A stretch of 64,000 bases of DNA from Loktanella sp. (GTDB taxonomy: Bacteria; Pseudomonadota; Alphaproteobacteria; Rhodobacterales; Rhodobacteraceae), in the NCBI GenBank assembly GCA_017390475.1, contig JAFPBO010000018.1, positions 62,001 through 126,000 on the forward strand, in the 5' to 3' direction. The position numbers and the translations under genes were made by a program. Positions 1 to 64,000 of the stretch are shown here, piece by piece (the first letter of the stretch is position 1; every line of letters starts with the position of its first letter). The notes under the pieces were generated by a model, which saw nothing but the letters and a program-made list of their open reading frames with translations, was not told the origin of the DNA and ran no database searches.

Positions 1-219
1 CGCGTCATAGCCTTCGAAAAAGAACGAGACCGGCACACCCAGCACATTGGAAATATCCCACAGCCGCGACGCGCTGACCCGGTTCATACCGGTTTCATAT
101 TTCTGGATCTGCTGGAATTTTATTCCAACATTTTCTGCAAGTTGCTGCTGCGTGGTTCCGTTCATCCAGCGCCGATGTCTGATCCGTTTTCCGACATAGA
201 CGTCAACAGGGTGCTTCAT
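1..219 (-). CDS. XRE-family helix-turn-helix regulator, truncated by the window edge
   Basis: The reverse strand from the ATG at 219 stays open to base 1 and gives 73 residues beginning MKHPVDVYVGKRIRHRRWMN. The first 60 residues match an HTH_3/Cro-type DNA-binding domain: a basic first helix (GKRIRHRR), TQQQLAENVGIKFQQIQKYE as helices 2 and 3, then NRVSASRLWDISNVLGVPVSFFF. The C-terminus lies outside the window. Alphaproteobacteria have many XRE regulators of this shape; the target cannot be told from here. It is divergent from the oxidoreductase gene at 487, with 267 bp between them. The fold is certain; the role is not. Confidence 0.85.
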   Translation of the reverse strand, partial: MKHPVDVYVGKRIRHRRWMNGTTQQQLAENVGIKFQQIQKYETGMNRVSASRLWDISNVLGVPVSFFFEGYDA

Positions 220-370
220 TCTTTTTATCCTTAGTTAAAATACTGGCCACAAAATGCGTGCCGAACAACGCGCGCCGTGAAACCAAAGAACAGGCTCTTG
301 GTGCTGTTTTTCACTGACCAATACGTCATGCCACCTTTTCGATAAAACACGCAACGGTTGCAGGCTGTTC

Positions 371-393
371 CCTGACCTTAAAGACAGGTCAGG
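371..393. promoter_or_regulatory. 8-bp inverted repeat in the XRE/oxidoreductase divergent intergenic region
   Basis: CCTGACCT (371-378) and AGGTCAGG (386-393) are exact reverse complements separated by 7 nt. The repeat lies about 93 bp before the oxidoreductase start and 150 bp before the XRE start. There is no T-run beside it, so it looks more like an operator or mRNA hairpin than a terminator. Binding by the adjacent XRE protein is only a guess. Confidence 0.35.
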
Positions 394-486
394 TATAAGC
401 TGCGGTAGCCGGAACCAATCTAGTCACACCTGTCAGCGCAGCAATGCTAGATCTGAACCAATCACAATCGCAAAGGATTCGCACAG

Positions 487-1446
487 ATGCGCGCATTTCA
501 GGTCACGTCTTATGTCGCCCCTCCCAGTCTGGCGGAAATTCCCGCCCCCAGCCCCGCTACAGGCGAGGTTTTGCTGGATATTGCGGCCTGTGGTCTAAAT
601 TTCGCCGATCTACTGATGGCCAAAGGGACCTATCAGGACACACCGAACCCGCCATTCACCCTGGGGATGGAGGTTTGCGGCACGGTGATTGCGCAGGGCG
701 CAGGCGTCACCAGCCCCGCCATCGGTACCCGTGTTGCGGTGTTCGGCGGCCAAGGGGGGATGGCAGATCAGGGGACTTTCCCCGCCGCGCTGTGCCGCCC
801 GGTCCCCGATACGATGAGCGCCGAGGTTGCAGCCGGTTTCATGGTCGCCTACGGCACGTCGCATCTGGCGTTGACCCGCCGCGCGCGGTTGCAACCGGGC
901 GAAACCCTGCTGGTGCTGGGTGCGGCGGGCGGTGTCGGGCTGACAGCAGTCGAAATCGGCAAAGCGATGGGCGCGCGCGTCATCGCTGTGGCGCGCGGCG
1001 CGGACAAGCTGGCGGTGGCCCGCGCAGCCGGTGCGGACCATGTGATCGACAGCGACGCGCAGGACATCAAGGCCAGCGCAAGGGCGCTTGGTGGGGCCGA
1101 TGTTGTCTATGACCCGGTCGGCGGTGATACATTCAAAGCGGCCCTTTCCGCCTGCAAGCCAGAGGCGCGGGTGATCGTCATCGGCTTTGCCAGCGGTGAT
1201 GTCCCGCAGGTGCCCGCCAATATCCTGCTGGTTAAGAATATCGATGTAATCGGGTTTTACTGGGGCGGTTATCTGAAATTCCAGCCAGAGGCCTTGTCGG
1301 CCTCGCTGGCGGAATTGCTGGACTGGCTGGCAGAGGGGCGGCTGCACCCCCATATCAGCCACATCCTGCCACTGGACCGCGCGGATGAGGCGTTGGAGCT
1401 GATGCGCAGCCGCGCCTCCACAGGCAAGGTCGTTATTGTGCCGTGA
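487..1446 (+). CDS. NADPH:quinone oxidoreductase family protein (zinc-independent MDR)
   Basis: This 319-residue protein has the length and order of quinone-oxidoreductase-like medium-chain reductases: a GroES-like N-domain with the CGLNFADLL motif (about residues 35-43), then a Rossmann domain with GAAGGVG (about 145-151) for NADPH. The structural-zinc cysteine cluster of alcohol dehydrogenases is absent, which fits the QOR branch. It is a cytosolic NADPH-dependent reductase of quinones or enones; the substrate is unknown. AAGGA about 9 nt upstream supports the start. The 3' end overlaps the convergent LysR gene by 14 bp. Confidence 0.85.
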   Translation: MRAFQVTSYVAPPSLAEIPAPSPATGEVLLDIAACGLNFADLLMAKGTYQDTPNPPFTLGMEVCGTVIAQGAGVTSPAIGTRVAVFGGQGGMADQGTFPAALCRPVPDTMSAEVAAGFMVAYGTSHLALTRRARLQPGETLLVLGAAGGVGLTAVEIGKAMGARVIAVARGADKLAVARAAGADHVIDSDAQDIKASARALGGADVVYDPVGGDTFKAALSACKPEARVIVIGFASGDVPQVPANILLVKNIDVIGFYWGGYLKFQPEALSASLAELLDWLAEGRLHPHISHILPLDRADEALELMRSRASTGKVVIVP

Positions 1447-2308
1447 CCGGGGTGCTTTGCGTGTAAAACCCGTCGCGGATGAACCCGGCCAGATCGGCGA
1501 TCACCGGACTGCTGTCCAGATCGGCGTGATACAGATTGACGTTGAAATGGCGCAGATCGGGCAAGGCACCGCCATGGTTGATCCGTTCGAAATGGCGCGG
1601 CTCTGCCCCGGCCAACATCGTATGGACCGCAAGATCGGCGCTGACAGAGGCCTCTATCGTGCGGCTGGAATGGCTTTCGACGGCCATTTCCCAAGGGATA
1701 CCAGCCTCATCCAGGCGACGCTGCACGAATTTGCGGAAAATGCAGCGATGCTCGAACGCCAGCCGCAGGGGGCGCTGTTTCCACACTTGCCCGCCGGGCG
1801 CGCCCAGCCAGACCAGCGGGATAGCAGTCAGGGTTTCACCGCCCTGCCCGACGCTGTCTTCGGTGGTTAGAATCATATCCAATGCGCCGCGTCGGTATTC
1901 ATCCAGCAACTGACTGGTGAACGATGACGCCAATTGTACCCGCATCCGCGGATAGGCAGCGGCAAAGCGGCGCAACACCTGCGGTATCACCGGATAGACG
2001 ATGTCATGCGGCACGCCCAGAGTAACCTCGCCCTCATAGGCGACGGATGTCAGCTTACCATAGATTTCATCGTTCAGGATCAGCATCCGCCGCGCATAGG
2101 ACAGCAGATGTTCACCCTGCGATGTCAGCGCGATGGTACGTGATGAGCGGTCCAGCAATTGCGCATCCAACGACTCCTCCAGTCGCTTGAGCTGCATTGA
2201 AACGGCGGATTGGGTCAGGTGCAAAAGCCCCGCCGCCTTGGTCACGCCGCCGGTATCGGCGACCGCCACAAAAGACCGTAAGGCGGTCAGATCCAGATTA
2301 CGTGTCAT
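1433..2308 (-). CDS. LysR-family transcriptional regulator
   Basis: A 291-residue protein of standard LysR length. The N-terminal winged HTH (about residues 5-65) has the family pattern LRSFVAVADTGGVTKAAGLL followed by LTQSAVSMQLKRLEE. The rest is a periplasmic-binding-protein-like effector domain. It is convergent with the oxidoreductase gene and divergent from the DUF1127 gene at 2418, so an operator would be expected in 2309-2417, an AT-rich stretch. LysR proteins often act on the divergent neighbour, but a regulator acting elsewhere is equally possible. The effector ligand is unknown. Confidence 0.88.
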   Translation of the reverse strand: MTRNLDLTALRSFVAVADTGGVTKAAGLLHLTQSAVSMQLKRLEESLDAQLLDRSSRTIALTSQGEHLLSYARRMLILNDEIYGKLTSVAYEGEVTLGVPHDIVYPVIPQVLRRFAAAYPRMRVQLASSFTSQLLDEYRRGALDMILTTEDSVGQGGETLTAIPLVWLGAPGGQVWKQRPLRLAFEHRCIFRKFVQRRLDEAGIPWEMAVESHSSRTIEASVSADLAVHTMLAGAEPRHFERINHGGALPDLRHFNVNLYHADLDSSPVIADLAGFIRDGFYTQSTPVTAQ

Positions 2309-2417
2309 ATCAATAATCCTGATATTTTATCCATCAAACATTCATTTTTATAATGCAATGTCCTCGAGTAAATATCAAGCACAGACATATGAATGACATC
2401 ACCCATCACGAAAGACG

Positions 2418-2633
2418 ATGCAAATGACCAGTGCAACACAATCCTGCGCCCTGCCGGCGTCCCGTCCCTCAATCTTTTTGCGCATCCTGCAGGCGATGAG
2501 CCTGTCGCGGGAACGGCGCGACCTGCGCGAGCTTGAACCACACCTTCTCGACGATATCGGAATCACGCGGCAGGATGCGCTGGACGAGGCCGATAAACCC
2601 GTCTGGGACGTGCCGCGCCATTGGCGGATGTAA
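2418..2633 (+). CDS. DUF1127 (YjiS-like) small protein
   Basis: This 71-residue basic protein carries the DUF1127 signature in its C-terminal half: RRDLRELEPHLLDDIGITR, followed by a short tail ending in RHWRM. Such small arginine-rich proteins are widespread in alphaproteobacteria; some family members act in phosphate or carbon metabolism through RNA or protein contacts, but no role can be assigned here. It is divergent from the LysR gene with 109 bp between the starts. The strong family motif makes it a real gene despite its size. Confidence 0.8.
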   Translation: MQMTSATQSCALPASRPSIFLRILQAMSLSRERRDLRELEPHLLDDIGITRQDALDEADKPVWDVPRHWRM

Positions 2634-2783
2634 CAGGCTGGTAAACAGCCTGCGACATTCGCGCGCAAAAGCTGCGTAAATATCGCGCATCGGCCCGGAA
2701 AGCCTTGAATATCAGGGGTAGTCTGCCAATATGTCCGACAAGGATGCCGTTACTGGCGCCACTGTCTAATTTTGGAGGATAAA

Positions 2784-3521
2784 ATGGCTCAATACGAGAC
2801 AATTCGCACGGCCGGTGGGGTCCGCACGGCCAATATCGACGCGGGTCTTCGCGCCCACATGAACAAAGTCTACGGCACAATGTCCGTGGGTATGCTGATC
2901 ACATTCGCCGTTGCTTGGGCTGTCGGCACAGCACCCGGCCTGCTGGCAGTTTTCCGTGACCCGATCACATTGCAGCCCAACATTTTGGGGTGGATCGTGA
3001 TGTTCGCACCCTTGGCGATGATTTTCGGCTTTGGCGCGATGATCAACCGTTTCTCGGCAGCTGCGGCACAGACCTTCTTTTACGCTTTCGCCGCCGTCAT
3101 GGGCTTGTCGATCTCGTGGATCTTCGTTGCTTTCACCGGCATGTCGATTGCGCAGATTTTTCTGATCACCTCGATCGCCTTCGCGGGTCTTAGCCTCTAT
3201 GGCTATACCACGAAAAAGGATCTGTCTGCCTGGGGCACGTTCCTGATGATGGGTCTGATCGGTATCATCGTGGCGATGATCGTGAACATCTTCCTGCAAT
3301 CGCCAGCGATCATGTTTGCGATTTCGATTCTGGGTGTTCTGATCTTCGCAGGTCTGACCGCTTATGACACCCAACGGATCAAATCCGACTATATCGCACA
3401 TGCCGCACAGGGCGACAGCGAATGGCTGGGTAAATCAGCGATCATGGGCGCGTTGAGCCTGTACCTGAACTTTATCAACATGTTCATGTTCCTGCTGCAA
3501 CTTTTCGGCAACCGCGACTAA
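2784..3521 (+). CDS. Bax inhibitor-1/YccA family membrane protein
   Basis: A 245-residue protein with seven hydrophobic segments, as in the BI-1/YccA (TMBIM) family. The first segment is near residues 28-50 and the last (LYLNFINMFMFLLQLFG) is at the C-terminus. The stretch AYDTQRIKSDY just before the last segments is a typical family motif containing conserved acidic residues. These inner-membrane proteins are pH-sensitive ion leak channels or interact with the FtsH protease. The ATG at 2784 is preferred over the in-frame TTG at 2772 because GGAGG sits 5 nt upstream. A strong terminator follows, so the gene is probably monocistronic. Confidence 0.92.
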   Translation: MAQYETIRTAGGVRTANIDAGLRAHMNKVYGTMSVGMLITFAVAWAVGTAPGLLAVFRDPITLQPNILGWIVMFAPLAMIFGFGAMINRFSAAAAQTFFYAFAAVMGLSISWIFVAFTGMSIAQIFLITSIAFAGLSLYGYTTKKDLSAWGTFLMMGLIGIIVAMIVNIFLQSPAIMFAISILGVLIFAGLTAYDTQRIKSDYIAHAAQGDSEWLGKSAIMGALSLYLNFINMFMFLLQLFGNRD

Positions 3522-3544
3522 TCTCTGCCGAGCGGATTTTGAAA

Positions 3545-3574
3545 GGGGCTGGTGGCAACACCGGCCCCTTTTTT
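3545..3574 (+). terminator. Rho-independent terminator of the BI-1 family gene
   Basis: GGGGCTGGTG (3545-3554) pairs with CACCGGCCCC (3559-3568) across a GCAA tetraloop, with a single imperfect position, and a run of six T follows (3569-3574). It begins 23 bp after the stop codon of the BI-1/YccA gene. Confidence 0.9.
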
Positions 3575-3614
3575 GTTACCCTGCCCTGCCATTCCAAACA
3601 GCAAGAGGCACGCT

Positions 3615-4078
3615 ATGCCGGTGATCAAAGCAAAAAACGCGAAACTGGATCAGCCAGAGACGCCACATCCGGTGCTTGGCCCTTACACTGTGCGGCTATT
3701 CAGCGACACTGGCGGGCTGACCCAGTTTGGTGCTTTCACCGAAACCCTGCCGCCGGGGTCAATGTCATCCACTTGCCACTGGCACCAGAAGGAGGATGAG
3801 ATGATCTATATGCTGTCAGGCGAGGTGGTCGTACATGAAGGCCCGGACCAGATCCTGCTGCAGCCCGGTGATGCGCCTGTTTCAAAGCGGGTGTGCCGCT
3901 GGGGCATTATCTGGAAAACCGGTCAACAGCGGATGCCACCTATCTGGTGATTGGCACAAGGGCTGCGCGTGATCAGGTGACCTACCCCAATCATGACAGG
4001 GTGCTGCATCTGGACCGCACAGCCGGTACACGCCACTACACCACGCTGGCGGGCGATCCGGCAACAACACCTTACTAA
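3615..4078 (+). pseudogene. Cupin-domain protein gene interrupted by a frameshift
   Basis: The frame from ATG 3615 encodes a cupin: the metal-binding HWHQKEDEMIYMLSG motif, then VVVHEGPDQILLQPGDA. The expected continuation (CFKAGVPLGHYLENRS, then VIGTRAARDQVTYPNHD) is in another frame from base 3878 to the stop at 4078. Missing one base near 3876 would explain it. Unrepaired, the first frame runs on to a stop at 3950 with unrelated residues. The intact product would be a single-domain cupin of about 154 residues, function unknown. Either the gene is broken or the sequence has a one-base error; both halves look otherwise intact, which favours an error or a very recent mutation. Confidence 0.75.
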
Positions 4079-4081
4079 CGC

Positions 4082-4110
4082 AAAAGACCGCGCTGCTGCG
4101 CGGCCTTTTC
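4082..4110 (-). terminator. Terminator of rpmG
   Basis: On the minus strand GGCCGCGC pairs with GCGCGGTC across AGCA, with one G-T pair, followed by TTTT. It starts 26 bp past the rpmG stop. On the plus strand the same hairpin has one A-C mismatch, so it may also weakly end the cupin transcript. Confidence 0.7.
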
Positions 4111-4135
4111 ACTGTCCCCAAGGGGTCAAGATCAC

Positions 4136-4303
4136 TTACTTGATCTTGCCTTCCTTGTATTCCACGTGCTTGCGCACAACGGGATCGTATTTTTTGATCG
4201 CCATTTTTTCGGTCATTGTGCGTGCGTTTTTTTTGGTCACATAGAAATGCCCGGTCCCCGCGGTGGAGTTCAGGCGGATTTTGATCGTGGTTGGCTTCGC
4301 CAT
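4136..4303 (-). CDS. rpmG: 50S ribosomal protein L33
   Basis: The reverse strand encodes 55 residues starting [20 protein letters not shown] and containing [13 protein letters not shown] and [18 protein letters not shown], the full L33 signature and usual length. It lacks the CxxC pairs of the zinc-binding form, so it is the C-minus type. It belongs to the large ribosomal subunit near the E site. A GGAGAAG Shine-Dalgarno lies just upstream of the ATG at 4303, and a hairpin terminator follows the stop. Confidence 0.97.
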
Positions 4304-4434
4304 GTTTCACTTCTCCGGCTTCGCGGGGCTAGGCCCACGGTGATATCATTGGAACCGCCTTTTACCGCGCACGCGTCCCGAGTCAACCGCAAAGCAACGT
4401 TTGACCTACAGGATCGTGCAACGGGATGATCCGG

Positions 4435-5676
4435 CTATACATCCTGCCAGGAACGATCGCCTTTTGCATCTTGCACGCGGGTCGGCAGGCCGATCCGGTC
4501 CAGCAGCGCGAAAAGCGGTTTGGGGTCCAGTTCCTCGACATTCATCATGACGCCTTTGTCATAGGTGCCATCGGCGATCAGCATCGCAACCCCGACAGGC
4601 GGCACGCCGGCGGTATAGGAAATGCCTTGGCTGCCGACCTCGTTATACGCGTCTTTGTGATCGGCGACGTTGTAGACAAACACCTCGACCTCTTCGCCGT
4701 CTTTGGTGCCTTTGACCAGATCACCGATACAGGTCTTGCCGGTGTAATCTGGCGCAAGGCTGGACGGGTCCGGCAAGACAGCCTTGACCAGCTTGAGCGG
4801 CACAACCTCCAGCCCTTCGGCGGTGGTGACGGGTTGTTCAGACAACAGGCCAAGGTTTTGCAGCACGGTAAAGACATTGATGTAATGATCGCCAAAGCCC
4901 ATCCAGAACCGGATATCGGCATCTGGGTAATTGGCGGCTAGCGAATGCACCTCATCATGGCCGGACAGATAGGCCTTTTGTTTGCCCACGACAGGCAGGT
5001 CCCATTCGCGGCCCACCTCGAACATCTTGTTTTCCTGCCATGCGCCTTGCTGCCAGCTATAGACGGTGCCGGTGAATTCGCGGAAATTGATCTCCGGGTC
5101 GAAATTGGTCGAGAAATAGCGACCATGGCTGCCAGCGTTGATATCGACGATATCAATCGACGTGACCTGATCCATGAATTCATCGACGGCGAAACGCGCG
5201 AAAGCGTTGACCATGCCGGGATCAAACCCGGCCCCAAGGATCGCGGTGATCCCGGCCTTGGCGCAATCGTCGCGGCGTTTCCATTCGTAATTGCCATACC
5301 ACGGCGGCGTTTCGCAGATCTTGGTCGGGTCTTCGTGGATGGCGGTGTCGATATAGGCGGCACCTGTCTGGATACAGGCCTCAAGCACCGACATATTCAC
5401 GAAAGGCGACCCGACATTCAGCACGATCTGCGCGCCGGTTTCGCGGATCAGCGCCGCCACCGCCGCGCTGTCCATCGCATCGACCGCATGGGCGGCGAAA
5501 ACGCCATCCTGCTTCATCGCGGATTTGTCATGAACAGAGGCGATAATCGCGTCGCATTTCGCAATGGTCCGGCTGGCAATATGCAGATCACCCAGCACAT
5601 CATTATTCTGCGCCGCTTTATGTGCGACGACCTGTGCGACGCCGCCAGCGCCGATGATAAGAAGATTGCGTTTCAT
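4435..5676 (-). CDS. Carboxynorspermidine synthase (saccharopine dehydrogenase family)
   Basis: This 413-residue enzyme starts MKRNLLIIGAGGVAQVVAHK, a Rossmann nucleotide-binding motif at residues 6-16, and continues with the saccharopine-dehydrogenase fold (GAGFDPGMVNAFARFA in the middle). It is placed as carboxynorspermidine dehydrogenase because nspC lies directly upstream. The known reaction joins aspartate semialdehyde to a diamine using NADPH, and NspC then decarboxylates the product to norspermidine or spermidine. An alternative GTG at 5706 would overlap the nspC stop as GTGA and could be the translated start; the ATG at 5676 is preferred because homologues begin with the Rossmann strand. 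Confidence 0.88.
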   Translation of the reverse strand: MKRNLLIIGAGGVAQVVAHKAAQNNDVLGDLHIASRTIAKCDAIIASVHDKSAMKQDGVFAAHAVDAMDSAAVAALIRETGAQIVLNVGSPFVNMSVLEACIQTGAAYIDTAIHEDPTKICETPPWYGNYEWKRRDDCAKAGITAILGAGFDPGMVNAFARFAVDEFMDQVTSIDIVDINAGSHGRYFSTNFDPEINFREFTGTVYSWQQGAWQENKMFEVGREWDLPVVGKQKAYLSGHDEVHSLAANYPDADIRFWMGFGDHYINVFTVLQNLGLLSEQPVTTAEGLEVVPLKLVKAVLPDPSSLAPDYTGKTCIGDLVKGTKDGEEVEVFVYNVADHKDAYNEVGSQGISYTAGVPPVGVAMLIADGTYDKGVMMNVEELDPKPLFALLDRIGLPTRVQDAKGDRSWQDV

Positions 5677-5702
5677 GTGGTTCAGTACCCTTGTTGTCTG
5701 CG

Positions 5703-6797
5703 TCACGACAATGCGGCGGCGAAATCGTCATAGCCGAAATCGCGCACCAGCCGTATGGTTCCATCCAGTTCGCGGATCGCGATACCCGGCATCTTGACCC
5801 CGTTAAACCAGTTCTTCTTGACGATTGTGTAACCGGCAGCATCCTGAAACGAAAGCCGGTCACCGGCCTGCAAAGGTGCCGGAAAGCGGAATTCACCAAA
5901 GATATCGCCCGCCAGACAGGATTTGCCGCAGATCATCCATTCATGATCACCCGCATCGGGGGTCATTTTCGCGGATTCGCGGTAGATCAGCAGATCGAGC
6001 ATATGCGCCTCGACCGAGCTGTCGACGATGGCGAGGTTCTTGCCGTTATGCATTGTGTCCAGCACGGTGACCTCGAGCGTTGCCGCCCCGGTGATCGCCG
6101 CCTCGCCGGGTTCCAGATAGACCTGCACGCCGTAAGTTGCGGCAAAGCCTTTCAGCCGCGCGGCAAGCTGGTCCAGCGGATAGCCTTCGCCGGTGAAATG
6201 GATACCGCCGCCAAGGCTGATCCAGTCCATCTTGTGGAGGGTTTCGCCAAAACGATCCTCGATCAGCGTCAGCATTTCATCAAACCGGGCAAAGCTGTCG
6301 TTTTCGCAATTGTTGTGAAACATCAGCCCGCTGATCTGGTCGGCGATACCGGCAATCGCCGCCGGATCATGTTCGCCCAGACGGCTGAACGGGCGCGCCG
6401 GATCGGCCAGATCGAATTCTGAGGTCGAGACACCGGGATTGACCCGCAAACCACGGATATGCCCTGCGGAGACGGCGTTGAATTTCGTCAATTGCCCGAT
6501 GGAATTGAAGATGATCTTGTCGGAACATTCCAGCACCTGATCGATTTCGTGATCGGCATAGGCGACCGAATAGGCATGGGTTTCGCCGGGGAATTTTTCA
6601 TGGCCCAGACGCACCTCGTAAAGTGACGAAGAAGTCGAACCATCCATATAATCGGACATGAAATCGAACACCGACCAGGCGGCGAAGCATTTCAACGCCA
6701 GCAGGCATTTGGCACCGGATGCATCGCGTAGATAGGCGATCTTTTCCAGATTGGGCAGCAGGCGGGTTTTGTCGATCAGATAGTAGGGCGTTTGCAA
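5703..6797 (-). CDS. nspC: Carboxynorspermidine decarboxylase
   Basis: The 364-residue form begins QTPYYLIDKTRLLPNLEKI after a TTG start at 6797 and matches fold-III PLP decarboxylases: ALKCFAAWSVFD holds the PLP lysine (about residue 36), SLGGGIHFTGEGY and LEPGEA bind the cofactor phosphate, and CGKSCLAGDIFGEF carries the active-site cysteine. It decarboxylates carboxy(nor)spermidine in the cytosol. The frame is open for another 116 codons upstream, but that extension is arginine-rich and unlike the family, so TTG is the likely start. It overlaps or abuts the synthase gene, forming a two-gene polyamine operon. Confidence 0.9.
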   Translation of the reverse strand: MQTPYYLIDKTRLLPNLEKIAYLRDASGAKCLLALKCFAAWSVFDFMSDYMDGSTSSSLYEVRLGHEKFPGETHAYSVAYADHEIDQVLECSDKIIFNSIGQLTKFNAVSAGHIRGLRVNPGVSTSEFDLADPARPFSRLGEHDPAAIAGIADQISGLMFHNNCENDSFARFDEMLTLIEDRFGETLHKMDWISLGGGIHFTGEGYPLDQLAARLKGFAATYGVQVYLEPGEAAITGAATLEVTVLDTMHNGKNLAIVDSSVEAHMLDLLIYRESAKMTPDAGDHEWMICGKSCLAGDIFGEFRFPAPLQAGDRLSFQDAAGYTIVKKNWFNGVKMPGIAIRELDGTIRLVRDFGYDDFAAALS

Positions 6798-7098
6798 AAC
6801 AAAAACTTTCGATAGGCCGGGGCACAGGCGGCAGAGAGGTCTGAGGCGTCGTGATCGCCGTGGATGGTTTGCGCGCAGACTACCGCGTCTGGCGCGGGAT
6901 CGAAAGTGGGCTTTGTCGCCGCTGACGGGTGGCACCGTGACGCGGCGGACGACCCTACAGGATTTGGCTTTGCTACCGGCGCTTTGGCCCAAGCCGTGGT
7001 GTTGCAAGGGCGCAATGCAACAAAACTGATACGTAACTTTCATCGTTCTGTCATGGCCGCGCGTCATGATTTGGCTATCAGCATGATTGGATCGCGTG
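6798..7098. other. Divergent intergenic region between nspC and plcP
   Basis: This 301-bp gap holds the PHO box at 7037-7054 and presumably both promoters. It also contains coding-like open frames on each strand (79 codons at 6776-7015 minus, 81 codons at 6864-7109 plus), but neither resembles a known family and neither has a convincing ribosome site, so I do not call them genes. They could be leftovers of a lost gene or chance open frames in GC-rich DNA. Confidence 0.4.
7037..7054 (+). promoter_or_regulatory. PHO box (PhoB binding site) upstream of plcP-btaA-btaB
   Basis: CTTTCAT (7037-7043), four bases CGTT, then CTGTCAT (7048-7054) form two 7-bp direct repeats at an 11-bp period. This is the alphaproteobacterial PHO-box arrangement (CTGTCAT-N4-CTGTCAT) with one mismatch. 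It lies 45 bp before the plcP ATG, where a PhoB-activated promoter would be expected. The match fits the phosphate-starvation role of the operon. Confidence 0.8.
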
Positions 7099-7932
7099 AT
7101 GTCCTTTGACCAGTTACATGCTCCGGACCCGTCGCAAGGACGCACGTTGTTCCTGTCTGACCTGCATCTCGGTGCCTTGTCATCGCATGCAGATCTGGTG
7201 CTGCGGTTTCTGCAACGCCACCCTGCCGATACCTATGTGCTGATCGGCGATATCCTTGATCTTTGGCATCCGCTGCTGCCGCATTGGACAGCGCAGGATC
7301 AGGCGGTGATCGACCATTTGCGTGCCCGCGCCAAGGCAGGGGCCAAGCTGATCTATATCCGTGGCAACCATGACCCAGACCCGTCCAAAATCCCCCCGCA
7401 TGCGTTTTTCGATGCGGTCTATCTGTCGTCCTATGTCCACACCACGGCACAAGGCCAGAATCTGCTGGTCGTGCATGGCGACGAGGCTGACAGCCGCCTG
7501 ATCCGCCTGCATATGATGACCCGGTTGGGCAGTCTGATCGACCACGGTCTGCGCCGCTGTGACAGGGTGTTGCGCAAATTGTCGCGACGCCAGCCACAGG
7601 CGCGCAGCCTGATTGACCGGCTGGTGATGGCCTCCAACGCCTTGCGCTATCGCGGGCGGGCTCATGAACGGCGGATTGTCGATCTGGCTCGTGCCAAGGG
7701 TCTGGATGGCGTGATCTGCGGCCATTTCCATATCGCTGCACTGCATAATCATTTTGGCCTGACCTATGCCAATTGCGGCGATTGGGTCGACAGCATGACC
7801 GCAATTGAAGACCGGGGCGATGGCGTGCTGCGCCGGCTGGGTGGGCGCGACTATGCCTTCAGCCTGCCCAAGACCCGCCCTTTTGCTGGTGACGCCCCCC
7901 AGCCCACAACACAGAAAGCGATGTCACAATGA
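7099..7932 (+). CDS. plcP: PlcP-type phospholipase C (metallophosphoesterase)
   Basis: This 277-residue calcineurin-like phosphoesterase shows the complete metal-site series: SDLHLG (about residues 20-25), GDILDLW, GNHD, HGDE and GHFH. It resembles LpxH but sits directly before btaA and btaB. In Sinorhizobium and marine bacteria that arrangement marks PlcP, which strips the phosphate headgroup from membrane phospholipids during phosphate starvation and supplies diacylglycerol for betaine lipids. ATG 7099 is chosen over an in-frame TTG at 7087. The stop overlaps the btaA start by 4 nt (ATGA), and a PHO box lies upstream. Substrate specificity is inferred from context. Confidence 0.88.
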   Translation: MSFDQLHAPDPSQGRTLFLSDLHLGALSSHADLVLRFLQRHPADTYVLIGDILDLWHPLLPHWTAQDQAVIDHLRARAKAGAKLIYIRGNHDPDPSKIPPHAFFDAVYLSSYVHTTAQGQNLLVVHGDEADSRLIRLHMMTRLGSLIDHGLRRCDRVLRKLSRRQPQARSLIDRLVMASNALRYRGRAHERRIVDLARAKGLDGVICGHFHIAALHNHFGLTYANCGDWVDSMTAIEDRGDGVLRRLGGRDYAFSLPKTRPFAGDAPQPTTQKAMSQ

Positions 7933-9152
7933 CCGATGCCACCAATGTCACGCAGCAACTTGGGGCCGCGGTTTATCAAAACCCGCGCCTGAACCTGACC
8001 GGGTTGCACGAACGCCTGTTCGCGCGGTTGTTCGAAGGCTTGGTTTACGCCCAGATTTGGGAAGATCCCGTGGCAGATATGAATGCCATGGCGCTGCCAG
8101 CGGGCGCGGATATGATCTGTATCGCCTCTGGCGGCTGCAATGCGATATCTTATCTGACGGCTGATCCGGCCTCTGTCACTGCGGTCGATCTGTCGCCCGC
8201 GCATATCGCCTTGCTGCGGCTGAAGGTGGCGGCGGCACAGAACCTTGACCAGACCGAATTCTTTGATCTGTTCAGCCATGCCGACCGGCCCGGCAATCCG
8301 GCGCTGATCCGTGACAAGCTCGCGCCGCATCTGGATGCCAAAAGCCGTGCCTTCTGGGCCGGGCGCAGCCTGGGGCGCAAGCGGGCCGCGATGTTCGCGC
8401 GCGGCTTTTACCGGCATGGCGTATTGGGGCGGTTTATCGGCACGATCCATCTGCTGGCAAAGCTGGCGCGGGTCGATTTCCGCCCGCTGCTGGATGCGCC
8501 GACGCTGGACGTGCAGCGCCATTTTCATGCGACAGTGATCGATCCATTGTTCGACAAACCCATCGTGCGGATGCTGGCGCGGCAGCGGTCGTCGTTGTTT
8601 GGCCTTGGCATCCCGCCTGCGCAATATGACAAGCTCGCCGCTGATGGCGGGGGCGAGGTCATTGCCGTCCTGCGCGAACGTATCCGCCGTCTGGTCTGCG
8701 ATTTTCCGGTGAAAGAGAATTACTTTCTCTGGCAGGCGTTCAACCGGGGCTATGCTGCGGCAGCGGATGCCGCCCTGCCACCTTATCTGGCGCCACAGAA
8801 TTTTGCGGATATCGCGGCCCGTGCTGACAGGGTCCGGCCCTTGAACCAATCCCTGACCGATCATCTGGCGACGCGGGCCGAGGGCAGTCTTGACGCCTAT
8901 GTCCTGCTGGATGCGCAGGATTGGATGAATGACGCGCAGCTTGCCGCCCTTTGGGCGCAGATCACACGCACCGCCCGCCCCGGCGCGCGGGTCCTGTTCC
9001 GCACGGGCGGCGCTGCCGATATTCTGCCGGGCCGGGTGCCTGCCAATCTGCTGACGCGCTGGCGCTATGATGCGCAGGCGTCGGCGCTTGGGTTTGCGCA
9101 GGACCGCTCTGCGATTTACGGGGGCGTGCATCTGTATCGCTTTGCAGGTTAA
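7929..9152 (+). CDS. btaA: BtaA, S-adenosylmethionine:diacylglycerol 3-amino-3-carboxypropyltransferase
   Basis: A 407-residue DUF3419 protein. FEGLVYAQIWEDPVADMNAM near residues 36-55 and the SAM-site loop CIASGGCNAISYLT (about 62-75) are typical of BtaA; VDLSPAHIALLRLK follows as the next Rossmann strand and helix. The enzyme moves the aminocarboxypropyl group of SAM to diacylglycerol, giving diacylglyceryl-homoserine. It acts on the membrane surface between PlcP and BtaB. Coupling to plcP by ATGA and a 3-nt gap to btaB indicate one transcript. Confidence 0.93.
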   Translation: MTDATNVTQQLGAAVYQNPRLNLTGLHERLFARLFEGLVYAQIWEDPVADMNAMALPAGADMICIASGGCNAISYLTADPASVTAVDLSPAHIALLRLKVAAAQNLDQTEFFDLFSHADRPGNPALIRDKLAPHLDAKSRAFWAGRSLGRKRAAMFARGFYRHGVLGRFIGTIHLLAKLARVDFRPLLDAPTLDVQRHFHATVIDPLFDKPIVRMLARQRSSLFGLGIPPAQYDKLAADGGGEVIAVLRERIRRLVCDFPVKENYFLWQAFNRGYAAAADAALPPYLAPQNFADIAARADRVRPLNQSLTDHLATRAEGSLDAYVLLDAQDWMNDAQLAALWAQITRTARPGARVLFRTGGAADILPGRVPANLLTRWRYDAQASALGFAQDRSAIYGGVHLYRFAG

Positions 9153-9155
9153 GCC

Positions 9156-9797
9156 ATGGCCGACGCATCGCATGCCGAGTTGATGGATCAGACCTATCGC
9201 TATCAGCGGCGTATCTATGATGCGACGCGGGCGTTTTATCTGCTGGGACGGGATCATCTGATCGCGCATCTGGACCCGCCCAAAGGCGGAAAGGTGCTGG
9301 AAATCGCCTGCGGCACCGGCCGCAATCTTGACCATATCGCGCGGCGCTACCAGGACAGCGTGTTATACGGGCTGGATATTTCAGAAGAGATGCTGCGCAG
9401 TGCGCGCGCCAAACTGGGTGACCGCGCGGTGTTGGCGCAGGGCGATGCCTGCCATTTCGACCCAAACGTGCTGTTCGGCGTGGCACAATTTGACCGGATC
9501 ATCTTTTCCTACAGCCTGTCGATGATCCCCGACTGGACCGGCGCCTTGGCGCAAGCGGTGCAGCATCTGGACCCGGGTGGCAGCCTGCATCTTGTGGATT
9601 TCGGCCGCCAGCACCGGCTGCCCGGTCTGGCAAAACGGGGGCTGAATGCCTGGCTGGCGCGGTTCCATGTCAGTCCACGGCATGACCTGCCCGCCGTGGC
9701 CGAAAAGCTGGCCAACCAGCGCGGGCTTCCCCTGTGCGTCACCGATCTGCACCGCAGCTATGCGCAGCATGCGGTGCTTGGCCCGCGCAAGGATTAG
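9156..9797 (+). CDS. btaB: BtaB, diacylglyceryl-homoserine N-methyltransferase
   Basis: A 213-residue class I methyltransferase with motif I VLEIACGTGRNL (about residues 48-59), then YGLDISEEML, and the post-motif IIFSYSLSMIPDW. BtaB adds three methyl groups to diacylglyceryl-homoserine to make DGTS, a phosphorus-free betaine lipid. With PlcP and BtaA it completes the route from phospholipid to betaine lipid. It is the last gene of the operon; a convergent DUF1428 gene ends 20 bp downstream. Confidence 0.92.
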   Translation: MADASHAELMDQTYRYQRRIYDATRAFYLLGRDHLIAHLDPPKGGKVLEIACGTGRNLDHIARRYQDSVLYGLDISEEMLRSARAKLGDRAVLAQGDACHFDPNVLFGVAQFDRIIFSYSLSMIPDWTGALAQAVQHLDPGGSLHLVDFGRQHRLPGLAKRGLNAWLARFHVSPRHDLPAVAEKLANQRGLPLCVTDLHRSYAQHAVLGPRKD

Positions 9798-9817
9798 CGG
9801 GCCAAGGCCGGACGGGC

Positions 9818-10165
9818 TTAGCTGTCCTGAATCATGTCGAACCCGGCAAAGATCATCCGCTTGCCGTCAAACGGCAGGTCCAGCTGCATCATCCGATCAT
9901 CCTGCATCAACTTTTCCCAGCCAGCATCGCGCGCGGCACGGTCGGGCCATGTCACCCAGCTTACGGCAATGCTTTCGCCATCCTGCAACAGAACCGCCTT
10001 TTTGAAATCGGTCAGTTGACCATCAGCGATATCTTCGCCCCAACATTCCGTGACCGCTATTGCACCATATTCCTTGAACAGGGGCGTCGTGGCGCGCGCA
10101 TGTTCCAGATAGGCTGATTTGTTTGCCACAGGAACCGGGGCGACAGAGATGTCGAGAAAGGGCAT
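9818..10165 (-). CDS. DUF1428 family protein
   Basis: From the ATG at 10165 the product is 115 residues, beginning MPFLDISVAPVPVANKSAYL and containing AVTECWGEDIADGQLTDFKKAV and a VSWVTWPDRAARDAGW block. These are features of DUF1428 (E. coli YbaA-like), a dimeric ferredoxin-like fold of unknown role. The open frame extends 26 codons further upstream, but homologues start at MPF. It is convergent with btaB and divergent from the transporter operon, and appears monocistronic. Confidence 0.85.
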   Translation of the reverse strand: MPFLDISVAPVPVANKSAYLEHARATTPLFKEYGAIAVTECWGEDIADGQLTDFKKAVLLQDGESIAVSWVTWPDRAARDAGWEKLMQDDRMMQLDLPFDGKRMIFAGFDMIQDS

Positions 10166-10466
10166 ATTGATCCATTCCAATATCAGGGCTGACGCCATTG
10201 GCGCAGCGGTTTGCCAAGTTACGCTAGCAGATCGCCCGTGCAAAGTCGCCCCAGCTGTGCCCCAACAGGCCGCCTGCCCTCGATTCGGTGACGCTCTACA
10301 AACACAACCCAGAGGGCAATGTAAAATCGTTGGATGAGGCTACCAGAACGGTGCGCACGCAAACCATTGTTTTCAATTGTTTATTATTTTTGCACATATG
10401 TGCAAAATTTCAAGAAAATGTCACATCCCCCGCCTAGGTTGCCCGCAAGCCGAAAGGGACTAACCG
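10166..10466. other. Divergent intergenic region before the transporter operon
   Basis: This 301-bp gap separates the DUF1428 gene from the ABC transporter operon. Most of it is featureless GC-rich sequence. The last 100 bp become distinctly AT-rich (about 10367-10420) and contain the 20-bp palindrome at 10388-10407. I see no small gene or terminator in it. Confidence 0.5.
10388..10407. promoter_or_regulatory. Perfect 20-bp palindrome, candidate LacI-family operator
   Basis: TTTTGCACATATGTGCAAAA is fully self-complementary over 20 bp. It is 59 bp upstream of the first gene of an operon that ends in a LacI-family repressor, the usual place for an autoregulatory operator overlapping a promoter. 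LacI-type sites are even-length palindromes of this size, although most have a central CG rather than AT. Binding is inferred. Confidence 0.6.
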
Positions 10467-12278
10467 ATGCGGACAATGCCATCCCCGTTATGGGGCGCAA
10501 AAATCAGGCGCAGCATCGCCATGGGCTGGCATGATCCCACGACTCTGATCGGGGTTTTGTTGCTTGTGACATTCCTGTGGCTGATCCTTGCGCCAGTCAT
10601 CTCGATCCTGACGGATATGTTTTTCGTCCAGATGGGCGATGCCCGGCGCGTCGGTGCCGAAACCGGGGCATTCACCTTTTATTACCTCGACCGGATTCTG
10701 TTGTCGCCGATGGCGGGATTTCTGTTCTGGGGACCACTGCGTGAAACGGTCATCAATGCGGCCCTGTCGATGATGATCGCGATGATCCTTGGCAGTGGGT
10801 TGGCTTGGTTGCTGTACCGGACCGATATGTGGGGCCGCGCGTGGTTTTCGACTGCGCTGATCGTGCCTTATATGTTGCCAAGCTGGACCTTTGCGCTGGC
10901 CTGGACCACCGTTTTCAAGAACCGGACCATCGGTGGCCAGCCCGGCTGGGCCGAGGCAGCGGGGCTGTCACCCCCCGATTGGCTGGCCTATGGGCAGGTG
11001 CCGGTCATCGTGATCATGACACTGACCTATATTCCGCTGGTGCTATTGCTGGTCGGCAACGGCTTGCGACGGATAGATGCGCAGCTGGAGGATTGCGCCC
11101 GTGTGCTGGGGGCAAGCCATGGCACAGTTGCGCGCCGCATCGTGATCCCGCTGCTGCGCCCTGCGCTGCTGTCGGCAGCGGTGCTGATCTTTGCCGATGC
11201 GATTGGTGAATTCGCCGTGCCTTACGTGCTGGGTCTGCCAGTGCAATATGAGGTGCTGTCAACCTCACTGTTCCGTGCAATTTCATCCCGGCAGACCGGG
11301 GCGGCGGCGGTCTTTGCAGGCGCGATCATGCTGATCGGGATTATGTCGATCTGTCTCGACCTTTACCTGATGCGCGAGGCGCGCCGGTTCGTCACCATCG
11401 GCGGCAAGGGCGCGATGGACCGCACCCGCCGTCTGGGCCGCTGGCGCGCAGCGGCGACGGGTGTGGCGGGCACGTTCTTTGTGTTGGGCGTCGTTCTGCC
11501 ACTGACAGTGCTGTTCATCTCGACCATCACCTACATACCGGGACGGCTGAATATTGAAAATTTCACGCTGGACTACTGGATCGGGCGTGATCTGGACACG
11601 ATCGCCTTGCGCAACGGCATCCTGTTTACGCCAGAACTGTGGCAGGCCGCGTGGAATAGCGTTTCGATTGTCGGGCTCGCCTCATTGGCATCTGGCTTGC
11701 TGGGGCTGCTGGTCGGCTATGTCGTGTCGCGCACCAGTTGGCCTTTGCTGGGCGCAGCTTTGCGGCAACTTGCCTTTATGCCCTATATGGTGCCCGGCAT
11801 CGCCTTTGCCGCTGCCTATCTGTCACTTTTCGCTGTCGCGCGCGGCCCGGTGCCGCCGCTTTACGGCACGATCTGGATTCTGATGCTGGCGCTGATCGCG
11901 GATCAGATGCCTTTTGCCTCCCGTTCCGGCATTGCCGCCATGGCGCAGCTTGGCCGCGATCCCGAAGAAGCCGCGCGCGTCGCCGGGGCCGGTTGGTGGA
12001 AACGGATGTTCCGCATCATCGGGCCGATCCAGCGGACCGCCCTCGTCATCGGGGTTCTGATGCCTTTTGTGTCCGGGATCAAAGGGGTCAGCCTGTTCAT
12101 CATTCTGGCGACACCTTCAACCGATGTCCTGACCACCTATTCCCTGCGGCTGATTGATTACAACTACACCCAGGCCGCGAATGCGGTGGTGCTGATCATC
12201 GCCCTGATCGCCTGGGGCGGCACCTTTCTGGTGCAGAAACTGACCCGCACGGGCCTTGGCGACGGACTAGGAGGCTGA
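10467..12278 (+). CDS. FbpB/AfuB-type ABC transporter permease, two fused domains
   Basis: A 603-residue integral membrane protein made of two homologous permease halves of about six membrane segments each. Each half has an EAA-type loop that docks on the ATPase: EDCARVLGASHGTVARRIVIP near residue 206 and EEAARVAGAGWWKRMF near residue 495. This layout is typical of the FbpB/SfuB/AfuB group, which includes ferric-iron and hexose-phosphate importers. AAGGGA 7 nt before ATG 10467 supports the start. It heads a seven-gene operon. The FbpB similarity alone does not show an iron substrate; the downstream genes argue for an organophosphate. Confidence 0.88.
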   Translation: MRTMPSPLWGAKIRRSIAMGWHDPTTLIGVLLLVTFLWLILAPVISILTDMFFVQMGDARRVGAETGAFTFYYLDRILLSPMAGFLFWGPLRETVINAALSMMIAMILGSGLAWLLYRTDMWGRAWFSTALIVPYMLPSWTFALAWTTVFKNRTIGGQPGWAEAAGLSPPDWLAYGQVPVIVIMTLTYIPLVLLLVGNGLRRIDAQLEDCARVLGASHGTVARRIVIPLLRPALLSAAVLIFADAIGEFAVPYVLGLPVQYEVLSTSLFRAISSRQTGAAAVFAGAIMLIGIMSICLDLYLMREARRFVTIGGKGAMDRTRRLGRWRAAATGVAGTFFVLGVVLPLTVLFISTITYIPGRLNIENFTLDYWIGRDLDTIALRNGILFTPELWQAAWNSVSIVGLASLASGLLGLLVGYVVSRTSWPLLGAALRQLAFMPYMVPGIAFAAAYLSLFAVARGPVPPLYGTIWILMLALIADQMPFASRSGIAAMAQLGRDPEEAARVAGAGWWKRMFRIIGPIQRTALVIGVLMPFVSGIKGVSLFIILATPSTDVLTTYSLRLIDYNYTQAANAVVLIIALIAWGGTFLVQKLTRTGLGDGLGG

Positions 12279-12279
12279 C

Positions 12280-13386
12280 ATGCCCACGATAACACTCGAT
12301 CACATCTCTAAATCCTACGGGCCGGGTCCGGCGGCGGTGCGCGATGTGTCCCTGCAGGTGGCGGCAGGGGATTTCATGTGTCTGCTGGGGCCATCAGGCT
12401 GTGGCAAAACCACGATCCTGCGGTTGCTGGCGGGGCTGGAACATCTGACCACCGGTGCGCTGCACGTCGGTGACCGGGTTGTGGACAGCCCAGAGGCGGG
12501 TGTGTTCATCCCACCGGAACGGCGCAGGCTGGGGCTGGTATTTCAATCCTACGCTCTTTGGCCGCACATGAGCGTCGCGGGCAATGTCGCCTTTGGCTTG
12601 CAGGTGCAGCGGATGCCAAAAGCAGAGATCGCAACCCGCGTCGCCCGCGTGATGCAGACATTGGGCATCGCACAATATGCAGACCGCTATCCCTCGCAGC
12701 TATCTGGCGGTCAGCAGCAGCGCGTGGCGCTGGCCCGGATGCTGGCGGTCAATCCGGATGTGTTGTTGCTCGATGAACCCCTGTCCAATCTGGACGCCAC
12801 TTTGCGGCTGGAAATGCGCACCGAACTGCGCCGCATCCATCAGGAATTCGGCACCACCATCGTTTTCGTCACGCATGACCAATGGGAGGCGATGACGCTG
12901 GCCACCACCATCGCCGTGATGAAAGACGGAGCGCTGCAACAGACCGGCACCCCGGATGACATCTATGCCCGGCCCACCAACAGTTTTGTCGCGCGTTTCA
13001 TCGGCAATCCGCCGATCAACATGATCGACGCGGCCAGCCCGCTGGGACAACGGCTCGCCGGACAGAATGCCATTCAGGCCGCCATCGTTGGCATAAGGCC
13101 AGAGGCGGTGACGCTTACCCAATCCGGCCTGCCAGCCCGTGTCCTGTCGATCATGCCGACAGGTGGCAGCTGGCTGATCGATCTTGCGCTGGATGCGGAC
13201 CGTTTGCTGCTGTCCACCCAGACCCGCCCGAATTTGCACAATGGCCAATCGGTCGGCTGTGCAATCGCGCCACAGGATATCCATCTGTTCGATATCCATG
13301 GCACCCGCCTGCCCCAGCCTGCGCTGACCGGCAGCACCGTTCCCCAAAGCATTCCGATGCGCCAAACCCAGGAAGATTTGCTATGA
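12280..13386 (+). CDS. ABC transporter ATP-binding protein (FbpC/AfuC type)
   Basis: A 368-residue ATPase with Walker A GPSGCGKTT (about residues 38-46), Q-loop VFQSYALWPHM, signature LSGGQQQRV, Walker B VLLLDEPLSNLD and the H-loop THD. A C-terminal TOBE-like domain begins near residue 260 (IVGIRPEAVTL). It powers import by the fused permease; its ATG is 1 nt after the permease stop. It belongs to the CUT1/ferric-type ATPases that serve importers of sugars, polyamines and iron. The stop overlaps the next gene by ATGA. Confidence 0.9.
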   Translation: MPTITLDHISKSYGPGPAAVRDVSLQVAAGDFMCLLGPSGCGKTTILRLLAGLEHLTTGALHVGDRVVDSPEAGVFIPPERRRLGLVFQSYALWPHMSVAGNVAFGLQVQRMPKAEIATRVARVMQTLGIAQYADRYPSQLSGGQQQRVALARMLAVNPDVLLLDEPLSNLDATLRLEMRTELRRIHQEFGTTIVFVTHDQWEAMTLATTIAVMKDGALQQTGTPDDIYARPTNSFVARFIGNPPINMIDAASPLGQRLAGQNAIQAAIVGIRPEAVTLTQSGLPARVLSIMPTGGSWLIDLALDADRLLLSTQTRPNLHNGQSVGCAIAPQDIHLFDIHGTRLPQPALTGSTVPQSIPMRQTQEDLL

Positions 13387-14489
13387 AACCGACCCGTTTG
13401 TCCGTCTCTGCGCTGCTGTTTGCCAGCACCGCAATGATCGCCACCAGCACCAGCGCGCAAAGCCTTGACGATTTGATCGCCGCTGCGCAATCCGAGCCAC
13501 CCACAACCGTTCTGGCCGTCACTGGCCGGATCGTCGATACTGCCGCCGCCTTTAGCGAAAAATACGGGCTGGATGTAACCGGCCGCAAAGCAAACGAAGC
13601 CACCCAGATTGATCTGCTGATCCGCGAGGCCGAGGCGAATAATGTGCAGCACTCCGTATCCCTCGCCGCAGATTCCGCGCTGATCGCGGCGGAATTGCTG
13701 GACCGTGGCATTGTCGAAAGCTGGGTACCGGATGATCTGATGGAACATCTGCCCGCCTATGCCCGAGATCCGCTGGTCGTCGTCACTGATCCTCATGTCT
13801 GGGCCTATAATGGTGCGGCGCATGACACTTGCCCGGTAACCAATGTCTGGCAATTGACCGAACCGGAATGGCGTGGCCGCGTGGCGATCATGGATCCGCT
13901 GGACAAGGCGCTTTACGCCGATTGGTTCAACCAGTTGGAAACCAACCATGATGCGGAAATGGCCGCCGCACTTGACGCACATAACGGCACGACGCCTGAA
14001 AATGGCAGTGCAACCGCTGCATGGCTGCGGGCGTTTGCGGCCAATGCCCCCCTGATCACCGACTCCAATGGCGTCGCCGAGGCTGTCGGCGCACCCGGTC
14101 AGGATGATCCGTTCGTTGGCATGGTCTCTGTCGCCAAATTCCGCGACAACGACGACAAGGGCTATGACCTGACGATCTGCGAAAACCTGAATCCTTTTTC
14201 CGGCTGGCTTTACCCCGGTCTGGGCGTGATTGCGACCGGCACTCAAAGCCCGGCCACGGCCAAATTGTTCATCCATTACCTGATGACCGAAGAGGGCATT
14301 ATCAACCAAAGCGTTGATGGCAAAATCCCTTCTGACCTGCGCATCGGTTTACCGGATGACGAAGCATCAGGCGTTCTGGCGCATATGGACAGCCTGATGG
14401 TCTGGAACAATTCCCACGACAGCGCCGTCAGCGATCTGGACCACCGGCAGGACTGGCAGGACCTCTGGGTCACCAGCCTGTCACGCTAA
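13383..14489 (+). CDS. Periplasmic substrate-binding protein, first of a tandem pair
   Basis: A 368-residue extracellular solute-binding protein with a cleavable signal peptide (MKPTRLSVSALLFASTAM, cut after TSTSAQ). The mature part shows the type-2 binding-protein pattern: VTGRIVDTAAAFSEKYGL near the N-terminus, WAYNGAAHDTCPV in the hinge region, AKFRDN and a C-terminal AKLFIHYLMTEEGI block. The adjacent tyrosine pair used by FbpA for ferric iron is not evident, so iron is unlikely as the ligand. Two cysteines (DTCP and TICE) recur in the paralogue next door and may form a disulfide. Confidence 0.85.
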   Translation: MKPTRLSVSALLFASTAMIATSTSAQSLDDLIAAAQSEPPTTVLAVTGRIVDTAAAFSEKYGLDVTGRKANEATQIDLLIREAEANNVQHSVSLAADSALIAAELLDRGIVESWVPDDLMEHLPAYARDPLVVVTDPHVWAYNGAAHDTCPVTNVWQLTEPEWRGRVAIMDPLDKALYADWFNQLETNHDAEMAAALDAHNGTTPENGSATAAWLRAFAANAPLITDSNGVAEAVGAPGQDDPFVGMVSVAKFRDNDDKGYDLTICENLNPFSGWLYPGLGVIATGTQSPATAKLFIHYLMTEEGIINQSVDGKIPSDLRIGLPDDEASGVLAHMDSLMVWNNSHDSAVSDLDHRQDWQDLWVTSLSR

Positions 14490-14513
14490 TCCCCTCTTAT
14501 CAGGAATATCATC

Positions 14514-15614
14514 ATGAAAACCAAATTGAACCTGCTGCTGTGCAGCACCCTGATCGCGCTGACCACTTTGCCTGCCATGGCTGACGGCCTTGACGATCTG
14601 ATCGCCGCAGCCCGCGAAGAAGCGCCGATCACGGTTTACGATTCTACCGGCAAGATCGTCGGTCAGGTCGAAGCCTTTGCAGAAAAATACGGACTGCAGG
14701 CCACGGGCCGCAAAGCCAATGCTGTCCAGACGCTGGAGGTCGTGATCCGCGAAGCGCAAGCCGGCAATGTGCAGACCGATGTCGCGATCATCGCAGATGC
14801 GCCATCCGTCATGGTCCAGTTGATCGAGACCGGCTATGCGACAAGCTGGGTGCCTGAAACCCTGCGCGATGTGATCCCGGCGGAATATCACGACCCGTTG
14901 ACAATGGTCATGTCGCCGAACGTCTGGACCTATAACACCGCCTTGTTCGACACCTGCCCTGTCGAGAATATCTGGGCGCTGACCGAAGAAGACTGGCACC
15001 GCCGCGTGTCGATGCAGGACCCATTGGGCAAACCATCCTATACTGATTGGTTCAATCAGATGGAAACCCATGCCGATGACGCCGTGGCTGCAGCCTATGA
15101 GGCGCATTTCGGCACCGCCCTCGACACTTCATCGCAAAGCGCCACGGCGCAATGGGTGCAGGCCCTGGCCGCCAATGCGCCCTTGCTGACCGACAGCGAT
15201 TCCGCGGCTGCCGATGCGATTGGCGCGCCGGATCAGACCGATGCCTTCATGGGCTTGGTCAGCACCGCCAAATTCCGCGACAACGCCGAAGGCATGAACC
15301 TTGGCCTGTGTGACACGATGGCGCCGCATGTCGGCTGGGGCTATCCCGGTATCGCCCTGATCGCCGCAGGCACGGAAAGCCCGAATGCGGCCAAGCTGTT
15401 CCTGCATTACATGATGACCGAGGAAGGCATTGCGCCACAATCCATTGACGGTAAATTGTCCACCAACACCACTGTGCCGGTGCCAGCGGATGAACCATCG
15501 GGTGTGGACGCCGTGCGTGATCAATTGTTCGGCTATGTCGCCGCGACCGCCGTGCAGGACTGGGACACGCGTCAGGACTGGCAAGACCTTTGGACGATGG
15601 CCTATCGTCGCTGA
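14514..15614 (+). CDS. Periplasmic substrate-binding protein, second of a tandem pair
   Basis: A 366-residue protein clearly paralogous to the preceding one: signal peptide to LPAMA, STGKIVGQVEAFAEKYGL, WTYNTALFDTCPV, AKFRDN, YPGIALIAAGT and AKLFLHYMMTEEGI all align in order, with the same two cysteines. It lies 24 bp downstream, so it arose by tandem duplication and both copies are intact. One permease and ATPase presumably serve both, which would widen the ligand range or split affinities. The ligand is unknown; a phosphorylated polyol or sugar is favoured by context. Confidence 0.85.
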   Translation: MKTKLNLLLCSTLIALTTLPAMADGLDDLIAAAREEAPITVYDSTGKIVGQVEAFAEKYGLQATGRKANAVQTLEVVIREAQAGNVQTDVAIIADAPSVMVQLIETGYATSWVPETLRDVIPAEYHDPLTMVMSPNVWTYNTALFDTCPVENIWALTEEDWHRRVSMQDPLGKPSYTDWFNQMETHADDAVAAAYEAHFGTALDTSSQSATAQWVQALAANAPLLTDSDSAAADAIGAPDQTDAFMGLVSTAKFRDNAEGMNLGLCDTMAPHVGWGYPGIALIAAGTESPNAAKLFLHYMMTEEGIAPQSIDGKLSTNTTVPVPADEPSGVDAVRDQLFGYVAATAVQDWDTRQDWQDLWTMAYRR

Positions 15615-15678
15615 AACCTCTGGAGCGCGCGGGTCACTACCTGCGCGCCCACCCAAACTTGGAAAGATCACCTTCATA

Positions 15679-16473
15679 ATGCCCATTTCCGACCTGACGA
15701 CGCGCGCGGCCTTTCTGACCCAGACCATCAAAGCGGCGGGAGATATTGCCCGCAGTGAATTTCTGAACCACATTCCGGGGCAATTTGAACTGAAGGGTCC
15801 GCAAGACCTTGTCACCGCCTCTGACCGCAAGGTCGAGGCGTTTTTGCGGGACGCGATCAGCGCTGCCTTCCCGCAGGACGATTTTCTTGGCGAAGAAACC
15901 GGCTTGTCTGACAGCGCCGGGACCGCCGGAATATGGGTCGTGGACCCGATTGACGGTACTGATAATTTCGCGCGGGGAATCGCTCATTTCTGTGTCTCCA
16001 TCGCCTATATACGGGACGGAAAGACGCAGCTTGGCGCGATCTATGTGCCGATGACCGGCGATCTGTATCAGGCGCAGGCGGGCCAAGGGGCCAGGCGCAA
16101 TGGCACAAAGATGTCGGTGTCCGGGATCGCGCCCCCCGATCAGGCCGCGATTGAACTGGGCTGGTCGATGCGGGCAGAACGCGCCGATTACATGGCCGTG
16201 CTGACCTTTCTGCTGGATCAGGGCAGCAATGTGCGCCGGTCAGGATCAGGTGCTTTGGCGCTGGCCATGGTCGCGGATGGGCGGCTGGATGGCTATATCG
16301 AACTGGTGATGAATGCCTGGGATTCGCTCGCCGGATTGTTGCTGGTGCGCGAGGCTGGTGGCATCACCTGCCCCGATCCTGCCGGGCGCGATCTGCAGAC
16401 GGCAGGGTTGGTCTATGCCAGCAATCCGCATATGGCGCTGCATCTGGCCTGCGAAAAGGCGCAGGCCGTATGA
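15679..16473 (+). CDS. Inositol monophosphatase family protein
   Basis: A 264-residue member of the Li-sensitive phosphatase superfamily. It carries the metal-site motifs EETG (about residue 74), WVVDPIDGTDNF (about 93-104) and NAWDSLAGLLLVREAGG near the C-terminus, the full IMPase set. Such enzymes hydrolyse inositol phosphates, or the phosphates of sugars, fructose bisphosphate or PAP. Placed after the transporter genes it probably dephosphorylates the imported compound in the cytosol. ATG 15679 is chosen because the family N-terminus starts there; the frame is open further upstream. It overlaps the next gene by ATGA. Confidence 0.9.
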   Translation: MPISDLTTRAAFLTQTIKAAGDIARSEFLNHIPGQFELKGPQDLVTASDRKVEAFLRDAISAAFPQDDFLGEETGLSDSAGTAGIWVVDPIDGTDNFARGIAHFCVSIAYIRDGKTQLGAIYVPMTGDLYQAQAGQGARRNGTKMSVSGIAPPDQAAIELGWSMRAERADYMAVLTFLLDQGSNVRRSGSGALALAMVADGRLDGYIELVMNAWDSLAGLLLVREAGGITCPDPAGRDLQTAGLVYASNPHMALHLACEKAQAV

Positions 16474-17063
16474 AACCCGTCAGCTTTCCCGCAGGCCGCG
16501 CGCCATTGAGCAAGATCGCCCATCTGCCGCATTGGGGCGTCGATCTGATGATCGGCGACACCCGCGCCTTGGGCGATCCTGCCCTGCTCGACCGGCATCA
16601 GGTTACGACGATCCTGAATTGCGCGGTCAATCTCGATGTCAATCTGGTGCCGTCAGCGATCACCCCCGTCGGCCACCTGACCTGCGGCCATGCAAGGCAC
16701 CGCTACTACAAAATTGGGCTGATCGACGGCGCGGGAAATCCGCCGAATCAGCTGATCGGAGCCTATTATATCCTGCGTGCGGCCCTTGATCAGGTCATGC
16801 CGGAAAAGCTCAGCTATCCCAATCAGGCGCGCGGCAATGTCATGGTCAATTGCCGTGGCGGGCGCAGCCGGTCGGTCACGGTGGTCGCATTGTTCCTGCA
16901 TCTGGAGCTGCCAGATACTTTTCCGACGCTTGACGCAGCCATCGCCCATACCCGCGACAAACGCGGCTTGCCGCCCGAAGAATGGCACGAAGCGCCAAAA
17001 CCCGTGCTGGTCGATGCCGCGCGGCGCGCAGCGATCCGCATCCGGCAGCTTGATAATGTCTGA
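16470..17063 (+). CDS. Dual-specificity-type CX5R phosphatase
   Basis: A 197-residue protein with the cysteine-phosphatase loop NCRGGRSRS (about residues 130-138), preceded by TTILNCAVNLD and RYYKIGLIDGAGN in the order seen in dual-specificity phosphatases. C and R keep the CX5R spacing, but the residue before the cysteine is Asn instead of the usual His. Its place in a transporter and phosphatase operon suggests it acts on a small phosphorylated molecule rather than on proteins. Overlaps of 4 nt upstream and 8 nt downstream imply translational coupling. Confidence 0.8.
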   Translation: MKPVSFPAGRAPLSKIAHLPHWGVDLMIGDTRALGDPALLDRHQVTTILNCAVNLDVNLVPSAITPVGHLTCGHARHRYYKIGLIDGAGNPPNQLIGAYYILRAALDQVMPEKLSYPNQARGNVMVNCRGGRSRSVTVVALFLHLELPDTFPTLDAAIAHTRDKRGLPPEEWHEAPKPVLVDAARRAAIRIRQLDNV

Positions 17064-18087
17064 CGCGCGCAACAGCTTCGTCACCGCGACCGAAGTTGCA
17101 CAATTGGCCGGGGTGTCGCGGTCTGCTGTGTCGCGAACCTTTACTGACGGTGCCAGCGTATCGCCAAAGACCCGCGCCAAGGTGCTGGAGGCGGCACAGG
17201 CCCTCGGCTATCACGTCAACCTGCTGGCCCGGGGCCTGTCCAAGGTGGCGTCGCGCCCGGTCTGTCTGATCGGGTCCAGTTTTGAAACGCCGTTCTATGC
17301 CGCATTGTTGTCGGCGCTATCAGCGCAGATTCAGGCTGCCGGGCGGTCGGTGATGGTGATCACAACCTCGGGCCAGACCGACACCGTGGAAACCGCGCTG
17401 ACCCGCGCCATGGAATACCGCGCCAGCACTATTGTCGTCATGTCAGGCAGCCCGCCAGAGGCGCTGGTTCAGGCCTGTATCGCCACCGGCCAGCAGGTGA
17501 TCCTGATCAACCGCAAGGGCAATGACACAGCGCAATCGGGTCCGGTGCATATCACGATTGACTATACCAAGGCGACCCAACAGGCCGTTGCTATGCTGGC
17601 CGGGGCTGGCTGCCAGTCGGTGGCGGTGATCGGGTCGGATGCGGGCACGCCCAGCCTGATTGCCCGCGAAAACGGATTTCGCGATATCGGGAGCGGTTCG
17701 GGGCTGGATGTCACAATTGTCCGTGCCGGGCCGACCGGCTATCAGACCGGGGTAGATGCCGCGCGCATGATCTTGTCCGGGCCCGGGCGGCCTGATGGCG
17801 TGTTTTGTGTAACAGACCATATCGCCTGCGGTTTCATGGATGCCGCACGCCAGATGTTCGGTATACAGATACCTGATGATATATCCGTACTGGGATTTGA
17901 CGATATCGAACAGGCTGCGTGGGGCAGTTATCAGATGACCACATTCCGCCAACCGCTTGCTGATATCGCGGAAACCGTGTGCGACATCATCAGTATGGGA
18001 ACACCCGAAGCCGGAACAACCTTTTTTCTGCAGGCGATTCCGGTCTGGCGCAACAGCGTCGGTCGCGGTGGCGATCTGTCCGGCTAG
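17056..18087 (+). CDS. LacI-family transcriptional regulator
   Basis: A 343-residue LacI-type repressor. The headpiece TATEVAQLAGVSRSAVSRTF (about residues 10-29) is followed by the hinge helix region NLLARGLSK, then a periplasmic-binding-like effector domain (SVLGFDDIEQAAWGSYQMTTFRQP near the end). It is the last gene of the transporter operon and overlaps the phosphatase gene by 8 bp. It probably represses the operon through the palindrome at 10388-10407 and is released by the imported compound or its product. The convergent M16 gene ends 12 bp beyond its stop. Confidence 0.9.
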   Translation: MSDARNSFVTATEVAQLAGVSRSAVSRTFTDGASVSPKTRAKVLEAAQALGYHVNLLARGLSKVASRPVCLIGSSFETPFYAALLSALSAQIQAAGRSVMVITTSGQTDTVETALTRAMEYRASTIVVMSGSPPEALVQACIATGQQVILINRKGNDTAQSGPVHITIDYTKATQQAVAMLAGAGCQSVAVIGSDAGTPSLIARENGFRDIGSGSGLDVTIVRAGPTGYQTGVDAARMILSGPGRPDGVFCVTDHIACGFMDAARQMFGIQIPDDISVLGFDDIEQAAWGSYQMTTFRQPLADIAETVCDIISMGTPEAGTTFFLQAIPVWRNSVGRGGDLSG

Positions 18088-18099
18088 ATCGGCGCAACG

Positions 18100-19464
18100 C
18101 TACGGGCAATCCGCGGCCGCTGGCGGTGTGGTGATCACACAGGCACCTGGCAAAGCATCGGCATCAGCCGAGGTTGCAACCACGATGAGGCTGTCCGGGG
18201 CCGGGAACGCATCGCGTAGCCGAGCCAGCAGGCTGTCCCTGGTCACCGCCTGCACCACTTCTGCCAAGCCAAGCGACGTGCCCGGCGCAAAACCATCCAG
18301 CGCGGCCTGCAGCTCTGACCGGGCCTGATCGACGACATACTCGGGCATTTCGGCGAAATGGGCCTGCAATGGTTTCTTCCAGTCTTCCAGCGCGCCGTGC
18401 GGCCCATCGGTCAGAAAGGCGGCATAGGCATTGCGGACCACGCTTTCGGCTGCGGCCAGCCGGGTGGTTTCCACCTCTCCCGTCATGAACAGGATGCGAT
18501 GCGCGCGGCTGTAATTGCCGGTACCAGCGCCGAATCCATAGCTGGCGCGCAATTCAGTCCGCACCGCATTGAACAAAGCGCTTTGATCATCGCCACCAAG
18601 GGCTTGGATCAGGATCACATCCTCCATCTCGCCGCCTTGGGCCGTTGGCGGCAGAGGGCCAACAAACGCGAGGGTCGTGACCTGTGCTGTCGGGACATGC
18701 AACAATATCCGGCGGGGGCGAAAGTCTGGCGTGGCTTCTCCAAGACGTTGGCGCTGCGCCCCTGGCAATCCGGCCAGCAACTTGTCAAGGGCGTCCCCGG
18801 CAGCAGTCGCGGTGATGTCACCGGCGACGGTGATGGCATCCGGGGTCCGGGTAAAGGTTTCCTGATGCCAGACCACGACGTCGTCGCGCGTGAGGCTGGC
18901 GAAGGTATCAGGGTCATCCAGCGACAGTGCGTTGCGCAAAGGTTGCGTGCCAAACACGGCCCAACGCAGCGCGTCAAAACCGGCATGCGCCAGTTGGCTC
19001 TGCGCCTCGGCCAGATTCTGCGCCGTGCCGGTGACGATCCGGTCAAACCAGACCGGATCCAGCGTCGGGGCGCGAAGATGGGCGTTGGCAATATCGACGG
19101 TTTCTGCGATATGCTCAGGCGCAAATGTCAGTTCGCCAATGACATGGTCATTGGCACTGATGTAGATGCTCCCTTCGGAATCAAGATCGGCGAAACGTTC
19201 CATCACCTCACCGGCGGGATAATCCGCCGCGCCACCGGCAAGGATCAGTTCTGTCCCGACTACGGCGGCGGCCTTGTGCGTATCGGGGCGATAGGCCCAG
19301 TCACTGGCCCAGGCGATCTGGATCGAAACATATTCATGCCCGGGCAAGGTAATCAGCCGATAGGCCGTCCCATCCGGGGTGGTCTGGCTGCTGACTGTCG
19401 GGCCGTCGTCGTTGCAGGCCGACAGGGTAAAAAGCGCAAGGATAACGATGGCAAGGCGGTTCAT
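18100..19464 (-). CDS. M16-family lipoprotein lacking the catalytic motif
   Basis: A 454-residue lipoprotein with a type II signal (ALFTLSACN, lipidated Cys at about residue 17). The rest has the M16 fold: a GGAADYPAGEVMERFADLD block, FDALRWAVFGTQPLRNALS, and a C-terminal repeat of the domain. The zinc-binding HxxEH is absent; its place reads AAAVVGTELI. It is therefore probably the non-catalytic partner of the M16 peptidase encoded upstream, to which it is coupled by ATGA. Paired active and inactive M16 subunits are common, as in the mitochondrial processing peptidase. Confidence 0.82.
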   Translation of the reverse strand: MNRLAIVILALFTLSACNDDGPTVSSQTTPDGTAYRLITLPGHEYVSIQIAWASDWAYRPDTHKAAAVVGTELILAGGAADYPAGEVMERFADLDSEGSIYISANDHVIGELTFAPEHIAETVDIANAHLRAPTLDPVWFDRIVTGTAQNLAEAQSQLAHAGFDALRWAVFGTQPLRNALSLDDPDTFASLTRDDVVVWHQETFTRTPDAITVAGDITATAAGDALDKLLAGLPGAQRQRLGEATPDFRPRRILLHVPTAQVTTLAFVGPLPPTAQGGEMEDVILIQALGGDDQSALFNAVRTELRASYGFGAGTGNYSRAHRILFMTGEVETTRLAAAESVVRNAYAAFLTDGPHGALEDWKKPLQAHFAEMPEYVVDQARSELQAALDGFAPGTSLGLAEVVQAVTRDSLLARLRDAFPAPDSLIVVATSADADALPGACVITTPPAAADCP

Positions 19465-20810
19465 TCAAAACGATCCTCTGGGCCGATAAAGGCACTGGCA
19501 CTGCGGCCTTGGGTGGCGAGTTGGCGCAAAAGCATATTGGTCGTGTCGGGCGACAGCCTATCTGCAAGCTGTTTCAGGCCGCGGACCGGCAGCGGGTCCT
19601 GCAGATTTCCGACACGGTCCGTCACATAGCCGACCATCCAATCCGCGGTGTCGGTCCTGTCGGTCCAGTCGGGCCAATAGCCGTCAAACCGACCTTGAAC
19701 GCGGGTATGGGTTTCCGGCGGAATACCCGTTCCGGCTGTATTGGCCAATACCGCCTCAAACGCCGTTTGCAGGGCAGTCAGTGACACATTGGTGTCAGGC
19801 GCGGCGCGAAAACCGATTTCGATGTGGCCCGTGTCAATGGGCCAGATCTGAATGTCAAAATTACGCGCCATCGCCGCGTCAAACTGCAAGGGTCCAGCCA
19901 GACCACCGGGCAGATTGCTGGTCAGGATATCGGTCAGCAGGGCGGTCTGCGCCTCCAGCAGGTCGAACTGCACCGGCGCGGGCAAGCCGACCACTCGCCG
20001 CCACAGCAGGCGCGGGGCCGCGTCAGGCGCGGGATAGCGCAGCTGGGTCACGGCCGGTTCGGCCAGATCAAACGACGCCGGCGCGATCACGGGACCATCT
20101 GTCCTTGTATCAGGCCAGCCCGCATCGCGCAGCGCGCGCCGGACCTGCCTGTCGGTCACCGGACCAGTCACAATCAGACGCGCGTTTTCCCGCCGGTGGG
20201 TTTGCGCATGCAGGGCTTGGGCGGCAGTATAATCCAGCGACATGATCTGCGCCGGTGTACCAATCACGGAATCCGCCACTGGGTTGCCCGCGTATAGAAA
20301 CGCCTCCATCGCAGTGGCGGCTTGAGCATCGACATTGCCGGACATCCGGTATTCATATTCGCGCAGAATGATACCGCGTTCTTCGGCGGCAAAGGATTGT
20401 GGCAGATCGATTGGATCAAAGACGCCGGATAATTTGCCAAGCAGATCCAGCAGATCGGCAGCATCGCCAGCCAACCAATAGCCGATTGCCTGCGGGCTGG
20501 TCCATGCATTGGTGTGCCGGTCCGCTGCCCGGCTTGCCCGGCCCATCGTGTTCAGCCACGCCAGATGTTCGGTGTAATGTGCCAGCGGGCCCTGCCCTGC
20601 GGGATAGGGAAGGATGATGTCAACCTGCACACGCTGGCGGTCCGGGACCTGGACGACAAAGACCTGACGGTCCTGTTGCGCTATCCCCATATAGCTGCCG
20701 ACGCCAACCACCAGCGCGAGAGTGACAAGGACGAGGAATTGACGGATTTTCATGCTGCGCCGACGCGGCCTGATCAGGTCATCAGCTTTGCTGATCCGAA
20801 ACATGGCCAT
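19461..20810 (-). CDS. M16-family zinc peptidase, membrane-anchored
   Basis: A 449-residue pitrilysin-like peptidase. HYTEH near residue 79 is the inverted zinc motif HxxEH, and the further ligand is in EERGIILREYE about 75 residues on. A single hydrophobic segment near residues 24-41 follows a basic N-terminus, suggesting an inner-membrane anchor with the catalytic part in the periplasm. AAGGA 4 nt before ATG 20810 favours this start over MKIRQF at 20753. It likely forms a heterodimer with the downstream inactive M16 lipoprotein. Substrates are unknown; periplasmic peptide breakdown is plausible. Confidence 0.82.
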   Translation of the reverse strand: MAMFRISKADDLIRPRRRSMKIRQFLVLVTLALVVGVGSYMGIAQQDRQVFVVQVPDRQRVQVDIILPYPAGQGPLAHYTEHLAWLNTMGRASRAADRHTNAWTSPQAIGYWLAGDAADLLDLLGKLSGVFDPIDLPQSFAAEERGIILREYEYRMSGNVDAQAATAMEAFLYAGNPVADSVIGTPAQIMSLDYTAAQALHAQTHRRENARLIVTGPVTDRQVRRALRDAGWPDTRTDGPVIAPASFDLAEPAVTQLRYPAPDAAPRLLWRRVVGLPAPVQFDLLEAQTALLTDILTSNLPGGLAGPLQFDAAMARNFDIQIWPIDTGHIEIGFRAAPDTNVSLTALQTAFEAVLANTAGTGIPPETHTRVQGRFDGYWPDWTDRTDTADWMVGYVTDRVGNLQDPLPVRGLKQLADRLSPDTTNMLLRQLATQGRSASAFIGPEDRFE

Positions 20811-20949
20811 GCTATCCTTGCCTGCAGGCGTTTTGTGACCTTGGCGTCATGCAACCTATGCGAATCTTCTGATCATGACAGGTAACAACCTATGCGGGAA
20901 AGTCAGCAGCCGTCAAGCGCAGCAGCGCAGCATCGCCACCGCCTGCGGG

Positions 20950-22062
20950 TCAGTCATCATCGTTGGTTCTGCCGGTCGCTGAAATCGGGGTAAGGGCGAT
21001 ATGATCGCGGGCAACGGACATGGACTTCAGGATCGCATGGATCATATCGCCCGGTTGCAGACTCATCTGGTCAGCGGCGCGTCGGGTGATCCTTGCCAGA
21101 ATCTCTTGCCCGCCCAAATCGACATACACCATCACCGCTGGTCCCTGTCCCATGACGATGCGGGCAATCGTTCCGGCAAGGATGTTCTGTGCTGACAGCC
21201 CTTCAGGCCGCGCGCGCGACAAGATAACGTCATGCGCCATGATCCGCACTTTCACCCGCGTGCCCGGCGGGCCAGTGACACCCGGCAAGAACAGCGGGCC
21301 TGCGGCGGTCTCCAGCCGGGTCAAGCCATCTGCGGCATGGGCCGTGACAACAGCGGGCAGCATCACCGCGACCTCGCGGATTCCCAGCGCACGTAGGGCG
21401 GCGGGGTCGGCCATCACCTGCGCAGCGGTGCCATCGCGCACGAGTTGGCCCGCCGCGATCACCACCATGCGGTCGGCCAGCAATTGCGCCTCGTTCATGT
21501 CATGGGTCACCAGCACCACCGGCATCGCCAGATGCTGGCGCAAGGCAATTATTTCGGCATAGAGCTTTTCCCGCGTTGCCCGGTCCACCGCCGAAAACGG
21601 CTCGTCCAGCAACAAGGCCTGCGGTTTGCGGGCCAGCGCCCGCGCCAATGCCACGCGTTGTTGCTGGCCGCCTGACAATTGCGCCGGTTTGCGGTCGGCC
21701 AACCCCTGCAGGTTGACCAGATCAAGGATGCGCGCGGCCTCTGCCAGGTCGGCGACATCCATTGCTGCGGTGACGTTCTGGATGGCCGTCATATGCGGAA
21801 ACAACGCGTAGTTCTGAAAAACAATCCCAACACGGCGGCGATAGGTCGGCAGATTGACCCCGGCTGCCGTATCCGTCCAAACCTTACCCGCAACCGTTAC
21901 CCGCGCAGTTTCGGCGTGCCACAACCCGGCAATGATACGCAGCAGCGTGGTCTTGCCAGAGCCTGAATGTCCGACCAGCGCCAACAGTTCGCCCGGTGCC
22001 ACCCGGAACGCCACATCCAGCGGGATCGGACCCAGCGCACGTGCCATCACAGCCAGCGTCAT
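20950..22062 (-). CDS. modC: Molybdate ABC transporter ATP-binding protein
   Basis: A 370-residue ATPase with Walker A GHSGSGKTT (about residues 31-39), Q-loop VFQNYALFPHM, signature LSGGQQQRVAL, Walker B ALLLDEPFSAVD and the switch HD. The C-terminal third is a TOBE/Mop molybdate-binding domain (AHDVILSRARPEGLSAQNIL). This tail and the preceding modB and modA identify it as ModC. Its start overlaps the modB stop by one base (TGATG). It energises molybdate import for molybdoenzymes; moaB elsewhere in the window belongs to the same cofactor pathway. Confidence 0.93.
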   Translation of the reverse strand: MTLAVMARALGPIPLDVAFRVAPGELLALVGHSGSGKTTLLRIIAGLWHAETARVTVAGKVWTDTAAGVNLPTYRRRVGIVFQNYALFPHMTAIQNVTAAMDVADLAEAARILDLVNLQGLADRKPAQLSGGQQQRVALARALARKPQALLLDEPFSAVDRATREKLYAEIIALRQHLAMPVVLVTHDMNEAQLLADRMVVIAAGQLVRDGTAAQVMADPAALRALGIREVAVMLPAVVTAHAADGLTRLETAAGPLFLPGVTGPPGTRVKVRIMAHDVILSRARPEGLSAQNILAGTIARIVMGQGPAVMVYVDLGGQEILARITRRAADQMSLQPGDMIHAILKSMSVARDHIALTPISATGRTNDDD

Positions 22063-22730
22063 CAGGACAGCCTGCGGCCGACGCGCGCCGACAGCCAGAA
22101 AGTGACGGCAATCGTGGACAGGCTGATCGCGACCAGCGTCGCCGACATGATCGCGGCACTGCGGTCATCGAACCCCTGCACCCGGTCATAGATCGCGATG
22201 GCAATGGTTCTGGTTTCGCCCGGGATTGCGCCGCCAACCATCAGCACCACGCCGAATTCGCCCAGCGTATGGGCAAAGGTCAGCACCATCGCGGTCATCA
22301 GCCCTGGCCACGCCAGCGGCAGTTCGACCTGCCAAAGGCTGCGCCAGGGCGACATGCCACAACAGCGCGCAGCGTCGCGTATCTCGACCGCGACCGCTTC
22401 GAAACCGCGTTGGGCGGGCTGGATCGCAAAGGGCAGGTTGGCGATGACAGAGACGACCACCAAACCTTCAAAGCTGAACACAAGCTGGCTGCCAAACAGG
22501 CTTTGCCACCATTGCCCGACGGGTGAATTGCGCCCCAGCAACACCAGCAGGTAAAACCCCAGCACTGTAGGCGGCAAGACCAACGGCAGCATGACCAGCG
22601 CCTCGACCAGCCCCTTGCCACGAAAATTGCGATAGGCCAGAAACCGTCCCATCAAGATCGCCACCGGGAACAGGATCGCAACCGTCCAACCAGCAAGCCG
22701 CAACGACAGGGCAAGCGCGGTCCAGTCCAC
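22062..22730 (-). CDS. modB: Molybdate ABC transporter permease
   Basis: A 222-residue permease with about five membrane segments and the ATPase-contact loop VEIRDAARCCGMSPWRSLWQVELP (about residues 135-158). VLPPTVLGFYLLVLLG near residue 54 is a well-conserved ModB stretch. Length and position between modA and modC fit the molybdate or tungstate permease. It lies 3 bp after the modA stop. Confidence 0.93.
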   Translation of the reverse strand: MDWTALALSLRLAGWTVAILFPVAILMGRFLAYRNFRGKGLVEALVMLPLVLPPTVLGFYLLVLLGRNSPVGQWWQSLFGSQLVFSFEGLVVVSVIANLPFAIQPAQRGFEAVAVEIRDAARCCGMSPWRSLWQVELPLAWPGLMTAMVLTFAHTLGEFGVVLMVGGAIPGETRTIAIAIYDRVQGFDDRSAAIMSATLVAISLSTIAVTFWLSARVGRRLS

Positions 22731-22733
22731 GCC

Positions 22734-23522
22734 TTATTCCTCTGGCAGAATGAAACCGTATTGCGCCATAATCGCGCGCGCAGGCGGTTCCATCAGATAG
22801 GCATAAAAGGCTTCGGCCACCGGCCCTGCATCACGCAGCAGCACCATGCGCTGGCGCAACGGGGCATGCCAGTCTTCGGGGATCAGCGCATAAGCCCCCA
22901 GCGGAGCGATCTGTGGGGCCAGCGCCAGCGCATAGGCGATGATGCCGCCTTCGGCATTGCCCGACAGCGCGAATTGCGCCGCCTGGCTGACATTCTCGCC
23001 CAACACCAGCGCGGGTTGCAGATCGTCCCAAAGACCGCGGGCAATCAAGGCTTCACGGGCGCGCATCCCGTAAGGCGCATGGTCAGGATTGGCGATGGCA
23101 AAGCGGCTGATCTGACCTGCATCCAGCAATGCGGCAAGATTGTTCAATGCGGCATCAGGCACCAGCGCCGATGCATGTGGGGCCATGACGACAAGACGGC
23201 CAATGCCATAAAGATCGCCGCCGTCACGGGTCAGCCCCTCGGCGTGCAGGTCGGCGATGAACTGTTCATCTGCCGCCATAAATATCGCAAACGGCGCGCC
23301 TTCGCGGATCTGGCGGGCAAAATTGCCGGTCGACCCCAGCGACAGTCGCACTTGCTGGCCAGTCTCTGCCGCGAAAGCTGCGGCGATCTCTTCGATTGCG
23401 AATTGCAGATCGGCAGCGGCGGCAACAACGGGTGCATCATCCTGCGCCATTGCTGGTCCGGCGGCGAGAGCGAACGCGGCCACCAGGGCCACACCCCAGC
23501 GCCGGACAGAAACGACAGACAT
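22734..23522 (-). CDS. modA: Molybdate-binding periplasmic protein
   Basis: A 262-residue binding protein with a signal peptide ending GPAMAQ. The mature sequence holds the oxyanion-binding pattern of ModA: AAAADLQFAIEEIAAAFAAE, SLGSTGNFARQI and FMAADEQFIADL, then a C-terminal MEPPARAIMAQYGFILP block. The ATG at 23522 is preferred over the longer frame because AGGAGG lies 7 nt upstream. It delivers molybdate to ModBC in the periplasm and is first gene of the operon. Confidence 0.92.
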   Translation of the reverse strand: MSVVSVRRWGVALVAAFALAAGPAMAQDDAPVVAAAADLQFAIEEIAAAFAAETGQQVRLSLGSTGNFARQIREGAPFAIFMAADEQFIADLHAEGLTRDGGDLYGIGRLVVMAPHASALVPDAALNNLAALLDAGQISRFAIANPDHAPYGMRAREALIARGLWDDLQPALVLGENVSQAAQFALSGNAEGGIIAYALALAPQIAPLGAYALIPEDWHAPLRQRMVLLRDAGPVAEAFYAYLMEPPARAIMAQYGFILPEE

Positions 23523-23836
23523 GCGGCCCTCCTGACGTGATGCGTGCTGCCAGATATAACGTCGAAAGTTCATTTGCAGGTCAATCGTTGTTTCCGTTAG
23601 GGAATATCCCGCAGCAGTGGTGATAGGATATGATGGTTCATTGGCGCAGTGTTCAGCCGCTGGCCGACGAATGCAAGTGGCGGAACACCGGCCCCGTCAT
23701 TTCCGCCAAGCGAAAACACCCACATCGGATAGCCGCGATGGGTGCCCTGACAGCACCCGCTGTCATGCGAACGCCAGCCGCGGCTATTGACCCGGCGCAG
23801 TGTGGCGCGGAAATCGTACCCGCAGAACAGATGATA
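23523..23836. other. Intergenic region between rnpB and modA with nested inverted repeats
   Basis: This 314-bp gap has no gene I can support. Within 23699-23814 three perfect stems nest around one centre: ATTTCCGC with GCGGAAAT (23699-23706/23807-23814), ATAGCCGCG with CGCGGCTAT (23729-23737/23779-23787), and TGACAGC with GCTGTCA (23748-23754/23759-23765) around a 4-nt loop. It could be the modA leader, RNA downstream of rnpB or a separate small RNA. It matches no riboswitch family that I recognise. A 42-codon frame on the minus strand also crosses it. Confidence 0.4.
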
Positions 23837-24239
23837 TGCGCGGATGGCCTGTAAGCCGGATTCTGTCCCCCGGGTTGCCCCGGATGGATGACCATTCATC
23901 TGGAGCGCCTGTTGCCAGACGCCCTCTAGCTGCCAACCCGGACCGCTCGGGTTCAAGCCTCCCTGCGGCTGATATCCTTTGCAGGATCAACACCGCACGC
24001 GGTCCCTATTTGGCATTGCTCCCGGTGGGGCTTGCCTTGCCGCTCTGGTTGCCCATCACGCGGTGGGCTCTTACCCCACCGTTTCACCTTTTCCCCCGTA
24101 TAGGGGGTAGTCTGTTCTCTGTGGCGCTTTCCCTGGGGTTGCCCCCGCCGGGCGTTACCCGGCACCGTGCTTTGTGGAGTCCGGACTTTCCTCGATCCCG
24201 GATCAAGTCCGGCACCGCAGCCATCCAGCCATCCGCGCA
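23837..24239 (-). ncRNA. rnpB: RNase P RNA (bacterial type A)
   Basis: The minus strand carries the invariant RNase P blocks GAGGAAAGTCCGGACTCCAC near the 5' end and ACAGAATCCGGCTTACAGG near the 3' end. Its ends form a perfect 12-bp P1 helix: TGCGCGGATGGC at the 5' end (24239-24228) with GCCATCCGCGCA at the 3' end (23848-23837). That sets the gene at about 403 nt, a normal alphaproteobacterial length. It is the ribozyme that trims tRNA 5' leaders. Exact transcript ends may differ by a few bases. Confidence 0.97.
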
Positions 24240-24244
24240 AACTG

Positions 24245-24273
24245 GGGTTAGGCCGGGTGCGTGCTGGCGTCAA
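24245..24273 (-). promoter_or_regulatory. Putative rnpB promoter inside the 3' end of the ampD-like gene
   Basis: On the minus strand TTGACG (24273-24268) and TAACCC (24250-24245) are separated by exactly 17 bp and end 5 bp before the P1 helix of rnpB. The -35 is near consensus, and the -10 overlaps the stop codon of the upstream amidase gene. A sigma-70-type promoter for constitutive rnpB expression is inferred. Confidence 0.65.
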
Positions 24274-24865
24274 CGGGGAAACGGCGGGCAAGGTCACTGA
24301 TCAGGCCTGCATCCGCCGCATCCAACGGCCCGGTGGCCCAAGGGCGGAACCGGCGGCGGAAGGTATCCAGCAGCAGATCAAGGTCATCGGTGGCGGTATA
24401 GCCAAAACCGCGCATCATCGGGGCGAAATCCGCCATGTCGGCTGTCGCGGCTTTGGGCCAGACCGACAGACCACGCAGCGCCAGCCTGCGCCAGTCGAAC
24501 TTTGGGCCGGGGTCGATCTTGCGCCCCGGTGCCATGTCGGAATGGCCGATCACCCGTTCGGGGCGGATCGCCCAGCGGTCCATGATCCCGCCCAGCAGAT
24601 CGCAGAGCGTATCCATCAGGGGCGCAGCAAATGGGCTTTCGCCGTCATTGGCCAATTCGATCCCGATGGAATGGCTATTCACATCGGTCACCGCCCCCCA
24701 GCGCCCGGCACCGGCATGCCATGCGCGCAGGCCTTCGGGCACCAATGCTGTGACGCTGCCATCTTCAGCAATGACATAATGGGCAGAGACTTGTCTGCCG
24801 GGGTCACACAGCGCGTCGCAGGCTGCTGCAGCAGAGACCATCGCCGTATAGTGTATCACCACCAT
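24248..24865 (-). CDS. N-acetylmuramoyl-L-alanine amidase (AmpD/Amidase_2 family)
   Basis: From the ATG at 24865 the product is 205 residues. It shows the Amidase_2 zinc site: VVIHYTAM (first His), SIGIELAND, and GHSDMAPGRKIDPGPKFDW (last His and the active-site region). It cleaves the amide between MurNAc and the stem peptide in cell-wall recycling or remodelling. No signal peptide is visible, so it is probably cytosolic. In the same frame, codons upstream of the ATG encode RHSPNHGPRRNGARPD, a conserved family N-terminus, with no ATG, GTG or TTG before it. The true start may be a CTG near 24922. Confidence 0.85.
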   Translation of the reverse strand: MVVIHYTAMVSAAAACDALCDPGRQVSAHYVIAEDGSVTALVPEGLRAWHAGAGRWGAVTDVNSHSIGIELANDGESPFAAPLMDTLCDLLGGIMDRWAIRPERVIGHSDMAPGRKIDPGPKFDWRRLALRGLSVWPKAATADMADFAPMMRGFGYTATDDLDLLLDTFRRRFRPWATGPLDAADAGLISDLARRFPVDASTHPA

Positions 24866-24924
24866 GTCAGGCCGCGCACCATTCCTGCGCGGCCCATGGT
24901 TAGGGGAGTGTCGGGTTGCCAGCC

Positions 24925-25632
24925 TCAGTTGCGCACGGCCCGCTGGAAAGGTGCCGGATCCCAGCCGCAGGCGAAACCATCGCCATCAGGGTCGATGCCC
25001 AGACGGTCACGCTCTGGCCCGCCGCGTGCGAGAAAATCGCGCTGTGCATCATCGGCTGTGGCATAGGCGGCGCAATTGCGCTGGAACCGCCGTTCTCCGG
25101 ACAGCAAGGACCGGCTGTACCAAGGCTGGCCTTTGACGTTGGGTGCGTTCAGCGCATATTCGACAATATTCGGACCGGTCGCGGCGGGGCGATCCGGCAA
25201 TGGCTGGGGCGCGATCTGTTCGCGTGCTGCAATCTGGGCGGCGCGGCGCTGCGCATCGCTTTCTATGGTCTCGCGCTCTGACACGGCGTCAAAGCTTTGT
25301 TCGTCGGAAATGCCGGTATTGCTGCGGATCTGCCCGGCTGGATTGCCAAGCGGCGACTGCATGCCCGGCGCGGTCATCGGCGCACCGGCGCTGCCGATCC
25401 CTGCGGCTGCCAGGTCGCTGGCTGGGATTGCCCCACCCATGGGCGAGGTCTGCACCGACGGCGGCTGCGTAAAGCCACCAGCCCCGCCTGCCAAAGCCGC
25501 CTCGCGCCGGGCCCGTTCAATCTCAAAGCTGGAGCGATCATCAAAGCCGACCCCGCGCTGGCGGTCAAAATCATTTTGCGCGCAAGCCGCCAAAGCGACC
25601 GCACCCACCAGCATCATCAGTCCGTTTTTCAT
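24925..25632 (-). CDS. Lipoprotein with C-terminal excalibur-like domain
   Basis: From ATG 25632 this is a 235-residue lipoprotein: MKNGLMMLVGAVALAACAQ has a lipobox LAAC. The middle is low-complexity, rich in Ala, Gly, Pro and Ser. The C-terminus has CAAYATADDAQRDFLARGG and IDPDGDGFACGWDPAPF, which resembles an excalibur calcium-binding motif (DxDxDGxxC) with paired cysteines. It is probably attached to the outer membrane facing the periplasm; function unknown. A longer start at 25662 is possible. Its 3' end overlaps the likely N-terminal coding extension of the amidase gene. Confidence 0.75.
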   Translation of the reverse strand: MKNGLMMLVGAVALAACAQNDFDRQRGVGFDDRSSFEIERARREAALAGGAGGFTQPPSVQTSPMGGAIPASDLAAAGIGSAGAPMTAPGMQSPLGNPAGQIRSNTGISDEQSFDAVSERETIESDAQRRAAQIAAREQIAPQPLPDRPAATGPNIVEYALNAPNVKGQPWYSRSLLSGERRFQRNCAAYATADDAQRDFLARGGPERDRLGIDPDGDGFACGWDPAPFQRAVRN

Positions 25633-25672
25633 TCGCAGCACATCCATCTGACTGACCTTCATTTGCTCGAAA

Positions 25673-27154
25673 CTACCACCACTTTGCAGGCTTGGCTATA
25701 AAGCCAGCCGCGTTTTCAAGGCAATAGGCGACATTCAACAACTCCGCTTCTTCCCAGGGCCTGCCGATCAGTTGCAGCCCCAACGGCAACCCCTGTGCGT
25801 CTCGCCCCGTGGGCACCGCGATGCCCGGCAATCCGGCCAGATTCACCGTGACGGTGAACACATCGTTAAGATACATCTTGATCGGATCGGCATTCGCCAT
25901 TTCCCCAAGCCCGAAAGCCGCGGAGGGCGTCGCAGGCGTCAGGATAGCGCCGACACCGGCGGCAAAAGCATCGTCAAAGTCTTTCTTGATCAAGGTCCGC
26001 ACCTTGCGGGCGCGGTTGTAATAGGCGTCATAGAAACCTGCCGACAGCACATAGGTGCCAACCATGACTCGGCGCTGCACCTCTGGCCCGAAACCTTCGG
26101 CCCGGGTTTTCTCGTACATCTCGGTGATGCCATCCCCCGCCGCCAGTTTCGCGCGATGACCAAAGCGCACGCCGTCATAGCGGGCCAGGTTTGACGATGC
26201 CTCGGCCGGTGCAATCACGTAATAGGCTGGCAGCGCATATTTCGTATGTGGCAGGGAGATATCAACGATCTTGGCACCTGCGTCTTTCAGCATGGCGGTG
26301 CCGTCGTCCCAGAGTTTCGCAATCTCTGCAGGCATGCCATCCAGCCGGTATTCGCGCGGGATGCCGATGGTCTTGCCTTTGATGTCACCCGTCAGGGCCG
26401 CCTCGAAATCCGGCACGGCCAGATCGGCGCTGGTGCTGTCCTTGGGGTCATGGCCGCACATCGCCTGCAACATGATGGCGGCATCGCGCACGTCCTTGGT
26501 CATCGGCCCCGCCTGATCGAGCGACGACGCGAAGGCGACAATGCCCCAGCGCGACACGCGGCCATAGGTGGGTTTCATGCCCGTGATGCCGGTAAACGCG
26601 GCAGGCTGGCGGATCGACCCACCCGTATCGGTGCCGGTCGCGGCAAGACAGAGATCAGCAGCGACAGCGCTGGCGGAACCACCGGAGGAACCCCCGGGTG
26701 TCAGGTCGCGATCATCGACTTTCCACGGGTTGATCGCATTGCCATAGACGGATGTTTCATTGGACGAGCCCATCGCGAATTCATCCATGTTCAGCTTGCC
26801 CAGCATCACGGCACCAGCGTCAAACAATTGGCTGGTGACGGTGGATTCGTATTCGGGCTTGAACCCTTCCAGGATGCCCGATGCGGCCTGCGATGGTACG
26901 CCCTTCGTACAGAACAGATCCTTGATCCCGAGAGGGATGCCACACATCGCGGGCGCATCGCCGGATTTGATCCGCGCATCGGCCGCCTGTGCCTGCGCCA
27001 GCGCGATCTCGGGCGTTTTGTGGACGAAAGCACCCAAGGCATCGGCCCCGTCGATGGCGGTCAGACAGGCCTGCGTGATCTCGGTGCTGGTGGTATCGCC
27101 CTTGCGCATGGCGTCGCGGGCAGCGGCGATTGTCAGTTTTCTCAGTTCGGACAT
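25673..27154 (-). CDS. gatA: Asp-tRNA(Asn)/Glu-tRNA(Gln) amidotransferase subunit A
   Basis: A 493-residue amidase-signature enzyme. [22 protein letters not shown] holds the catalytic cis-Ser and the Ser nucleophile region, with [19 protein letters not shown] following; the catalytic Lys is in [10 protein letters not shown] (about residue 75). GatA produces ammonia from glutamine for transamidation of mischarged tRNA. It is coupled to gatC by a TGATG overlap. gatB is not in the window. Presence of GatCAB suggests the organism makes Gln-tRNA (and perhaps Asn-tRNA) indirectly. Confidence 0.96.
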
Positions 27155-27441
27155 TATTCAACCACCTTTGGCACGGCAAAAAAGCCTTCACGCGCATCGG
27201 GCGCATTTTTCAGAACGGCGGCCTGCTGGCTCCCGTCGGTTACGACATCGGCGCGGCGTTTGAGACGTTGCGGGGTGACGGATGTCATCGGCTCAACACC
27301 GTCAACATCGACCTCGTTCAATTGTTCGATAAAACCAAGGATGGCGTTGAATTCACCTGCAAGCGCGGGCAGCGCTTCCTCGGCCACTTCGATCCGGGCG
27401 AGTTTCGCCACGCGGCGGGCGGTTTCGGTGTCAATCGACAT
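27154..27441 (-). CDS. gatC: Asp-tRNA(Asn)/Glu-tRNA(Gln) amidotransferase subunit C
   Basis: A 95-residue protein beginning [19 protein letters not shown] and ending with the conserved [17 protein letters not shown]. This is the standard GatC length and motif set. GatC wraps around the GatA-GatB interface and stabilises the complex. It is upstream of gatA in the same operon, the usual order. Confidence 0.96.
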
Positions 27442-27473
27442 GGGGGTTTCTCCGGTTCATCTGCGGTTTGCGT

Positions 27474-28127
27474 TTAGCGCCCCCGCGCGGCACCCGCAAG
27501 CATGTGGCGGCAGTAAACGAGGATCATATAGCCCAGCATCACCCCGTTGAAGATGTGCCACAGAAAATGCGTGCCAATGGGCAGCACATGGCAAAGCGTT
27601 TCATCAAGGGATCGCGCAGTGATTGAAAGGGCCAGGATGGTGGCACCTGTCAGGAAACCCTGGCGGATGCCGGGTGTGTTGTGCAGGGCCAGACCGTAGC
27701 CTGTGAGCAGGATCGGAACGGTCCAATAGAAGCCCGAGATGCCGAAGAACGGCAGCCAGTTGATCACCGGCACGACTATGGCGGCGAAAGGGAAAAACAG
27801 CGCCGTTGCGGCCAAGGCCTTCCAGAACCCCAGCCCGATGATGTCGCGATGCACCGCAAAAAGGTAAAGCAGGATGAAAGCCCCGATGGGGGCCACATCC
27901 AGCAGCGCCGCCCAAGGCGTGGCAAAAGTGTGAAACAGAAAGCTGCCGACGCCGATGATGAACAGGATTGCGGTCAGCGTCTGCGCCAAAGGCAGGCCTT
28001 TGGTGCGCGGCCAGACCCAGATGGCGGCGATGATGAAGGCGAGGTTGGTGATCGCATTGATCGGCTCGGACCAGAAGCTGGGGTCGAGGCGTTCGCAATA
28101 GGCGTTGATGGGGCTGTTCCAGTCCAT
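27474..28127 (-). CDS. Ceramidase/CREST-family membrane protein
   Basis: A 217-residue protein with about seven membrane segments. It carries the three conserved motifs of the CREST hydrolase superfamily: ERLDPSFWSEPINAITNLAF near the N-terminus (acidic and Ser residues), GSFLFHTFAT (first His), and GTHFLWHIFNG near the C-terminus (two further His). These residues form the zinc site in alkaline ceramidases and PAQR receptors. Bacterial members are widespread; the substrate, probably a lipid amide, is not known. It lies 32 bp downstream in the opposite reading sense of gatC transcription start, so it is a separate unit. Confidence 0.8.
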   Translation of the reverse strand: MDWNSPINAYCERLDPSFWSEPINAITNLAFIIAAIWVWPRTKGLPLAQTLTAILFIIGVGSFLFHTFATPWAALLDVAPIGAFILLYLFAVHRDIIGLGFWKALAATALFFPFAAIVVPVINWLPFFGISGFYWTVPILLTGYGLALHNTPGIRQGFLTGATILALSITARSLDETLCHVLPIGTHFLWHIFNGVMLGYMILVYCRHMLAGAARGR

Positions 28128-28179
28128 GGGTTTGCCTTTTGGTGATGGGAAGAAAAACTTTTAGGCGCGCCGCGCGGGA

Positions 28180-28199
28180 GTACTTTTGGAAAAAAGAAG
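28180..28199 (+). repeat. 20-bp copy of an intergenic repeat (also at 41822-41841)
   Basis: GTACTTTTGGAAAAAAGAAG here matches GTATTTTTGGAAAAAAGAAG at 41822-41841 in 19 of 20 positions. Both are intergenic and both follow GC-rich inverted sequence. It lies in the 78-bp gap between tadA and the ceramidase-like gene. Role unknown; it may be a dispersed transcription-termination or REP-like element. Confidence 0.6.
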
Positions 28200-28205
28200 A
28201 TGTGG

Positions 28206-28652
28206 TCAGCGCCGATGCGTAAAGAAATCACGTAACAGCTGTTCGGCGGCATTGGCGTGAATGCCGTCATAAACCTCGGGCCTGTGATGGCATTGCGGAT
28301 GGCTGTAGATGCGCGGGCCTTGCGCCACGCCGCCCGATTTGGGGTCAGCGGCACCGTAATAGAGCCGCGCGATGCGGGCATTGCTGATCGCGGCGGCGCA
28401 CATCGGGCAAGGCTCTAAGGTCACATAGAGATCGCAGCCGGTCAGGCGTTCCTGACCCAGCGCAGCGCAGGCGGCGCGGATCGCCAGCATTTCGGCATGG
28501 GCGGTGGGGTCGTTCAATTCGCGTGTGCGGTTGCCGGCCTGCGCGACGACGTGGCCGTCGCGGGTGATCACGGCACCGACCGGCACCTCGCCCCTGTCGG
28601 CGGCGGCGCGCGCCTCTGTCAGGGCGAGATCCATATGTGAGCGAAAAACCAT
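28206..28652 (-). CDS. tadA: tRNA-specific adenosine deaminase
   Basis: From ATG 28652 the product is 148 residues. It has the deaminase zinc site HAEM (His plus catalytic Glu) and PCPMCAAAI (two Cys), with DLYVTLEPCPMC as the typical context. TadA converts A34 to inosine in tRNA-Arg(ACG), allowing it to read CGU, CGC and CGA. The frame is open 12 codons further upstream, but the family starts near here. It is divergent from the pseudouridine synthase gene. Confidence 0.93.
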   Translation of the reverse strand: MVFRSHMDLALTEARAAADRGEVPVGAVITRDGHVVAQAGNRTRELNDPTAHAEMLAIRAACAALGQERLTGCDLYVTLEPCPMCAAAISNARIARLYYGAADPKSGGVAQGPRIYSHPQCHHRPEVYDGIHANAAEQLLRDFFTHRR

Positions 28653-28706
28653 TCTGCTGTGATGCAACGCGCGCGCTATCTCTGGCAAGGGCGGATCAAA
28701 GGCGCT

Positions 28707-29537
28707 ATGGCATCAGACATGAGCAATGAACCCTCCCCCGGCGACCGGATCGCCAAAGTCCTGTCGCGCGCCGGTATCGCGAGCCGCCGTGATGCCGAAC
28801 GCATGATTAGCGAAGGCCGCGTCAGCGTGAACGGCAAAGTCATTACCAGCCCCGCACTGAATGTGACCGAATCTGACCGCATCGTCGTCGACGGCAAGGC
28901 CGTGCGCGCACCCGAACCGCCACGGATCTGGCTGTATCACAAACCTGCCGGGTTGGTGACGACTGAGCGGGATGAGAAAGATCGTCCGACGGTTTTTGCC
29001 TCCTTGCCCGAAGATATGCCACGGGTGATGTCGGTCGGGCGTCTCGACCTCAATTCCGAAGGTCTGCTGCTCTTGACCAATGACGGCGGCGTCAAGCGGC
29101 GGCTGGAATTGCCCAGCACCGGCTGGCTGCGCCGTTACCGCGTGCGGATCAACGGATCGGTCAGCGAGGCGCGGCTGGACCAGCTGCGCGCCGGGATCAC
29201 CGTGGACGGTCTGCGCTATCAGCCGATGATCGTGACTTTTGACCGACAGCAAGGCGCCAATGCCTGGCTGACCGTCAGCCTGCGCGAAGGCAAGAACCGC
29301 GAAATCCGCCGCGCGATGGAGGCAATCGGCGTCACCGTGAACCGGCTGATCCGGGTCAGCTATGGCCCGTTCCAGCTGGGCAATCTGGAACAAGGTGCCG
29401 TGGAAGAGGTCAAGGGCCGCGTCGTGCGCGATCAATTGGGCCTGATGGACAAGGACCTGGGCAAGGATGACAGCAAACCCACGCGGGTCCGCCGCCCTGT
29501 CAACCGCCCGGTTGCAGGTAAAAAGCGACCCGGCTGA
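28707..29537 (+). CDS. rluB: 23S rRNA pseudouridine synthase, RluB family
   Basis: A 276-residue protein with an N-terminal S4 RNA-binding domain (DRIAKVLSRAGIASRRDAER) and the RsuA/RluB catalytic motif GRLDLNSEGLLLLTND with the catalytic Asp. YHKPAGLVTT precedes it and EGKNREIRRAM follows, as in the family. It probably makes pseudouridine 2605 of 23S rRNA (E. coli numbering). The start is uncertain: ATGs lie at 28662, 28707 and 28719; 28707 has AAAGG 4 nt upstream. The basic C-terminal tail is species-specific. Confidence 0.9.
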   Translation: MASDMSNEPSPGDRIAKVLSRAGIASRRDAERMISEGRVSVNGKVITSPALNVTESDRIVVDGKAVRAPEPPRIWLYHKPAGLVTTERDEKDRPTVFASLPEDMPRVMSVGRLDLNSEGLLLLTNDGGVKRRLELPSTGWLRRYRVRINGSVSEARLDQLRAGITVDGLRYQPMIVTFDRQQGANAWLTVSLREGKNREIRRAMEAIGVTVNRLIRVSYGPFQLGNLEQGAVEEVKGRVVRDQLGLMDKDLGKDDSKPTRVRRPVNRPVAGKKRPG

Positions 29538-29627
29538 TCCTTTCTTGCAGGGTTTTCGTGCAAAACTCTCGCAAATCTTTGTGATGCTCCTTATCTGGAG
29601 AAGGAACTAAAGCGGAGACCCGGAGCC

Positions 29628-29831
29628 ATGTTGCGTATCATCCTGCTGGTGATGTTTGTTTCCGTCATCGCGGTCGGATTTCTGGCTGTTATGGGAACAT
29701 TGCGCGCCATCACCGGCCCTGCTGCGGAAAAGGATGAAGAACCAATGCCTGCCCCCTTTCGACGGATTTCCTACACTGTGTTGATCGTCTTGATGTTTGG
29801 CGTGACCACTGGCTGGCTTGGGGCATCCTGA
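29628..29831 (+). CDS. Small two-segment membrane protein at the head of the XpaC-TelA operon
   Basis: A 67-residue protein with two hydrophobic helices: residues 2-28 (ILLVMFVSVIAVGFLAVMG region) and 48-64 (SYTVLIVLMFGVTTGW), joined by a charged loop AAEKDEEPMPAP. No family is recognised. Its stop overlaps the ATG of the XpaC-like gene by TGATG, so it is co-translated with it. A 90-bp gap upstream should hold the operon promoter, and it contains GTTTT-N5-AAAAC at 29552-29566. Confidence 0.75.
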   Translation: MLRIILLVMFVSVIAVGFLAVMGTLRAITGPAAEKDEEPMPAPFRRISYTVLIVLMFGVTTGWLGAS

Positions 29832-30730
29832 TGGCCCGCAAATTCGGCGGTAAATTCAGCCCCGGCGGGGCAGCAACCGATCCGCGTGAGGCAGCGGTTG
29901 ATCCCGCGCGGCTCAAGAAGGCAGGATCGCGCGGTCGTCTTCTTTACATCCCAGCGGTTGTGCTGGTTTTCACCTCGCTCAATGCTGGACCGCAGGTGCT
30001 GGTCACCGCGCTGGCCGGCGCTGGCGTGCTGACTTTGGCCGCCTGGCTGCTGCAGGAAGGTCTGCGGGCAGAAGCGGCCTATGACGCGCGCAAGATTGCG
30101 CGCTGCCCGGCCCTGCCGCGCAAGATGCTGGCATCCGCCTTGACAGGAATCGGTGTGGCGATTGCCGCCTATACCGGTGACAGTGGGCTGGTCGGATCCG
30201 CGCTCTATGGTATTGCGGCGCTGGCCTTGCATGTCGCGGCCTTTGGCATTGACCCCTTGGCCGACAAAAAGGTCGCCGGCCTGGACCGTTTCCAACAGGA
30301 CCGTGTCGCCCGGGTCGTGGATGAGGCCGAGGCGTATCTGACCGATATGGCGGCGCAGATTGCCAGCCTGAAGGATCGTCGCCTGATTGAAAGGGTATCG
30401 GGATTTCAGCGGGTGGCGCGCCGGATGATCGCTACGGTAGAACAGGACCCCCGCGACCTGTCCGGCATCCGCCGCTACCTGGGGGTCTATCTGATGGGCG
30501 CACGCGATGCGACGGCCAAATTTGTCGATCTTTACCGGCGAGGCAGCAATGCCGAAGCGCGCGAGAAATACGAATCGTTGCTGGACGATCTCGAAGAAAA
30601 CTTTGCTGCTCGCACCGAAAAGATGCTGGTGGATGACCGCTCTGACATGGATATTGAAATCAACGTGCTGCGCGACCGTTTGCAGCGTGAAGGCGTGAGC
30701 CTGAAAATGAAAGGGAATGAAGATGTCTGA
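29831..30730 (+). CDS. XpaC-like (5-bromo-4-chloroindolyl phosphate hydrolysis family) protein
   Basis: A 299-residue protein. The N-terminus is basic, followed by four hydrophobic stretches (about residues 36-75 and 100-140). The soluble C-terminal half is helical and charged, with RFQQDRVARVVDEAEAYL and DRRLIERVSGFQRVARRMI. This layout and its position right before telA match the XpaC/YceG family. Despite the family name no phosphatase activity is established. In Bacillus and other bacteria XpaC and TelA are neighbours and occur with tellurite or envelope-stress genes. Overlaps telA by 8 nt. Confidence 0.8.
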   Translation: MARKFGGKFSPGGAATDPREAAVDPARLKKAGSRGRLLYIPAVVLVFTSLNAGPQVLVTALAGAGVLTLAAWLLQEGLRAEAAYDARKIARCPALPRKMLASALTGIGVAIAAYTGDSGLVGSALYGIAALALHVAAFGIDPLADKKVAGLDRFQQDRVARVVDEAEAYLTDMAAQIASLKDRRLIERVSGFQRVARRMIATVEQDPRDLSGIRRYLGVYLMGARDATAKFVDLYRRGSNAEAREKYESLLDDLEENFAARTEKMLVDDRSDMDIEINVLRDRLQREGVSLKMKGNEDV

Positions 30731-31916
30731 CTCTACCCGCCAGAAAGCAACCGAAGCCTTGGCCGACGTCGAGAAAGTGACAAACACCGTGCTTCCTGAC
30801 CCCTCGCGCGAGCTTGTGGCGCTGGAAAGTGCCGATGCGCCGACCAGCGCAGAAATCACCCGGCGGATGGCGGAAATCAACATCAGCGAAACCAATTCCA
30901 TCGTGTCGTTCGGGTCCTCCGCGCAGGCCGAATTGCAGGTGATCAGCCAAAGCATGCTGGCCGGTGTGCGCAACAAGGATGTAGGACCGGCGGGCGACAG
31001 CCTGCGCGGGATCGTGACAACGATCCGTGGATTTTCAATCTCGGAACTTGATGTGCGCCGTGACCGCAGCTGGTGGGAAAAACTGCTGGGCCGCGCGGCG
31101 CCGATGGCGAAATTCACCGCCCGGTTTGAAGAGGTGCAGGGCCAGATCGACCGTATCACCGACGATCTGCTGAAACACGAACATGTGCTGCTAAAGGATA
31201 TCGAAAGCCTCGATATGCTGTATGAAAAGACTCTGCAATTCTATGATGAACTGGGGCTTTATATCGCAGCAGGCGAGGCGAAGATCGCCGAACTGGACAA
31301 AACCACCATCCCCGCGAAAGAGGCCGAGGTACAGGCCGCGCCAGAGGATGCTGCCGTCATGAAAGCGCAGGAACTGCGCGATCTGCGTTCTGCCCGCGAT
31401 GATCTGGAACGCCGGGTGCACGACCTGAAGTTGACGCGTCAGGTGACGATGCAATCGCTGCCCTCGATCCGGCTGGTGCAGGAAAACGACAAATCCTTAG
31501 TGACCAAAATCAATTCGACCTTGGTCAACACCGTGCCTTTGTGGGAAACGCAACTGGCGCAGGCCGTCACCATTCAGCGGTCATCCGAAGCCGCCCATGC
31601 CGTGCGCGCCGCCAATGACCTGACCAACGAACTGCTGACCGCCAATGCGCAGAACCTGCGCGACGCGAACAAGGTGATCCGCACCGAAATGGAACGCGGC
31701 GTGTTTGACATCAATGCAGTGAAGGCGGCGAATGCCAATCTGATCGCCACGATCAACGAAAGCCTTGAGATCGCAGATGAAGGCAAGCGTAAACGCGCCG
31801 AAGCCGAGATCGAGATACAGAAGATGGAACAGGAACTGAAACAGACCCTGTCCGCCGCCAAGTCGCGCAAGACCGGCACCGGCGAGGTGATCGGCACCGC
31901 AGCAGGCGTGGAATAG
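30723..31916 (+). CDS. telA: TelA-family toxic anion resistance protein
   Basis: A 397-residue, mostly helical protein with the TelA pattern: an N-terminal part, then WWEKLLGRAAPMAKFTARFEEVQGQIDRI, a coiled-coil region, and LTRQVTMQSLPSIRLVQENDKSLVTKINSTL near residue 240, followed by a long C-terminal coiled coil. The second ATG (30723) has AAGGG 7 nt upstream and is preferred over 30717. Family members affect resistance to tellurite and cell-wall antibiotics; the mechanism is unknown. Genes on both sides are co-directional and close. Confidence 0.9.
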   Translation: MSDSTRQKATEALADVEKVTNTVLPDPSRELVALESADAPTSAEITRRMAEINISETNSIVSFGSSAQAELQVISQSMLAGVRNKDVGPAGDSLRGIVTTIRGFSISELDVRRDRSWWEKLLGRAAPMAKFTARFEEVQGQIDRITDDLLKHEHVLLKDIESLDMLYEKTLQFYDELGLYIAAGEAKIAELDKTTIPAKEAEVQAAPEDAAVMKAQELRDLRSARDDLERRVHDLKLTRQVTMQSLPSIRLVQENDKSLVTKINSTLVNTVPLWETQLAQAVTIQRSSEAAHAVRAANDLTNELLTANAQNLRDANKVIRTEMERGVFDINAVKAANANLIATINESLEIADEGKRKRAEAEIEIQKMEQELKQTLSAAKSRKTGTGEVIGTAAGVE

Positions 31917-31924
31917 GACAGCAT

Positions 31925-32887
31925 ATGGCGGGTCAGTCGTCGCTTTCTGTGGCACTTGCCATGGTGGCAGGGCTTCTGGCGGGATGCGACACTGCATCCC
32001 CGCCCGAAGATGTCGTGCCCCCGCCGGACATGCGTGCCGCGCCTGCTGTGCCTGATCTGCCCCTTGTGACCGAACCCAGTGCCGCCAGCCGCGAACTGGC
32101 TGCCCATTATGCCCGTCTGCAAAACCAGATGCTGACGCAGAACCTGCTACGCAGCGATGGTGGCGGGACGGACACACCGTTTACCGACACAATGCTGGCG
32201 CGCAATTTCGTCCAGATCGCCTTGGCGACCGAATATCAGGACAACAGCGATTTTCTGGTGCAGCGGCCCAGCCAGTCAGTACTGCACCGTTGGGACAAAC
32301 CGATCCGGATGAATGTCGTCTTTAGCGACACCGTTCCTTTGGCGCGACGCGATCAGGACCGCACCTCTGTCAGCGCTTTTGCCGCCCGCCTGTCGCGGCT
32401 GACCGGCGTGCCGATCAGGCAAAGCGATGATAACGCAAATTTCCACGTGTTGTTTCTGGATGAAGACGACAGGCGCGGTGCCGCTGCCCGGCTGCGCGCG
32501 CTCGCACCCGGTATTTCAGAGGCGTCACTGCGCGGCATCGTCAACCTGCCCCGCGAGCAGCTATGCCTTGTCGCCGCTGTCTTTGAACCGGGCCGGCCGG
32601 TTTACGCGCAGGCGGTGGTCGTGATCCGCGCCGAACACCCCAGCCTGATCCGCACGGCCTGTATCCACGAAGAGCTGGCCCAAGGCATGGGTCTGGCCAA
32701 TGACAGCGATGCGGCCCGGCCGTCCATCTTTAACGACAGCGAGGAATTCGCCTTGCTGACTCGGCATGATGAATTACTCTTGCGCATGCTGTACGATCCG
32801 CGCCTGCAACCCGGCATGGACCCCGCCATAGCCACCCCGATCGTGCGACAGATCGCGCGGGAATTATTGGCCCAAGGGTCCAGCTAA
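31925..32887 (+). CDS. DUF2927 lipoprotein
   Basis: A 320-residue protein with a lipoprotein signal (VAGLLAGCD). After a Pro-rich spacer, the main domain has RNFVQIALATEYQ, KWDKPIRMNVVFSDT-like sequence, and CIHEELAQGMGLANDSD near residue 250. The last resembles a metallopeptidase HExxxGxxx helix with Glu after His; the family is DUF2927 and is common in Rhodobacteraceae. It would face the periplasm, giving this operon an envelope component. Peptidase activity is only suggested by this motif. It starts 8 bp after telA. Confidence 0.82.
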   Translation: MAGQSSLSVALAMVAGLLAGCDTASPPEDVVPPPDMRAAPAVPDLPLVTEPSAASRELAAHYARLQNQMLTQNLLRSDGGGTDTPFTDTMLARNFVQIALATEYQDNSDFLVQRPSQSVLHRWDKPIRMNVVFSDTVPLARRDQDRTSVSAFAARLSRLTGVPIRQSDDNANFHVLFLDEDDRRGAAARLRALAPGISEASLRGIVNLPREQLCLVAAVFEPGRPVYAQAVVVIRAEHPSLIRTACIHEELAQGMGLANDSDAARPSIFNDSEEFALLTRHDELLLRMLYDPRLQPGMDPAIATPIVRQIARELLAQGSS

Positions 32888-32914
32888 GTTACCACCCACC
32901 GAAGGAGACTGCCC

Positions 32915-34015
32915 ATGTCCATCTTCAACTTCTTGTCCGGCCAGTTCATCGACGTCATCCACTGGACCGACAACACCCGCGACACGATGGTCTGGCGGTT
33001 CGAGCGTCATGGCCATGAGATCAAATATGGCGCAAAACTGACTGTCCGCGAAGGTCAGGCGGCAGTTTTCGTGCATGAAGGTCAATTGGCCGATGTGTTC
33101 ACACCCGGCCTATACATGTTGGAAACCAACAACATGCCGGTGATGACAACCTTGCAGCACTGGGATCATGGGTTCAAAAGCCCGTTCAAATCCGAAGTGT
33201 ATTTTGTCAACACAACCCGGTTCGGCAACCTCAAATGGGGGACTAAGAACCCGATCATGCTGCGTGATCCGGAATTCGGCCCGACCCGCCTGCGTGCATT
33301 CGGCACCTATACAGTGCGGGTGACCGATCCGGCGGTGTTCCTGCGGGAAATCGTTGGCACTGACGGCGATTTTACGATGGATGAGATCAGCTATCAGATC
33401 CGCAATATCATCGTGCAGGAATTCAGCCGCGCGCTGGCGGCATCGGGTATTCCTGCGCTTGATATGGCGGCAAATACTGGCGATCTGGGCAAATTGGTCG
33501 CCGAAGCTATTGATCCGACGCTGAAAAACTACGGTCTGTCGCTGCCGGAGCTTTATGTCGAAAACATCAGCCTGCCGCCTGCGGTGGAAAAGGCATTGGA
33601 TACACGCACCTCGCGCGGGATTGCGGGCAATCTGGATGAACATCTGAAATACAAGGCAGCCGAGGCTATGGCCGCCGAAGGATCAGCCGCGGGGCAAGCC
33701 ATGGGGATGGGCATGGGTGCCGGTCTGGGGATGCAGATGGGTCATGCGATGGGGCCTTGGGGGCCTGTCACGCAACCACAAGCTGCTGCCGCACCACCGC
33801 CGCCGCCTGTCGAACATGTCTGGCATATCGCGGAAAATGGTCAGGTCTCGGGTCCGTTTTCCAAGGCCTCGATGGGCCGCAAGGTGACTGACGGCACCTT
33901 GACCCGTGCCAGTATGGTGTGGACCCAGGGTCAGGATGGCTGGATGGCGGCAGAGGATGTGACCGAACTGGCGCATCTGTTCACCGTGATGCCGCCACCG
34001 CCCCCCGGCTCATGA
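32915..34015 (+). CDS. SPFH-domain protein with C-terminal GYF_2 domain (YdjI-like)
   Basis: A 366-residue protein. Residues about 15-250 match the YdjI/virion-core SPFH family (IDVIHWTDNTRDTMVWRF, GAKLTVREGQAAVFVHEG, FTPGLYMLETNNMP). A Gly/Met-rich linker (about 255-285) leads to a GYF_2-like domain starting at VWHIAENGQVSGPFSK with WTQGQDGWMAAED. SPFH proteins form membrane-associated scaffolds; in Bacillus YdjI works with YdjG and YdjH to recruit PspA to stressed membranes. It overlaps the next gene by ATGA. Confidence 0.88.
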   Translation: MSIFNFLSGQFIDVIHWTDNTRDTMVWRFERHGHEIKYGAKLTVREGQAAVFVHEGQLADVFTPGLYMLETNNMPVMTTLQHWDHGFKSPFKSEVYFVNTTRFGNLKWGTKNPIMLRDPEFGPTRLRAFGTYTVRVTDPAVFLREIVGTDGDFTMDEISYQIRNIIVQEFSRALAASGIPALDMAANTGDLGKLVAEAIDPTLKNYGLSLPELYVENISLPPAVEKALDTRTSRGIAGNLDEHLKYKAAEAMAAEGSAAGQAMGMGMGAGLGMQMGHAMGPWGPVTQPQAAAAPPPPPVEHVWHIAENGQVSGPFSKASMGRKVTDGTLTRASMVWTQGQDGWMAAEDVTELAHLFTVMPPPPPGS

Positions 34016-34434
34016 CCCAGCGCCGCCTGACAATCATCCTGCATTGGTCGCTGTTCATGCTGCTTTTGGCGATGATCAAAGGCGGCAGCGCGAATGAAAT
34101 CCTGCGCTGGGTCTATGTCGGCACCGGCACCCTGTGGCTTGCCATGACCGCCGCGAAAGGCATGCTGGGCAAGCCTGGGCCAAAGCTGCAAGGTGCGTTG
34201 AGACAGGCCTATCCGTGGATGCACCGGGGTATGTACGCCGTGCTTGCCGGGTCTGTCGGGGTGAATGCGGCAGCGTTGCTGGGATGGGTCAGCCTTGATC
34301 TTGCGTGGAACAGCCTTTTAGTGCTGCTTTTCGCGGCCACCTTTCACGGGCTGTTTCATTTCTGGCGGCATAATGTTCTGTACGACAATGCCCTGCGGCT
34401 GATGATGCCGCGTTTCATGCACAAGATATTATGA
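34012..34434 (+). CDS. Cytochrome b561-like small membrane protein
   Basis: A 140-residue protein with about four hydrophobic segments. Histidines sit at the membrane-helix positions used for haem in b561-type cytochromes: LHWSLFM (about residue 9), MHRGMYA (about 69) and FHGLFHFWRH (about 104). The match is to the general b561/DUF family and is weak; haem binding is a hypothesis. It lies between the SPFH and zinc-ribbon genes with 4-nt overlaps on both sides, so it belongs to the same translation-coupled operon. Confidence 0.65.
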   Translation: MTQRRLTIILHWSLFMLLLAMIKGGSANEILRWVYVGTGTLWLAMTAAKGMLGKPGPKLQGALRQAYPWMHRGMYAVLAGSVGVNAAALLGWVSLDLAWNSLLVLLFAATFHGLFHFWRHNVLYDNALRLMMPRFMHKIL

Positions 34435-35537
34435 CCCAGACAGACACAATAGACCCCGTTGATCACCGTTTCCCCTGCGATGCCTGCGGGGCGAATATGC
34501 GGTTTGACCCGCAACGCGGCGAATTGATCTGCCGCCATTGCGGCAATACGCAGGAAATGCCGGAAACTGTGGCGTCCAGCGGCAGTATCAAGGAACTCGA
34601 CTTCCGCCGTGCGCTCGACCAGCGGCTACCCGAGGCCGATATTGAAATCACCCGAACGGTGTCCTGCGACAGCTGCGGTGCGCAGTTTGAATTCGACCCC
34701 GACGAACATGCCACCCAATGCCCGTTCTGCGCCAGCCCCGTGGTCAGCGACACCGGCACCCATCGCCATATCAAACCCGGTGGCCTGTTGCCATTCGCGT
34801 TGGACGAACCCACAGCACATAAGGCGATGAACGACTGGCTGGGCAGCCTTTGGTTTGCACCGAACGGGTTGAAAGAATATTCGCGCAAGGGGCGGCGGAT
34901 GAACGGCATCTACGTCCCCTACTGGACCTTCGACGCCGATACGCAAAGCCGTTATTCCGGCCAGCGCGGCACCTATTACTATGTGACACAGACGGTGGTT
35001 CGCAACGGCAAGACATCGCAGGTACGGGTACGCAAAACCCGCTGGCGGTCGGTCACTGGTCAGGTCGCGCGGTTCTTTGACGATGTGCTGGTGCTGGCGT
35101 CCAAGTCCCTGCCCAAGAAACACACCGACGGGCTGGAACCTTGGGACCTGAGCGCGCTGGAACCGTACAAGCCTGATTACCTCGCCGGGTTCCGCGCCGA
35201 AGGCTATCAGGTCGCATTAGAGGATGGCTTTACCGAGGCCCGCGCCTTTATGGACAGAATGATCGCCCGCGATGTGAAATATGACATCGGCGGCGACACT
35301 CAACGAATCAGCGACATCCAGACACAGATCAGTGACGTGACCTTCAAACACGTACTGCTGCCGGTCTGGCTGGCCGCCTATAAATATCGCGGGCAAAGCT
35401 ATCAATTCGTGGTCAATGGCCGCACCGGCCGGGTGCAGGGCGAACGGCCCTATTCGGTATGGAAGATCGCGGCGGCCGTGATTGCCGGTCTGATCTTGGC
35501 AGGCGGCTTCGGTTTCGTTATCGCTAACAGCCAATAG
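34431..35537 (+). CDS. Double zinc-ribbon membrane protein (YdjG-like)
   Basis: A 368-residue protein with two TFIIB-like zinc ribbons: CDACG with CRHCG (about residues 17-38) and CDSCG with CPFC (about 78-100). A globular domain follows (RRMNGIYVPYWTFDADTQSRYSG), then a single C-terminal membrane helix near residues 343-362. It is sometimes mislabelled as a PriA-like helicase, but no helicase motif is present. In Bacillus, YdjG has the same layout and acts with YdjH and YdjI. It closes the coupled block. Confidence 0.85.
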   Translation: MTQTDTIDPVDHRFPCDACGANMRFDPQRGELICRHCGNTQEMPETVASSGSIKELDFRRALDQRLPEADIEITRTVSCDSCGAQFEFDPDEHATQCPFCASPVVSDTGTHRHIKPGGLLPFALDEPTAHKAMNDWLGSLWFAPNGLKEYSRKGRRMNGIYVPYWTFDADTQSRYSGQRGTYYYVTQTVVRNGKTSQVRVRKTRWRSVTGQVARFFDDVLVLASKSLPKKHTDGLEPWDLSALEPYKPDYLAGFRAEGYQVALEDGFTEARAFMDRMIARDVKYDIGGDTQRISDIQTQISDVTFKHVLLPVWLAAYKYRGQSYQFVVNGRTGRVQGERPYSVWKIAAAVIAGLILAGGFGFVIANSQ

Positions 35538-35550
35538 AGGGAGAGAGACG

Positions 35551-36456
35551 ATGATCCTATGCTGTGGCGAAGCCCTGATCGACATGCTGCCGCGCCAGAC
35601 TACAGCGGGAGAGGCCTGTTTCGCCCCGCATGCCGGTGGCGCCGTGTTCAATACTGCTGTCGCACTGGGGCGGTTGGGCGCGCCGGTGCAGTTCTTTTCC
35701 GGCCTGTCGTCGGATATTTTTGGCACGATCCTGCAGGATGGGCTGCGCGCCTCTGGTGTCGATGCCAGCCCTGCGGCGATCAGCGACAGGCCAACAACCC
35801 TGGCCTTTGTGACGCTGACCAATGGCCATGCTTCTTACGCATTTTATGATGAAAACACCGCTGGAAGGATGCTGTCCCCCGCTGATCTTCCAGAAACCAG
35901 CGCCGATGCGCTGTTTTTTGGCGGTATTTCCTTGGTCGTAGACCCCTGCGCCGCTGCCTATGAGGCGCTGATGCTGCGCGAGGCCCCGCGCGCGGTCACG
36001 ATGATCGACCCCAATATCCGCCCTGGTTTCATCAAGGATGAAACCAGCTATCGCGCCCGGCTGACCCGGATGCTGGCGGTAGCCGATATCATCAAGATTT
36101 CAGACGAAGATCTGGCATGGATCACCGGCAATGACGATGCCGTCGCCTTGCGCACACAGACGGGCGCTACGGTTGTCCTACTGACACGCGGTGCGGATGG
36201 AGTGACAATCGTTACCGAGGGCGCGACTTTTGACGTACCCGCTGTCAAGGCCGATGTTGTCGATACCGTTGGCGCAGGCGATACATTCAGCGCCGGATTT
36301 CTGGCCGACCTGCACGCACAGGGCCTGCTGACCAAAGCCGCCATAGCCGCTGCGGACAGCGATGCCCTGACCCGTGCTGCCGAATTTGGTGCAAAGGTTG
36401 CCGCGATCACCGTCAGCCGTGCAGGTGCCAACCCGCCTTGGGCATCTGAATTGTGA
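35551..36456 (+). CDS. PfkB-family carbohydrate kinase (fructokinase-like)
   Basis: A 301-residue ribokinase-fold kinase. [16 protein letters not shown]-like sequence near residue 30 and [13 protein letters not shown] near residue 228 are the two PfkB signatures, the second holding the catalytic Asp and anion hole. Length and sequence are closest to fructokinases, but the sugar is not decided by the sequence. It starts 13 bp after the zinc-ribbon gene with a GGGAGAGAG ribosome site and shares a GTGA overlap with dtd, so it may be read from the same transcript. Confidence 0.85.
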
Positions 36457-36890
36457 GGGCGCTGATACAGCGCGTCAGCCAAGCCAGCGTCAGCGTCGAT
36501 GGCGCAGTGATCGGCGAGATCGGGCCGGGACTGTTGGTCCTGATCTGCGCCATGGCAGAGGATGACGCCGCCAAATCCGCGACACTGGCGAGCAAGATCG
36601 CCAAGCTGCGCATCTTCAAGGATGAGGTGGGCAAAATGAACCTCTCTCTGCTGGACACTGGCGGAGCGGCCCTGGTTGTCAGTCAGTTCACGCTGGCGGC
36701 TGACACATCGCGCGGCAACCGCCCCGGTTTCTCTGCCGCTGCCAGTCCGGATCAGGGCCGCGCGCTGTATGAACAATTCGTCAGCGATGTCAGCGCTTTG
36801 GGCATCGCCACGGCGACAGGATCATTCGGCGCGGATATGCAAGTGTCCCTACTGAATGACGGCCCAGTCACGTTGATGCTGGATATCTAG
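36453..36890 (+). CDS. dtd: D-aminoacyl-tRNA deacylase
   Basis: A 145-residue protein of canonical DTD length. [17 protein letters not shown] opens the fold, VSQFTLAAD contains the catalytic-site SQFTL, and [13 protein letters not shown] is the C-terminal NxGPVT motif with the Gly-cis-Pro screw. It hydrolyses D-amino acids from tRNA. The start codon is GTG and overlaps the kinase stop by four bases. Confidence 0.95.
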
Positions 36891-36973
36891 CGCCCCCTCC
36901 CCCGCCTTCAGATCAAGTGAAATCGCGCCTTGCACGAATTCACCGACATATCCCGCCGGCGGCATGGACTCTT

Positions 36974-38935
36974 TTATTCGCGCACAGGCCTTGCTACCGG
37001 GCGCAACACCGGCTTTTGCCCGATCAGCAGCGGCGTGAACCGCACTGGCCCTGCCTGCCCCGACAGGCGCGCCTGATAGACCGGTAGGCTTTCCGTCACG
37101 CGTTGCACATAATTGCGGGTCTCCACAAAGGGGATATGTTCGATCCAATCGACCACATCCATCTCTCGCAGGCGCGGATCACCACGCTCGGACATCCATG
37201 CGCGCGGGCGGCTGGGTCCGGCATTATAGCCAGCCGCGATCATCACAGGGCTGGGGCCGAACATGTCTTCCAGATGGGCCAGATAGGCCGCGCCAAGGGT
37301 GGCATTATACTGCCAGTCACTGGTCAGGCGGGCGCGCGAATAGGGCAGGTTCAAACGGGTGGCGACCTCTTCGGCGGTCGCGGGCATGACCTGCATCAGG
37401 CCCAAGGCACCGGCAGGGCTGCCGATCCCGATATTGAATTCGCTTTCACGCCGCGCAATGGACAGAGCGAGGGCGGGATCAACCGGCAGGTCCATCTGCG
37501 CCAGATCATGCAGCGGATAATAGATTTCCGGCAGAACCTCGCCGCGTGCTACGGCGGTCTTGCCCAGCAGCAGGGTGTAGTAATCTTCGTCAATCGACGA
37601 CAGATATGCCCCCAACCGAACCAGAGCCTCGGCCTCCAGCCGCTGTCCCAAAGCAGCAAAGAAAGTGACTGCCGCACCGCGTTCGCCGCCCTCCAGCAGG
37701 ATCAGCGCGGCGCGGGTCAGTTCGTCGTCAAACACTGCCGCCCCCTGCCAAGAAACATCAGACCCGACCAGAGTCGCGTCCAATGGGCGGTCGATCTTTT
37801 CCGAGGCCAGCAGGCCATAGAATGTTGTCTGATGCGCAGCAGCCACGCCATAGGCGGCGCGGGCCAGATCATCATTGCCCATCACCTCTTGTGCGCGCCC
37901 GGTCCAATACTGCATCCGCGCAACTGAAATTGGGCCGGAAACACGGGCGGCGGCAGTTTCAAAATGTTCCAGTGCCTGAACAGGATCGCCCTGATAGATC
38001 AGCGCGATATAACCCGCGAGCCATTCCAGATCGGCAAAAGCTTCGCCATCCAGCAAAAAATGGTTCGCGGCGAGCCGATAGGCGACATCAGCGCGACCTT
38101 CGCGCATGTGCCAACGTGCCAATATCTGACGATAGCCGGACCAGCGGAATGGTTCCTGCAACGCGTCGGCACTGGCGGCTTGCGCCAACAGCACCTCAGT
38201 CGCATCGGTCCAGTCGCCGCGCGCGGCAAGCCAACTGTAGCGGGCGTAAAGCAGTCCCGGCGTCTGGCGCAATGCCTCTGGCACTGCGTTGAACAAAGGC
38301 AGCATATTGGCGGTGCCACCGGCGTAACCGATCCGGGCCTCGACCAAAGCACGCTGGTCAGAGGGCAGCACCGGCAGCAGCCGGGCGGCATCACTCGTCC
38401 GCCCGCGCCAAAGTAGCGCATCGGCACGATCGGCGTGATAGGGGGCCAGCGGGTCTGCAAAACGCGCCATCAGCGCGGCATGACCCGCATCATCCAGCCC
38501 CAGCGTCAGCCAGGCATCGCGCAGGATTGTGGCCGCAGCCTCCTGTTGCCCAGTCGCCTGCAAAGCATCGACCAGACGCACAACACCCGCGCCGGTCAGC
38601 GGCTGACTATCGTCAAACCATGCGATCACCGCCTGCGGATCAGCATCAGCGGGGATCAGCGCCTCTGCCTGACGGCGCAACACAGGAAGGCCAGGCCAGT
38701 CCGGTCGGGCAGTAAAAAAGGCCTGATAGTCAGCAAATTCCGCATCCCCGGCACGCAGGCGCAACCAGGTCAACACGTCGCGCGCGACCGGATCAGCCCC
38801 CGCCGCGATCTGATAGGCGGCATCCCAACTGTCATCCTTGGCCGCAAGCGCCGCCACCGCAATCTGGTCAACGCGCTGCGCGAGCGCCGGGGTCGCGGCG
38901 ATAAGGCAAGCAAAAGACAGGACCGAAAGGCGCAT
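36974..38935 (-). CDS. slt: Soluble lytic murein transglycosylase
   Basis: From ATG 38935 the product is 653 residues, with signal peptide MRLSVLSFACLIAATPALAQ. A long alpha-superhelical domain of repeated helix pairs precedes the C-terminal SLT catalytic domain. There ARRESEFNIGIGSPAGALGLMQ holds the catalytic Glu and the family GLMQ motif, and AAGYNAGPSRPRAW follows. It cleaves peptidoglycan to 1,6-anhydromuropeptides in the periplasm. The frame is open 63 codons upstream, but the signal peptide sets the start. It is divergent from dapA. Confidence 0.92.
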   Translation of the reverse strand: MRLSVLSFACLIAATPALAQRVDQIAVAALAAKDDSWDAAYQIAAGADPVARDVLTWLRLRAGDAEFADYQAFFTARPDWPGLPVLRRQAEALIPADADPQAVIAWFDDSQPLTGAGVVRLVDALQATGQQEAAATILRDAWLTLGLDDAGHAALMARFADPLAPYHADRADALLWRGRTSDAARLLPVLPSDQRALVEARIGYAGGTANMLPLFNAVPEALRQTPGLLYARYSWLAARGDWTDATEVLLAQAASADALQEPFRWSGYRQILARWHMREGRADVAYRLAANHFLLDGEAFADLEWLAGYIALIYQGDPVQALEHFETAAARVSGPISVARMQYWTGRAQEVMGNDDLARAAYGVAAAHQTTFYGLLASEKIDRPLDATLVGSDVSWQGAAVFDDELTRAALILLEGGERGAAVTFFAALGQRLEAEALVRLGAYLSSIDEDYYTLLLGKTAVARGEVLPEIYYPLHDLAQMDLPVDPALALSIARRESEFNIGIGSPAGALGLMQVMPATAEEVATRLNLPYSRARLTSDWQYNATLGAAYLAHLEDMFGPSPVMIAAGYNAGPSRPRAWMSERGDPRLREMDVVDWIEHIPFVETRNYVQRVTESLPVYQARLSGQAGPVRFTPLLIGQKPVLRPVARPVRE

Positions 38936-39083
38936 CTGGATCACTACTCTGGTTGGTTTTTGTCCAAGGTAAACGAGTGTTGTGGCAAGGCAACTGACAA
39001 ACTTGGCAACAGGCAGAAAGGCGTCTAGGGTCCGCCAACTTTCGACCGGGCGACTCATCGTCCAGCACATAAGGAATCGTCGC

Positions 39084-39956
39084 ATGTTCAAGGGCTCCAT
39101 CCCCGCACTCGTCACACCGTTCACGGACGGTCAGGTGGATGTTGCGACACTCAAGAAACTCGTGAACTGGCATATTGAGCAAGGCAGCCACGGGCTGGTC
39201 CCCGTCGGCACGACCGGCGAAAGCCCGACCCTGACGCATGGCGAACATGATATGGTGGTCGAAATCGTCGTGCAGGAAGCGGCGGGGCGCATACCCGTCA
39301 TCGCCGGAGCCGGATCGAACAACACGATTGAAACCGTGCGTCTGGTGCAGGCTGCACAAAAGGCGGGCGCAGATGCCGCCCTTGTCGTGACGCCCTATTA
39401 CAACCGTCCGACCCAGGCCGGATTAATCGCGCATTTCACCGCTGCGGCTGATTGTGGCTTGCCGGTCATTATCTACAACATCCCCGGACGGTCCGCCGTC
39501 GATATGACCCCTGACACGATGGGCGAACTTTCGCGCCATCCGATGATCATCGGGGTCAAGGACGCCACCGGCGATCTGGCCCGCGTCCCCAAGCAGCGCC
39601 TGCGCTGTGGCAAAGACTTCGTGCAGATATCGGGTGAGGATGCCACGGCATTGGGTTTCAACGCGCATGGCGGGGTCGGGTGTATTTCGGTCACAGCCAA
39701 TGTCGCACCGAAACTTTGTGCGGAATTTCAAGAAACCACGCTTGCCGGGGATTATGCCAAGGCGCTGATCCAACTGGACCGGCTGATGCCGCTGCATGAG
39801 GCGATCTTTGCCGAACCCGGTGTCGCGGGGGCAAAATACGGGATGTCGCTGCTGGGTCTGTGCAATGAGGATGTACGCAGCCCGCTGGCCCCGTTGACCG
39901 ATGCGACCAAGGAACGGATGCGCGCGGCGATGGTCCATGCGGGCTTGCTGAACTAG
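39084..39956 (+). CDS. dapA: 4-hydroxy-tetrahydrodipicolinate synthase
   Basis: A 290-residue TIM-barrel enzyme. [11 protein letters not shown] near residue 41, [11 protein letters not shown] (catalytic Tyr about residue 132) and [10 protein letters not shown] (Schiff-base Lys about residue 160) are diagnostic. It condenses pyruvate with aspartate semialdehyde in the lysine/diaminopimelate pathway; lysA, elsewhere in the window, is the last step. AAGGA 8 nt before ATG 39084 supports the start. It is convergent with the AlkX/YcaQ-type gene. Confidence 0.96.
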
Positions 39957-39965
39957 GCTTTTGTT

Positions 39966-41165
39966 TCAGCGCGACGGCGGCTTGATCCAATCATCGGGAA
40001 GGCGGATATCCTGACATCCGCCAAAAACCGCCGCGCGCTGCAATTCCTGATCCAAGGCCTGCAACCGGCCCGCACCAAGGCGCACGCCGGGTTCCGGCCA
40101 GAACGCGCGCACCACCAGCGCGCCCGCGTCGCGTTTCATGTCGATCCGTCCGATGATCCGGTCGCCTTCCAGCACAGGAAAGACATAATATCCATATTTG
40201 CGTTGCGTTGCCGGCACGAAGATTTCGATCCGGTAGTGAAAGCCAAACAGACGTTCGGCTCTTTTGCGATCGCGCAAAGCCGGATCAAACGGTGACAGGA
40301 TACGCAGACGCGGCACAGGTGCCGCATGGATCTGATCGGGCAGGTCAGGCCAGGCAACGCAGCGCCGCAATGTGCCATCCGCTCCCGCCACATCAATGGC
40401 GATCACCCTCCCCTCGGCCAAGGCAGCGGCGCACCAGTCGCGCGCCTCTGCCGGGGTGACAATCGCCCAGAAGGCCGCCAGTTCGCCGCTTGTCGCAAAG
40501 CCAAGCCGGTCCAGCGCACCCTCGCAACACCAATTGATCGTCTCTGCCGGATCATGCCGCTGCTGCAGATACTGGGCCGGAATGACCCGTTCGGTCAGGT
40601 CATAGACTTTGGTGAAGCCGTTGCGGCGCAGCACTGACACTTGCCCCGTGCGCCACAAATATTCCAGCGCAGTCTTGGACGGATGCCAGTCCCACCACCC
40701 GCCGGACCCACGGCTTTCATCCGCCCCGACATCACCCGAAGTGCAACTGCCATGATCGGAAATCTGGCGCAGCACCGCGTCAATCCGGCTGCGAAAATCA
40801 TCGCGCCGCGCGGTTTGCCACTGCGCCGACAGCCGGGCCTGATCACGGGCGAAACGCAACCGCCAATGGCCAAAGTTGTCAATCGGAATGATCGCGGCGT
40901 CATGGGTCCAATGTTCAAAAATCTGCCGGTCCCGCTGCAACAGGTTTTGCAACGCTTTCGGCCGGTATTGCTGCCGCCGCGACCACAGGATCAGATCATG
41001 GGCGCGGGCGAATGTATTCACGCTATCCACCTGCACGAAACCCAGATCGTCAATCACCGCTTTCAGATCAGCGTTCTTACCCGGCCCTGATGGGCGATCC
41101 GCCAATCCATGACGCGCCAGAAACACATGCCGCGCGCTGCGGTTTTCAAGCACCACCTTGGTCAA
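39966..41165 (-). CDS. YcaQ/AlkX-type winged-helix DNA glycosylase
   Basis: A 399-residue HTH_42 family protein. Near residue 43 it reads [22 protein letters not shown], where QVD is the catalytic QxD motif of the AlkX (YcaQ) branch; the AlkZ branch has Qx[14 protein letters not shown] and the C-terminal [13 protein letters not shown]... [18 protein letters not shown] are also family features. AlkX enzymes unhook interstrand crosslinks and remove bulky N7-alkyl adducts. It is monocistronic, opposite dapA. Confidence 0.85.
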
Positions 41166-41213
41166 AAGACTGGCCCAGCTGCGGGCATCAGGCGTTTTTG
41201 CAATGCGGGTTGC

Positions 41214-41267
41214 ATGAACATTCCGGCCTTCTTTGCGATCGCCATGGTGCTGACCTTGTGCGCCTGA
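41214..41267 (+). CDS. Possible 17-residue hydrophobic peptide upstream of smpB
   Basis: ATG 41214 opens a 17-residue frame ([17 protein letters not shown]) ending 26 bp before the smpB start. It looks like a signal-peptide core, but there is no clear ribosome site and no known homologue that I recognise. It could be a leader peptide, a remnant or chance. Confidence 0.2.
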
Positions 41268-41293
41268 CCGGCTTGGCCTATCTGATGACCATT

Positions 41294-41767
41294 ATGGCCA
41301 AGAAAAACGAAAAGACAAATTACAAAGTCGTCGCCGAGAACCGGCGCGCGCGCTATGATTTTGCCATTGAGGATGACATCGAAGTCGGCATCATCCTGAT
41401 GGGGTCAGAGGTCAAATCGCTGCGCGTCGGGCAATCCAATATCGCGGACAGCTATGCCTCGGTCGATAATGGCGAGCTTTGGCTGACCAATGCCTATATC
41501 GCACCTTACGAGCGCGCGATGTTCAGCCATGAGGAACGCCGTAAACGCAAGCTGCTGGTCAGCCGGAAGGAATTGTCGCGTCTGTGGAATGCAACCAAGC
41601 GGGAAGGCATGACCTTGGTGCCGCTGGTGATGTATTTTAACGACCGTGGTTTGGTGAAGCTGAAGATCGCGACGGCGAAGGGTAAGAAGAACCACGACAA
41701 ACGCGCGACCGAGGCGGCGCGTGACTGGGGCCGCCAGAAACAGCGTTTGCTGCGCCACGGCGATTGA
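41294..41767 (+). CDS. smpB: SsrA-binding protein
   Basis: A 157-residue SmpB of standard length: [20 protein letters not shown] at the N-terminus, [28 protein letters not shown], and a basic C-terminal tail [21 protein letters not shown]. It binds tmRNA and starts trans-translation of stalled ribosomes. The frame runs far upstream, but homologues begin MAKK, here ATG 41294 (or 41285). The partner tmRNA is not in the window. A hairpin-rich repeat follows. Confidence 0.96.
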
Positions 41768-41775
41768 GGCTGCAA

Positions 41776-41841
41776 GGGGCTCTGCCCCTCGCCCCGGATC
41801 AGGTCCGGGGCTCACCCCGAAGTATTTTTGGAAAAAAGAAG
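41776..41841 (+). repeat. Hairpin-rich intergenic repeat downstream of smpB
   Basis: GGGGC-TCT-GCCCC (41776-41788) and GCCCCGGA-TCAGG-TCCGGGGC (41791-41811) are two perfect stem-loops. They are followed by the 20-bp tail GTATTTTTGGAAAAAAGAAG (41822-41841), which recurs with one change at 28180-28199. The stems could end transcription of smpB, helped by the T-rich tail. The dispersed tail suggests a REP-like family. Confidence 0.6.
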
Positions 41842-41926
41842 TTGCGGTCATGGGGGCCAAGGTGGTGCCTTGTTTCCATAGGCGTGGCACGATAGTCACG
41901 GGTGCAAATGACTAAAGGGCAAAGTG

Positions 41927-42793
41927 ATGAGCATATCTGCGCCGGATGATCCCCAGACGCTGGTCAGCACAGACTGGCTGGACGCGCATCTGAAAGACCC
42001 TGAGCTGCGGGTGCTCGATGCCTCTTGGTATCTGCCGGATACCGGGCGTTCCGGTCTGGCCGAATACAAGGCCGGCCATATCCCCGGCGCGCGGTTCTTT
42101 GACATTGATGAGATCAGTGACCTGCGCTCTGAATTGCCTCATATGGTGCCACCGGTCGAGAAATTCATGTCGCGGATGCGCGCCATGGGTGTTGGCGACG
42201 GGCATCAGGTGGTGGTTTACGATGGGGCGGGATTGTTTTCTGCCGCCCGCGTCTGGTGGCTGTTCCGCCTGATGGGCCATGACAACGTGGCAGTGCTGGA
42301 TGGTGGCCTGCCGAAATGGCTGGCTGAAGGCAAGCCGGTGACCGATGCCGCCCCGGTGATCCGTGATCGGCACATGACAGTGCAGCGGCGCAATCAGATG
42401 GTCCGCGATGTGACCGATGTCGCCCGCGCCGCCAAGCTTGGCGATCATGTGATCATCGATGCGCGTGCGCCGGGCCGGTTTCGCGGGGAAACCCCCGAAC
42501 CGCGCCCCGGTATGCGGTCGGGTCATATCCCCGGATCGCGCAATGTCTTCTATCAGGATCTGCTGCATGCCGATGGCACGATGAAACCGCTGGCCGCTCT
42601 GCGGGCTGCTTTCACCGATGCCGGTGTCGATCTGGACAAACCGGCGATCACCACCTGCGGGTCTGGCGTGACGGCGGCGGTGCTTTCACTGGCGCTGACC
42701 CGGCTCGGCAAGTCCGATCATTCACTTTACGACGGCTCATGGTCCGAATGGGGCATGTATGCTGATCTTCCCCTCGCAACCGGAGCCGCCTGA
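41927..42793 (+). CDS. sseA: 3-mercaptopyruvate sulfurtransferase (two rhodanese domains)
   Basis: A 288-residue protein made of two rhodanese domains. The N-domain (LVSTDWLDAHLKDPELRVLDA) is inactive and the C-domain has the active loop TTCGSGVTA (about residue 241). CGSGVT rather than CRxGx[R/T] marks mercaptopyruvate sulfurtransferases over thiosulfate rhodaneses. It moves sulfur from 3-mercaptopyruvate to thiols or cyanide. Its stop overlaps the aminotransferase start by TGATG, which would supply mercaptopyruvate by transaminating cysteine. Confidence 0.88.
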   Translation: MSISAPDDPQTLVSTDWLDAHLKDPELRVLDASWYLPDTGRSGLAEYKAGHIPGARFFDIDEISDLRSELPHMVPPVEKFMSRMRAMGVGDGHQVVVYDGAGLFSAARVWWLFRLMGHDNVAVLDGGLPKWLAEGKPVTDAAPVIRDRHMTVQRRNQMVRDVTDVARAAKLGDHVIIDARAPGRFRGETPEPRPGMRSGHIPGSRNVFYQDLLHADGTMKPLAALRAAFTDAGVDLDKPAITTCGSGVTAAVLSLALTRLGKSDHSLYDGSWSEWGMYADLPLATGAA

Positions 42794-43977
42794 TGCTGCA
42801 CAACCTGAAATCGCAACCTGCCGATAAAATCCTGGCGCTGATGGCGCAATATCGCGCCGATCCGCGCGACACAAAAATCGACCTTGGCGTCGGCGTGTAT
42901 AAGGACGCAAGCGGCAACACCCCGGTGATGCGCGCCGTGAAAGAGGCAGAGCGCCGGATTCTGGCCGACCAGACCACCAAAGCCTATACCGGCCTTGCTG
43001 GTGATCCCGCCTATGGTGCCGCGATCCGTGATCTGGTGCTGGGCGACAGCGTAGCCGCAGAGCGTGTGGCCGTGGTGGCGACACCGGGCGGCACGGGTGC
43101 TATCCGGCAGGCGCTGGAACTGATCAAGATGGCGAGTCCTGACGCAACTGTCTGGCTGTCGAACCCGACCTGGCCGAACCATCCGTCGATCATCAAATAT
43201 CTCGGCATGAAAATGGCGGAGTACCGCTATTTCGACAATGACACACGCGGCATTGATTTTGCCGGGTTGATGGAAGATCTGGATGGGCTGAAAGCCGGCG
43301 ATGTCGTGTTGCTGCATGGCTGCTGCCATAATCCGACAGGGGCGAACCTGACCTCTGACCAGATCGCGCAGATCGTCACGCTGATGCAGGCCAAAGGTGC
43401 CCTGCCCTTTGTCGATATCGCCTACCAAGGCTTTGGCGACGGGCTGAACGCCGATGCGCAGATCACCCGCCAGATTGCCGCCGCTTTCGACAATTGCCTG
43501 ATCGCATCAAGCTGTTCGAAGAATTTCGGCATTTACCGCGAACGCACGGGCGCGTTGATAGCGATTGCCAAGGATGCGGATCAGCAGGCGCTTGCGCAGC
43601 AAAACCTGAATTATCTGAACCGGCAGAACTTCTCTTTCCCCCCGGATCATGGCGCACGGGTCGTCACCACGATCCTGAGCGATCCCGATCTGCGCGCAGA
43701 TTGGGAGGCGGAGTTAGAAGAAACCCGCCTGTCGATGCTGAACCTGCGCCAGCAATTGGCGGATGAGCTGAAACGCCTGACCAATGGCGATAATTTCGAC
43801 TTTATCGCGCATCATCGCGGCATGTTCAGCCGCTTGGGGGCGACGCCGGAACAGGTCGAAACAATGCGCCAGACCGATGGCATCTATATGGTCGGCGACA
43901 GCCGGATCAATATCGCCGGGCTGAATACCGAGTCTGTGCCGATCCTCGCCAAGGCGATTGTCGCCGCTGGCGTCTGA
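42793..43977 (+). CDS. Class I aminotransferase (aromatic/aspartate type)
   Basis: A 394-residue PLP enzyme of the AspC/TyrB branch. KIDLGVGVYKDASGNTPVM opens the sequence, HGCCHNPTGANL holds the conserved Asn, FVDIAYQGFGDGL the Asp and Tyr, SCSKNFGIYRERTG the Schiff-base Lys, and a C-terminal Arg lies in GDSRINIAGL. It could transaminate aspartate, aromatic amino acids or cysteine. Operon coupling with the mercaptopyruvate sulfurtransferase supports cysteine as one substrate; this is inference. Confidence 0.9.
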   Translation: MLHNLKSQPADKILALMAQYRADPRDTKIDLGVGVYKDASGNTPVMRAVKEAERRILADQTTKAYTGLAGDPAYGAAIRDLVLGDSVAAERVAVVATPGGTGAIRQALELIKMASPDATVWLSNPTWPNHPSIIKYLGMKMAEYRYFDNDTRGIDFAGLMEDLDGLKAGDVVLLHGCCHNPTGANLTSDQIAQIVTLMQAKGALPFVDIAYQGFGDGLNADAQITRQIAAAFDNCLIASSCSKNFGIYRERTGALIAIAKDADQQALAQQNLNYLNRQNFSFPPDHGARVVTTILSDPDLRADWEAELEETRLSMLNLRQQLADELKRLTNGDNFDFIAHHRGMFSRLGATPEQVETMRQTDGIYMVGDSRINIAGLNTESVPILAKAIVAAGV

Positions 43978-43983
43978 CAGATT

Positions 43984-44009
43984 GCACCCGTGGCCGATGC
44001 TGCGGGTGC
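43984..44009 (+). terminator. Possible hairpin terminator after the aminotransferase gene
   Basis: GCACCCG (43984-43990) and CGGGTGC (44003-44009) form a 7-bp stem with a 12-nt loop, 6 bp after the stop. No T-run follows, so termination is uncertain. Confidence 0.35.
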
Positions 44010-44024
44010 GAAATCATCCTTGTG

Positions 44025-44069
44025 ACCCATTGCGCAATATTATACCCAATACAAAACCCATTGCGCAAT
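44025..44069. promoter_or_regulatory. Two copies of a palindromic site before the malyl-CoA lyase gene
   Basis: ACCCATTGCGCAAT occurs at 44025-44038 and 44056-44069, 31 bp apart, three helical turns. Each contains the perfect 10-bp palindrome ATTGCGCAAT. The distal copy is about 23 bp before the malyl-CoA lyase ATG. Two sites on the same face of the helix suggest a dimeric or tetrameric regulator of this gene. RamB-type regulators control ethylmalonyl-CoA pathway genes in relatives; whether this is their site is a guess. Confidence 0.6.
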
Positions 44070-44091
44070 TTTGATACTCACGAGGTCTGTC

Positions 44092-45051
44092 ATGTCATTC
44101 CGCCTGCAACCCACGCCCCCTGCCCGTCCGAACCGTTGCCAATTGTTCGGGCCGGGCTCGAACACCAAACTGTTCGCGAAAATGGCGGCCTCGGCGGCGG
44201 ATGTGATCAACCTTGATCTGGAAGACAGCGTTGCACCATCCGACAAGGACAGCGCGCGCGCCAATGTGATTGAGGCCATAAATACGGTCGATTGGGGCAA
44301 CAAGACGCTGAGCGTGCGGATCAACGGGTTAGACACGCCCTATTGGTATCGCGATGTCGTGGATGTGCTGGAACAGGCGGGCGACCGGCTGAACCAGATC
44401 ATGATCCCCAAGGTCGGCTGTGCGGCGGATGTCTATGCAGTGGATGCTTTGGTCACCGCGATTGAACGCGCCAAGGGCCGGACAAAGCCGATCAGTTTCG
44501 AGGTGATCATCGAATCAGCCGCTGGCATCGCCCATGTGGAAGAGATCGCCGCCAGTTCCCCCCGCATGGCCGCCATGTCGCTGGGGGCTGCGGATTTTGC
44601 CGCCTCAATGGGGATGCAGACCACCGGCATCGGTGGCACGCAGGCAAATTATTACATGCTGCACGGCGACACGCGCCATTATTCAGACCCGTGGCATTGG
44701 GCGCAGACCGCCATAGTCGCCGCCTGCCGGACACATGGCGTGTTGCCGGTCGATGGCCCCTTCGGCGATTTCAGCGATGACGAAGGCTACCGCGCGCAGG
44801 CGCGCCGGTCGGCCACGCTTGGCATGGTCGGCAAATGGGCGATCCATCCCAAGCAGATCGCCTTGGCGAACGAAGTCTTCACACCATCAGAGGAAACTGT
44901 GGCAGAGGCGCGCGAAATCCTTGCAGCGATGGAAGAGGCCAAAGCCCGCGGTGAAGGGGCAACTGTCTATAAGGGCCGCTTGGTCGATATCGCTTCTATC
45001 AAACAAGCCGAAGTCATCGTGCGCCAATCCGAGATGATCGCCGCCGCCTGA
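44092..45051 (+). CDS. mcl1: L-malyl-CoA/beta-methylmalyl-CoA lyase
   Basis: A 319-residue CitE-like TIM barrel starting MSFRLQPTPPARPNRCQLFG, the N-terminus seen in Rhodobacter Mcl1. DVINLDLEDSVAPSDKDSAR binds metal and substrate, VIIESAAGIAHVEEIA and GAADFAASMGMQTTGIGG follow, and GKWAIHPKQIALANEVF is the C-terminal CoA-site motif. It splits methylmalyl-CoA and malyl-CoA in the ethylmalonyl-CoA pathway for acetate assimilation. ATG 44092 is chosen over 44071. accA follows after 70 bp. Confidence 0.9.
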   Translation: MSFRLQPTPPARPNRCQLFGPGSNTKLFAKMAASAADVINLDLEDSVAPSDKDSARANVIEAINTVDWGNKTLSVRINGLDTPYWYRDVVDVLEQAGDRLNQIMIPKVGCAADVYAVDALVTAIERAKGRTKPISFEVIIESAAGIAHVEEIAASSPRMAAMSLGAADFAASMGMQTTGIGGTQANYYMLHGDTRHYSDPWHWAQTAIVAACRTHGVLPVDGPFGDFSDDEGYRAQARRSATLGMVGKWAIHPKQIALANEVFTPSEETVAEAREILAAMEEAKARGEGATVYKGRLVDIASIKQAEVIVRQSEMIAAA

Positions 45052-45121
45052 CCTGCCGTTGCCATTGGTCAGCGCATACGCCATATAATGCAGACTTGTG
45101 GCAAAAAGGTGCGCTGATCCG

Positions 45122-46084
45122 ATGACCCTATACCTCGACTTTGAAAAACCGCTGGCCGAGATCGAAGGCAAGGCCGAAGAATTGCGCGCTATGGCCCGCG
45201 ACAATGCGGATATGGATGTGTCGAAAGAAGCAAATGCGCTGGACAAAAAGGCCGGTGAATTGCTGACCTCGCTTTATGCGAACCTCACCCCCTGGCGCAA
45301 ATGTCAGGTGGCCCGCCACCCCGAACGGCCGCATTGCATCGATTATATCGAGGCTTTGTTTACTGAATTTACGCCCCTCGCAGGGGATCGCAACTTTGCC
45401 GATGACCATTCTGTCATGGGCGGCATCGCGCGGCTGGATGGCCAGCCGGTCATGGTGATCGGCCATGAAAAGGGCAATGACACCAAATCACGCATCGCGC
45501 GCAATTTCGGCATGGCCCGGCCCGAAGGCTATCGCAAGGCCATCCGTCTGATGGATCTGGCGGATCGTTTCGGCCTGCCGGTGATCACGCTTGTTGACAC
45601 CCCCGGCGCCTATCCCGGCAAAGGTGCGGAAGAACGCGGCCAGTCCGAAGCGATTGCGCGCTCGACCGAGAAATGTCTGGCGCTCAAAGTGCCGCTGATC
45701 AGTGTGATCATCGGTGAAGGCGGGTCGGGCGGTGCTGTCGCCTTTGCATCCGCCAACCGTGTCGCGATGTTGGAACATTCGGTCTATTCGGTGATCAGCC
45801 CCGAAGGCTGCGCCTCGATCCTGTGGAAAGATTCAGAAAAGATGCGCGAAGCGGCAGAGGCCTTGCGCCTGACCGCCAAGGACCTGCATGAACTGGGCGT
45901 CTGCGACAAGATCATCGCAGAGCCCAAAGGCGGCGCGCACCGCGACCGTGACACCGCGATCAAGGTGGTGGGTGAGGCGCTGAAATCCATGCTGGCCGAA
46001 CTGACCGGCAAATCCGGCGACAAGCTGCGCAAGGACCGCCGTGACAAATATCTGAACCTGGGCAGCAAGGGGCTGGCGGCTTAA
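45122..46084 (+). CDS. accA: Acetyl-CoA carboxylase carboxyltransferase subunit alpha
   Basis: A 320-residue protein opening [22 protein letters not shown] and containing [43 protein letters not shown] and [22 protein letters not shown], the oxyanion-hole and CoA-binding motifs of AccA. With AccD it transfers the carboxyl group from biotin to acetyl-CoA, giving malonyl-CoA for fatty-acid synthesis. ATG 45122 is the family start; the frame is open a little upstream. Confidence 0.96.
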
Positions 46085-46097
46085 GCCTGCTGCCACC

Positions 46098-46706
46098 TTA
46101 CCACATCGTCGCCTTGGCGCGGTCCAGCCATGCATCATCATAGGAGGCGCCGTCAAAACCGGCGTCCTGTTCCGACAGCATCTGGCCGACGCTGGGCAGA
46201 TCAGCGCTTTCATCCACCCCGGCCCAAAGCCCGGCGCGCATGATCGCACGGGCGCATTGGCTGTAAACCTCTGCAACAGTGATCACGATCACCGACCTTG
46301 GCCTACGGCCTTTGTCATCGAAAAGGTCCAGATGACGTGGCGCGACCGATACGACAGCCCGCCCATTGACGCGCAGGGCATTATCCGACCCCGGCACCAT
46401 GAACATCAGGCTGATCCGGCCGTCCTCAACGATATTGCGCAAGGTATCGATGCGGTTATTGCCGCGCCAGTCCGGCATCAGCAGGGTCTGTGCATCGATG
46501 GCGCGCACCACCGGGCCGTCATCGCCACGCGGGCTGCCGTCGGTCCCGCCAGAGCCGACCGTTGAGACGATGCAGAACCGCGACGCCATGATCCATTTCA
46601 GGTAAAGCGGCGTCAGGTGATGCGCAACCTTGGTCAATGACGCTTTGGCAGGTTCGCCATAGATCGCCTCAAGCGCGGCAATATCGGTTATGATGCCTTC
46701 AGCCAT
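46098..46706 (-). CDS. Pyridoxamine-5'-phosphate-oxidase-like FMN-binding protein
   Basis: A 202-residue split-barrel protein of the PPOX/MSMEG-type family. TKVAHHLTPLYLKWIMASRF, STVGSGGTDGSPRGD and MPDWRGNNRIDTLRNIVED resemble the probable FMN-dependent DR2398-type group. GNNRID and the SPRGD loop are the flavin-contact stretches. The substrate is unknown. ATG 46706 lies within the last codons of plsC (8-bp overlap), so it is the last gene of the ftsE-ftsX-plsC operon. Confidence 0.8.
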   Translation of the reverse strand: MAEGIITDIAALEAIYGEPAKASLTKVAHHLTPLYLKWIMASRFCIVSTVGSGGTDGSPRGDDGPVVRAIDAQTLLMPDWRGNNRIDTLRNIVEDGRISLMFMVPGSDNALRVNGRAVVSVAPRHLDLFDDKGRRPRSVIVITVAEVYSQCARAIMRAGLWAGVDESADLPSVGQMLSEQDAGFDGASYDDAWLDRAKATMW

Positions 46707-47427
46707 GAAACCCTGCCTCTGCATTCAGCCTGGCAGAGGCTGTTTCAATCTCAGTCTCCAGCCGGTGCATGAAAGCGCCGATCTCCAACCCTGGTGGGAT
46801 GCGGGGCAGGAATTCAAACACCGCCGTCCCCTGATGGCGGTAGATCCCGCGCTTGGGCCAGAACAGCCCGACGTTGGTGGCCACCGGCACAACCGGCTGG
46901 CCCAGTTCACGATAAAGCGCGCCGGTGCCGATCTTGTAGGGCGCTTTGACGCCGGGCGCGATACGGGTGCCCTGCGGATAGATGATCAGCTGTCCGGGAA
47001 GCGCGCGCCCGGCCTGCACATCGGCCACCATCTTTTTGATCGCCTGCCCGCGCTTGCCACGATCCACCGGGATACAGCCAATCCGCAGGCCAAACTGGCC
47101 AATGACCGGCGCATATTTCAGCACCGCCTTAAAGATGAACTTGCCCCGTGGGATCGCGCCATAGATCATCAGCACATCCAGAAAGGATTGGTGTTTCGGG
47201 GCAACCATCACCTCATCCGTGGGCGGAGTACCACGGATTTCGACCTTCAGGCCAATCATCCATCCGGCAGTCCAGCGGACCCAGCGGCAATAGGCGTGGC
47301 AGGCGACAATCGCGCCTTCGCGCGACCAGATTGCCGCCGGGGTATAAAGAATGCCGAACACCAACATGGCCACATAGATTTGCGCGTTGAACACCAGTGA
47401 CCGCAGCCATTGTACCGCATATCTCAT
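46699..47427 (-). CDS. plsC: 1-acyl-sn-glycerol-3-phosphate acyltransferase
   Basis: A 242-residue acyltransferase with one N-terminal membrane segment. Motif I is KHQSFLDV (H-x4-D) and motif III IIYPQGTRIAPG, where the usual EGTR reads QGTR, common in alphaproteobacteria. It acylates lysophosphatidate to phosphatidate in phospholipid synthesis. ATG 47427 overlaps the ftsX stop by ATGA. The frame is open far upstream as an ftsX shadow, so the start rests on the overlap and homology. Confidence 0.9.
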   Translation of the reverse strand: MRYAVQWLRSLVFNAQIYVAMLVFGILYTPAAIWSREGAIVACHAYCRWVRWTAGWMIGLKVEIRGTPPTDEVMVAPKHQSFLDVLMIYGAIPRGKFIFKAVLKYAPVIGQFGLRIGCIPVDRGKRGQAIKKMVADVQAGRALPGQLIIYPQGTRIAPGVKAPYKIGTGALYRELGQPVVPVATNVGLFWPKRGIYRHQGTAVFEFLPRIPPGLEIGAFMHRLETEIETASARLNAEAGFHG

Positions 47428-48317
47428 GTCTGTTCCCTCAGACGGCGGAAAGCCGCCCGGCGAGTCGCCACAAAGGCCACGATAGCGGCGACGGCAGGTA
47501 TTGCCAGTACCCACAGCCATTCGATGCCGTGAAATCCGAACGGCGTTTCGGTCACACCGGTCACATCGACCTGCGGCAAGAGCTGCAACAGACCAATGGC
47601 CAACACCGCGCCGATGGCTGCGCCTAACGCCGCGCGCAGGGTAAAGCGGCGCACAAAGGCCCCGGCGATATAGACATCGCGCGCGCCGACCAGACGCAGC
47701 ACCCGGATCACCTGCGCATTGGCCGCAAGCGATGCATGCGCAGCCGTGGTGATCATCGCGGCCATCACTGCGCCGATGATCGCCAGAATCGCCCAACCCA
47801 GCAGACGCAGCCGATTGGCCGCATCCAGCAAAGGTTCGCGCCAGGCGCCATGGTCATCCAGCACAGCACCCGGAACTTCGGCCTGCAGCCGCGCGCGCAG
47901 ACCTGCGATGTCATAGCCATCCTCATCCGGCAGGATCGAGATCAGCTGCGGGATCGGCAGTTCCTCGACCGGCATGTCAGGGCCGAACCATGGTGCCAGC
48001 AGGGCCCGTTGTTCATCTGGTTCCAACACCCGGGCAGAAGCGACGCCCGTTGTTGTCTGCAGCACATTGACCGCAGCGCGCAGAGCTTCGTTGGTCTGAT
48101 CCAGATCAGCCGGCAGGCGCAGGGTCGCAGATTGTGCCAGATCATCGGCCCAGTTGCTGGCCACCCGCCCCGCCGTCAGCGAAAGTACCAGCGCAAAGAT
48201 CGCCAGAAATGCCATCGCGGCCGCGACAAAAATCGTCAACCGCGCGAGAATACCAGTCGGCGGCACAGCCCGGTCCGCCAGCGGATCGCCCATGATAAAG
48301 GCCCAGACTCTGTTCAC
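47424..48317 (-). CDS. ftsX: Cell-division ABC transporter permease FtsX
   Basis: A 297-residue protein with four membrane segments and a periplasmic domain between the first two (about residues 55-160), the FtsX layout. RLLGWAILAIIGAVMAAMITT begins the second segment and VLRLVGARDVYIAGAFVRRFT is a typical cytosolic loop. With FtsE it activates septal peptidoglycan hydrolases. Its start overlaps the ftsE stop by ATGA. Confidence 0.9.
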   Translation of the reverse strand: MNRVWAFIMGDPLADRAVPPTGILARLTIFVAAAMAFLAIFALVLSLTAGRVASNWADDLAQSATLRLPADLDQTNEALRAAVNVLQTTTGVASARVLEPDEQRALLAPWFGPDMPVEELPIPQLISILPDEDGYDIAGLRARLQAEVPGAVLDDHGAWREPLLDAANRLRLLGWAILAIIGAVMAAMITTAAHASLAANAQVIRVLRLVGARDVYIAGAFVRRFTLRAALGAAIGAVLAIGLLQLLPQVDVTGVTETPFGFHGIEWLWVLAIPAVAAIVAFVATRRAAFRRLREQT

Positions 48318-48988
48318 AATTCTGCCCCTGCCTGCATCAACTGACCACCCTTCAGCCGCAGGACCCGCGCGTTCACATCTGCTTTCATCGAACGGATCAT
48401 CGCCAGATCATGGGTGGCAATCAGGATCGTCTTGCCCATCCGGTTCAGCTCCACCAGTAAGGCCAGCAGGCGTTGCGACATCTCCCAGTCGACATTACCG
48501 GTCGGCTCATCCGCGATCACGACATCGGGTGACATGATCACCGCGCGCGCCAATGCGGCACGCTGGCGTTCACCCCCTGATAATTCCGGCGGAAACTGGC
48601 CTGCCTGCGGCACAAGGCTGACCCAGGACAGTAATTCGGCCAGATTGTTCTGAGCCTCGGTGAGCCGGTTGGCAACGGTCAGCGGCAAGGCGATATTCTC
48701 GGCAATCGACAGATGGTCCAGAAATTGGCAATCTTGGTGCACGACCCCAATCCGACGACGGGCCAATGCGACCTCGTCACGCGACCAATGCGCGGCATCC
48801 TGCCCAAACAACCGCACCTGACCTGCATGCGCGCGCAGATCGGCATAGCACAGGCGCAGCAAGGTGGTCTTGCCAGCCCCTGACGGCCCGGTCAGAAAAT
48901 GAAATGACCCCGGAACCAGTTTGAGCGACACCCCCGAAAACAGTGGCGTACCCCCATATCCATAAGAGACATTGTCGAGTTCAATCAC
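48314..48988 (-). CDS. ftsE: Cell-division ATP-binding protein FtsE
   Basis: A 224-residue ATPase: Walker A TGPSGAGKTT, Q-loop VVHQDCQFLDHLS, signature LSGGERQRAALARA, Walker B VVIADEPTGNVD and the H of IATHD. VHQDCQFLDHLS and EPTGNVD are characteristic of FtsE. It starts with GTG at 48988 after an AGGA site; the ATG at 49057 is upstream but gives a poor extra N-terminus. It drives FtsX and heads the operon ftsE-ftsX-plsC-PPOX. Confidence 0.93.
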   Translation of the reverse strand: MIELDNVSYGYGGTPLFSGVSLKLVPGSFHFLTGPSGAGKTTLLRLCYADLRAHAGQVRLFGQDAAHWSRDEVALARRRIGVVHQDCQFLDHLSIAENIALPLTVANRLTEAQNNLAELLSWVSLVPQAGQFPPELSGGERQRAALARAVIMSPDVVIADEPTGNVDWEMSQRLLALLVELNRMGKTILIATHDLAMIRSMKADVNARVLRLKGGQLMQAGAEL

Positions 48989-49153
48989 GATCTTTCCTTT
49001 GCTGACGCTGCTGTAGTGCCCAAATCTGCGCCGGGATTCAATGACGACCGCGCGCATCGGGCCGCAAAACCTTTGCCTTTGGGCGTGTCATTGCTAAGTT
49101 GCGCCGCATGCACCGGCACAGAATGTCCAAAGCCGGGATAAAGGTTTGAAAAG

Positions 49154-49903
49154 ATGCGGTTGATCTGCCCCAATTGCGGCGCGCAATATGATGTCCCCGA
49201 CGATGCCGTCCCGCCTGCGGGCCGCGAGGTGCAATGTTCCAGCTGTGGCCATACCTGGTTTGAAATCGAAACCCCGGCCCTGTCCGCCAAAGCCACTGCC
49301 GCCGCCGCGACCCCACAGGAAACGACAGTGGTTGTCCCACCTGAATCGCCACCAACCCAGCCCGAGACTATCAAGGAGCCCCGCCCCCGGATTGACGATT
49401 CGATCAAGGCGATCCTGCGCGAAGAGGCAGCCCGCGAAAGTGCTTTGGCAGAGCCCGCGCAACCAAAAGAAGCGCCCGCAGCTGATACTGTTGCCCCTGC
49501 GCGGCGCATCGTCCAAGTCAGACGGAATGATGACACACTACCCGCTGCGGTACGGGTGCCGGTTGCTAACCCAGAGCCCGGCTCGCGCGATATTCCCAGC
49601 ATGGATGACATCAACGCCAGGCTACGCGCCCGGTCCGATGCCGCCGGCACATCGCTGACCGCCGAAGAGCAGCAAGAGGCTGTCGCAAGGCGCGGTTTTC
49701 GCAGCGGTTTCGTCATGGTATTGCTGCTTTTTGCCATCCTGATCGCGCCTTACATCTTTGCTGACCAGATCACGGCAGCCGTGCCGCAAATACAGGACGG
49801 GATGACGGCCTATGTCGCGATCGTCGATCAGTTGCGTCTGACCCTGAACGCCGCAATAGCAAACCTTGCCGAACGTGTGGCGGATCTGGTCACCAGCGAA
49901 TAG
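49154..49903 (+). CDS. Zinc-ribbon (MJ0042-type) membrane protein
   Basis: A 249-residue protein beginning with the zinc-finger MRLICPNCGAQYDVPDDAVPP and CSSCGHTWFE (two CxxC, about residues 5-34). A long Ala/Pro/Glu-rich disordered stretch follows, then one membrane helix at about residues 188-208 (SGFVMVLLLFAILIAPYIF). Such proteins are common near cell-division genes in alphaproteobacteria; the function is unknown. It is divergent from ftsE with 165 bp between. Confidence 0.82.
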   Translation: MRLICPNCGAQYDVPDDAVPPAGREVQCSSCGHTWFEIETPALSAKATAAAATPQETTVVVPPESPPTQPETIKEPRPRIDDSIKAILREEAARESALAEPAQPKEAPAADTVAPARRIVQVRRNDDTLPAAVRVPVANPEPGSRDIPSMDDINARLRARSDAAGTSLTAEEQQEAVARRGFRSGFVMVLLLFAILIAPYIFADQITAAVPQIQDGMTAYVAIVDQLRLTLNAAIANLAERVADLVTSE

Positions 49904-49905
49904 GC

Positions 49906-52494
49906 TCAGAACTGGCCCAGCAGGCGGCGCAGGTAATCGCGTTCGACCTCTGGCCGGTCCTGTTCGGCAGAGCGTCGGCGAATTTCATCCAGCAATTCGG
50001 CAGCGCGACGGTTGGTGTCTTCGCCGCCTAACAGGTTCTGATCAGTCCCCATCTGGCCGGTATTGCCAGCCTGACGCCCCAGTGGGTCGCGCTGGCCGGG
50101 CACTGCATTTCCGCCTGCCTCGCCTTGTTCGCCGTTCTGACCGGTCTGGGCATCAGCCAAAGCATTCCCCAATTCGCGCATACCTTCGCGCAAAGCGTCC
50201 ATTGCATCGGCCTGCTGGTCAATGGCCCGCCCCATATTGCCGTCGCGCAGGGCCTGTTCGGCCCCGTCCATCGCACCTTCGGCACGGTCCAGTGACCGGC
50301 GGGCCGTATCCCCGGCCCCGCCGGGCAGGTTCGGCAGACCATCACGCTGACGCTGCAATTCCTGCCGCAACGCTTGCTGGCGTTCAGCCAGACCACGCGG
50401 ATCATTGCCAGTGCCAGAGCCGCCCTGATCGCTTTGCTGGGTGCCTTGTCCCTGCCCTTCGCCCTGCTGACCCGGGCCCTGCTCACCACCTTGACCTTGC
50501 TGGCCATCTTGACCCTGCTGATCGCCATCCTGACCTTGCTGTCCCTGATCGCCATTGTTCGCGCGGTCCTGCAACTCGCGGAAAGCATCATCTGACAGAC
50601 CTTGCTGATCGCGCAATGTATCCGCCAGGTCCTGCATGGATTGCTGGCCAGGCATCGGCGGACCATCGCCACCCTCGCCTTGGGTCACACGCATGTTTTC
50701 CATCATCTGATTGAGCTGTTCCATCAATGCCTGCGCCTCGGCCATACGGCCTTCCTGCATCAGCTCTTCGATGCGATCCATCATCGCCTGCAGGTCGTTC
50801 ATCGACAATTCCATGCTTTCGCCGCTGCGATCGGCCTGATCGGTGCCGTCGCCGGGTTCGGCCTGTTCGGCCAGCATGCGCATGTAATCATTGGTCGCTT
50901 CGCGCAATTCATCCATCAGTTCGGCAATTTCAGCGTCCGACGCGCCGTTGCGCATCGCCTCGGACAGCCGTTCCTGCGCGCGGCGCAACCGTTCGCGGGC
51001 ATCGGCCAGACTGCCATCCTCCAGCTGGATCGCCAGATCCCAGAGTGCGGCGACAATCTCGGTCTGTACCTCGTCATCCAGACCGACAGGGGCCATATTC
51101 TCGATCCGCCGGATGATGGCGCGAACCCGCAGATACATGGTTTCAGAGGTAAAGATATCCTCTGGCCGGTGCGAGATTGCACGCAGAATCTGCCCGACTC
51201 GGCGTGCGTTGTCGCGCGACCACATCAGATCGCGGCGCTGTTCAATCACAGCACGCGCGACCGGCTGAAAGAACCGCCGCCCCGGCAGCACCAAAGGTTC
51301 GGGCGGGGTGCTGGCGGTCTGACCTGCGGCATCGGTCACGGTCAACTGCAAGGTCACAGGCAGGTTGGCCAAAGGATGCTCGCTAAGGTTCTCGACCAGA
51401 AAAGCATCAAATTCGGCGCGGCTGCCGGTAAAGGGCATTGGCAGGTCCAGCACCAGATCAGGGATCGGGTCCGGGTCACGGCGCAACCCATAGACCCGGT
51501 CCACCGCCGCCAGATCCAGTGCAATGGTCGCTGTGCCGCTTTCCACGCCGTAGTCATCGCTGGCGCTGAAAGCTTGCGACATTTCCCCCATCGCATCGGC
51601 GGTGATCGGCGCAGTCAATGCCACGCTGGGCGGCTGATCGGGGATCGCAGTCACGGTCCAGAGCGTGCTGCCCGGCCCGTCAATCGTCAGGGTGCCGGAT
51701 CTGACGATCTCGAACTGCTGCTGACCTTCAACCGGCTCGGACGATGTCTCTGCCTCGCCGGACACGCTTTCGGACAAACGCAGCGCGCCAACTTCACCAT
51801 AAAACCGGATCGTGACATTGCTTCCCACTGGCACCCTCAACGCCCCGGCGGGAATGTCGTTCAGATAAAGCGTCGGACGCCCGGTATAGGCGGGGGGTTC
51901 CACCCAGCCTTCCCAGACCGGGCCAGAGGCGAGCGCCGCCGATGGTCCTGTCACGATATCGCCAACCGATGCGACCCGCATGAACGAGCCGAACAGCAGC
52001 GCGACGACGAAAAACAATACAGCCATGAACCGCAGCCCATAAGGGTCGCGGTCTGCGATCCGCAGGTCCGGTTCAACGGCGCGGGCAGATTTGGTGCGCT
52101 CAGCCATCCGCGCCACATGAGCCTGCCAGACCGCCATGGATGCAGGATCATTCGCGCCAATCGCCTGCACATCAGCCACTGCGGCAATCGGCCGGCCAGG
52201 CATCGCGGCATCGACACGCGCCAGTGCCTGGGTCACTGTCGGCATTTCGAACCGGCGCCAGCCCCAGTATATTGCCGCGCCCAACCCGATGGCGGCGATC
52301 GCGGCCAGCGCCCACAACACCTCCAGCGGCAGCAGGTCCTGCCAGCCCATCATCAAGGGGGCAAGGATCAGAAACAGGATCGTCCAGAGCGGCCAGAAAC
52401 ACCGGACCACATTTTCAGCCACCATGCCAAGCCGCGTCCACCGGACGGGCTGGCGCAGGTGACGCATCTGGTCGGGATTCTGTTTCAGCGTCAT
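49906..52494 (-). CDS. TIGR02302 family membrane protein
   Basis: An 862-residue protein typical of alphaproteobacteria. Three N-terminal hydrophobic segments lie near residues 33-75 and 150-170; the rest would be periplasmic. Residues about 645-698 (bases 50401-50560) are an extreme Gln/Gly/Asp repeat of QGQ, GDQ and QDG units, flanked by long charged helices (MEELMQEGRMAEAQALMEQLNQMM). The role is unknown. It is encoded 16 bp downstream of lysA. A 653-codon antisense open frame covers most of it and is a shadow. Confidence 0.85.
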   Translation of the reverse strand: MTLKQNPDQMRHLRQPVRWTRLGMVAENVVRCFWPLWTILFLILAPLMMGWQDLLPLEVLWALAAIAAIGLGAAIYWGWRRFEMPTVTQALARVDAAMPGRPIAAVADVQAIGANDPASMAVWQAHVARMAERTKSARAVEPDLRIADRDPYGLRFMAVLFFVVALLFGSFMRVASVGDIVTGPSAALASGPVWEGWVEPPAYTGRPTLYLNDIPAGALRVPVGSNVTIRFYGEVGALRLSESVSGEAETSSEPVEGQQQFEIVRSGTLTIDGPGSTLWTVTAIPDQPPSVALTAPITADAMGEMSQAFSASDDYGVESGTATIALDLAAVDRVYGLRRDPDPIPDLVLDLPMPFTGSRAEFDAFLVENLSEHPLANLPVTLQLTVTDAAGQTASTPPEPLVLPGRRFFQPVARAVIEQRRDLMWSRDNARRVGQILRAISHRPEDIFTSETMYLRVRAIIRRIENMAPVGLDDEVQTEIVAALWDLAIQLEDGSLADARERLRRAQERLSEAMRNGASDAEIAELMDELREATNDYMRMLAEQAEPGDGTDQADRSGESMELSMNDLQAMMDRIEELMQEGRMAEAQALMEQLNQMMENMRVTQGEGGDGPPMPGQQSMQDLADTLRDQQGLSDDAFRELQDRANNGDQGQQGQDGDQQGQDGQQGQGGEQGPGQQGEGQGQGTQQSDQGGSGTGNDPRGLAERQQALRQELQRQRDGLPNLPGGAGDTARRSLDRAEGAMDGAEQALRDGNMGRAIDQQADAMDALREGMRELGNALADAQTGQNGEQGEAGGNAVPGQRDPLGRQAGNTGQMGTDQNLLGGEDTNRRAAELLDEIRRRSAEQDRPEVERDYLRRLLGQF

Positions 52495-52510
52495 TCTCCG
52501 CTTTTGCTGG

Positions 52511-53779
52511 CTACTCCAGCCATGGGGGCAGGCTATCGCGCGCGATCATCTCTTCATAGCTAGGACGCTTGCGGATAACTGCAAATTGATCGCCGTTGAC
52601 CAGCACTTCCGGGATCAGCGGGCGTGAATTATATTCCGAAGCCATGACCGCACCATAGGCCCCCGCCGACCGGAAAGCGACCAGATCGCCCGCCTGCATC
52701 GGCGGGATTTCGCGCCCTTTGGCAAACGTGTCGCCGCTTTCGCAGACCGGACCCACGATATCATAGCGCGCAGGTTCCGTGCCTGGGGCGGGTTCGACGA
52801 CAGGCACAATATCATGCCAGGCATCATACATCGCAGGCCGGATCAGGTCGTTCATCGCGCCATCAAGGATCAGAAAATCGCGGTCTTCGCCTGATTTGAC
52901 ATAGATGACCGAGGCCACCATCAGCCCGGCATTGCCGGAAATCAGGCGGCCCGGTTCAATTTCAATCTCACAGCCAAGATGGCCCAAGGTGCGTTCGATC
53001 ATCGCACCGTAATCCGACGGCAGCGGCGGTGCCTCGTTCGACCGCGCATAGGGAATGCCCAACCCGCCACCCAGATCAAGCCGGGTGATCTCATGCCCGT
53101 CAGCGCGCAACACTTCAGTCAGTTCAGCGACTTTGGCATAGGCTGCCTCGAACGGGGCCAGATCGGTCAGTTGGGACCCGATATGCACGTCAATGCCGAC
53201 GACCTTCAAGCCCGGCAGGGTCGCCGCCAGCGCGTAAACCTCGCGCGCGCGAGAAATCGGGATGCCGAATTTGTTTTCGGATTTACCAGTGGCGATCTTC
53301 GCATGCGTCTTGGCATCGACATCCGGGTTGATGCGCAGCGTGATCGGGGCAATGACGCCCAAGCTCTGCGCAACAGCATCGAGCGCGATCATCTCCGGCT
53401 CGCTTTCGACATTGAACTGACGGATGCCGCCTTCCAAAGCCAGCCGCATTTCATCGGCCGTTTTGCCGACGCCCGAAAAGACGATCTTGTCACCCGGCAC
53501 ACCCGCCGCCTTGGCGCGCAGATATTCACCGGCGGACACCACATCCATCCCCGCACCGGCCTGTGCCAAGACCCGCAGCACGGCCTGATTGGACAAGGAT
53601 TTCATCGCGAAACAGACAAGATGATCGGCAAAGCCCAAAGCATCGTCGAACAGCTGGAAATGCCGGGTCAGCGTGGCAGTGGAATAGACGTAGAACGGCG
53701 TGCCGACAGCAGCGGCGATTTCGGCCAGCGGCACATCCTCGGCGTAAAGCGCGCCGTTGCGATAAAGAAAATGATCCAA
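52511..53779 (-). CDS. lysA: Diaminopimelate decarboxylase
   Basis: A 422-residue fold-III PLP enzyme. CFAMKSLSNQAVL carries the PLP lysine (about residue 59), GGGLGIPY binds the PLP phosphate, EPGRLISGNAG follows and CESGDTFAKGR has the active-site Cys from the partner subunit. It makes lysine from meso-diaminopimelate, the pathway started by DapA at 39084. The start is TTG at 53779, with AGGA 8 nt upstream. It is fourth in the argH operon. Confidence 0.96.
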   Translation of the reverse strand: MDHFLYRNGALYAEDVPLAEIAAAVGTPFYVYSTATLTRHFQLFDDALGFADHLVCFAMKSLSNQAVLRVLAQAGAGMDVVSAGEYLRAKAAGVPGDKIVFSGVGKTADEMRLALEGGIRQFNVESEPEMIALDAVAQSLGVIAPITLRINPDVDAKTHAKIATGKSENKFGIPISRAREVYALAATLPGLKVVGIDVHIGSQLTDLAPFEAAYAKVAELTEVLRADGHEITRLDLGGGLGIPYARSNEAPPLPSDYGAMIERTLGHLGCEIEIEPGRLISGNAGLMVASVIYVKSGEDRDFLILDGAMNDLIRPAMYDAWHDIVPVVEPAPGTEPARYDIVGPVCESGDTFAKGREIPPMQAGDLVAFRSAGAYGAVMASEYNSRPLIPEVLVNGDQFAVIRKRPSYEEMIARDSLPPWLE

Positions 53780-53788
53780 AACTTGGTC

Positions 53789-54103
53789 CTAACGGGCAAA
53801 ACCGGGGCGGCTACGCAGATAAAGATAAAGCGGCAGACCACAGCTGACACCGATCATGAAGGTCGCAGGCACGGCCAGCAGACTGAGGTAATTCTTGCGC
53901 GACAAAGCCTCGTAGATCGCCCAGATCGTCAGGGTCACCGCAGCGACAGTCAGGTCCCAGACCAGCCCGCTGGTTGCCAGATTGGCATGCCAGGCATCGA
54001 CCATCGCCATGATGTCCCAGGTGTTCGCGTTAAACCAGCCGATGAAATAATACATCGGATGCACCGTGCCCCAGATCGCCAGCACCAGCCAGAGATTGCG
54101 CAT
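53789..54103 (-). CDS. DUF2834-like membrane protein
   Basis: A 104-residue protein with about three membrane segments (near residues 3-25, 45-65 and 75-97). It starts [20 protein letters not shown], and the stretch GWFNANTWD is a typical DUF2834 element. Function is unknown. ATG 54103 gives a 1-bp overlap with the lipoprotein stop; a GTG at 54106 would give GTGA. It is co-transcribed with argH and lysA. Confidence 0.75.
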   Translation of the reverse strand: MRNLWLVLAIWGTVHPMYYFIGWFNANTWDIMAMVDAWHANLATSGLVWDLTVAAVTLTIWAIYEALSRKNYLSLLAVPATFMIGVSCGLPLYLYLRSRPGFAR

Positions 54104-54276
54104 CACAGCCCCACCCCGACGGATACCCGGCCATTGCTGGCTCCGACGCTGCCATAGGTGCCGATCCCGCCAGACCCAAGGCTGAGCCCGACGTTGGCAT
54201 TCGGCGTCATCGGCGGCCCATCAGCGCCACAAGCGGCAAACGTTGTCAGCAAGGCGATCAGTGCAAGGCGTTTCAT
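54103..54276 (-). CDS. Small Gly/Ser-rich lipoprotein
   Basis: A 57-residue protein: lipoprotein signal [16 protein letters not shown] (lipidated Cys at residue 16), then a short Gly, Ser and Val-rich tail. Its start overlaps the argH stop by ATGA. Short lipoproteins between argH and lysA are frequent in related genomes; E. coli LppL is a rough analogue. Function is unknown. Confidence 0.75.
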
Positions 54277-55661
54277 GTCAGAACCTCTTTCCAACGGGTG
54301 ATCTGCGCACGGACCTGTGCCGGCGCTGTACCCCCGTAACTCATGCGCGAAGCGACCGAGTTTTCAACCCCCAAGACGTCGAACACATCCGCCCTGATCC
54401 CTTCGTGAACGCCCTGCATGTCCGCCAGCGTCAGATCGGGCAGATCGCAGCCCTTGTTTTCGGCCAACGCCACCAGCGATCCGGTGACGTGATGCGCCTC
54501 GCGGAATGGCAGACCCAGTTCACGCACCAACCAATCGGCCAGATCGGTCGCAGTGGAAAACCCGCTGCTGGCCGCCGCCTTCAGATTATCGCGGTTGGCG
54601 GTCATATCGGCGACCATGCCAGACATCGCAGCCAGCGCCAGCATCAGGCTGTCGGCGGCATCGAATGTCTGTTCCTTGTCTTCCTGCATGTCCTTGGAAT
54701 AGGCCAAGGGCAGGCCTTTCATCACCGTCATCAACGCGACATTGGCCCCGAAAATCCGGCCAATCTTGGCCCGGATCAGCTCTGCCGCATCGGGGTTGCG
54801 TTTTTGCGGCATGATTGATGACCCGGTGGACCATTTGTCCGACATCTTCACGAACCGGAACTGCGCCGATGACCAGATCACCAATTCTTCGGCCAACCGG
54901 CTCAGGTGCATCGCACAGATGCTGCTGGCCGCCAGAAATTCCAGCGCGAAATCGCGGTCGCTGACGGCATCCAGCGAATTGCCCATCGGGCCGTCAAAGC
55001 CCAAGGCCCGCGCCGTCATGTCGCGGTCAATCGGAAACGATGTGCCAGCCAGCGCCGCAGCCCCCAAAGGCGATTGGTTCATGCGTTTGCGCGCATCGGC
55101 AAAGCGGCTGCGGTCCCGCGCCAGCATTTCGACATAGGCCAGCATATGATGGCCCCATGTCACCGGCTGGGCAGTCTGCAGATGGGTGAAACCGGGCATG
55201 ACCCAATCCGCGCCCGCCTCTGCCTGACCCAACAACGACTGCTGCAAGGCGGCCAAAGCCGCATCGACCTGATCGCATTGATCGCGCACCCAGAGCCGGA
55301 AATCGACCGCCACCTGATCATTGCGCGACCGCGCCGTGTGCAACCGCCCCGCCGGTTCGCCGATCAATGCGCGCAGGCGGGATTCCACATTCATGTGGAT
55401 ATCTTCCAGCGCGGTCGAGAACGGGAAATCCCCGGTTTCAATCTCTGACAATACGGTGAGAAGGCCTTCCCTGATCGCCGCCGCATCTGTATCTGAAATG
55501 ATGCCACAGGCAGCCAACATGGCGGCATGGGCACGCGAACCAGCGATGTCTTGCGGGGCAAGGCGGCGGTCGTATCCGATCGAGGCATTGATCGCCTCCA
55601 TGATCGCGTCCGGTCCGGCGGCAAAGCGGCCGCCCCACATCGAGTTTGCGTTATCGGTCAT
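54273..55661 (-). CDS. argH: Argininosuccinate lyase
   Basis: A 462-residue fumarase/aspartase-superfamily enzyme. [18 protein letters not shown] opens it, [13 protein letters not shown] and [15 protein letters not shown] are substrate-site motifs, and [19 protein letters not shown] is the C3 signature loop with the catalytic Ser. It releases arginine and fumarate from argininosuccinate. ATG 55661 lies only 13 bp from the oppositely transcribed tlpA-like start. First gene of an operon ending in the TIGR02302 gene. Confidence 0.96.
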
Positions 55662-55674
55662 AAAGGAAGCGCCC

Positions 55675-56235
55675 ATGCGAAAGTTACTGTCAGCCCTGCT
55701 TTATACGGCCCTGCTGGGTGTTGCAAACCTTGGCGCGGCGCAGAATGCCGATATCGCGGACCTGCGGGAAGGCGATATGCGCAAACTGGTGTTCCACCCC
55801 GCCCCGGTTGCCACCACGGACGAGGCGTTCACCAGTGAAGACGGCACCGAGATGACGCTGGCCGATCTGCAGGGGCGCTATGTCGTGCTGAATTTCTGGG
55901 CGACCTGGTGCGCGCCCTGCCGGGTGGAAATGCCGCATCTATCGGCGCTGCAATCCGACCTTGGCGGCGACGATTTCGAGGTGGTGACCATTGCCACCGG
56001 CCCCAACCCCGAACCCGCAATGACACGGTTCTTTGATGAAATCGGCGTTGATAACCTGCCATTGCACACCGATGCGCGGCAGCGCTTCGCGCGGTCCATG
56101 GGGGTTCTGGGCCTGCCGGTGACGCTGATCCTTGACCCCGACGGGATGGAAATCGCCCGGATGCAGGGCGAGGCGGATTGGTCCAGCGACAGCGCCGTCG
56201 CAATCATCCGCGCGCTGCTGGACAATCCGGCCTAG
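55675..56235 (+). CDS. TlpA-like thiol:disulfide oxidoreductase
   Basis: A 186-residue periplasmic thioredoxin-fold protein. The signal peptide ends near LGAAQ, and [17 protein letters not shown] holds the CAPC active site (about residues 79-82). The [12 protein letters not shown] cis-Pro loop follows. TlpA/ResE-type proteins reduce apocytochrome c or copper-site thiols. AAAGGA precedes the ATG at 55675. The last four bases overlap the convergent yqgE gene. Confidence 0.9.
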
Positions 56236-56801
56236 GCATGTCCGGCGGTCGAGGACAAAAGCACCGGGTCGATCCCCAGCACCTGCAAAGCGCCAACCCA
56301 TTTGCGCTCATTGGAAAGGCCAAAGATGATGTCGACGCTGGCGTCACAGGTCAGCCAGCCATTCTGGCAGATTTCACCTTCCAACTGGCCCGGCCCCCAA
56401 CCGGCATAGCCAAGCGCCAGCAGCGCCAGACGTGGGCCGCGCCCGGTGGCGATATCTTCCAGCACATCCATCGTGGCGGTCATGCCGATCCCATCAGCCA
56501 CCTGCAACGTGCCAAGCCCGGACTGATAATCATCCGAATGCAGCACAAAACCGCGCCCGTTTTCCACCGGCCCGCCAAAATGCACCGCGATATCTGGCGT
56601 ATCGGCGGCATAAGGCACCTGCATCTGGTCCAGCAGTTCGGCAAACCGGATCTGGCTTTGCGGTTTATTGATGATCAAGCCCATCCCGCCCTCTTCCGAA
56701 TGGGCGCACAAATAGATCACACTGCGGGCAAAGCGCGGATCAGCCATGTCAGGCATCGCGATCAGGAGCTTTCCGGCAAGAGAGGTGGGCGTCAGGTCCA
56801 T
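56232..56801 (-). CDS. YqgE/AlgH family protein
   Basis: A 189-residue DUF179 protein: [24 protein letters not shown] at the N-terminus, [14 protein letters not shown], and [17 protein letters not shown]. These are the family's defining blocks and the length is standard. In Pseudomonas AlgH affects alginate production; its biochemical role is unknown. ATG 56801 is used; the open frame extends 18 codons upstream. It converges on the tlpA-like gene. Confidence 0.92.
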
Positions 56802-56905
56802 ACTATTACAATGGTGGCACCATGCCGCAGGCGCAAGCCACCACATGTCAGTCAATCGCTCATTCGTGACTTTTCATGTCAGCCGGAATCGCCCAGATAG
56901 AAATC

Positions 56906-57703
56906 ATGCGCAAAAATCTGCTTATCCCTCTAGCCCTGTCTTGCCTGCCCGTTTCCGGCTTTGGTCAACCTGTCGATGATCTGGCCTCGGTCACTGTCCT
57001 GCCCGGCTGGCGCGAGGCGGATGGCACCCATGTCGCAGCGTTGCAGATCGATCTGGCCGAAGGTTGGAAAACCTATTGGCGCGCGCCGGGCGACGGCGGC
57101 ATTCCTCCAGCCTTTGCAATATCCGGGACAGGGATTGTCGGCATGCAACCGCATTTTCCGGTGCCCGAAGTCTATGAAACATTCGGCATCCGGTCGATTG
57201 GTTATGAAAACAGCGTGACCTTTCCGCTGCGTCTGCAGGTGCCTGACGATGGCCAGCCAGTCGGGATCAGCGGGCAGATCCAGATCGGGGTCTGCGACGA
57301 AATCTGCATCCCCGTCACATTGGATTTCGCCGCAATGCTGCCCCCCGTCGGTGCCGCCGACCCGGCGATTCTGGCCGCGTTGCGCGATCGCCCCCTGACC
57401 CGGTCAGAGGCACAGGTCGGCACTGTGACCTGCAGCGTGACACCGATCAACGATGGGCTGCAACTCAGCACCACCATCACCATGGACGCCACCGCCACCG
57501 AAGAATTCGTGGTGATCGAAGCCGGTGATCCGCAGATCTGGGTCTCTGAACCGCATGTCAGCCGGGAAGGCCGGCAACTGACGGCGGTGGTCGATATGGT
57601 GCATGTCTCGGGCCAGCCTTTTGCGCTGGACCGCGCGGCACTGCGCTTTACCGTGTTGGGCGATGGCAAAGCAGTGGACATCCGGGGCTGTACCTCAAAC
57701 TAG
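56906..57703 (+). CDS. DsbD-alpha-domain (DsbC/D N-terminal-like) periplasmic protein
   Basis: A 265-residue secreted protein with a signal peptide ending near SGFGQ. The body matches the N-terminal domain of DsbD/ScsB: LAEGWKTYWRAPGDGGIPPAF, FGIRSIGYENSVTFPLRL, and the cysteine pair VCDEICIP (about residue 130). It lacks the membrane and thioredoxin domains of full DsbD, so it may accept electrons from CcdA-type partners. It is not fused or overlapping with its neighbours. Confidence 0.85.
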   Translation: MRKNLLIPLALSCLPVSGFGQPVDDLASVTVLPGWREADGTHVAALQIDLAEGWKTYWRAPGDGGIPPAFAISGTGIVGMQPHFPVPEVYETFGIRSIGYENSVTFPLRLQVPDDGQPVGISGQIQIGVCDEICIPVTLDFAAMLPPVGAADPAILAALRDRPLTRSEAQVGTVTCSVTPINDGLQLSTTITMDATATEEFVVIEAGDPQIWVSEPHVSREGRQLTAVVDMVHVSGQPFALDRAALRFTVLGDGKAVDIRGCTSN

Positions 57704-57719
57704 CCCTTGGTGCGGCTGA

Positions 57720-60700
57720 TCAGGCCCGCAACCGGCGCGCTGCAAAACCTGCCATCGTGACCGCATAGATCGCCAGCAACGCCAGCATCAGCATCAGCGC
57801 GAACAAAGCCAGCGCCGGGACAAAACCGCCTGCAAGAAACGGCAGCAACGCCACCAATTGACCCCATGGCGCGCCGGTCAGTAGTACCGGCAACACCAGC
57901 GCGGCGAACAGGACCACGGCCAGAACAGCACCCAAGGCCGCAGGCAGCACCATCGCCAGCCGCCGTCCGCGCAGCGCGCGTTTGGCCGATTGCACCTGTC
58001 GCGCGACATCGGCCTGCATTGCCATGATCGACGGCACGACCAGCAAGACGAGTACCATGCCAAAGGCCAGACCAAAGACCAGTGTCACCACGGTCGGTTT
58101 CAGAAATTCCGCCTGTGTCGATCCTTCGTACAGCAATGGCGCCAGACCCAGAACGGTCGTGAGCGTCGTCAACAACACGGGCCGCAGACGATCCACCGTA
58201 CCGTCAATGATCGCCGGGACCAGCCCGCGTTCGGCAGCATATTCATCCACTGTGGTGACCAGCACGATCGAATCGTTGATGATGATGCCCACCATGCCAA
58301 TCAGGCCAACCACGGTGAACAGGCTCATCGGGATCTGCCAGACGTAATGACCCCAGATCGTGCCGACCAGCGCAAAGGGAATGATCGACATCACAACCAC
58401 TGGCCGAGTCCAACTGCTGAATATCCACGCCAGCGTCAGATAGATGCCCAGCAGAACGAGCGTCAGACCCACGGCAGCATCGCCCAGGAACTGACGTTCC
58501 TGTTCGCTCTGGCCGGCAAGCCGGGTCTCGATGCCAAAGCTGCTTTGCAGCCGGGGCAGGATATCGGCGGCGATGATCTGCTGGATTTCGGTCGCGCGGG
58601 CGGCGTCATCGCTGTCCAGCTCACCGGTGACCGAAATCAGCTGCACCCCGTTTTCACGGCGCACGGTGGAAAAGCCACTGCGACTCTCGACCGTGACCAC
58701 ATCGGCCAGCGGGACATAGACAGCCTCTGCTGTACGGATCTGGATATGGTCCAGAAAATCCGCTGTCAGTTCGGCATCGGGTAATTGCACCCGGATCGTG
58801 GCAGACCGGGTCCCGTCGGGGAAACTTGCCGCCTCGATCCCGGCCAGGCTGTTGCGCAGCACCCGGCCCAGCCCGTCGATACTCAACCCCAGCGCCTGCC
58901 CCTGCGGGGTCAGTTGCAACACCAGTTCTTCCTTGTCGTAGGACAGCGAATCCTCCAGCGCCGAAATCTCGCTGTATTGTGCCAGTTCGGTCTTCAGCGC
59001 CTCGGCAGCAGCTTTCAGCGTGGTGCTGTCCGCACCTGAAAGCTGAACATCAATGCCATCCGCCGCCGGTCCCGCGCCAAAGCTGCGGAAACTGACCGTT
59101 TCGGCCATCGGATGCTGGACAATGCTTTCCTGCAAGGCAGTGACAAAGGCATTGCTGCTATAGGGGCGGCTGTCGGCATCAACCAGTTCGATGGTGATCG
59201 CGCCCAGCTGATCGGCGTCTTTGTTTTCCGCCCCGGCAATGGTCCGGCCCGAATTGCCGCCGATCTCTGCGATCACGGCAAGCAGGGGGTTGATGCCATA
59301 TTCGGCCTCATATTCCGCGCCCAATGCCTCGGTCGCGCGCTGCATTTCGCGCATCATTTCAATCGTATCACTGCGGCTGGCACCCGGCAGCATGGCGAAA
59401 TTGCCCGACACCTGACTTTGTTCCGGCGACGCAAAGAACCGCCATGATACATCACCGCGAATGACCATGGCCGATGACGCCGCCAAAGACACCAGCGCCA
59501 GCGCCACCACAGGATAGCGCGCCCGGATCACCAGCCCCATGAACGGCCTGAACAAGGTAAAGCGGAACCAGTCAAAGCCGCGATTGACGTATTTTGACGG
59601 CTTGTCATACCAATGATCCTTCGCCGAATGCGCAATCGCATGCGACAGATGGTTGGGCAGGATCAGGAAACATTCCACCAGACTGGCGATCAGCACGACG
59701 ATCACAGTATAGGGAATGTCAGAAATCAGATCACCGAACCGCCCGCCAATCGCGACCAGACCGAAAAACGCGATGATCGTGGTGATACTTGCAGAAAACA
59801 CCGGGCTGAACATGCGCCGTGCCGCGTTTTCAGCGGCCACCGTGGGCGGTTCCTTCAACTGTCTGACCCGGAAATCCGCATGTTCTCCGACGACAATCGC
59901 ATCATCCACCACGATCCCAAGCGTGATGATCAGCGCAAAAAGCGAAATCATGTTGAACGTGATCCCCGCCGCATACATCAGCGCCACCGCCGCCAGCATC
60001 GCCACCGGGATACCGAATGCGACCCAGAAGGCCGTGCGCGCATTCAGGAACAAGAACAACAACGCCACCACCAGCGCCAGCCCGGTCAGCCCGTTGGTCA
60101 CCAGAATATCCAGCCGTCCGGTGATCTGTTCGGCGCGCGCATTGGTCAGTTGCACCGTCACGCCATTGGGCAAAGAGGCCTGCAACTCCGCCGCCACCCG
60201 TTCAACACTGCGCTGTAGGCCGATGGCATCGCCAGTGGCAGAGCGCTGCACGACCACCTTGATCGCAGGGTCCGGCCCGACGAAATAGGCACGGTCCCGG
60301 TCGATACCTTCGACCTGCACATGCGCGACATCGGCAATCGTCAGGGTGGACCCATCAGGATTCGCACGCAGCGCGATGGCACCGATATCCTCGGCGCTGC
60401 GGCGGGCGACGCCGGTACGAACCCGCGCATTCGATGACACATCACCAGCGGGCGAGGCAGCGGTTTCTTCGGCAATCCGCTGCGCAATATCCGCCATACC
60501 GATGTCATGTTCGATCAGTGACAGCGACGGTACCTCGATCAGGATCGAAGGTGCTGCCACCCCCTGCACCGAAACCCGCGTCACGCCCGCGGCAAACAGC
60601 CGGGTGGCAAATTCATCGGCGAAACGGCCCAGCTGATCCACACCCACTGGCCCTGCGATCACCACATCAGTCACGCGGTCCGACCAGCCGCCGCGCCGGA

Positions 60701-61115
60701 CACTGGGGTCATCGGCATCGGCGGGCAGGTTGCTGGCCCCATCGACGGCGATCTGCACATCCTCTGCCGCGCGGTCCATGTCATAGCCGGGTTCGAATTC
60801 CAGCGTGATCCGGGCGCTGCCTTCATTGGACCGGGACGATGATGCAGCGACTCCATCCACGACCAAGAGCACCGGTTCCAGAACCTGCACGATGGCGGCA
60901 TCGACATCCTCTGCCCCCGCCCCGGACCAGCCGACGCTGACAGTGATGTTGTCCACGATGACATCAGGAAAGAACTGCGCCCGCATATTCGGGATCGCCA
61001 GCACACCGGCAGCCAGCATCAGAACCAGCAGCAGATTCGCTGCAGTCTTGTGCCGCGTGAAATAGGACAGGATACCGCCTGCCCCCGCAGTCAGCCTGTC
61101 GCCCCCGGTCACCAT
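57720..61115 (-). CDS. RND-family efflux pump permease
   Basis: An 1131-residue inner-membrane permease of usual RND size, with 12 expected membrane segments in two repeats of one plus five around large periplasmic loops. The segment IITLGIVVDDAIVVGEHADF in TM4 carries the paired acidic residues of the proton relay, and the loop after TM1 has GAGAEDVDAAIVQVLEP. The far C-terminus is extended by an additional hydrophobic pair. It is coupled to the upstream adaptor gene by TGATG. The exported compounds are not known. Confidence 0.92.
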   Translation of the reverse strand: MVTGGDRLTAGAGGILSYFTRHKTAANLLLVLMLAAGVLAIPNMRAQFFPDVIVDNITVSVGWSGAGAEDVDAAIVQVLEPVLLVVDGVAASSSRSNEGSARITLEFEPGYDMDRAAEDVQIAVDGASNLPADADDPSVRRGGWSDRVTDVVIAGPVGVDQLGRFADEFATRLFAAGVTRVSVQGVAAPSILIEVPSLSLIEHDIGMADIAQRIAEETAASPAGDVSSNARVRTGVARRSAEDIGAIALRANPDGSTLTIADVAHVQVEGIDRDRAYFVGPDPAIKVVVQRSATGDAIGLQRSVERVAAELQASLPNGVTVQLTNARAEQITGRLDILVTNGLTGLALVVALLFLFLNARTAFWVAFGIPVAMLAAVALMYAAGITFNMISLFALIITLGIVVDDAIVVGEHADFRVRQLKEPPTVAAENAARRMFSPVFSASITTIIAFFGLVAIGGRFGDLISDIPYTVIVVLIASLVECFLILPNHLSHAIAHSAKDHWYDKPSKYVNRGFDWFRFTLFRPFMGLVIRARYPVVALALVSLAASSAMVIRGDVSWRFFASPEQSQVSGNFAMLPGASRSDTIEMMREMQRATEALGAEYEAEYGINPLLAVIAEIGGNSGRTIAGAENKDADQLGAITIELVDADSRPYSSNAFVTALQESIVQHPMAETVSFRSFGAGPAADGIDVQLSGADSTTLKAAAEALKTELAQYSEISALEDSLSYDKEELVLQLTPQGQALGLSIDGLGRVLRNSLAGIEAASFPDGTRSATIRVQLPDAELTADFLDHIQIRTAEAVYVPLADVVTVESRSGFSTVRRENGVQLISVTGELDSDDAARATEIQQIIAADILPRLQSSFGIETRLAGQSEQERQFLGDAAVGLTLVLLGIYLTLAWIFSSWTRPVVVMSIIPFALVGTIWGHYVWQIPMSLFTVVGLIGMVGIIINDSIVLVTTVDEYAAERGLVPAIIDGTVDRLRPVLLTTLTTVLGLAPLLYEGSTQAEFLKPTVVTLVFGLAFGMVLVLLVVPSIMAMQADVARQVQSAKRALRGRRLAMVLPAALGAVLAVVLFAALVLPVLLTGAPWGQLVALLPFLAGGFVPALALFALMLMLALLAIYAVTMAGFAARRLRA

Positions 61116-62566
61116 CAGCTACCCATCCGGCTTTCCAGCCGTTCCACAGTTTCGGATGACACCTCGTCCTGTTCCAGTTGCGCAATGATCCGCGCCTTGA
61201 CGTCATCGGGCATCTGGCCATCGGCGACATAGGCGATCAGCCGCGCGCGCCGTTCGGCATCCAGCATGATCATATCTGCCGTCTCTTCCTCGACCACGCC
61301 GGGGCGGATCGGGCGGACTTTGATCCCGGCCCCCAGCAAGGGCGAACGTTCCATCACCACAGTCAACCCCGCCAGATCGGCAGCGGCGATGATCACGTCA
61401 TCCCCCTGACGACGCAGCACGGTCACAGCAACCGGCAGCAACCGTTCGTCGGCATCCACGGTCAGAATCATGTTGTCCGACCCGACGGCAGTGGCTGGCA
61501 GCAGCGCCACATTGTCCAGCACAGGTTCGGCAATCATGACCGTGACGAAATCGCCAGGGCGAAAGCCCGGTGCATTGTCCAGCCGCGCAAAAAGCTGCCG
61601 CCCGGTCTGGCCTGCGCCGACGCTTGCCCCTTCACGGGTGATCTGCCCAGTGGCGCGCAGGTTTACGCCGGACGCATCAAGCGCGACGCTGACAGGCGCG
61701 GCCGTCAGGCGGCCGGTCTCATCCAGCAGCCGCGCATATTGCGAGGTCGACACACGGAACGCGACCTCCAGCTGTGTCGGGTCGATCAGCCGGGCGAAAA
61801 GTTCATTTGCGGTCACCCGCGCCCCGGGGGTGATCGTGACCTCGGTCAGACTTCCGTCAAAGGCAGCCGTGATTTCGGTATTGGCCAGATTGCGCTCTGC
61901 CTCGGACAGATCAATCTGCGCCCGCGCAAGCCGGGTTGTCGCCTGATCAATCCGCGCCTCTGCGGTTGCAATCGCCTGCCTGCGGGTCAGCACCGCGGCC
62001 CCCGCACTGGAGGCTGACAGTTCAGCATCCTCTACCGCAGCGGTCGTGCCAACGCCGCGAGATTGCAAATCCAGCGCCCGCGCCAAGGCCTGATCGCGCA
62101 ACGCGGCCTGCGCGCGGGCAGCGGCCAGCTCATCCTGCCCCAGATCCAGCGCACGTTGCGCATCGCGCAATTCCGCCTGCGCATCCTGCACGTCAGCACG
62201 GATCCGGGCCAGCGCTGCCTCTGCCTCGACCGGGTCAATGCGCACCAGCAACTGGCCAGCCGTCACCGCCCCGCCTTCGACCAGCGCGGCATCGGCTTCC
62301 AGCACGGTGCCACCAGTGGCAGAACGCAGGTCAAGCATCCGCTGACTGCGCAATTCACCGAACACCACCAGTTCCGGCACCAATGTCTGCGCTTCCACCG
62401 TCAGCACGTTGACACTGAATTCGCGCTCTCGCTGCACGAAACTGCGGGGTTCCTGGTTCAGCCGCGCGTCCAGCGCGCCACGCACCATATTGCCAGCCCA
62501 TGCCAACAGCACCAGCGTGATGGAAAGCAGAAAAATGCCCGTCAGGCTTCGTCGTAGAAATCGCAT
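61115..62566 (-). CDS. RND efflux periplasmic adaptor subunit
   Basis: A 483-residue membrane-fusion protein. One N-terminal membrane segment is followed by a lipoyl half-motif, a long alpha-helical hairpin (about residues 120-215, alanine- and glutamine-rich), the second lipoyl half and beta-barrel (ITPGARVTANELFARLIDP). The C-terminal 60 residues (ETADMIMLDAERRARLIAYV) are helical and unusual for the family. AAGGA 7 nt upstream supports ATG 62566. It joins the permease to an outer-membrane channel; none is encoded here. Confidence 0.9.
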   Translation of the reverse strand: MRFLRRSLTGIFLLSITLVLLAWAGNMVRGALDARLNQEPRSFVQREREFSVNVLTVEAQTLVPELVVFGELRSQRMLDLRSATGGTVLEADAALVEGGAVTAGQLLVRIDPVEAEAALARIRADVQDAQAELRDAQRALDLGQDELAAARAQAALRDQALARALDLQSRGVGTTAAVEDAELSASSAGAAVLTRRQAIATAEARIDQATTRLARAQIDLSEAERNLANTEITAAFDGSLTEVTITPGARVTANELFARLIDPTQLEVAFRVSTSQYARLLDETGRLTAAPVSVALDASGVNLRATGQITREGASVGAGQTGRQLFARLDNAPGFRPGDFVTVMIAEPVLDNVALLPATAVGSDNMILTVDADERLLPVAVTVLRRQGDDVIIAAADLAGLTVVMERSPLLGAGIKVRPIRPGVVEEETADMIMLDAERRARLIAYVADGQMPDDVKARIIAQLEQDEVSSETVERLESRMGS

Positions 62567-62638
62567 TAATTTTTCCTTAAGGCTGCCCGTCAGGTCCGGG
62601 CGCGCGCAACGCTCTGTCCAGTCTTACGACATGACGGG

Positions 62639-63181
62639 TCATTTCCGTCGCAAATGTTCGTCCAATCGCGGCATGATCTCGACAAAGTTACAGGGGCGGT
62701 GCCGGAAATCGAGCTGACGGCCCAAAATTTCATCCCAGGCATCCCGGCACGCGCCGGGGCTGCCGGGCAAGGCAAACAGATACGTCCCCTGCGCGACACC
62801 CGCCGTCGCGCGGCTTTGTACTGCGGAGGTGCCGATTTTCTGCATACTGACGATGGTGAAGATCGTGCCAAAGGCGTCGATTTCCTTTTCATAGACATCG
62901 CGATGCGCCTCGACCGTGACATCGCGCCCCGTCAGGCCGGTGCCGCCGGTAGAAATGACCACATCGACCCCTTCATCGGCACACCATGCGCGCAATTGAT
63001 CGGCGATCAGCGCGCGTTCATCCCGGATAATCTTGCGATCCGCCAGATGGTGCCCGGCGGCCGCAATCCGGTCCACCAGAGTCTGGCCGGATTTGTCATC
63101 CTCCATCGTGCGCGTGTCACTCACCGTCAGCACCGCAATGCGGACGGGGATGAAATCAAGCGTCTCGTCAATCCGGCTCAT
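62639..63181 (-). CDS. moaB: Molybdenum cofactor biosynthesis protein B
   Basis: A 180-residue MoaB/Mog-fold protein. VRIAVLTVSDTRTMEDDKSGQ, VVISTGGTGLTGRDVTVEA and LFALPGSPGACRDAWDEIL are the MPT-binding motifs. Whether it adenylylates molybdopterin or is redundant with MogA is uncertain. ATG 63181 overlaps the UDG stop by ATGA. It connects to modABC by function. Confidence 0.93.
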   Translation of the reverse strand: MSRIDETLDFIPVRIAVLTVSDTRTMEDDKSGQTLVDRIAAAGHHLADRKIIRDERALIADQLRAWCADEGVDVVISTGGTGLTGRDVTVEAHRDVYEKEIDAFGTIFTIVSMQKIGTSAVQSRATAGVAQGTYLFALPGSPGACRDAWDEILGRQLDFRHRPCNFVEIMPRLDEHLRRK

Positions 63182-63951
63182 GTCTTCAACCTTGCATTCA
63201 GCGACAGCAAATCCGCCCAGGCCTCGCGCTTGGCAGCGGTGTTGCGCAACAGATAGGCGGGGTGGAACATCGGCAGACAGGGTTTGCCCAGCACTTCGGT
63301 CCAATTGCCGCGCAGGGTGGTGATACCCTTTTGCCCCAACAGCGCCTGACAGGGGGTATTGCCCATCAGCACGATGATCTGTGGATCGGCAAGCTGGATA
63401 TGACGGTGCAGAAATGGCAGCATCATGGCAATTTCATCAGCATCCGGCGTGCGGTTCGACGGCGGCCGCCAGGGCATCACATTGGTGATATAGACGGCAC
63501 GGGTCCGGTTGACATGGGCCCGGCCCAGATCAATCGCCGCCAACATCCGGTCCAGCATCTGCCCCGCCTGCCCGACAAAGGGCTTGCCTGCGCGATCCTC
63601 TTCCCGGCCCGGCGCCTCGCCCACGATCATGACGCGGGCATCGGGATGGCCATCGGCAAATACTGCATTGCGGGCGCCACGTTTGATTTCGCAATGCTCA
63701 TAAGCTGCCATCGCCGCCGCCAGCGCAGGCAGATCGGACGCCGCCGCAGCGGCGGCATGCGCGACCGCGACCGGATCAACCTCTGGCCTGGGGACAGGCG
63801 CTGTCGGTTCGGCCACAGCCGCCGGTTTGGCAGGCGCGGGCTCCAGATCATAGCGATCCAGCGGCGCGTCCAATATTGCATCGGTCACGCCCAATTCGAC
63901 CTGCCATTCCAGTGCCGCGCGGTCCTGCCAATATGTGTTCTGCGAATCCAT
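63178..63951 (-). CDS. Uracil-DNA glycosylase, family 4-like
   Basis: A 257-residue glycosylase. A 90-residue Pro/Ala-rich N-terminus precedes the fold: MIVGEAPGREEDRAGKPFVGQAGQMLD (motif 1), ITNVMPWRPPSNRTP, and motif 2 PMFHPAYLLRN with the catalytic-site His. Family-4 enzymes have four cysteines for a 4Fe-4S cluster; here only CEIK near residue 87 is clearly kept, and WRPP replaces CRPP. Such cluster-poor versions occur in alphaproteobacteria. It removes uracil from DNA. It starts the moaB operon. Confidence 0.85.
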   Translation of the reverse strand: MDSQNTYWQDRAALEWQVELGVTDAILDAPLDRYDLEPAPAKPAAVAEPTAPVPRPEVDPVAVAHAAAAAASDLPALAAAMAAYEHCEIKRGARNAVFADGHPDARVMIVGEAPGREEDRAGKPFVGQAGQMLDRMLAAIDLGRAHVNRTRAVYITNVMPWRPPSNRTPDADEIAMMLPFLHRHIQLADPQIIVLMGNTPCQALLGQKGITTLRGNWTEVLGKPCLPMFHPAYLLRNTAAKREAWADLLSLNARLKT

Positions 63952-64000
63952 GACGCGACAATAGGCGCAAACCTATCCTTTGTGCAGGCCCTGCGGCATT

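Follow-up and report, generated by a model that had tools for sequence, protein, structure and literature searches.

The XpaC-TelA and SPFH/zinc-ribbon (ZnR) gene pairs, which occur separately elsewhere, are joined in the Rhodobacteraceae around a gene for a DUF2927 lipoprotein, and in 13 genera of the family without TelA the two pairs are absent together. We put at about even the chance that their products form a PspA-independent envelope-stress (membrane-protection) machine that combines two otherwise separate modules. Marine bacteria of the Rhodobacteraceae type keep these probable membrane-protection genes together and seem to lose them together.

Organization of the gene run

The window, the whole stretch of 64,000 nucleotides of Loktanella sp. 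DNA that was analyzed, carries on its plus strand a run of nine genes (29628-36890) whose neighbors overlap slightly or lie no more than 27 bp apart. These genes and a conserved upstream neighbor, used as a marker of the site, are as follows.

28707..29537, plus strand: RluB/RsuA-type pseudouridine synthase (PF00849, TIGR00093), the conserved upstream neighbor and site marker
29628..29831, plus strand: sm67, small protein with two hydrophobic stretches (hydropathy), partner of XpaC
29831..30730, plus strand: XpaC-like membrane protein (PF10112, E 6e-28) with two hydrophobic stretches
30717..31916, plus strand: TelA (PF05816, E 5e-105), predicted all-helical, no transmembrane stretch
31925..32887, plus strand: DUF2927 lipoprotein (Pfam DUF2927, 2e-60), matrixin-like fold predicted
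32915..34015, plus strand: YdjI-like SPFH protein (Band_7_1, PF13421, 8e-101) with a C-terminal GYF_2 domain (PF14237, 1e-18)
34012..34434, plus strand: short cytochrome-b561-related membrane protein, an optional member (PF01292 matches of homologues; profile match to 5oc0, E 0.013)
34431..35537, plus strand: ZnR, YdjG-like, with a double zinc ribbon (invariant cysteines), a globular region and a C-terminal transmembrane segment (hydrophobic 342-368)
35551..36456, plus strand: PfkB-family sugar kinase (PF00294, 4e-44), extending the coupled run
36453..36890, plus strand: Dtd, D-aminoacyl-tRNA deacylase (TIGR00256, 4e-54)

The rluB gene ends 90 bp upstream of sm67, which shares one base with xpaC, and telA overlaps xpaC in turn from a start at 30717 or, more likely as judged from relatives, at 30723. 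Gaps of 8 and 27 bp separate telA from the DUF2927 gene and the latter from spfh. The b561-like gene is linked to both spfh and znr by 4-bp ATGA overlaps, and a longer version of its reading frame, from 33919, would use a GTG start within spfh. Downstream of znr there is a 13-bp gap to pfkB, which overlaps dtd by 4 bp. A sequence-only reading of this DNA had described seven coupled genes ending with znr. All seven reading frames do lie on the plus strand with such gaps or overlaps, but the proposed end does not hold since PfkB and Dtd continue the run; Dtd is probably a housekeeping neighbor. A scan for promoters and terminators was not informative, with 3 promoter-like sites where 2.7 were expected and 12 terminator-like sites where 7.0 were expected. 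Neither sm67 nor the b561-like protein of the window had a significant match of its own in family-profile searches. Just beyond dtd, and convergent with it, lies a long minus-strand reading frame (36974-39124) whose product we take to resemble a soluble lytic transglycosylase.

Conservation of gene order in the Rhodobacteraceae

Of the 149 genera of the family, 133 have a TelA homologue. Synteny was assessed in 109 of the 132 TelA-positive genera besides that of the window, together with one further genus (L143), giving a set of 110; the 23 TelA-positive genera omitted were picked by hand (many short contigs or low rank). In 94 of the 110 genera XpaC-TelA-DUF2927-SPFH-ZnR keep this order, among them 7 of the 12 genera for which no rluB or dtd was found nearby. 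On the strand of TelA we found XpaC in 108 genera, DUF2927 in 104, SPFH in 103, ZnR in 99, rluB in 91, sm67 in 59 and a b561-type gene in 23, and within the fetched stretch Dtd in 67 and PfkB in 54, some of the absences in these counts being contig or stretch ends. Eighty named loci (Yoonia, Loktanella, Sulfitobacter, Roseovarius and others) gave a similar picture, with XpaC in 80, DUF2927 and SPFH in 79 each and ZnR in 72. Within the genus set the gap is at most 100 bp for XpaC-TelA in 104 of 108 cases, for TelA-DUF2927 in 94 of 104, for DUF2927-SPFH in 74 of 100 and for SPFH-ZnR in just 43 of 99, so other genes, b561 forms included, often precede ZnR.

This arrangement is far beyond chance. 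The coupling into a single system that had been proposed from the sequence depended, besides co-transcription, on the order being kept in relatives, as it is. Equal membership of all seven genes does not follow: the b561 gene is confined to 23 of the 110 genera, and DUF2927 occurs alone in 6 of 13 genera that have no TelA. Departures from the full set include three loci in which XpaC is absent and the rest present (L208, L228 and Paracoccus L308) and three in which DUF2927 is absent and the other four present (L215, L227 and L232).

Two further variants were seen. The znr gene is inverted beside the SPFH gene in one genus (L163, 6529-8049), and a gene for a secreted-looking protein with a DUF4241 match below the family cut-off is present in L055 (10151-10783) and nine other loci, with 10 copies in the DUF2927/SPFH interval and 2 in the SPFH/ZnR interval.

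Joint absence of the pairs that flank DUF2927

TelA is absent from 16 of the 149 genera. In three of these genomes (G022, G095 and G119) SPFH, or a piece of it, and ZnR begin right at the edge of a contig or close to it, which makes a gap in the assembly the probable reason for the lack of TelA. Full-length XpaC, SPFH and ZnR were found in none of the remaining 13, of which 12 have a genome completeness of 90% or more; the sole trace of SPFH was a GYF-domain match of 35-39 residues in G102. A full or nearly full DUF2927 is nevertheless present in six of the 13. It occupies the rluB site in five: rluB directly precedes it in three, TerC intervenes in one, and TerC plus an XpaC remnant intervene in one. 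In a seventh genome from a separate sample (G477) it lies 1.8 kb from rluB. In one TelA-less genus (L315) the 8.5-kb stretch around an operon-type DUF2927 contains no rluB. Two loci carry apparent deletion scars: L313 consists, in this order, of rluB, TerC, an XpaC remnant of about 105 residues, DUF2927 and Dtd, and L320 starts inside the end of DUF2927 and continues with the GYF-only SPFH remnant and then PfkB-Dtd.

Because the flanking genes are absent together where DUF2927 stays, we favor XpaC-TelA-SPFH-ZnR as one unit from which DUF2927 is separable; its occurrence without the others means that it cannot be counted as an obligatory component. Given the remnants, and given how common the full set is, we infer that the joint absences are losses and not primitive absence. 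The sequence-only reading had made both modules act together as an envelope-stress machine with the DUF2927 protein as an extra part. Joint action of XpaC-TelA with SPFH/ZnR is supported by their joint absence from 13 genera, the stress role itself is one that we infer, and DUF2927 does not stand as a fixed component.

Outside the family the TelA protein is rare, with members in 11 of 115 genomes of the class, two of them Rhodobacteraceae. Nine genomes with TelA belong to families of the class other than the Rhodobacteraceae, and eight of them were fetched (G241, below the cut-off, was left out). In two of the eight (L140 and L142) XpaC-TelA-SPFH-ZnR stand together, and the stretch contains no DUF2927. 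Across the phylum, 40 of 349 genomes yielded a ZnR. Among 13 strong ZnR matches outside the class, a number that excludes five weak ones (E 1e-9 to 3e-4, two of which, L252 and L253, were fetched), SPFH lies directly upstream in 12, and the 13th ends at a contig end; neither TelA nor XpaC was found in the fetched stretches around these 13. Since the modules occur separately elsewhere, the Rhodobacteraceae operon can be described as two known modules joined, with DUF2927 added.

The XpaC-TelA module

TelA and XpaC are widely annotated as toxic-anion resistance proteins, and little is known of their mechanism. In the window a PF10112 protein adjoins a PF05816 protein, B. subtilis XpaC matches the family profile at 1.8e-5, and a single copy of TelA was found in the window's genome. 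Homologues of sm67 lie within 100 bp of xpaC in 59 of 59 genera, and a second sm67-like and XpaC-like pair has both members in 15 of the 15 loci with either; sm67 and XpaC look like one sub-unit. This second, tandem pair lies upstream of the operon in L198 (628-1861) and 14 other loci. The TelA model consists of long helices at moderate confidence (pLDDT 71, pTM 0.54), and a structural search with it returned unspecific fold matches and no clear structural relative, so no likeness to PspA or ESCRT-III is established. Adjacent XpaC and TelA genes are also described in Listeria (lmo1966-lmo1967), where mutation of lmo1967 (TelA) is stated to raise susceptibility to nisin 4-fold and to tellurite 2-fold (PMC12791056, citing Collins 2010), and the greater sensitivity to nisin fits a protective role for TelA. 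Proteomics of a marine biofilm on plastic recovered a Paracoccus TelA, as reported in PMC11962581, so relatives of the protein are made under natural conditions.

The SPFH/ZnR module and PspA

The second module combines a Band_7_1 SPFH protein with a nearby zinc-ribbon membrane protein anchored by one C-terminal hydrophobic stretch. The eight cysteines of ZnR (Cys-16, Cys-19, Cys-34 and Cys-37; Cys-79, Cys-82, Cys-97 and Cys-100) are invariant in 41 of 41 sequences. The likeness to YdjI and YdjG suggested from the sequence is upheld by SPFH-ZnR pairs in Vibrio, Comamonas and Tsukamurella and by an SPFH-ZnR-TPM set in Enterococcus, whose ZnR aligns with that of the window at 26.7% over 91%, a likeness judged from these sets and not from a direct comparison with B. 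subtilis YdjG or YdjI. YdjH is a TPM protein, and a Pfam scan revealed no TPM-domain (YdjH-type) partner among the nine proteins of the run. PspA (PF04012) has no match in the window's genome; among 41 genomes sampled in the family, 34, the window's included, lack it and 7 have it. In Bacillus, YdjI is reported to depend on YdjG and YdjH and to localize PspA to the membrane (PMC8581546). The support of PspA that the sequence-only reading cited from Bacillus YdjGHI is thus not upheld here, as the genome has no PspA match.

The b561-like protein and the TerC neighbor

The b561 slot holds two forms of protein; 10 of 28 homologues match PF01292 (best 1.7e-10), and the short form does not. His-112 and His-120 are invariant in the 28, and the first-helix histidine is present in the window copy, but the short form, that copy included, is without the second-helix histidine of the longer homologues; these histidines are presumably the b561 haem ligands. 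Haem binding, which had been raised as a possibility, is therefore doubtful for the window copy.

A TerC-like gene separates rluB from the operon in 48 of 190 loci, the rluB-XpaC interval being open to inspection in 161 of these 190, and in 17 of the 110 genera. It lies upstream of sm67/xpaC on the same strand, typically about 55 bp away (for example L105, 5986-6801), and this neighbor in many relatives had not been seen by the sequence-only reading. PF03741 was confirmed for one TerC representative and also for TerC in the TelA-less loci L312 and L313. The operon of the window contains no TerC gene, the strong TerC match of its genome being on another contig.

DUF2927 as a predicted pseudo-matrixin

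DUF2927 is a "protein of unknown function" in Pfam, and the term was not found in the literature searched. The fold of the lipoprotein is predicted here for the first time to be that of a matrix metalloproteinase (MMP) catalytic domain (Foldseek probability 0.99, best E only 3.4e-3), with MMPs or karilysin making up 45 of 50 among the matches listed; comparing the profile of the whole domain with HExxH proteins gave nothing significant. In an ungapped alignment register the motif EExxQxxGxxND stands at the place of the zinc motif HExxHxxGxxH, and the zinc-histidine positions are taken by Glu, Gln and Asn. Glu-249 and Gln-253 are present in all 61 operon members and all 17 stand-alone ones, Asn-259 in 59 of the 61 (Asp in two) and in all 17, and Glu-250 is invariant; we take the equivalents of the first three in matrixins to be zinc ligands and that of Glu-250 to be the catalytic glutamate. 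The Met-turn position falls on Ser-267 in the ungapped alignment (residues 266-269 are PSIF), and Met-268 is found in 4 of the 17 stand-alone members. The sequence-only reading was right to place a DUF2927 lipoprotein here, as its family membership is confirmed, and it had overlooked the predicted matrixin-like fold without zinc histidines, which turns this family into a concrete biochemical question.

A second, longer DUF2927 protein is encoded elsewhere in the window's own genome (L319, C42:318500-325500, at 1758-5411 of that stretch), between genes for a MoxR-like AAA ATPase (weak bpMoxR match) and a CoxE-type VWA protein, and DUF2927 may also serve a MoxR-VWA system.

A model for the operon and its alternatives

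In the PspA-independent machine to which we give about even chances, XpaC and its two-helix partner would hold the soluble, helical TelA at the cytoplasmic face, and the SPFH-GYF protein would assemble on the membrane, held by the tail-anchored ZnR much as YdjI is by YdjG/H. The platform recruits PspA in Bacillus; with PspA absent, TelA would be its client here. DUF2927 would bind a periplasmic ligand, either a peptide or a hard metal ion, without cleaving it, and might report on the system or dock it.

A metal or toxic-anion system is somewhat unlikely in our estimate. TelA-XpaC, with TerC in many relatives, would then counter tellurite or balance hard metal ions, SPFH-ZnR would organize the membrane part, DUF2927 would bind metal in the periplasm, and envelope effects would be secondary. 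The name of TelA and the tellurite locus telA reported for R. sphaeroides (named in PMC6955997) point this way, as do the TerC genes directly upstream and the oxygen-donor residues at the zinc-histidine positions of DUF2927. However, the strong TerC match of the window's genome is on another contig, the effect on tellurite in Listeria is smaller than that on nisin (PMC12791056), and tellurite would be an improbable selective agent across 133 of 149 genera. The finding of the modules apart (Bacillus xpaC-yaaN, SPFH-ZnR alone, DUF2927 alone), together with the optional members and inserts, would suit a transcription unit of convenience, in which small modules, each independent of the others, lie between rluB and pfkB-dtd and do no joint work. 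We consider this decidedly unlikely, as the pairs flanking DUF2927 are absent together where DUF2927 remains, and a Paracoccus megaplasmid carries TelA-DUF2927-SPFH-ZnR-kinase, without detected XpaC, on a 15-kb stretch with neither rluB nor dtd. Lastly, the invariant Glu-250 and the predicted MMP fold could belong to an active metallopeptidase with an unusual metal site, making the operon a regulated-proteolysis pathway of the envelope; with Glu, Gln and Asn replacing the three zinc histidines, such an enzyme is very unlikely.

Returning to the PspA-independent machine, joint presence and absence point to TelA working with the SPFH/ZnR platform of PspA biology in the Rhodobacteraceae, and the two become testable together in tractable marine bacteria. 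A more specific form of the proposal, unlikely in our view, would have TelA replace PspA on the same platform, coupled through the membrane to DUF2927 as a pseudo-metalloproteinase sensing peptide or hard-metal ligands. If true, TelA would be a second kind of bacterial membrane-guarding helical protein.

Comparison with known systems

Two of the proteins depart from known relatives. DUF2927 has in common with the matrixins (MMPs and karilysin) the catalytic-domain fold, on a predicted model, but none of their zinc histidines, and the b561 slot recalls prokaryotic cytochrome b561 (PF01292, 5oc0) through its longer homologues, whereas the window copy is short and has no PF01292 match. The operon as a whole shares an SPFH protein and a zinc-ribbon membrane protein with the pspA-ydjGHI operon of B. 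subtilis, as described in PMC9239133 and PMC8581546, but has TelA-XpaC in place of PspA and a TPM protein. Stand-alone SPFH-ZnR pairs (Vibrio, Comamonas, Tsukamurella plasmids; 12 genomes outside the class) show the same adjacent genes in the same order, unlike here with no TelA or XpaC in the fetched stretches. The xpaC-yaaN pair of B. subtilis comprises the same two families, adjacent and in the same order, without SPFH-ZnR or DUF2927 in the stretch seen, whereas in the Rhodobacteraceae operon that pair is joined to both and to a small membrane partner.
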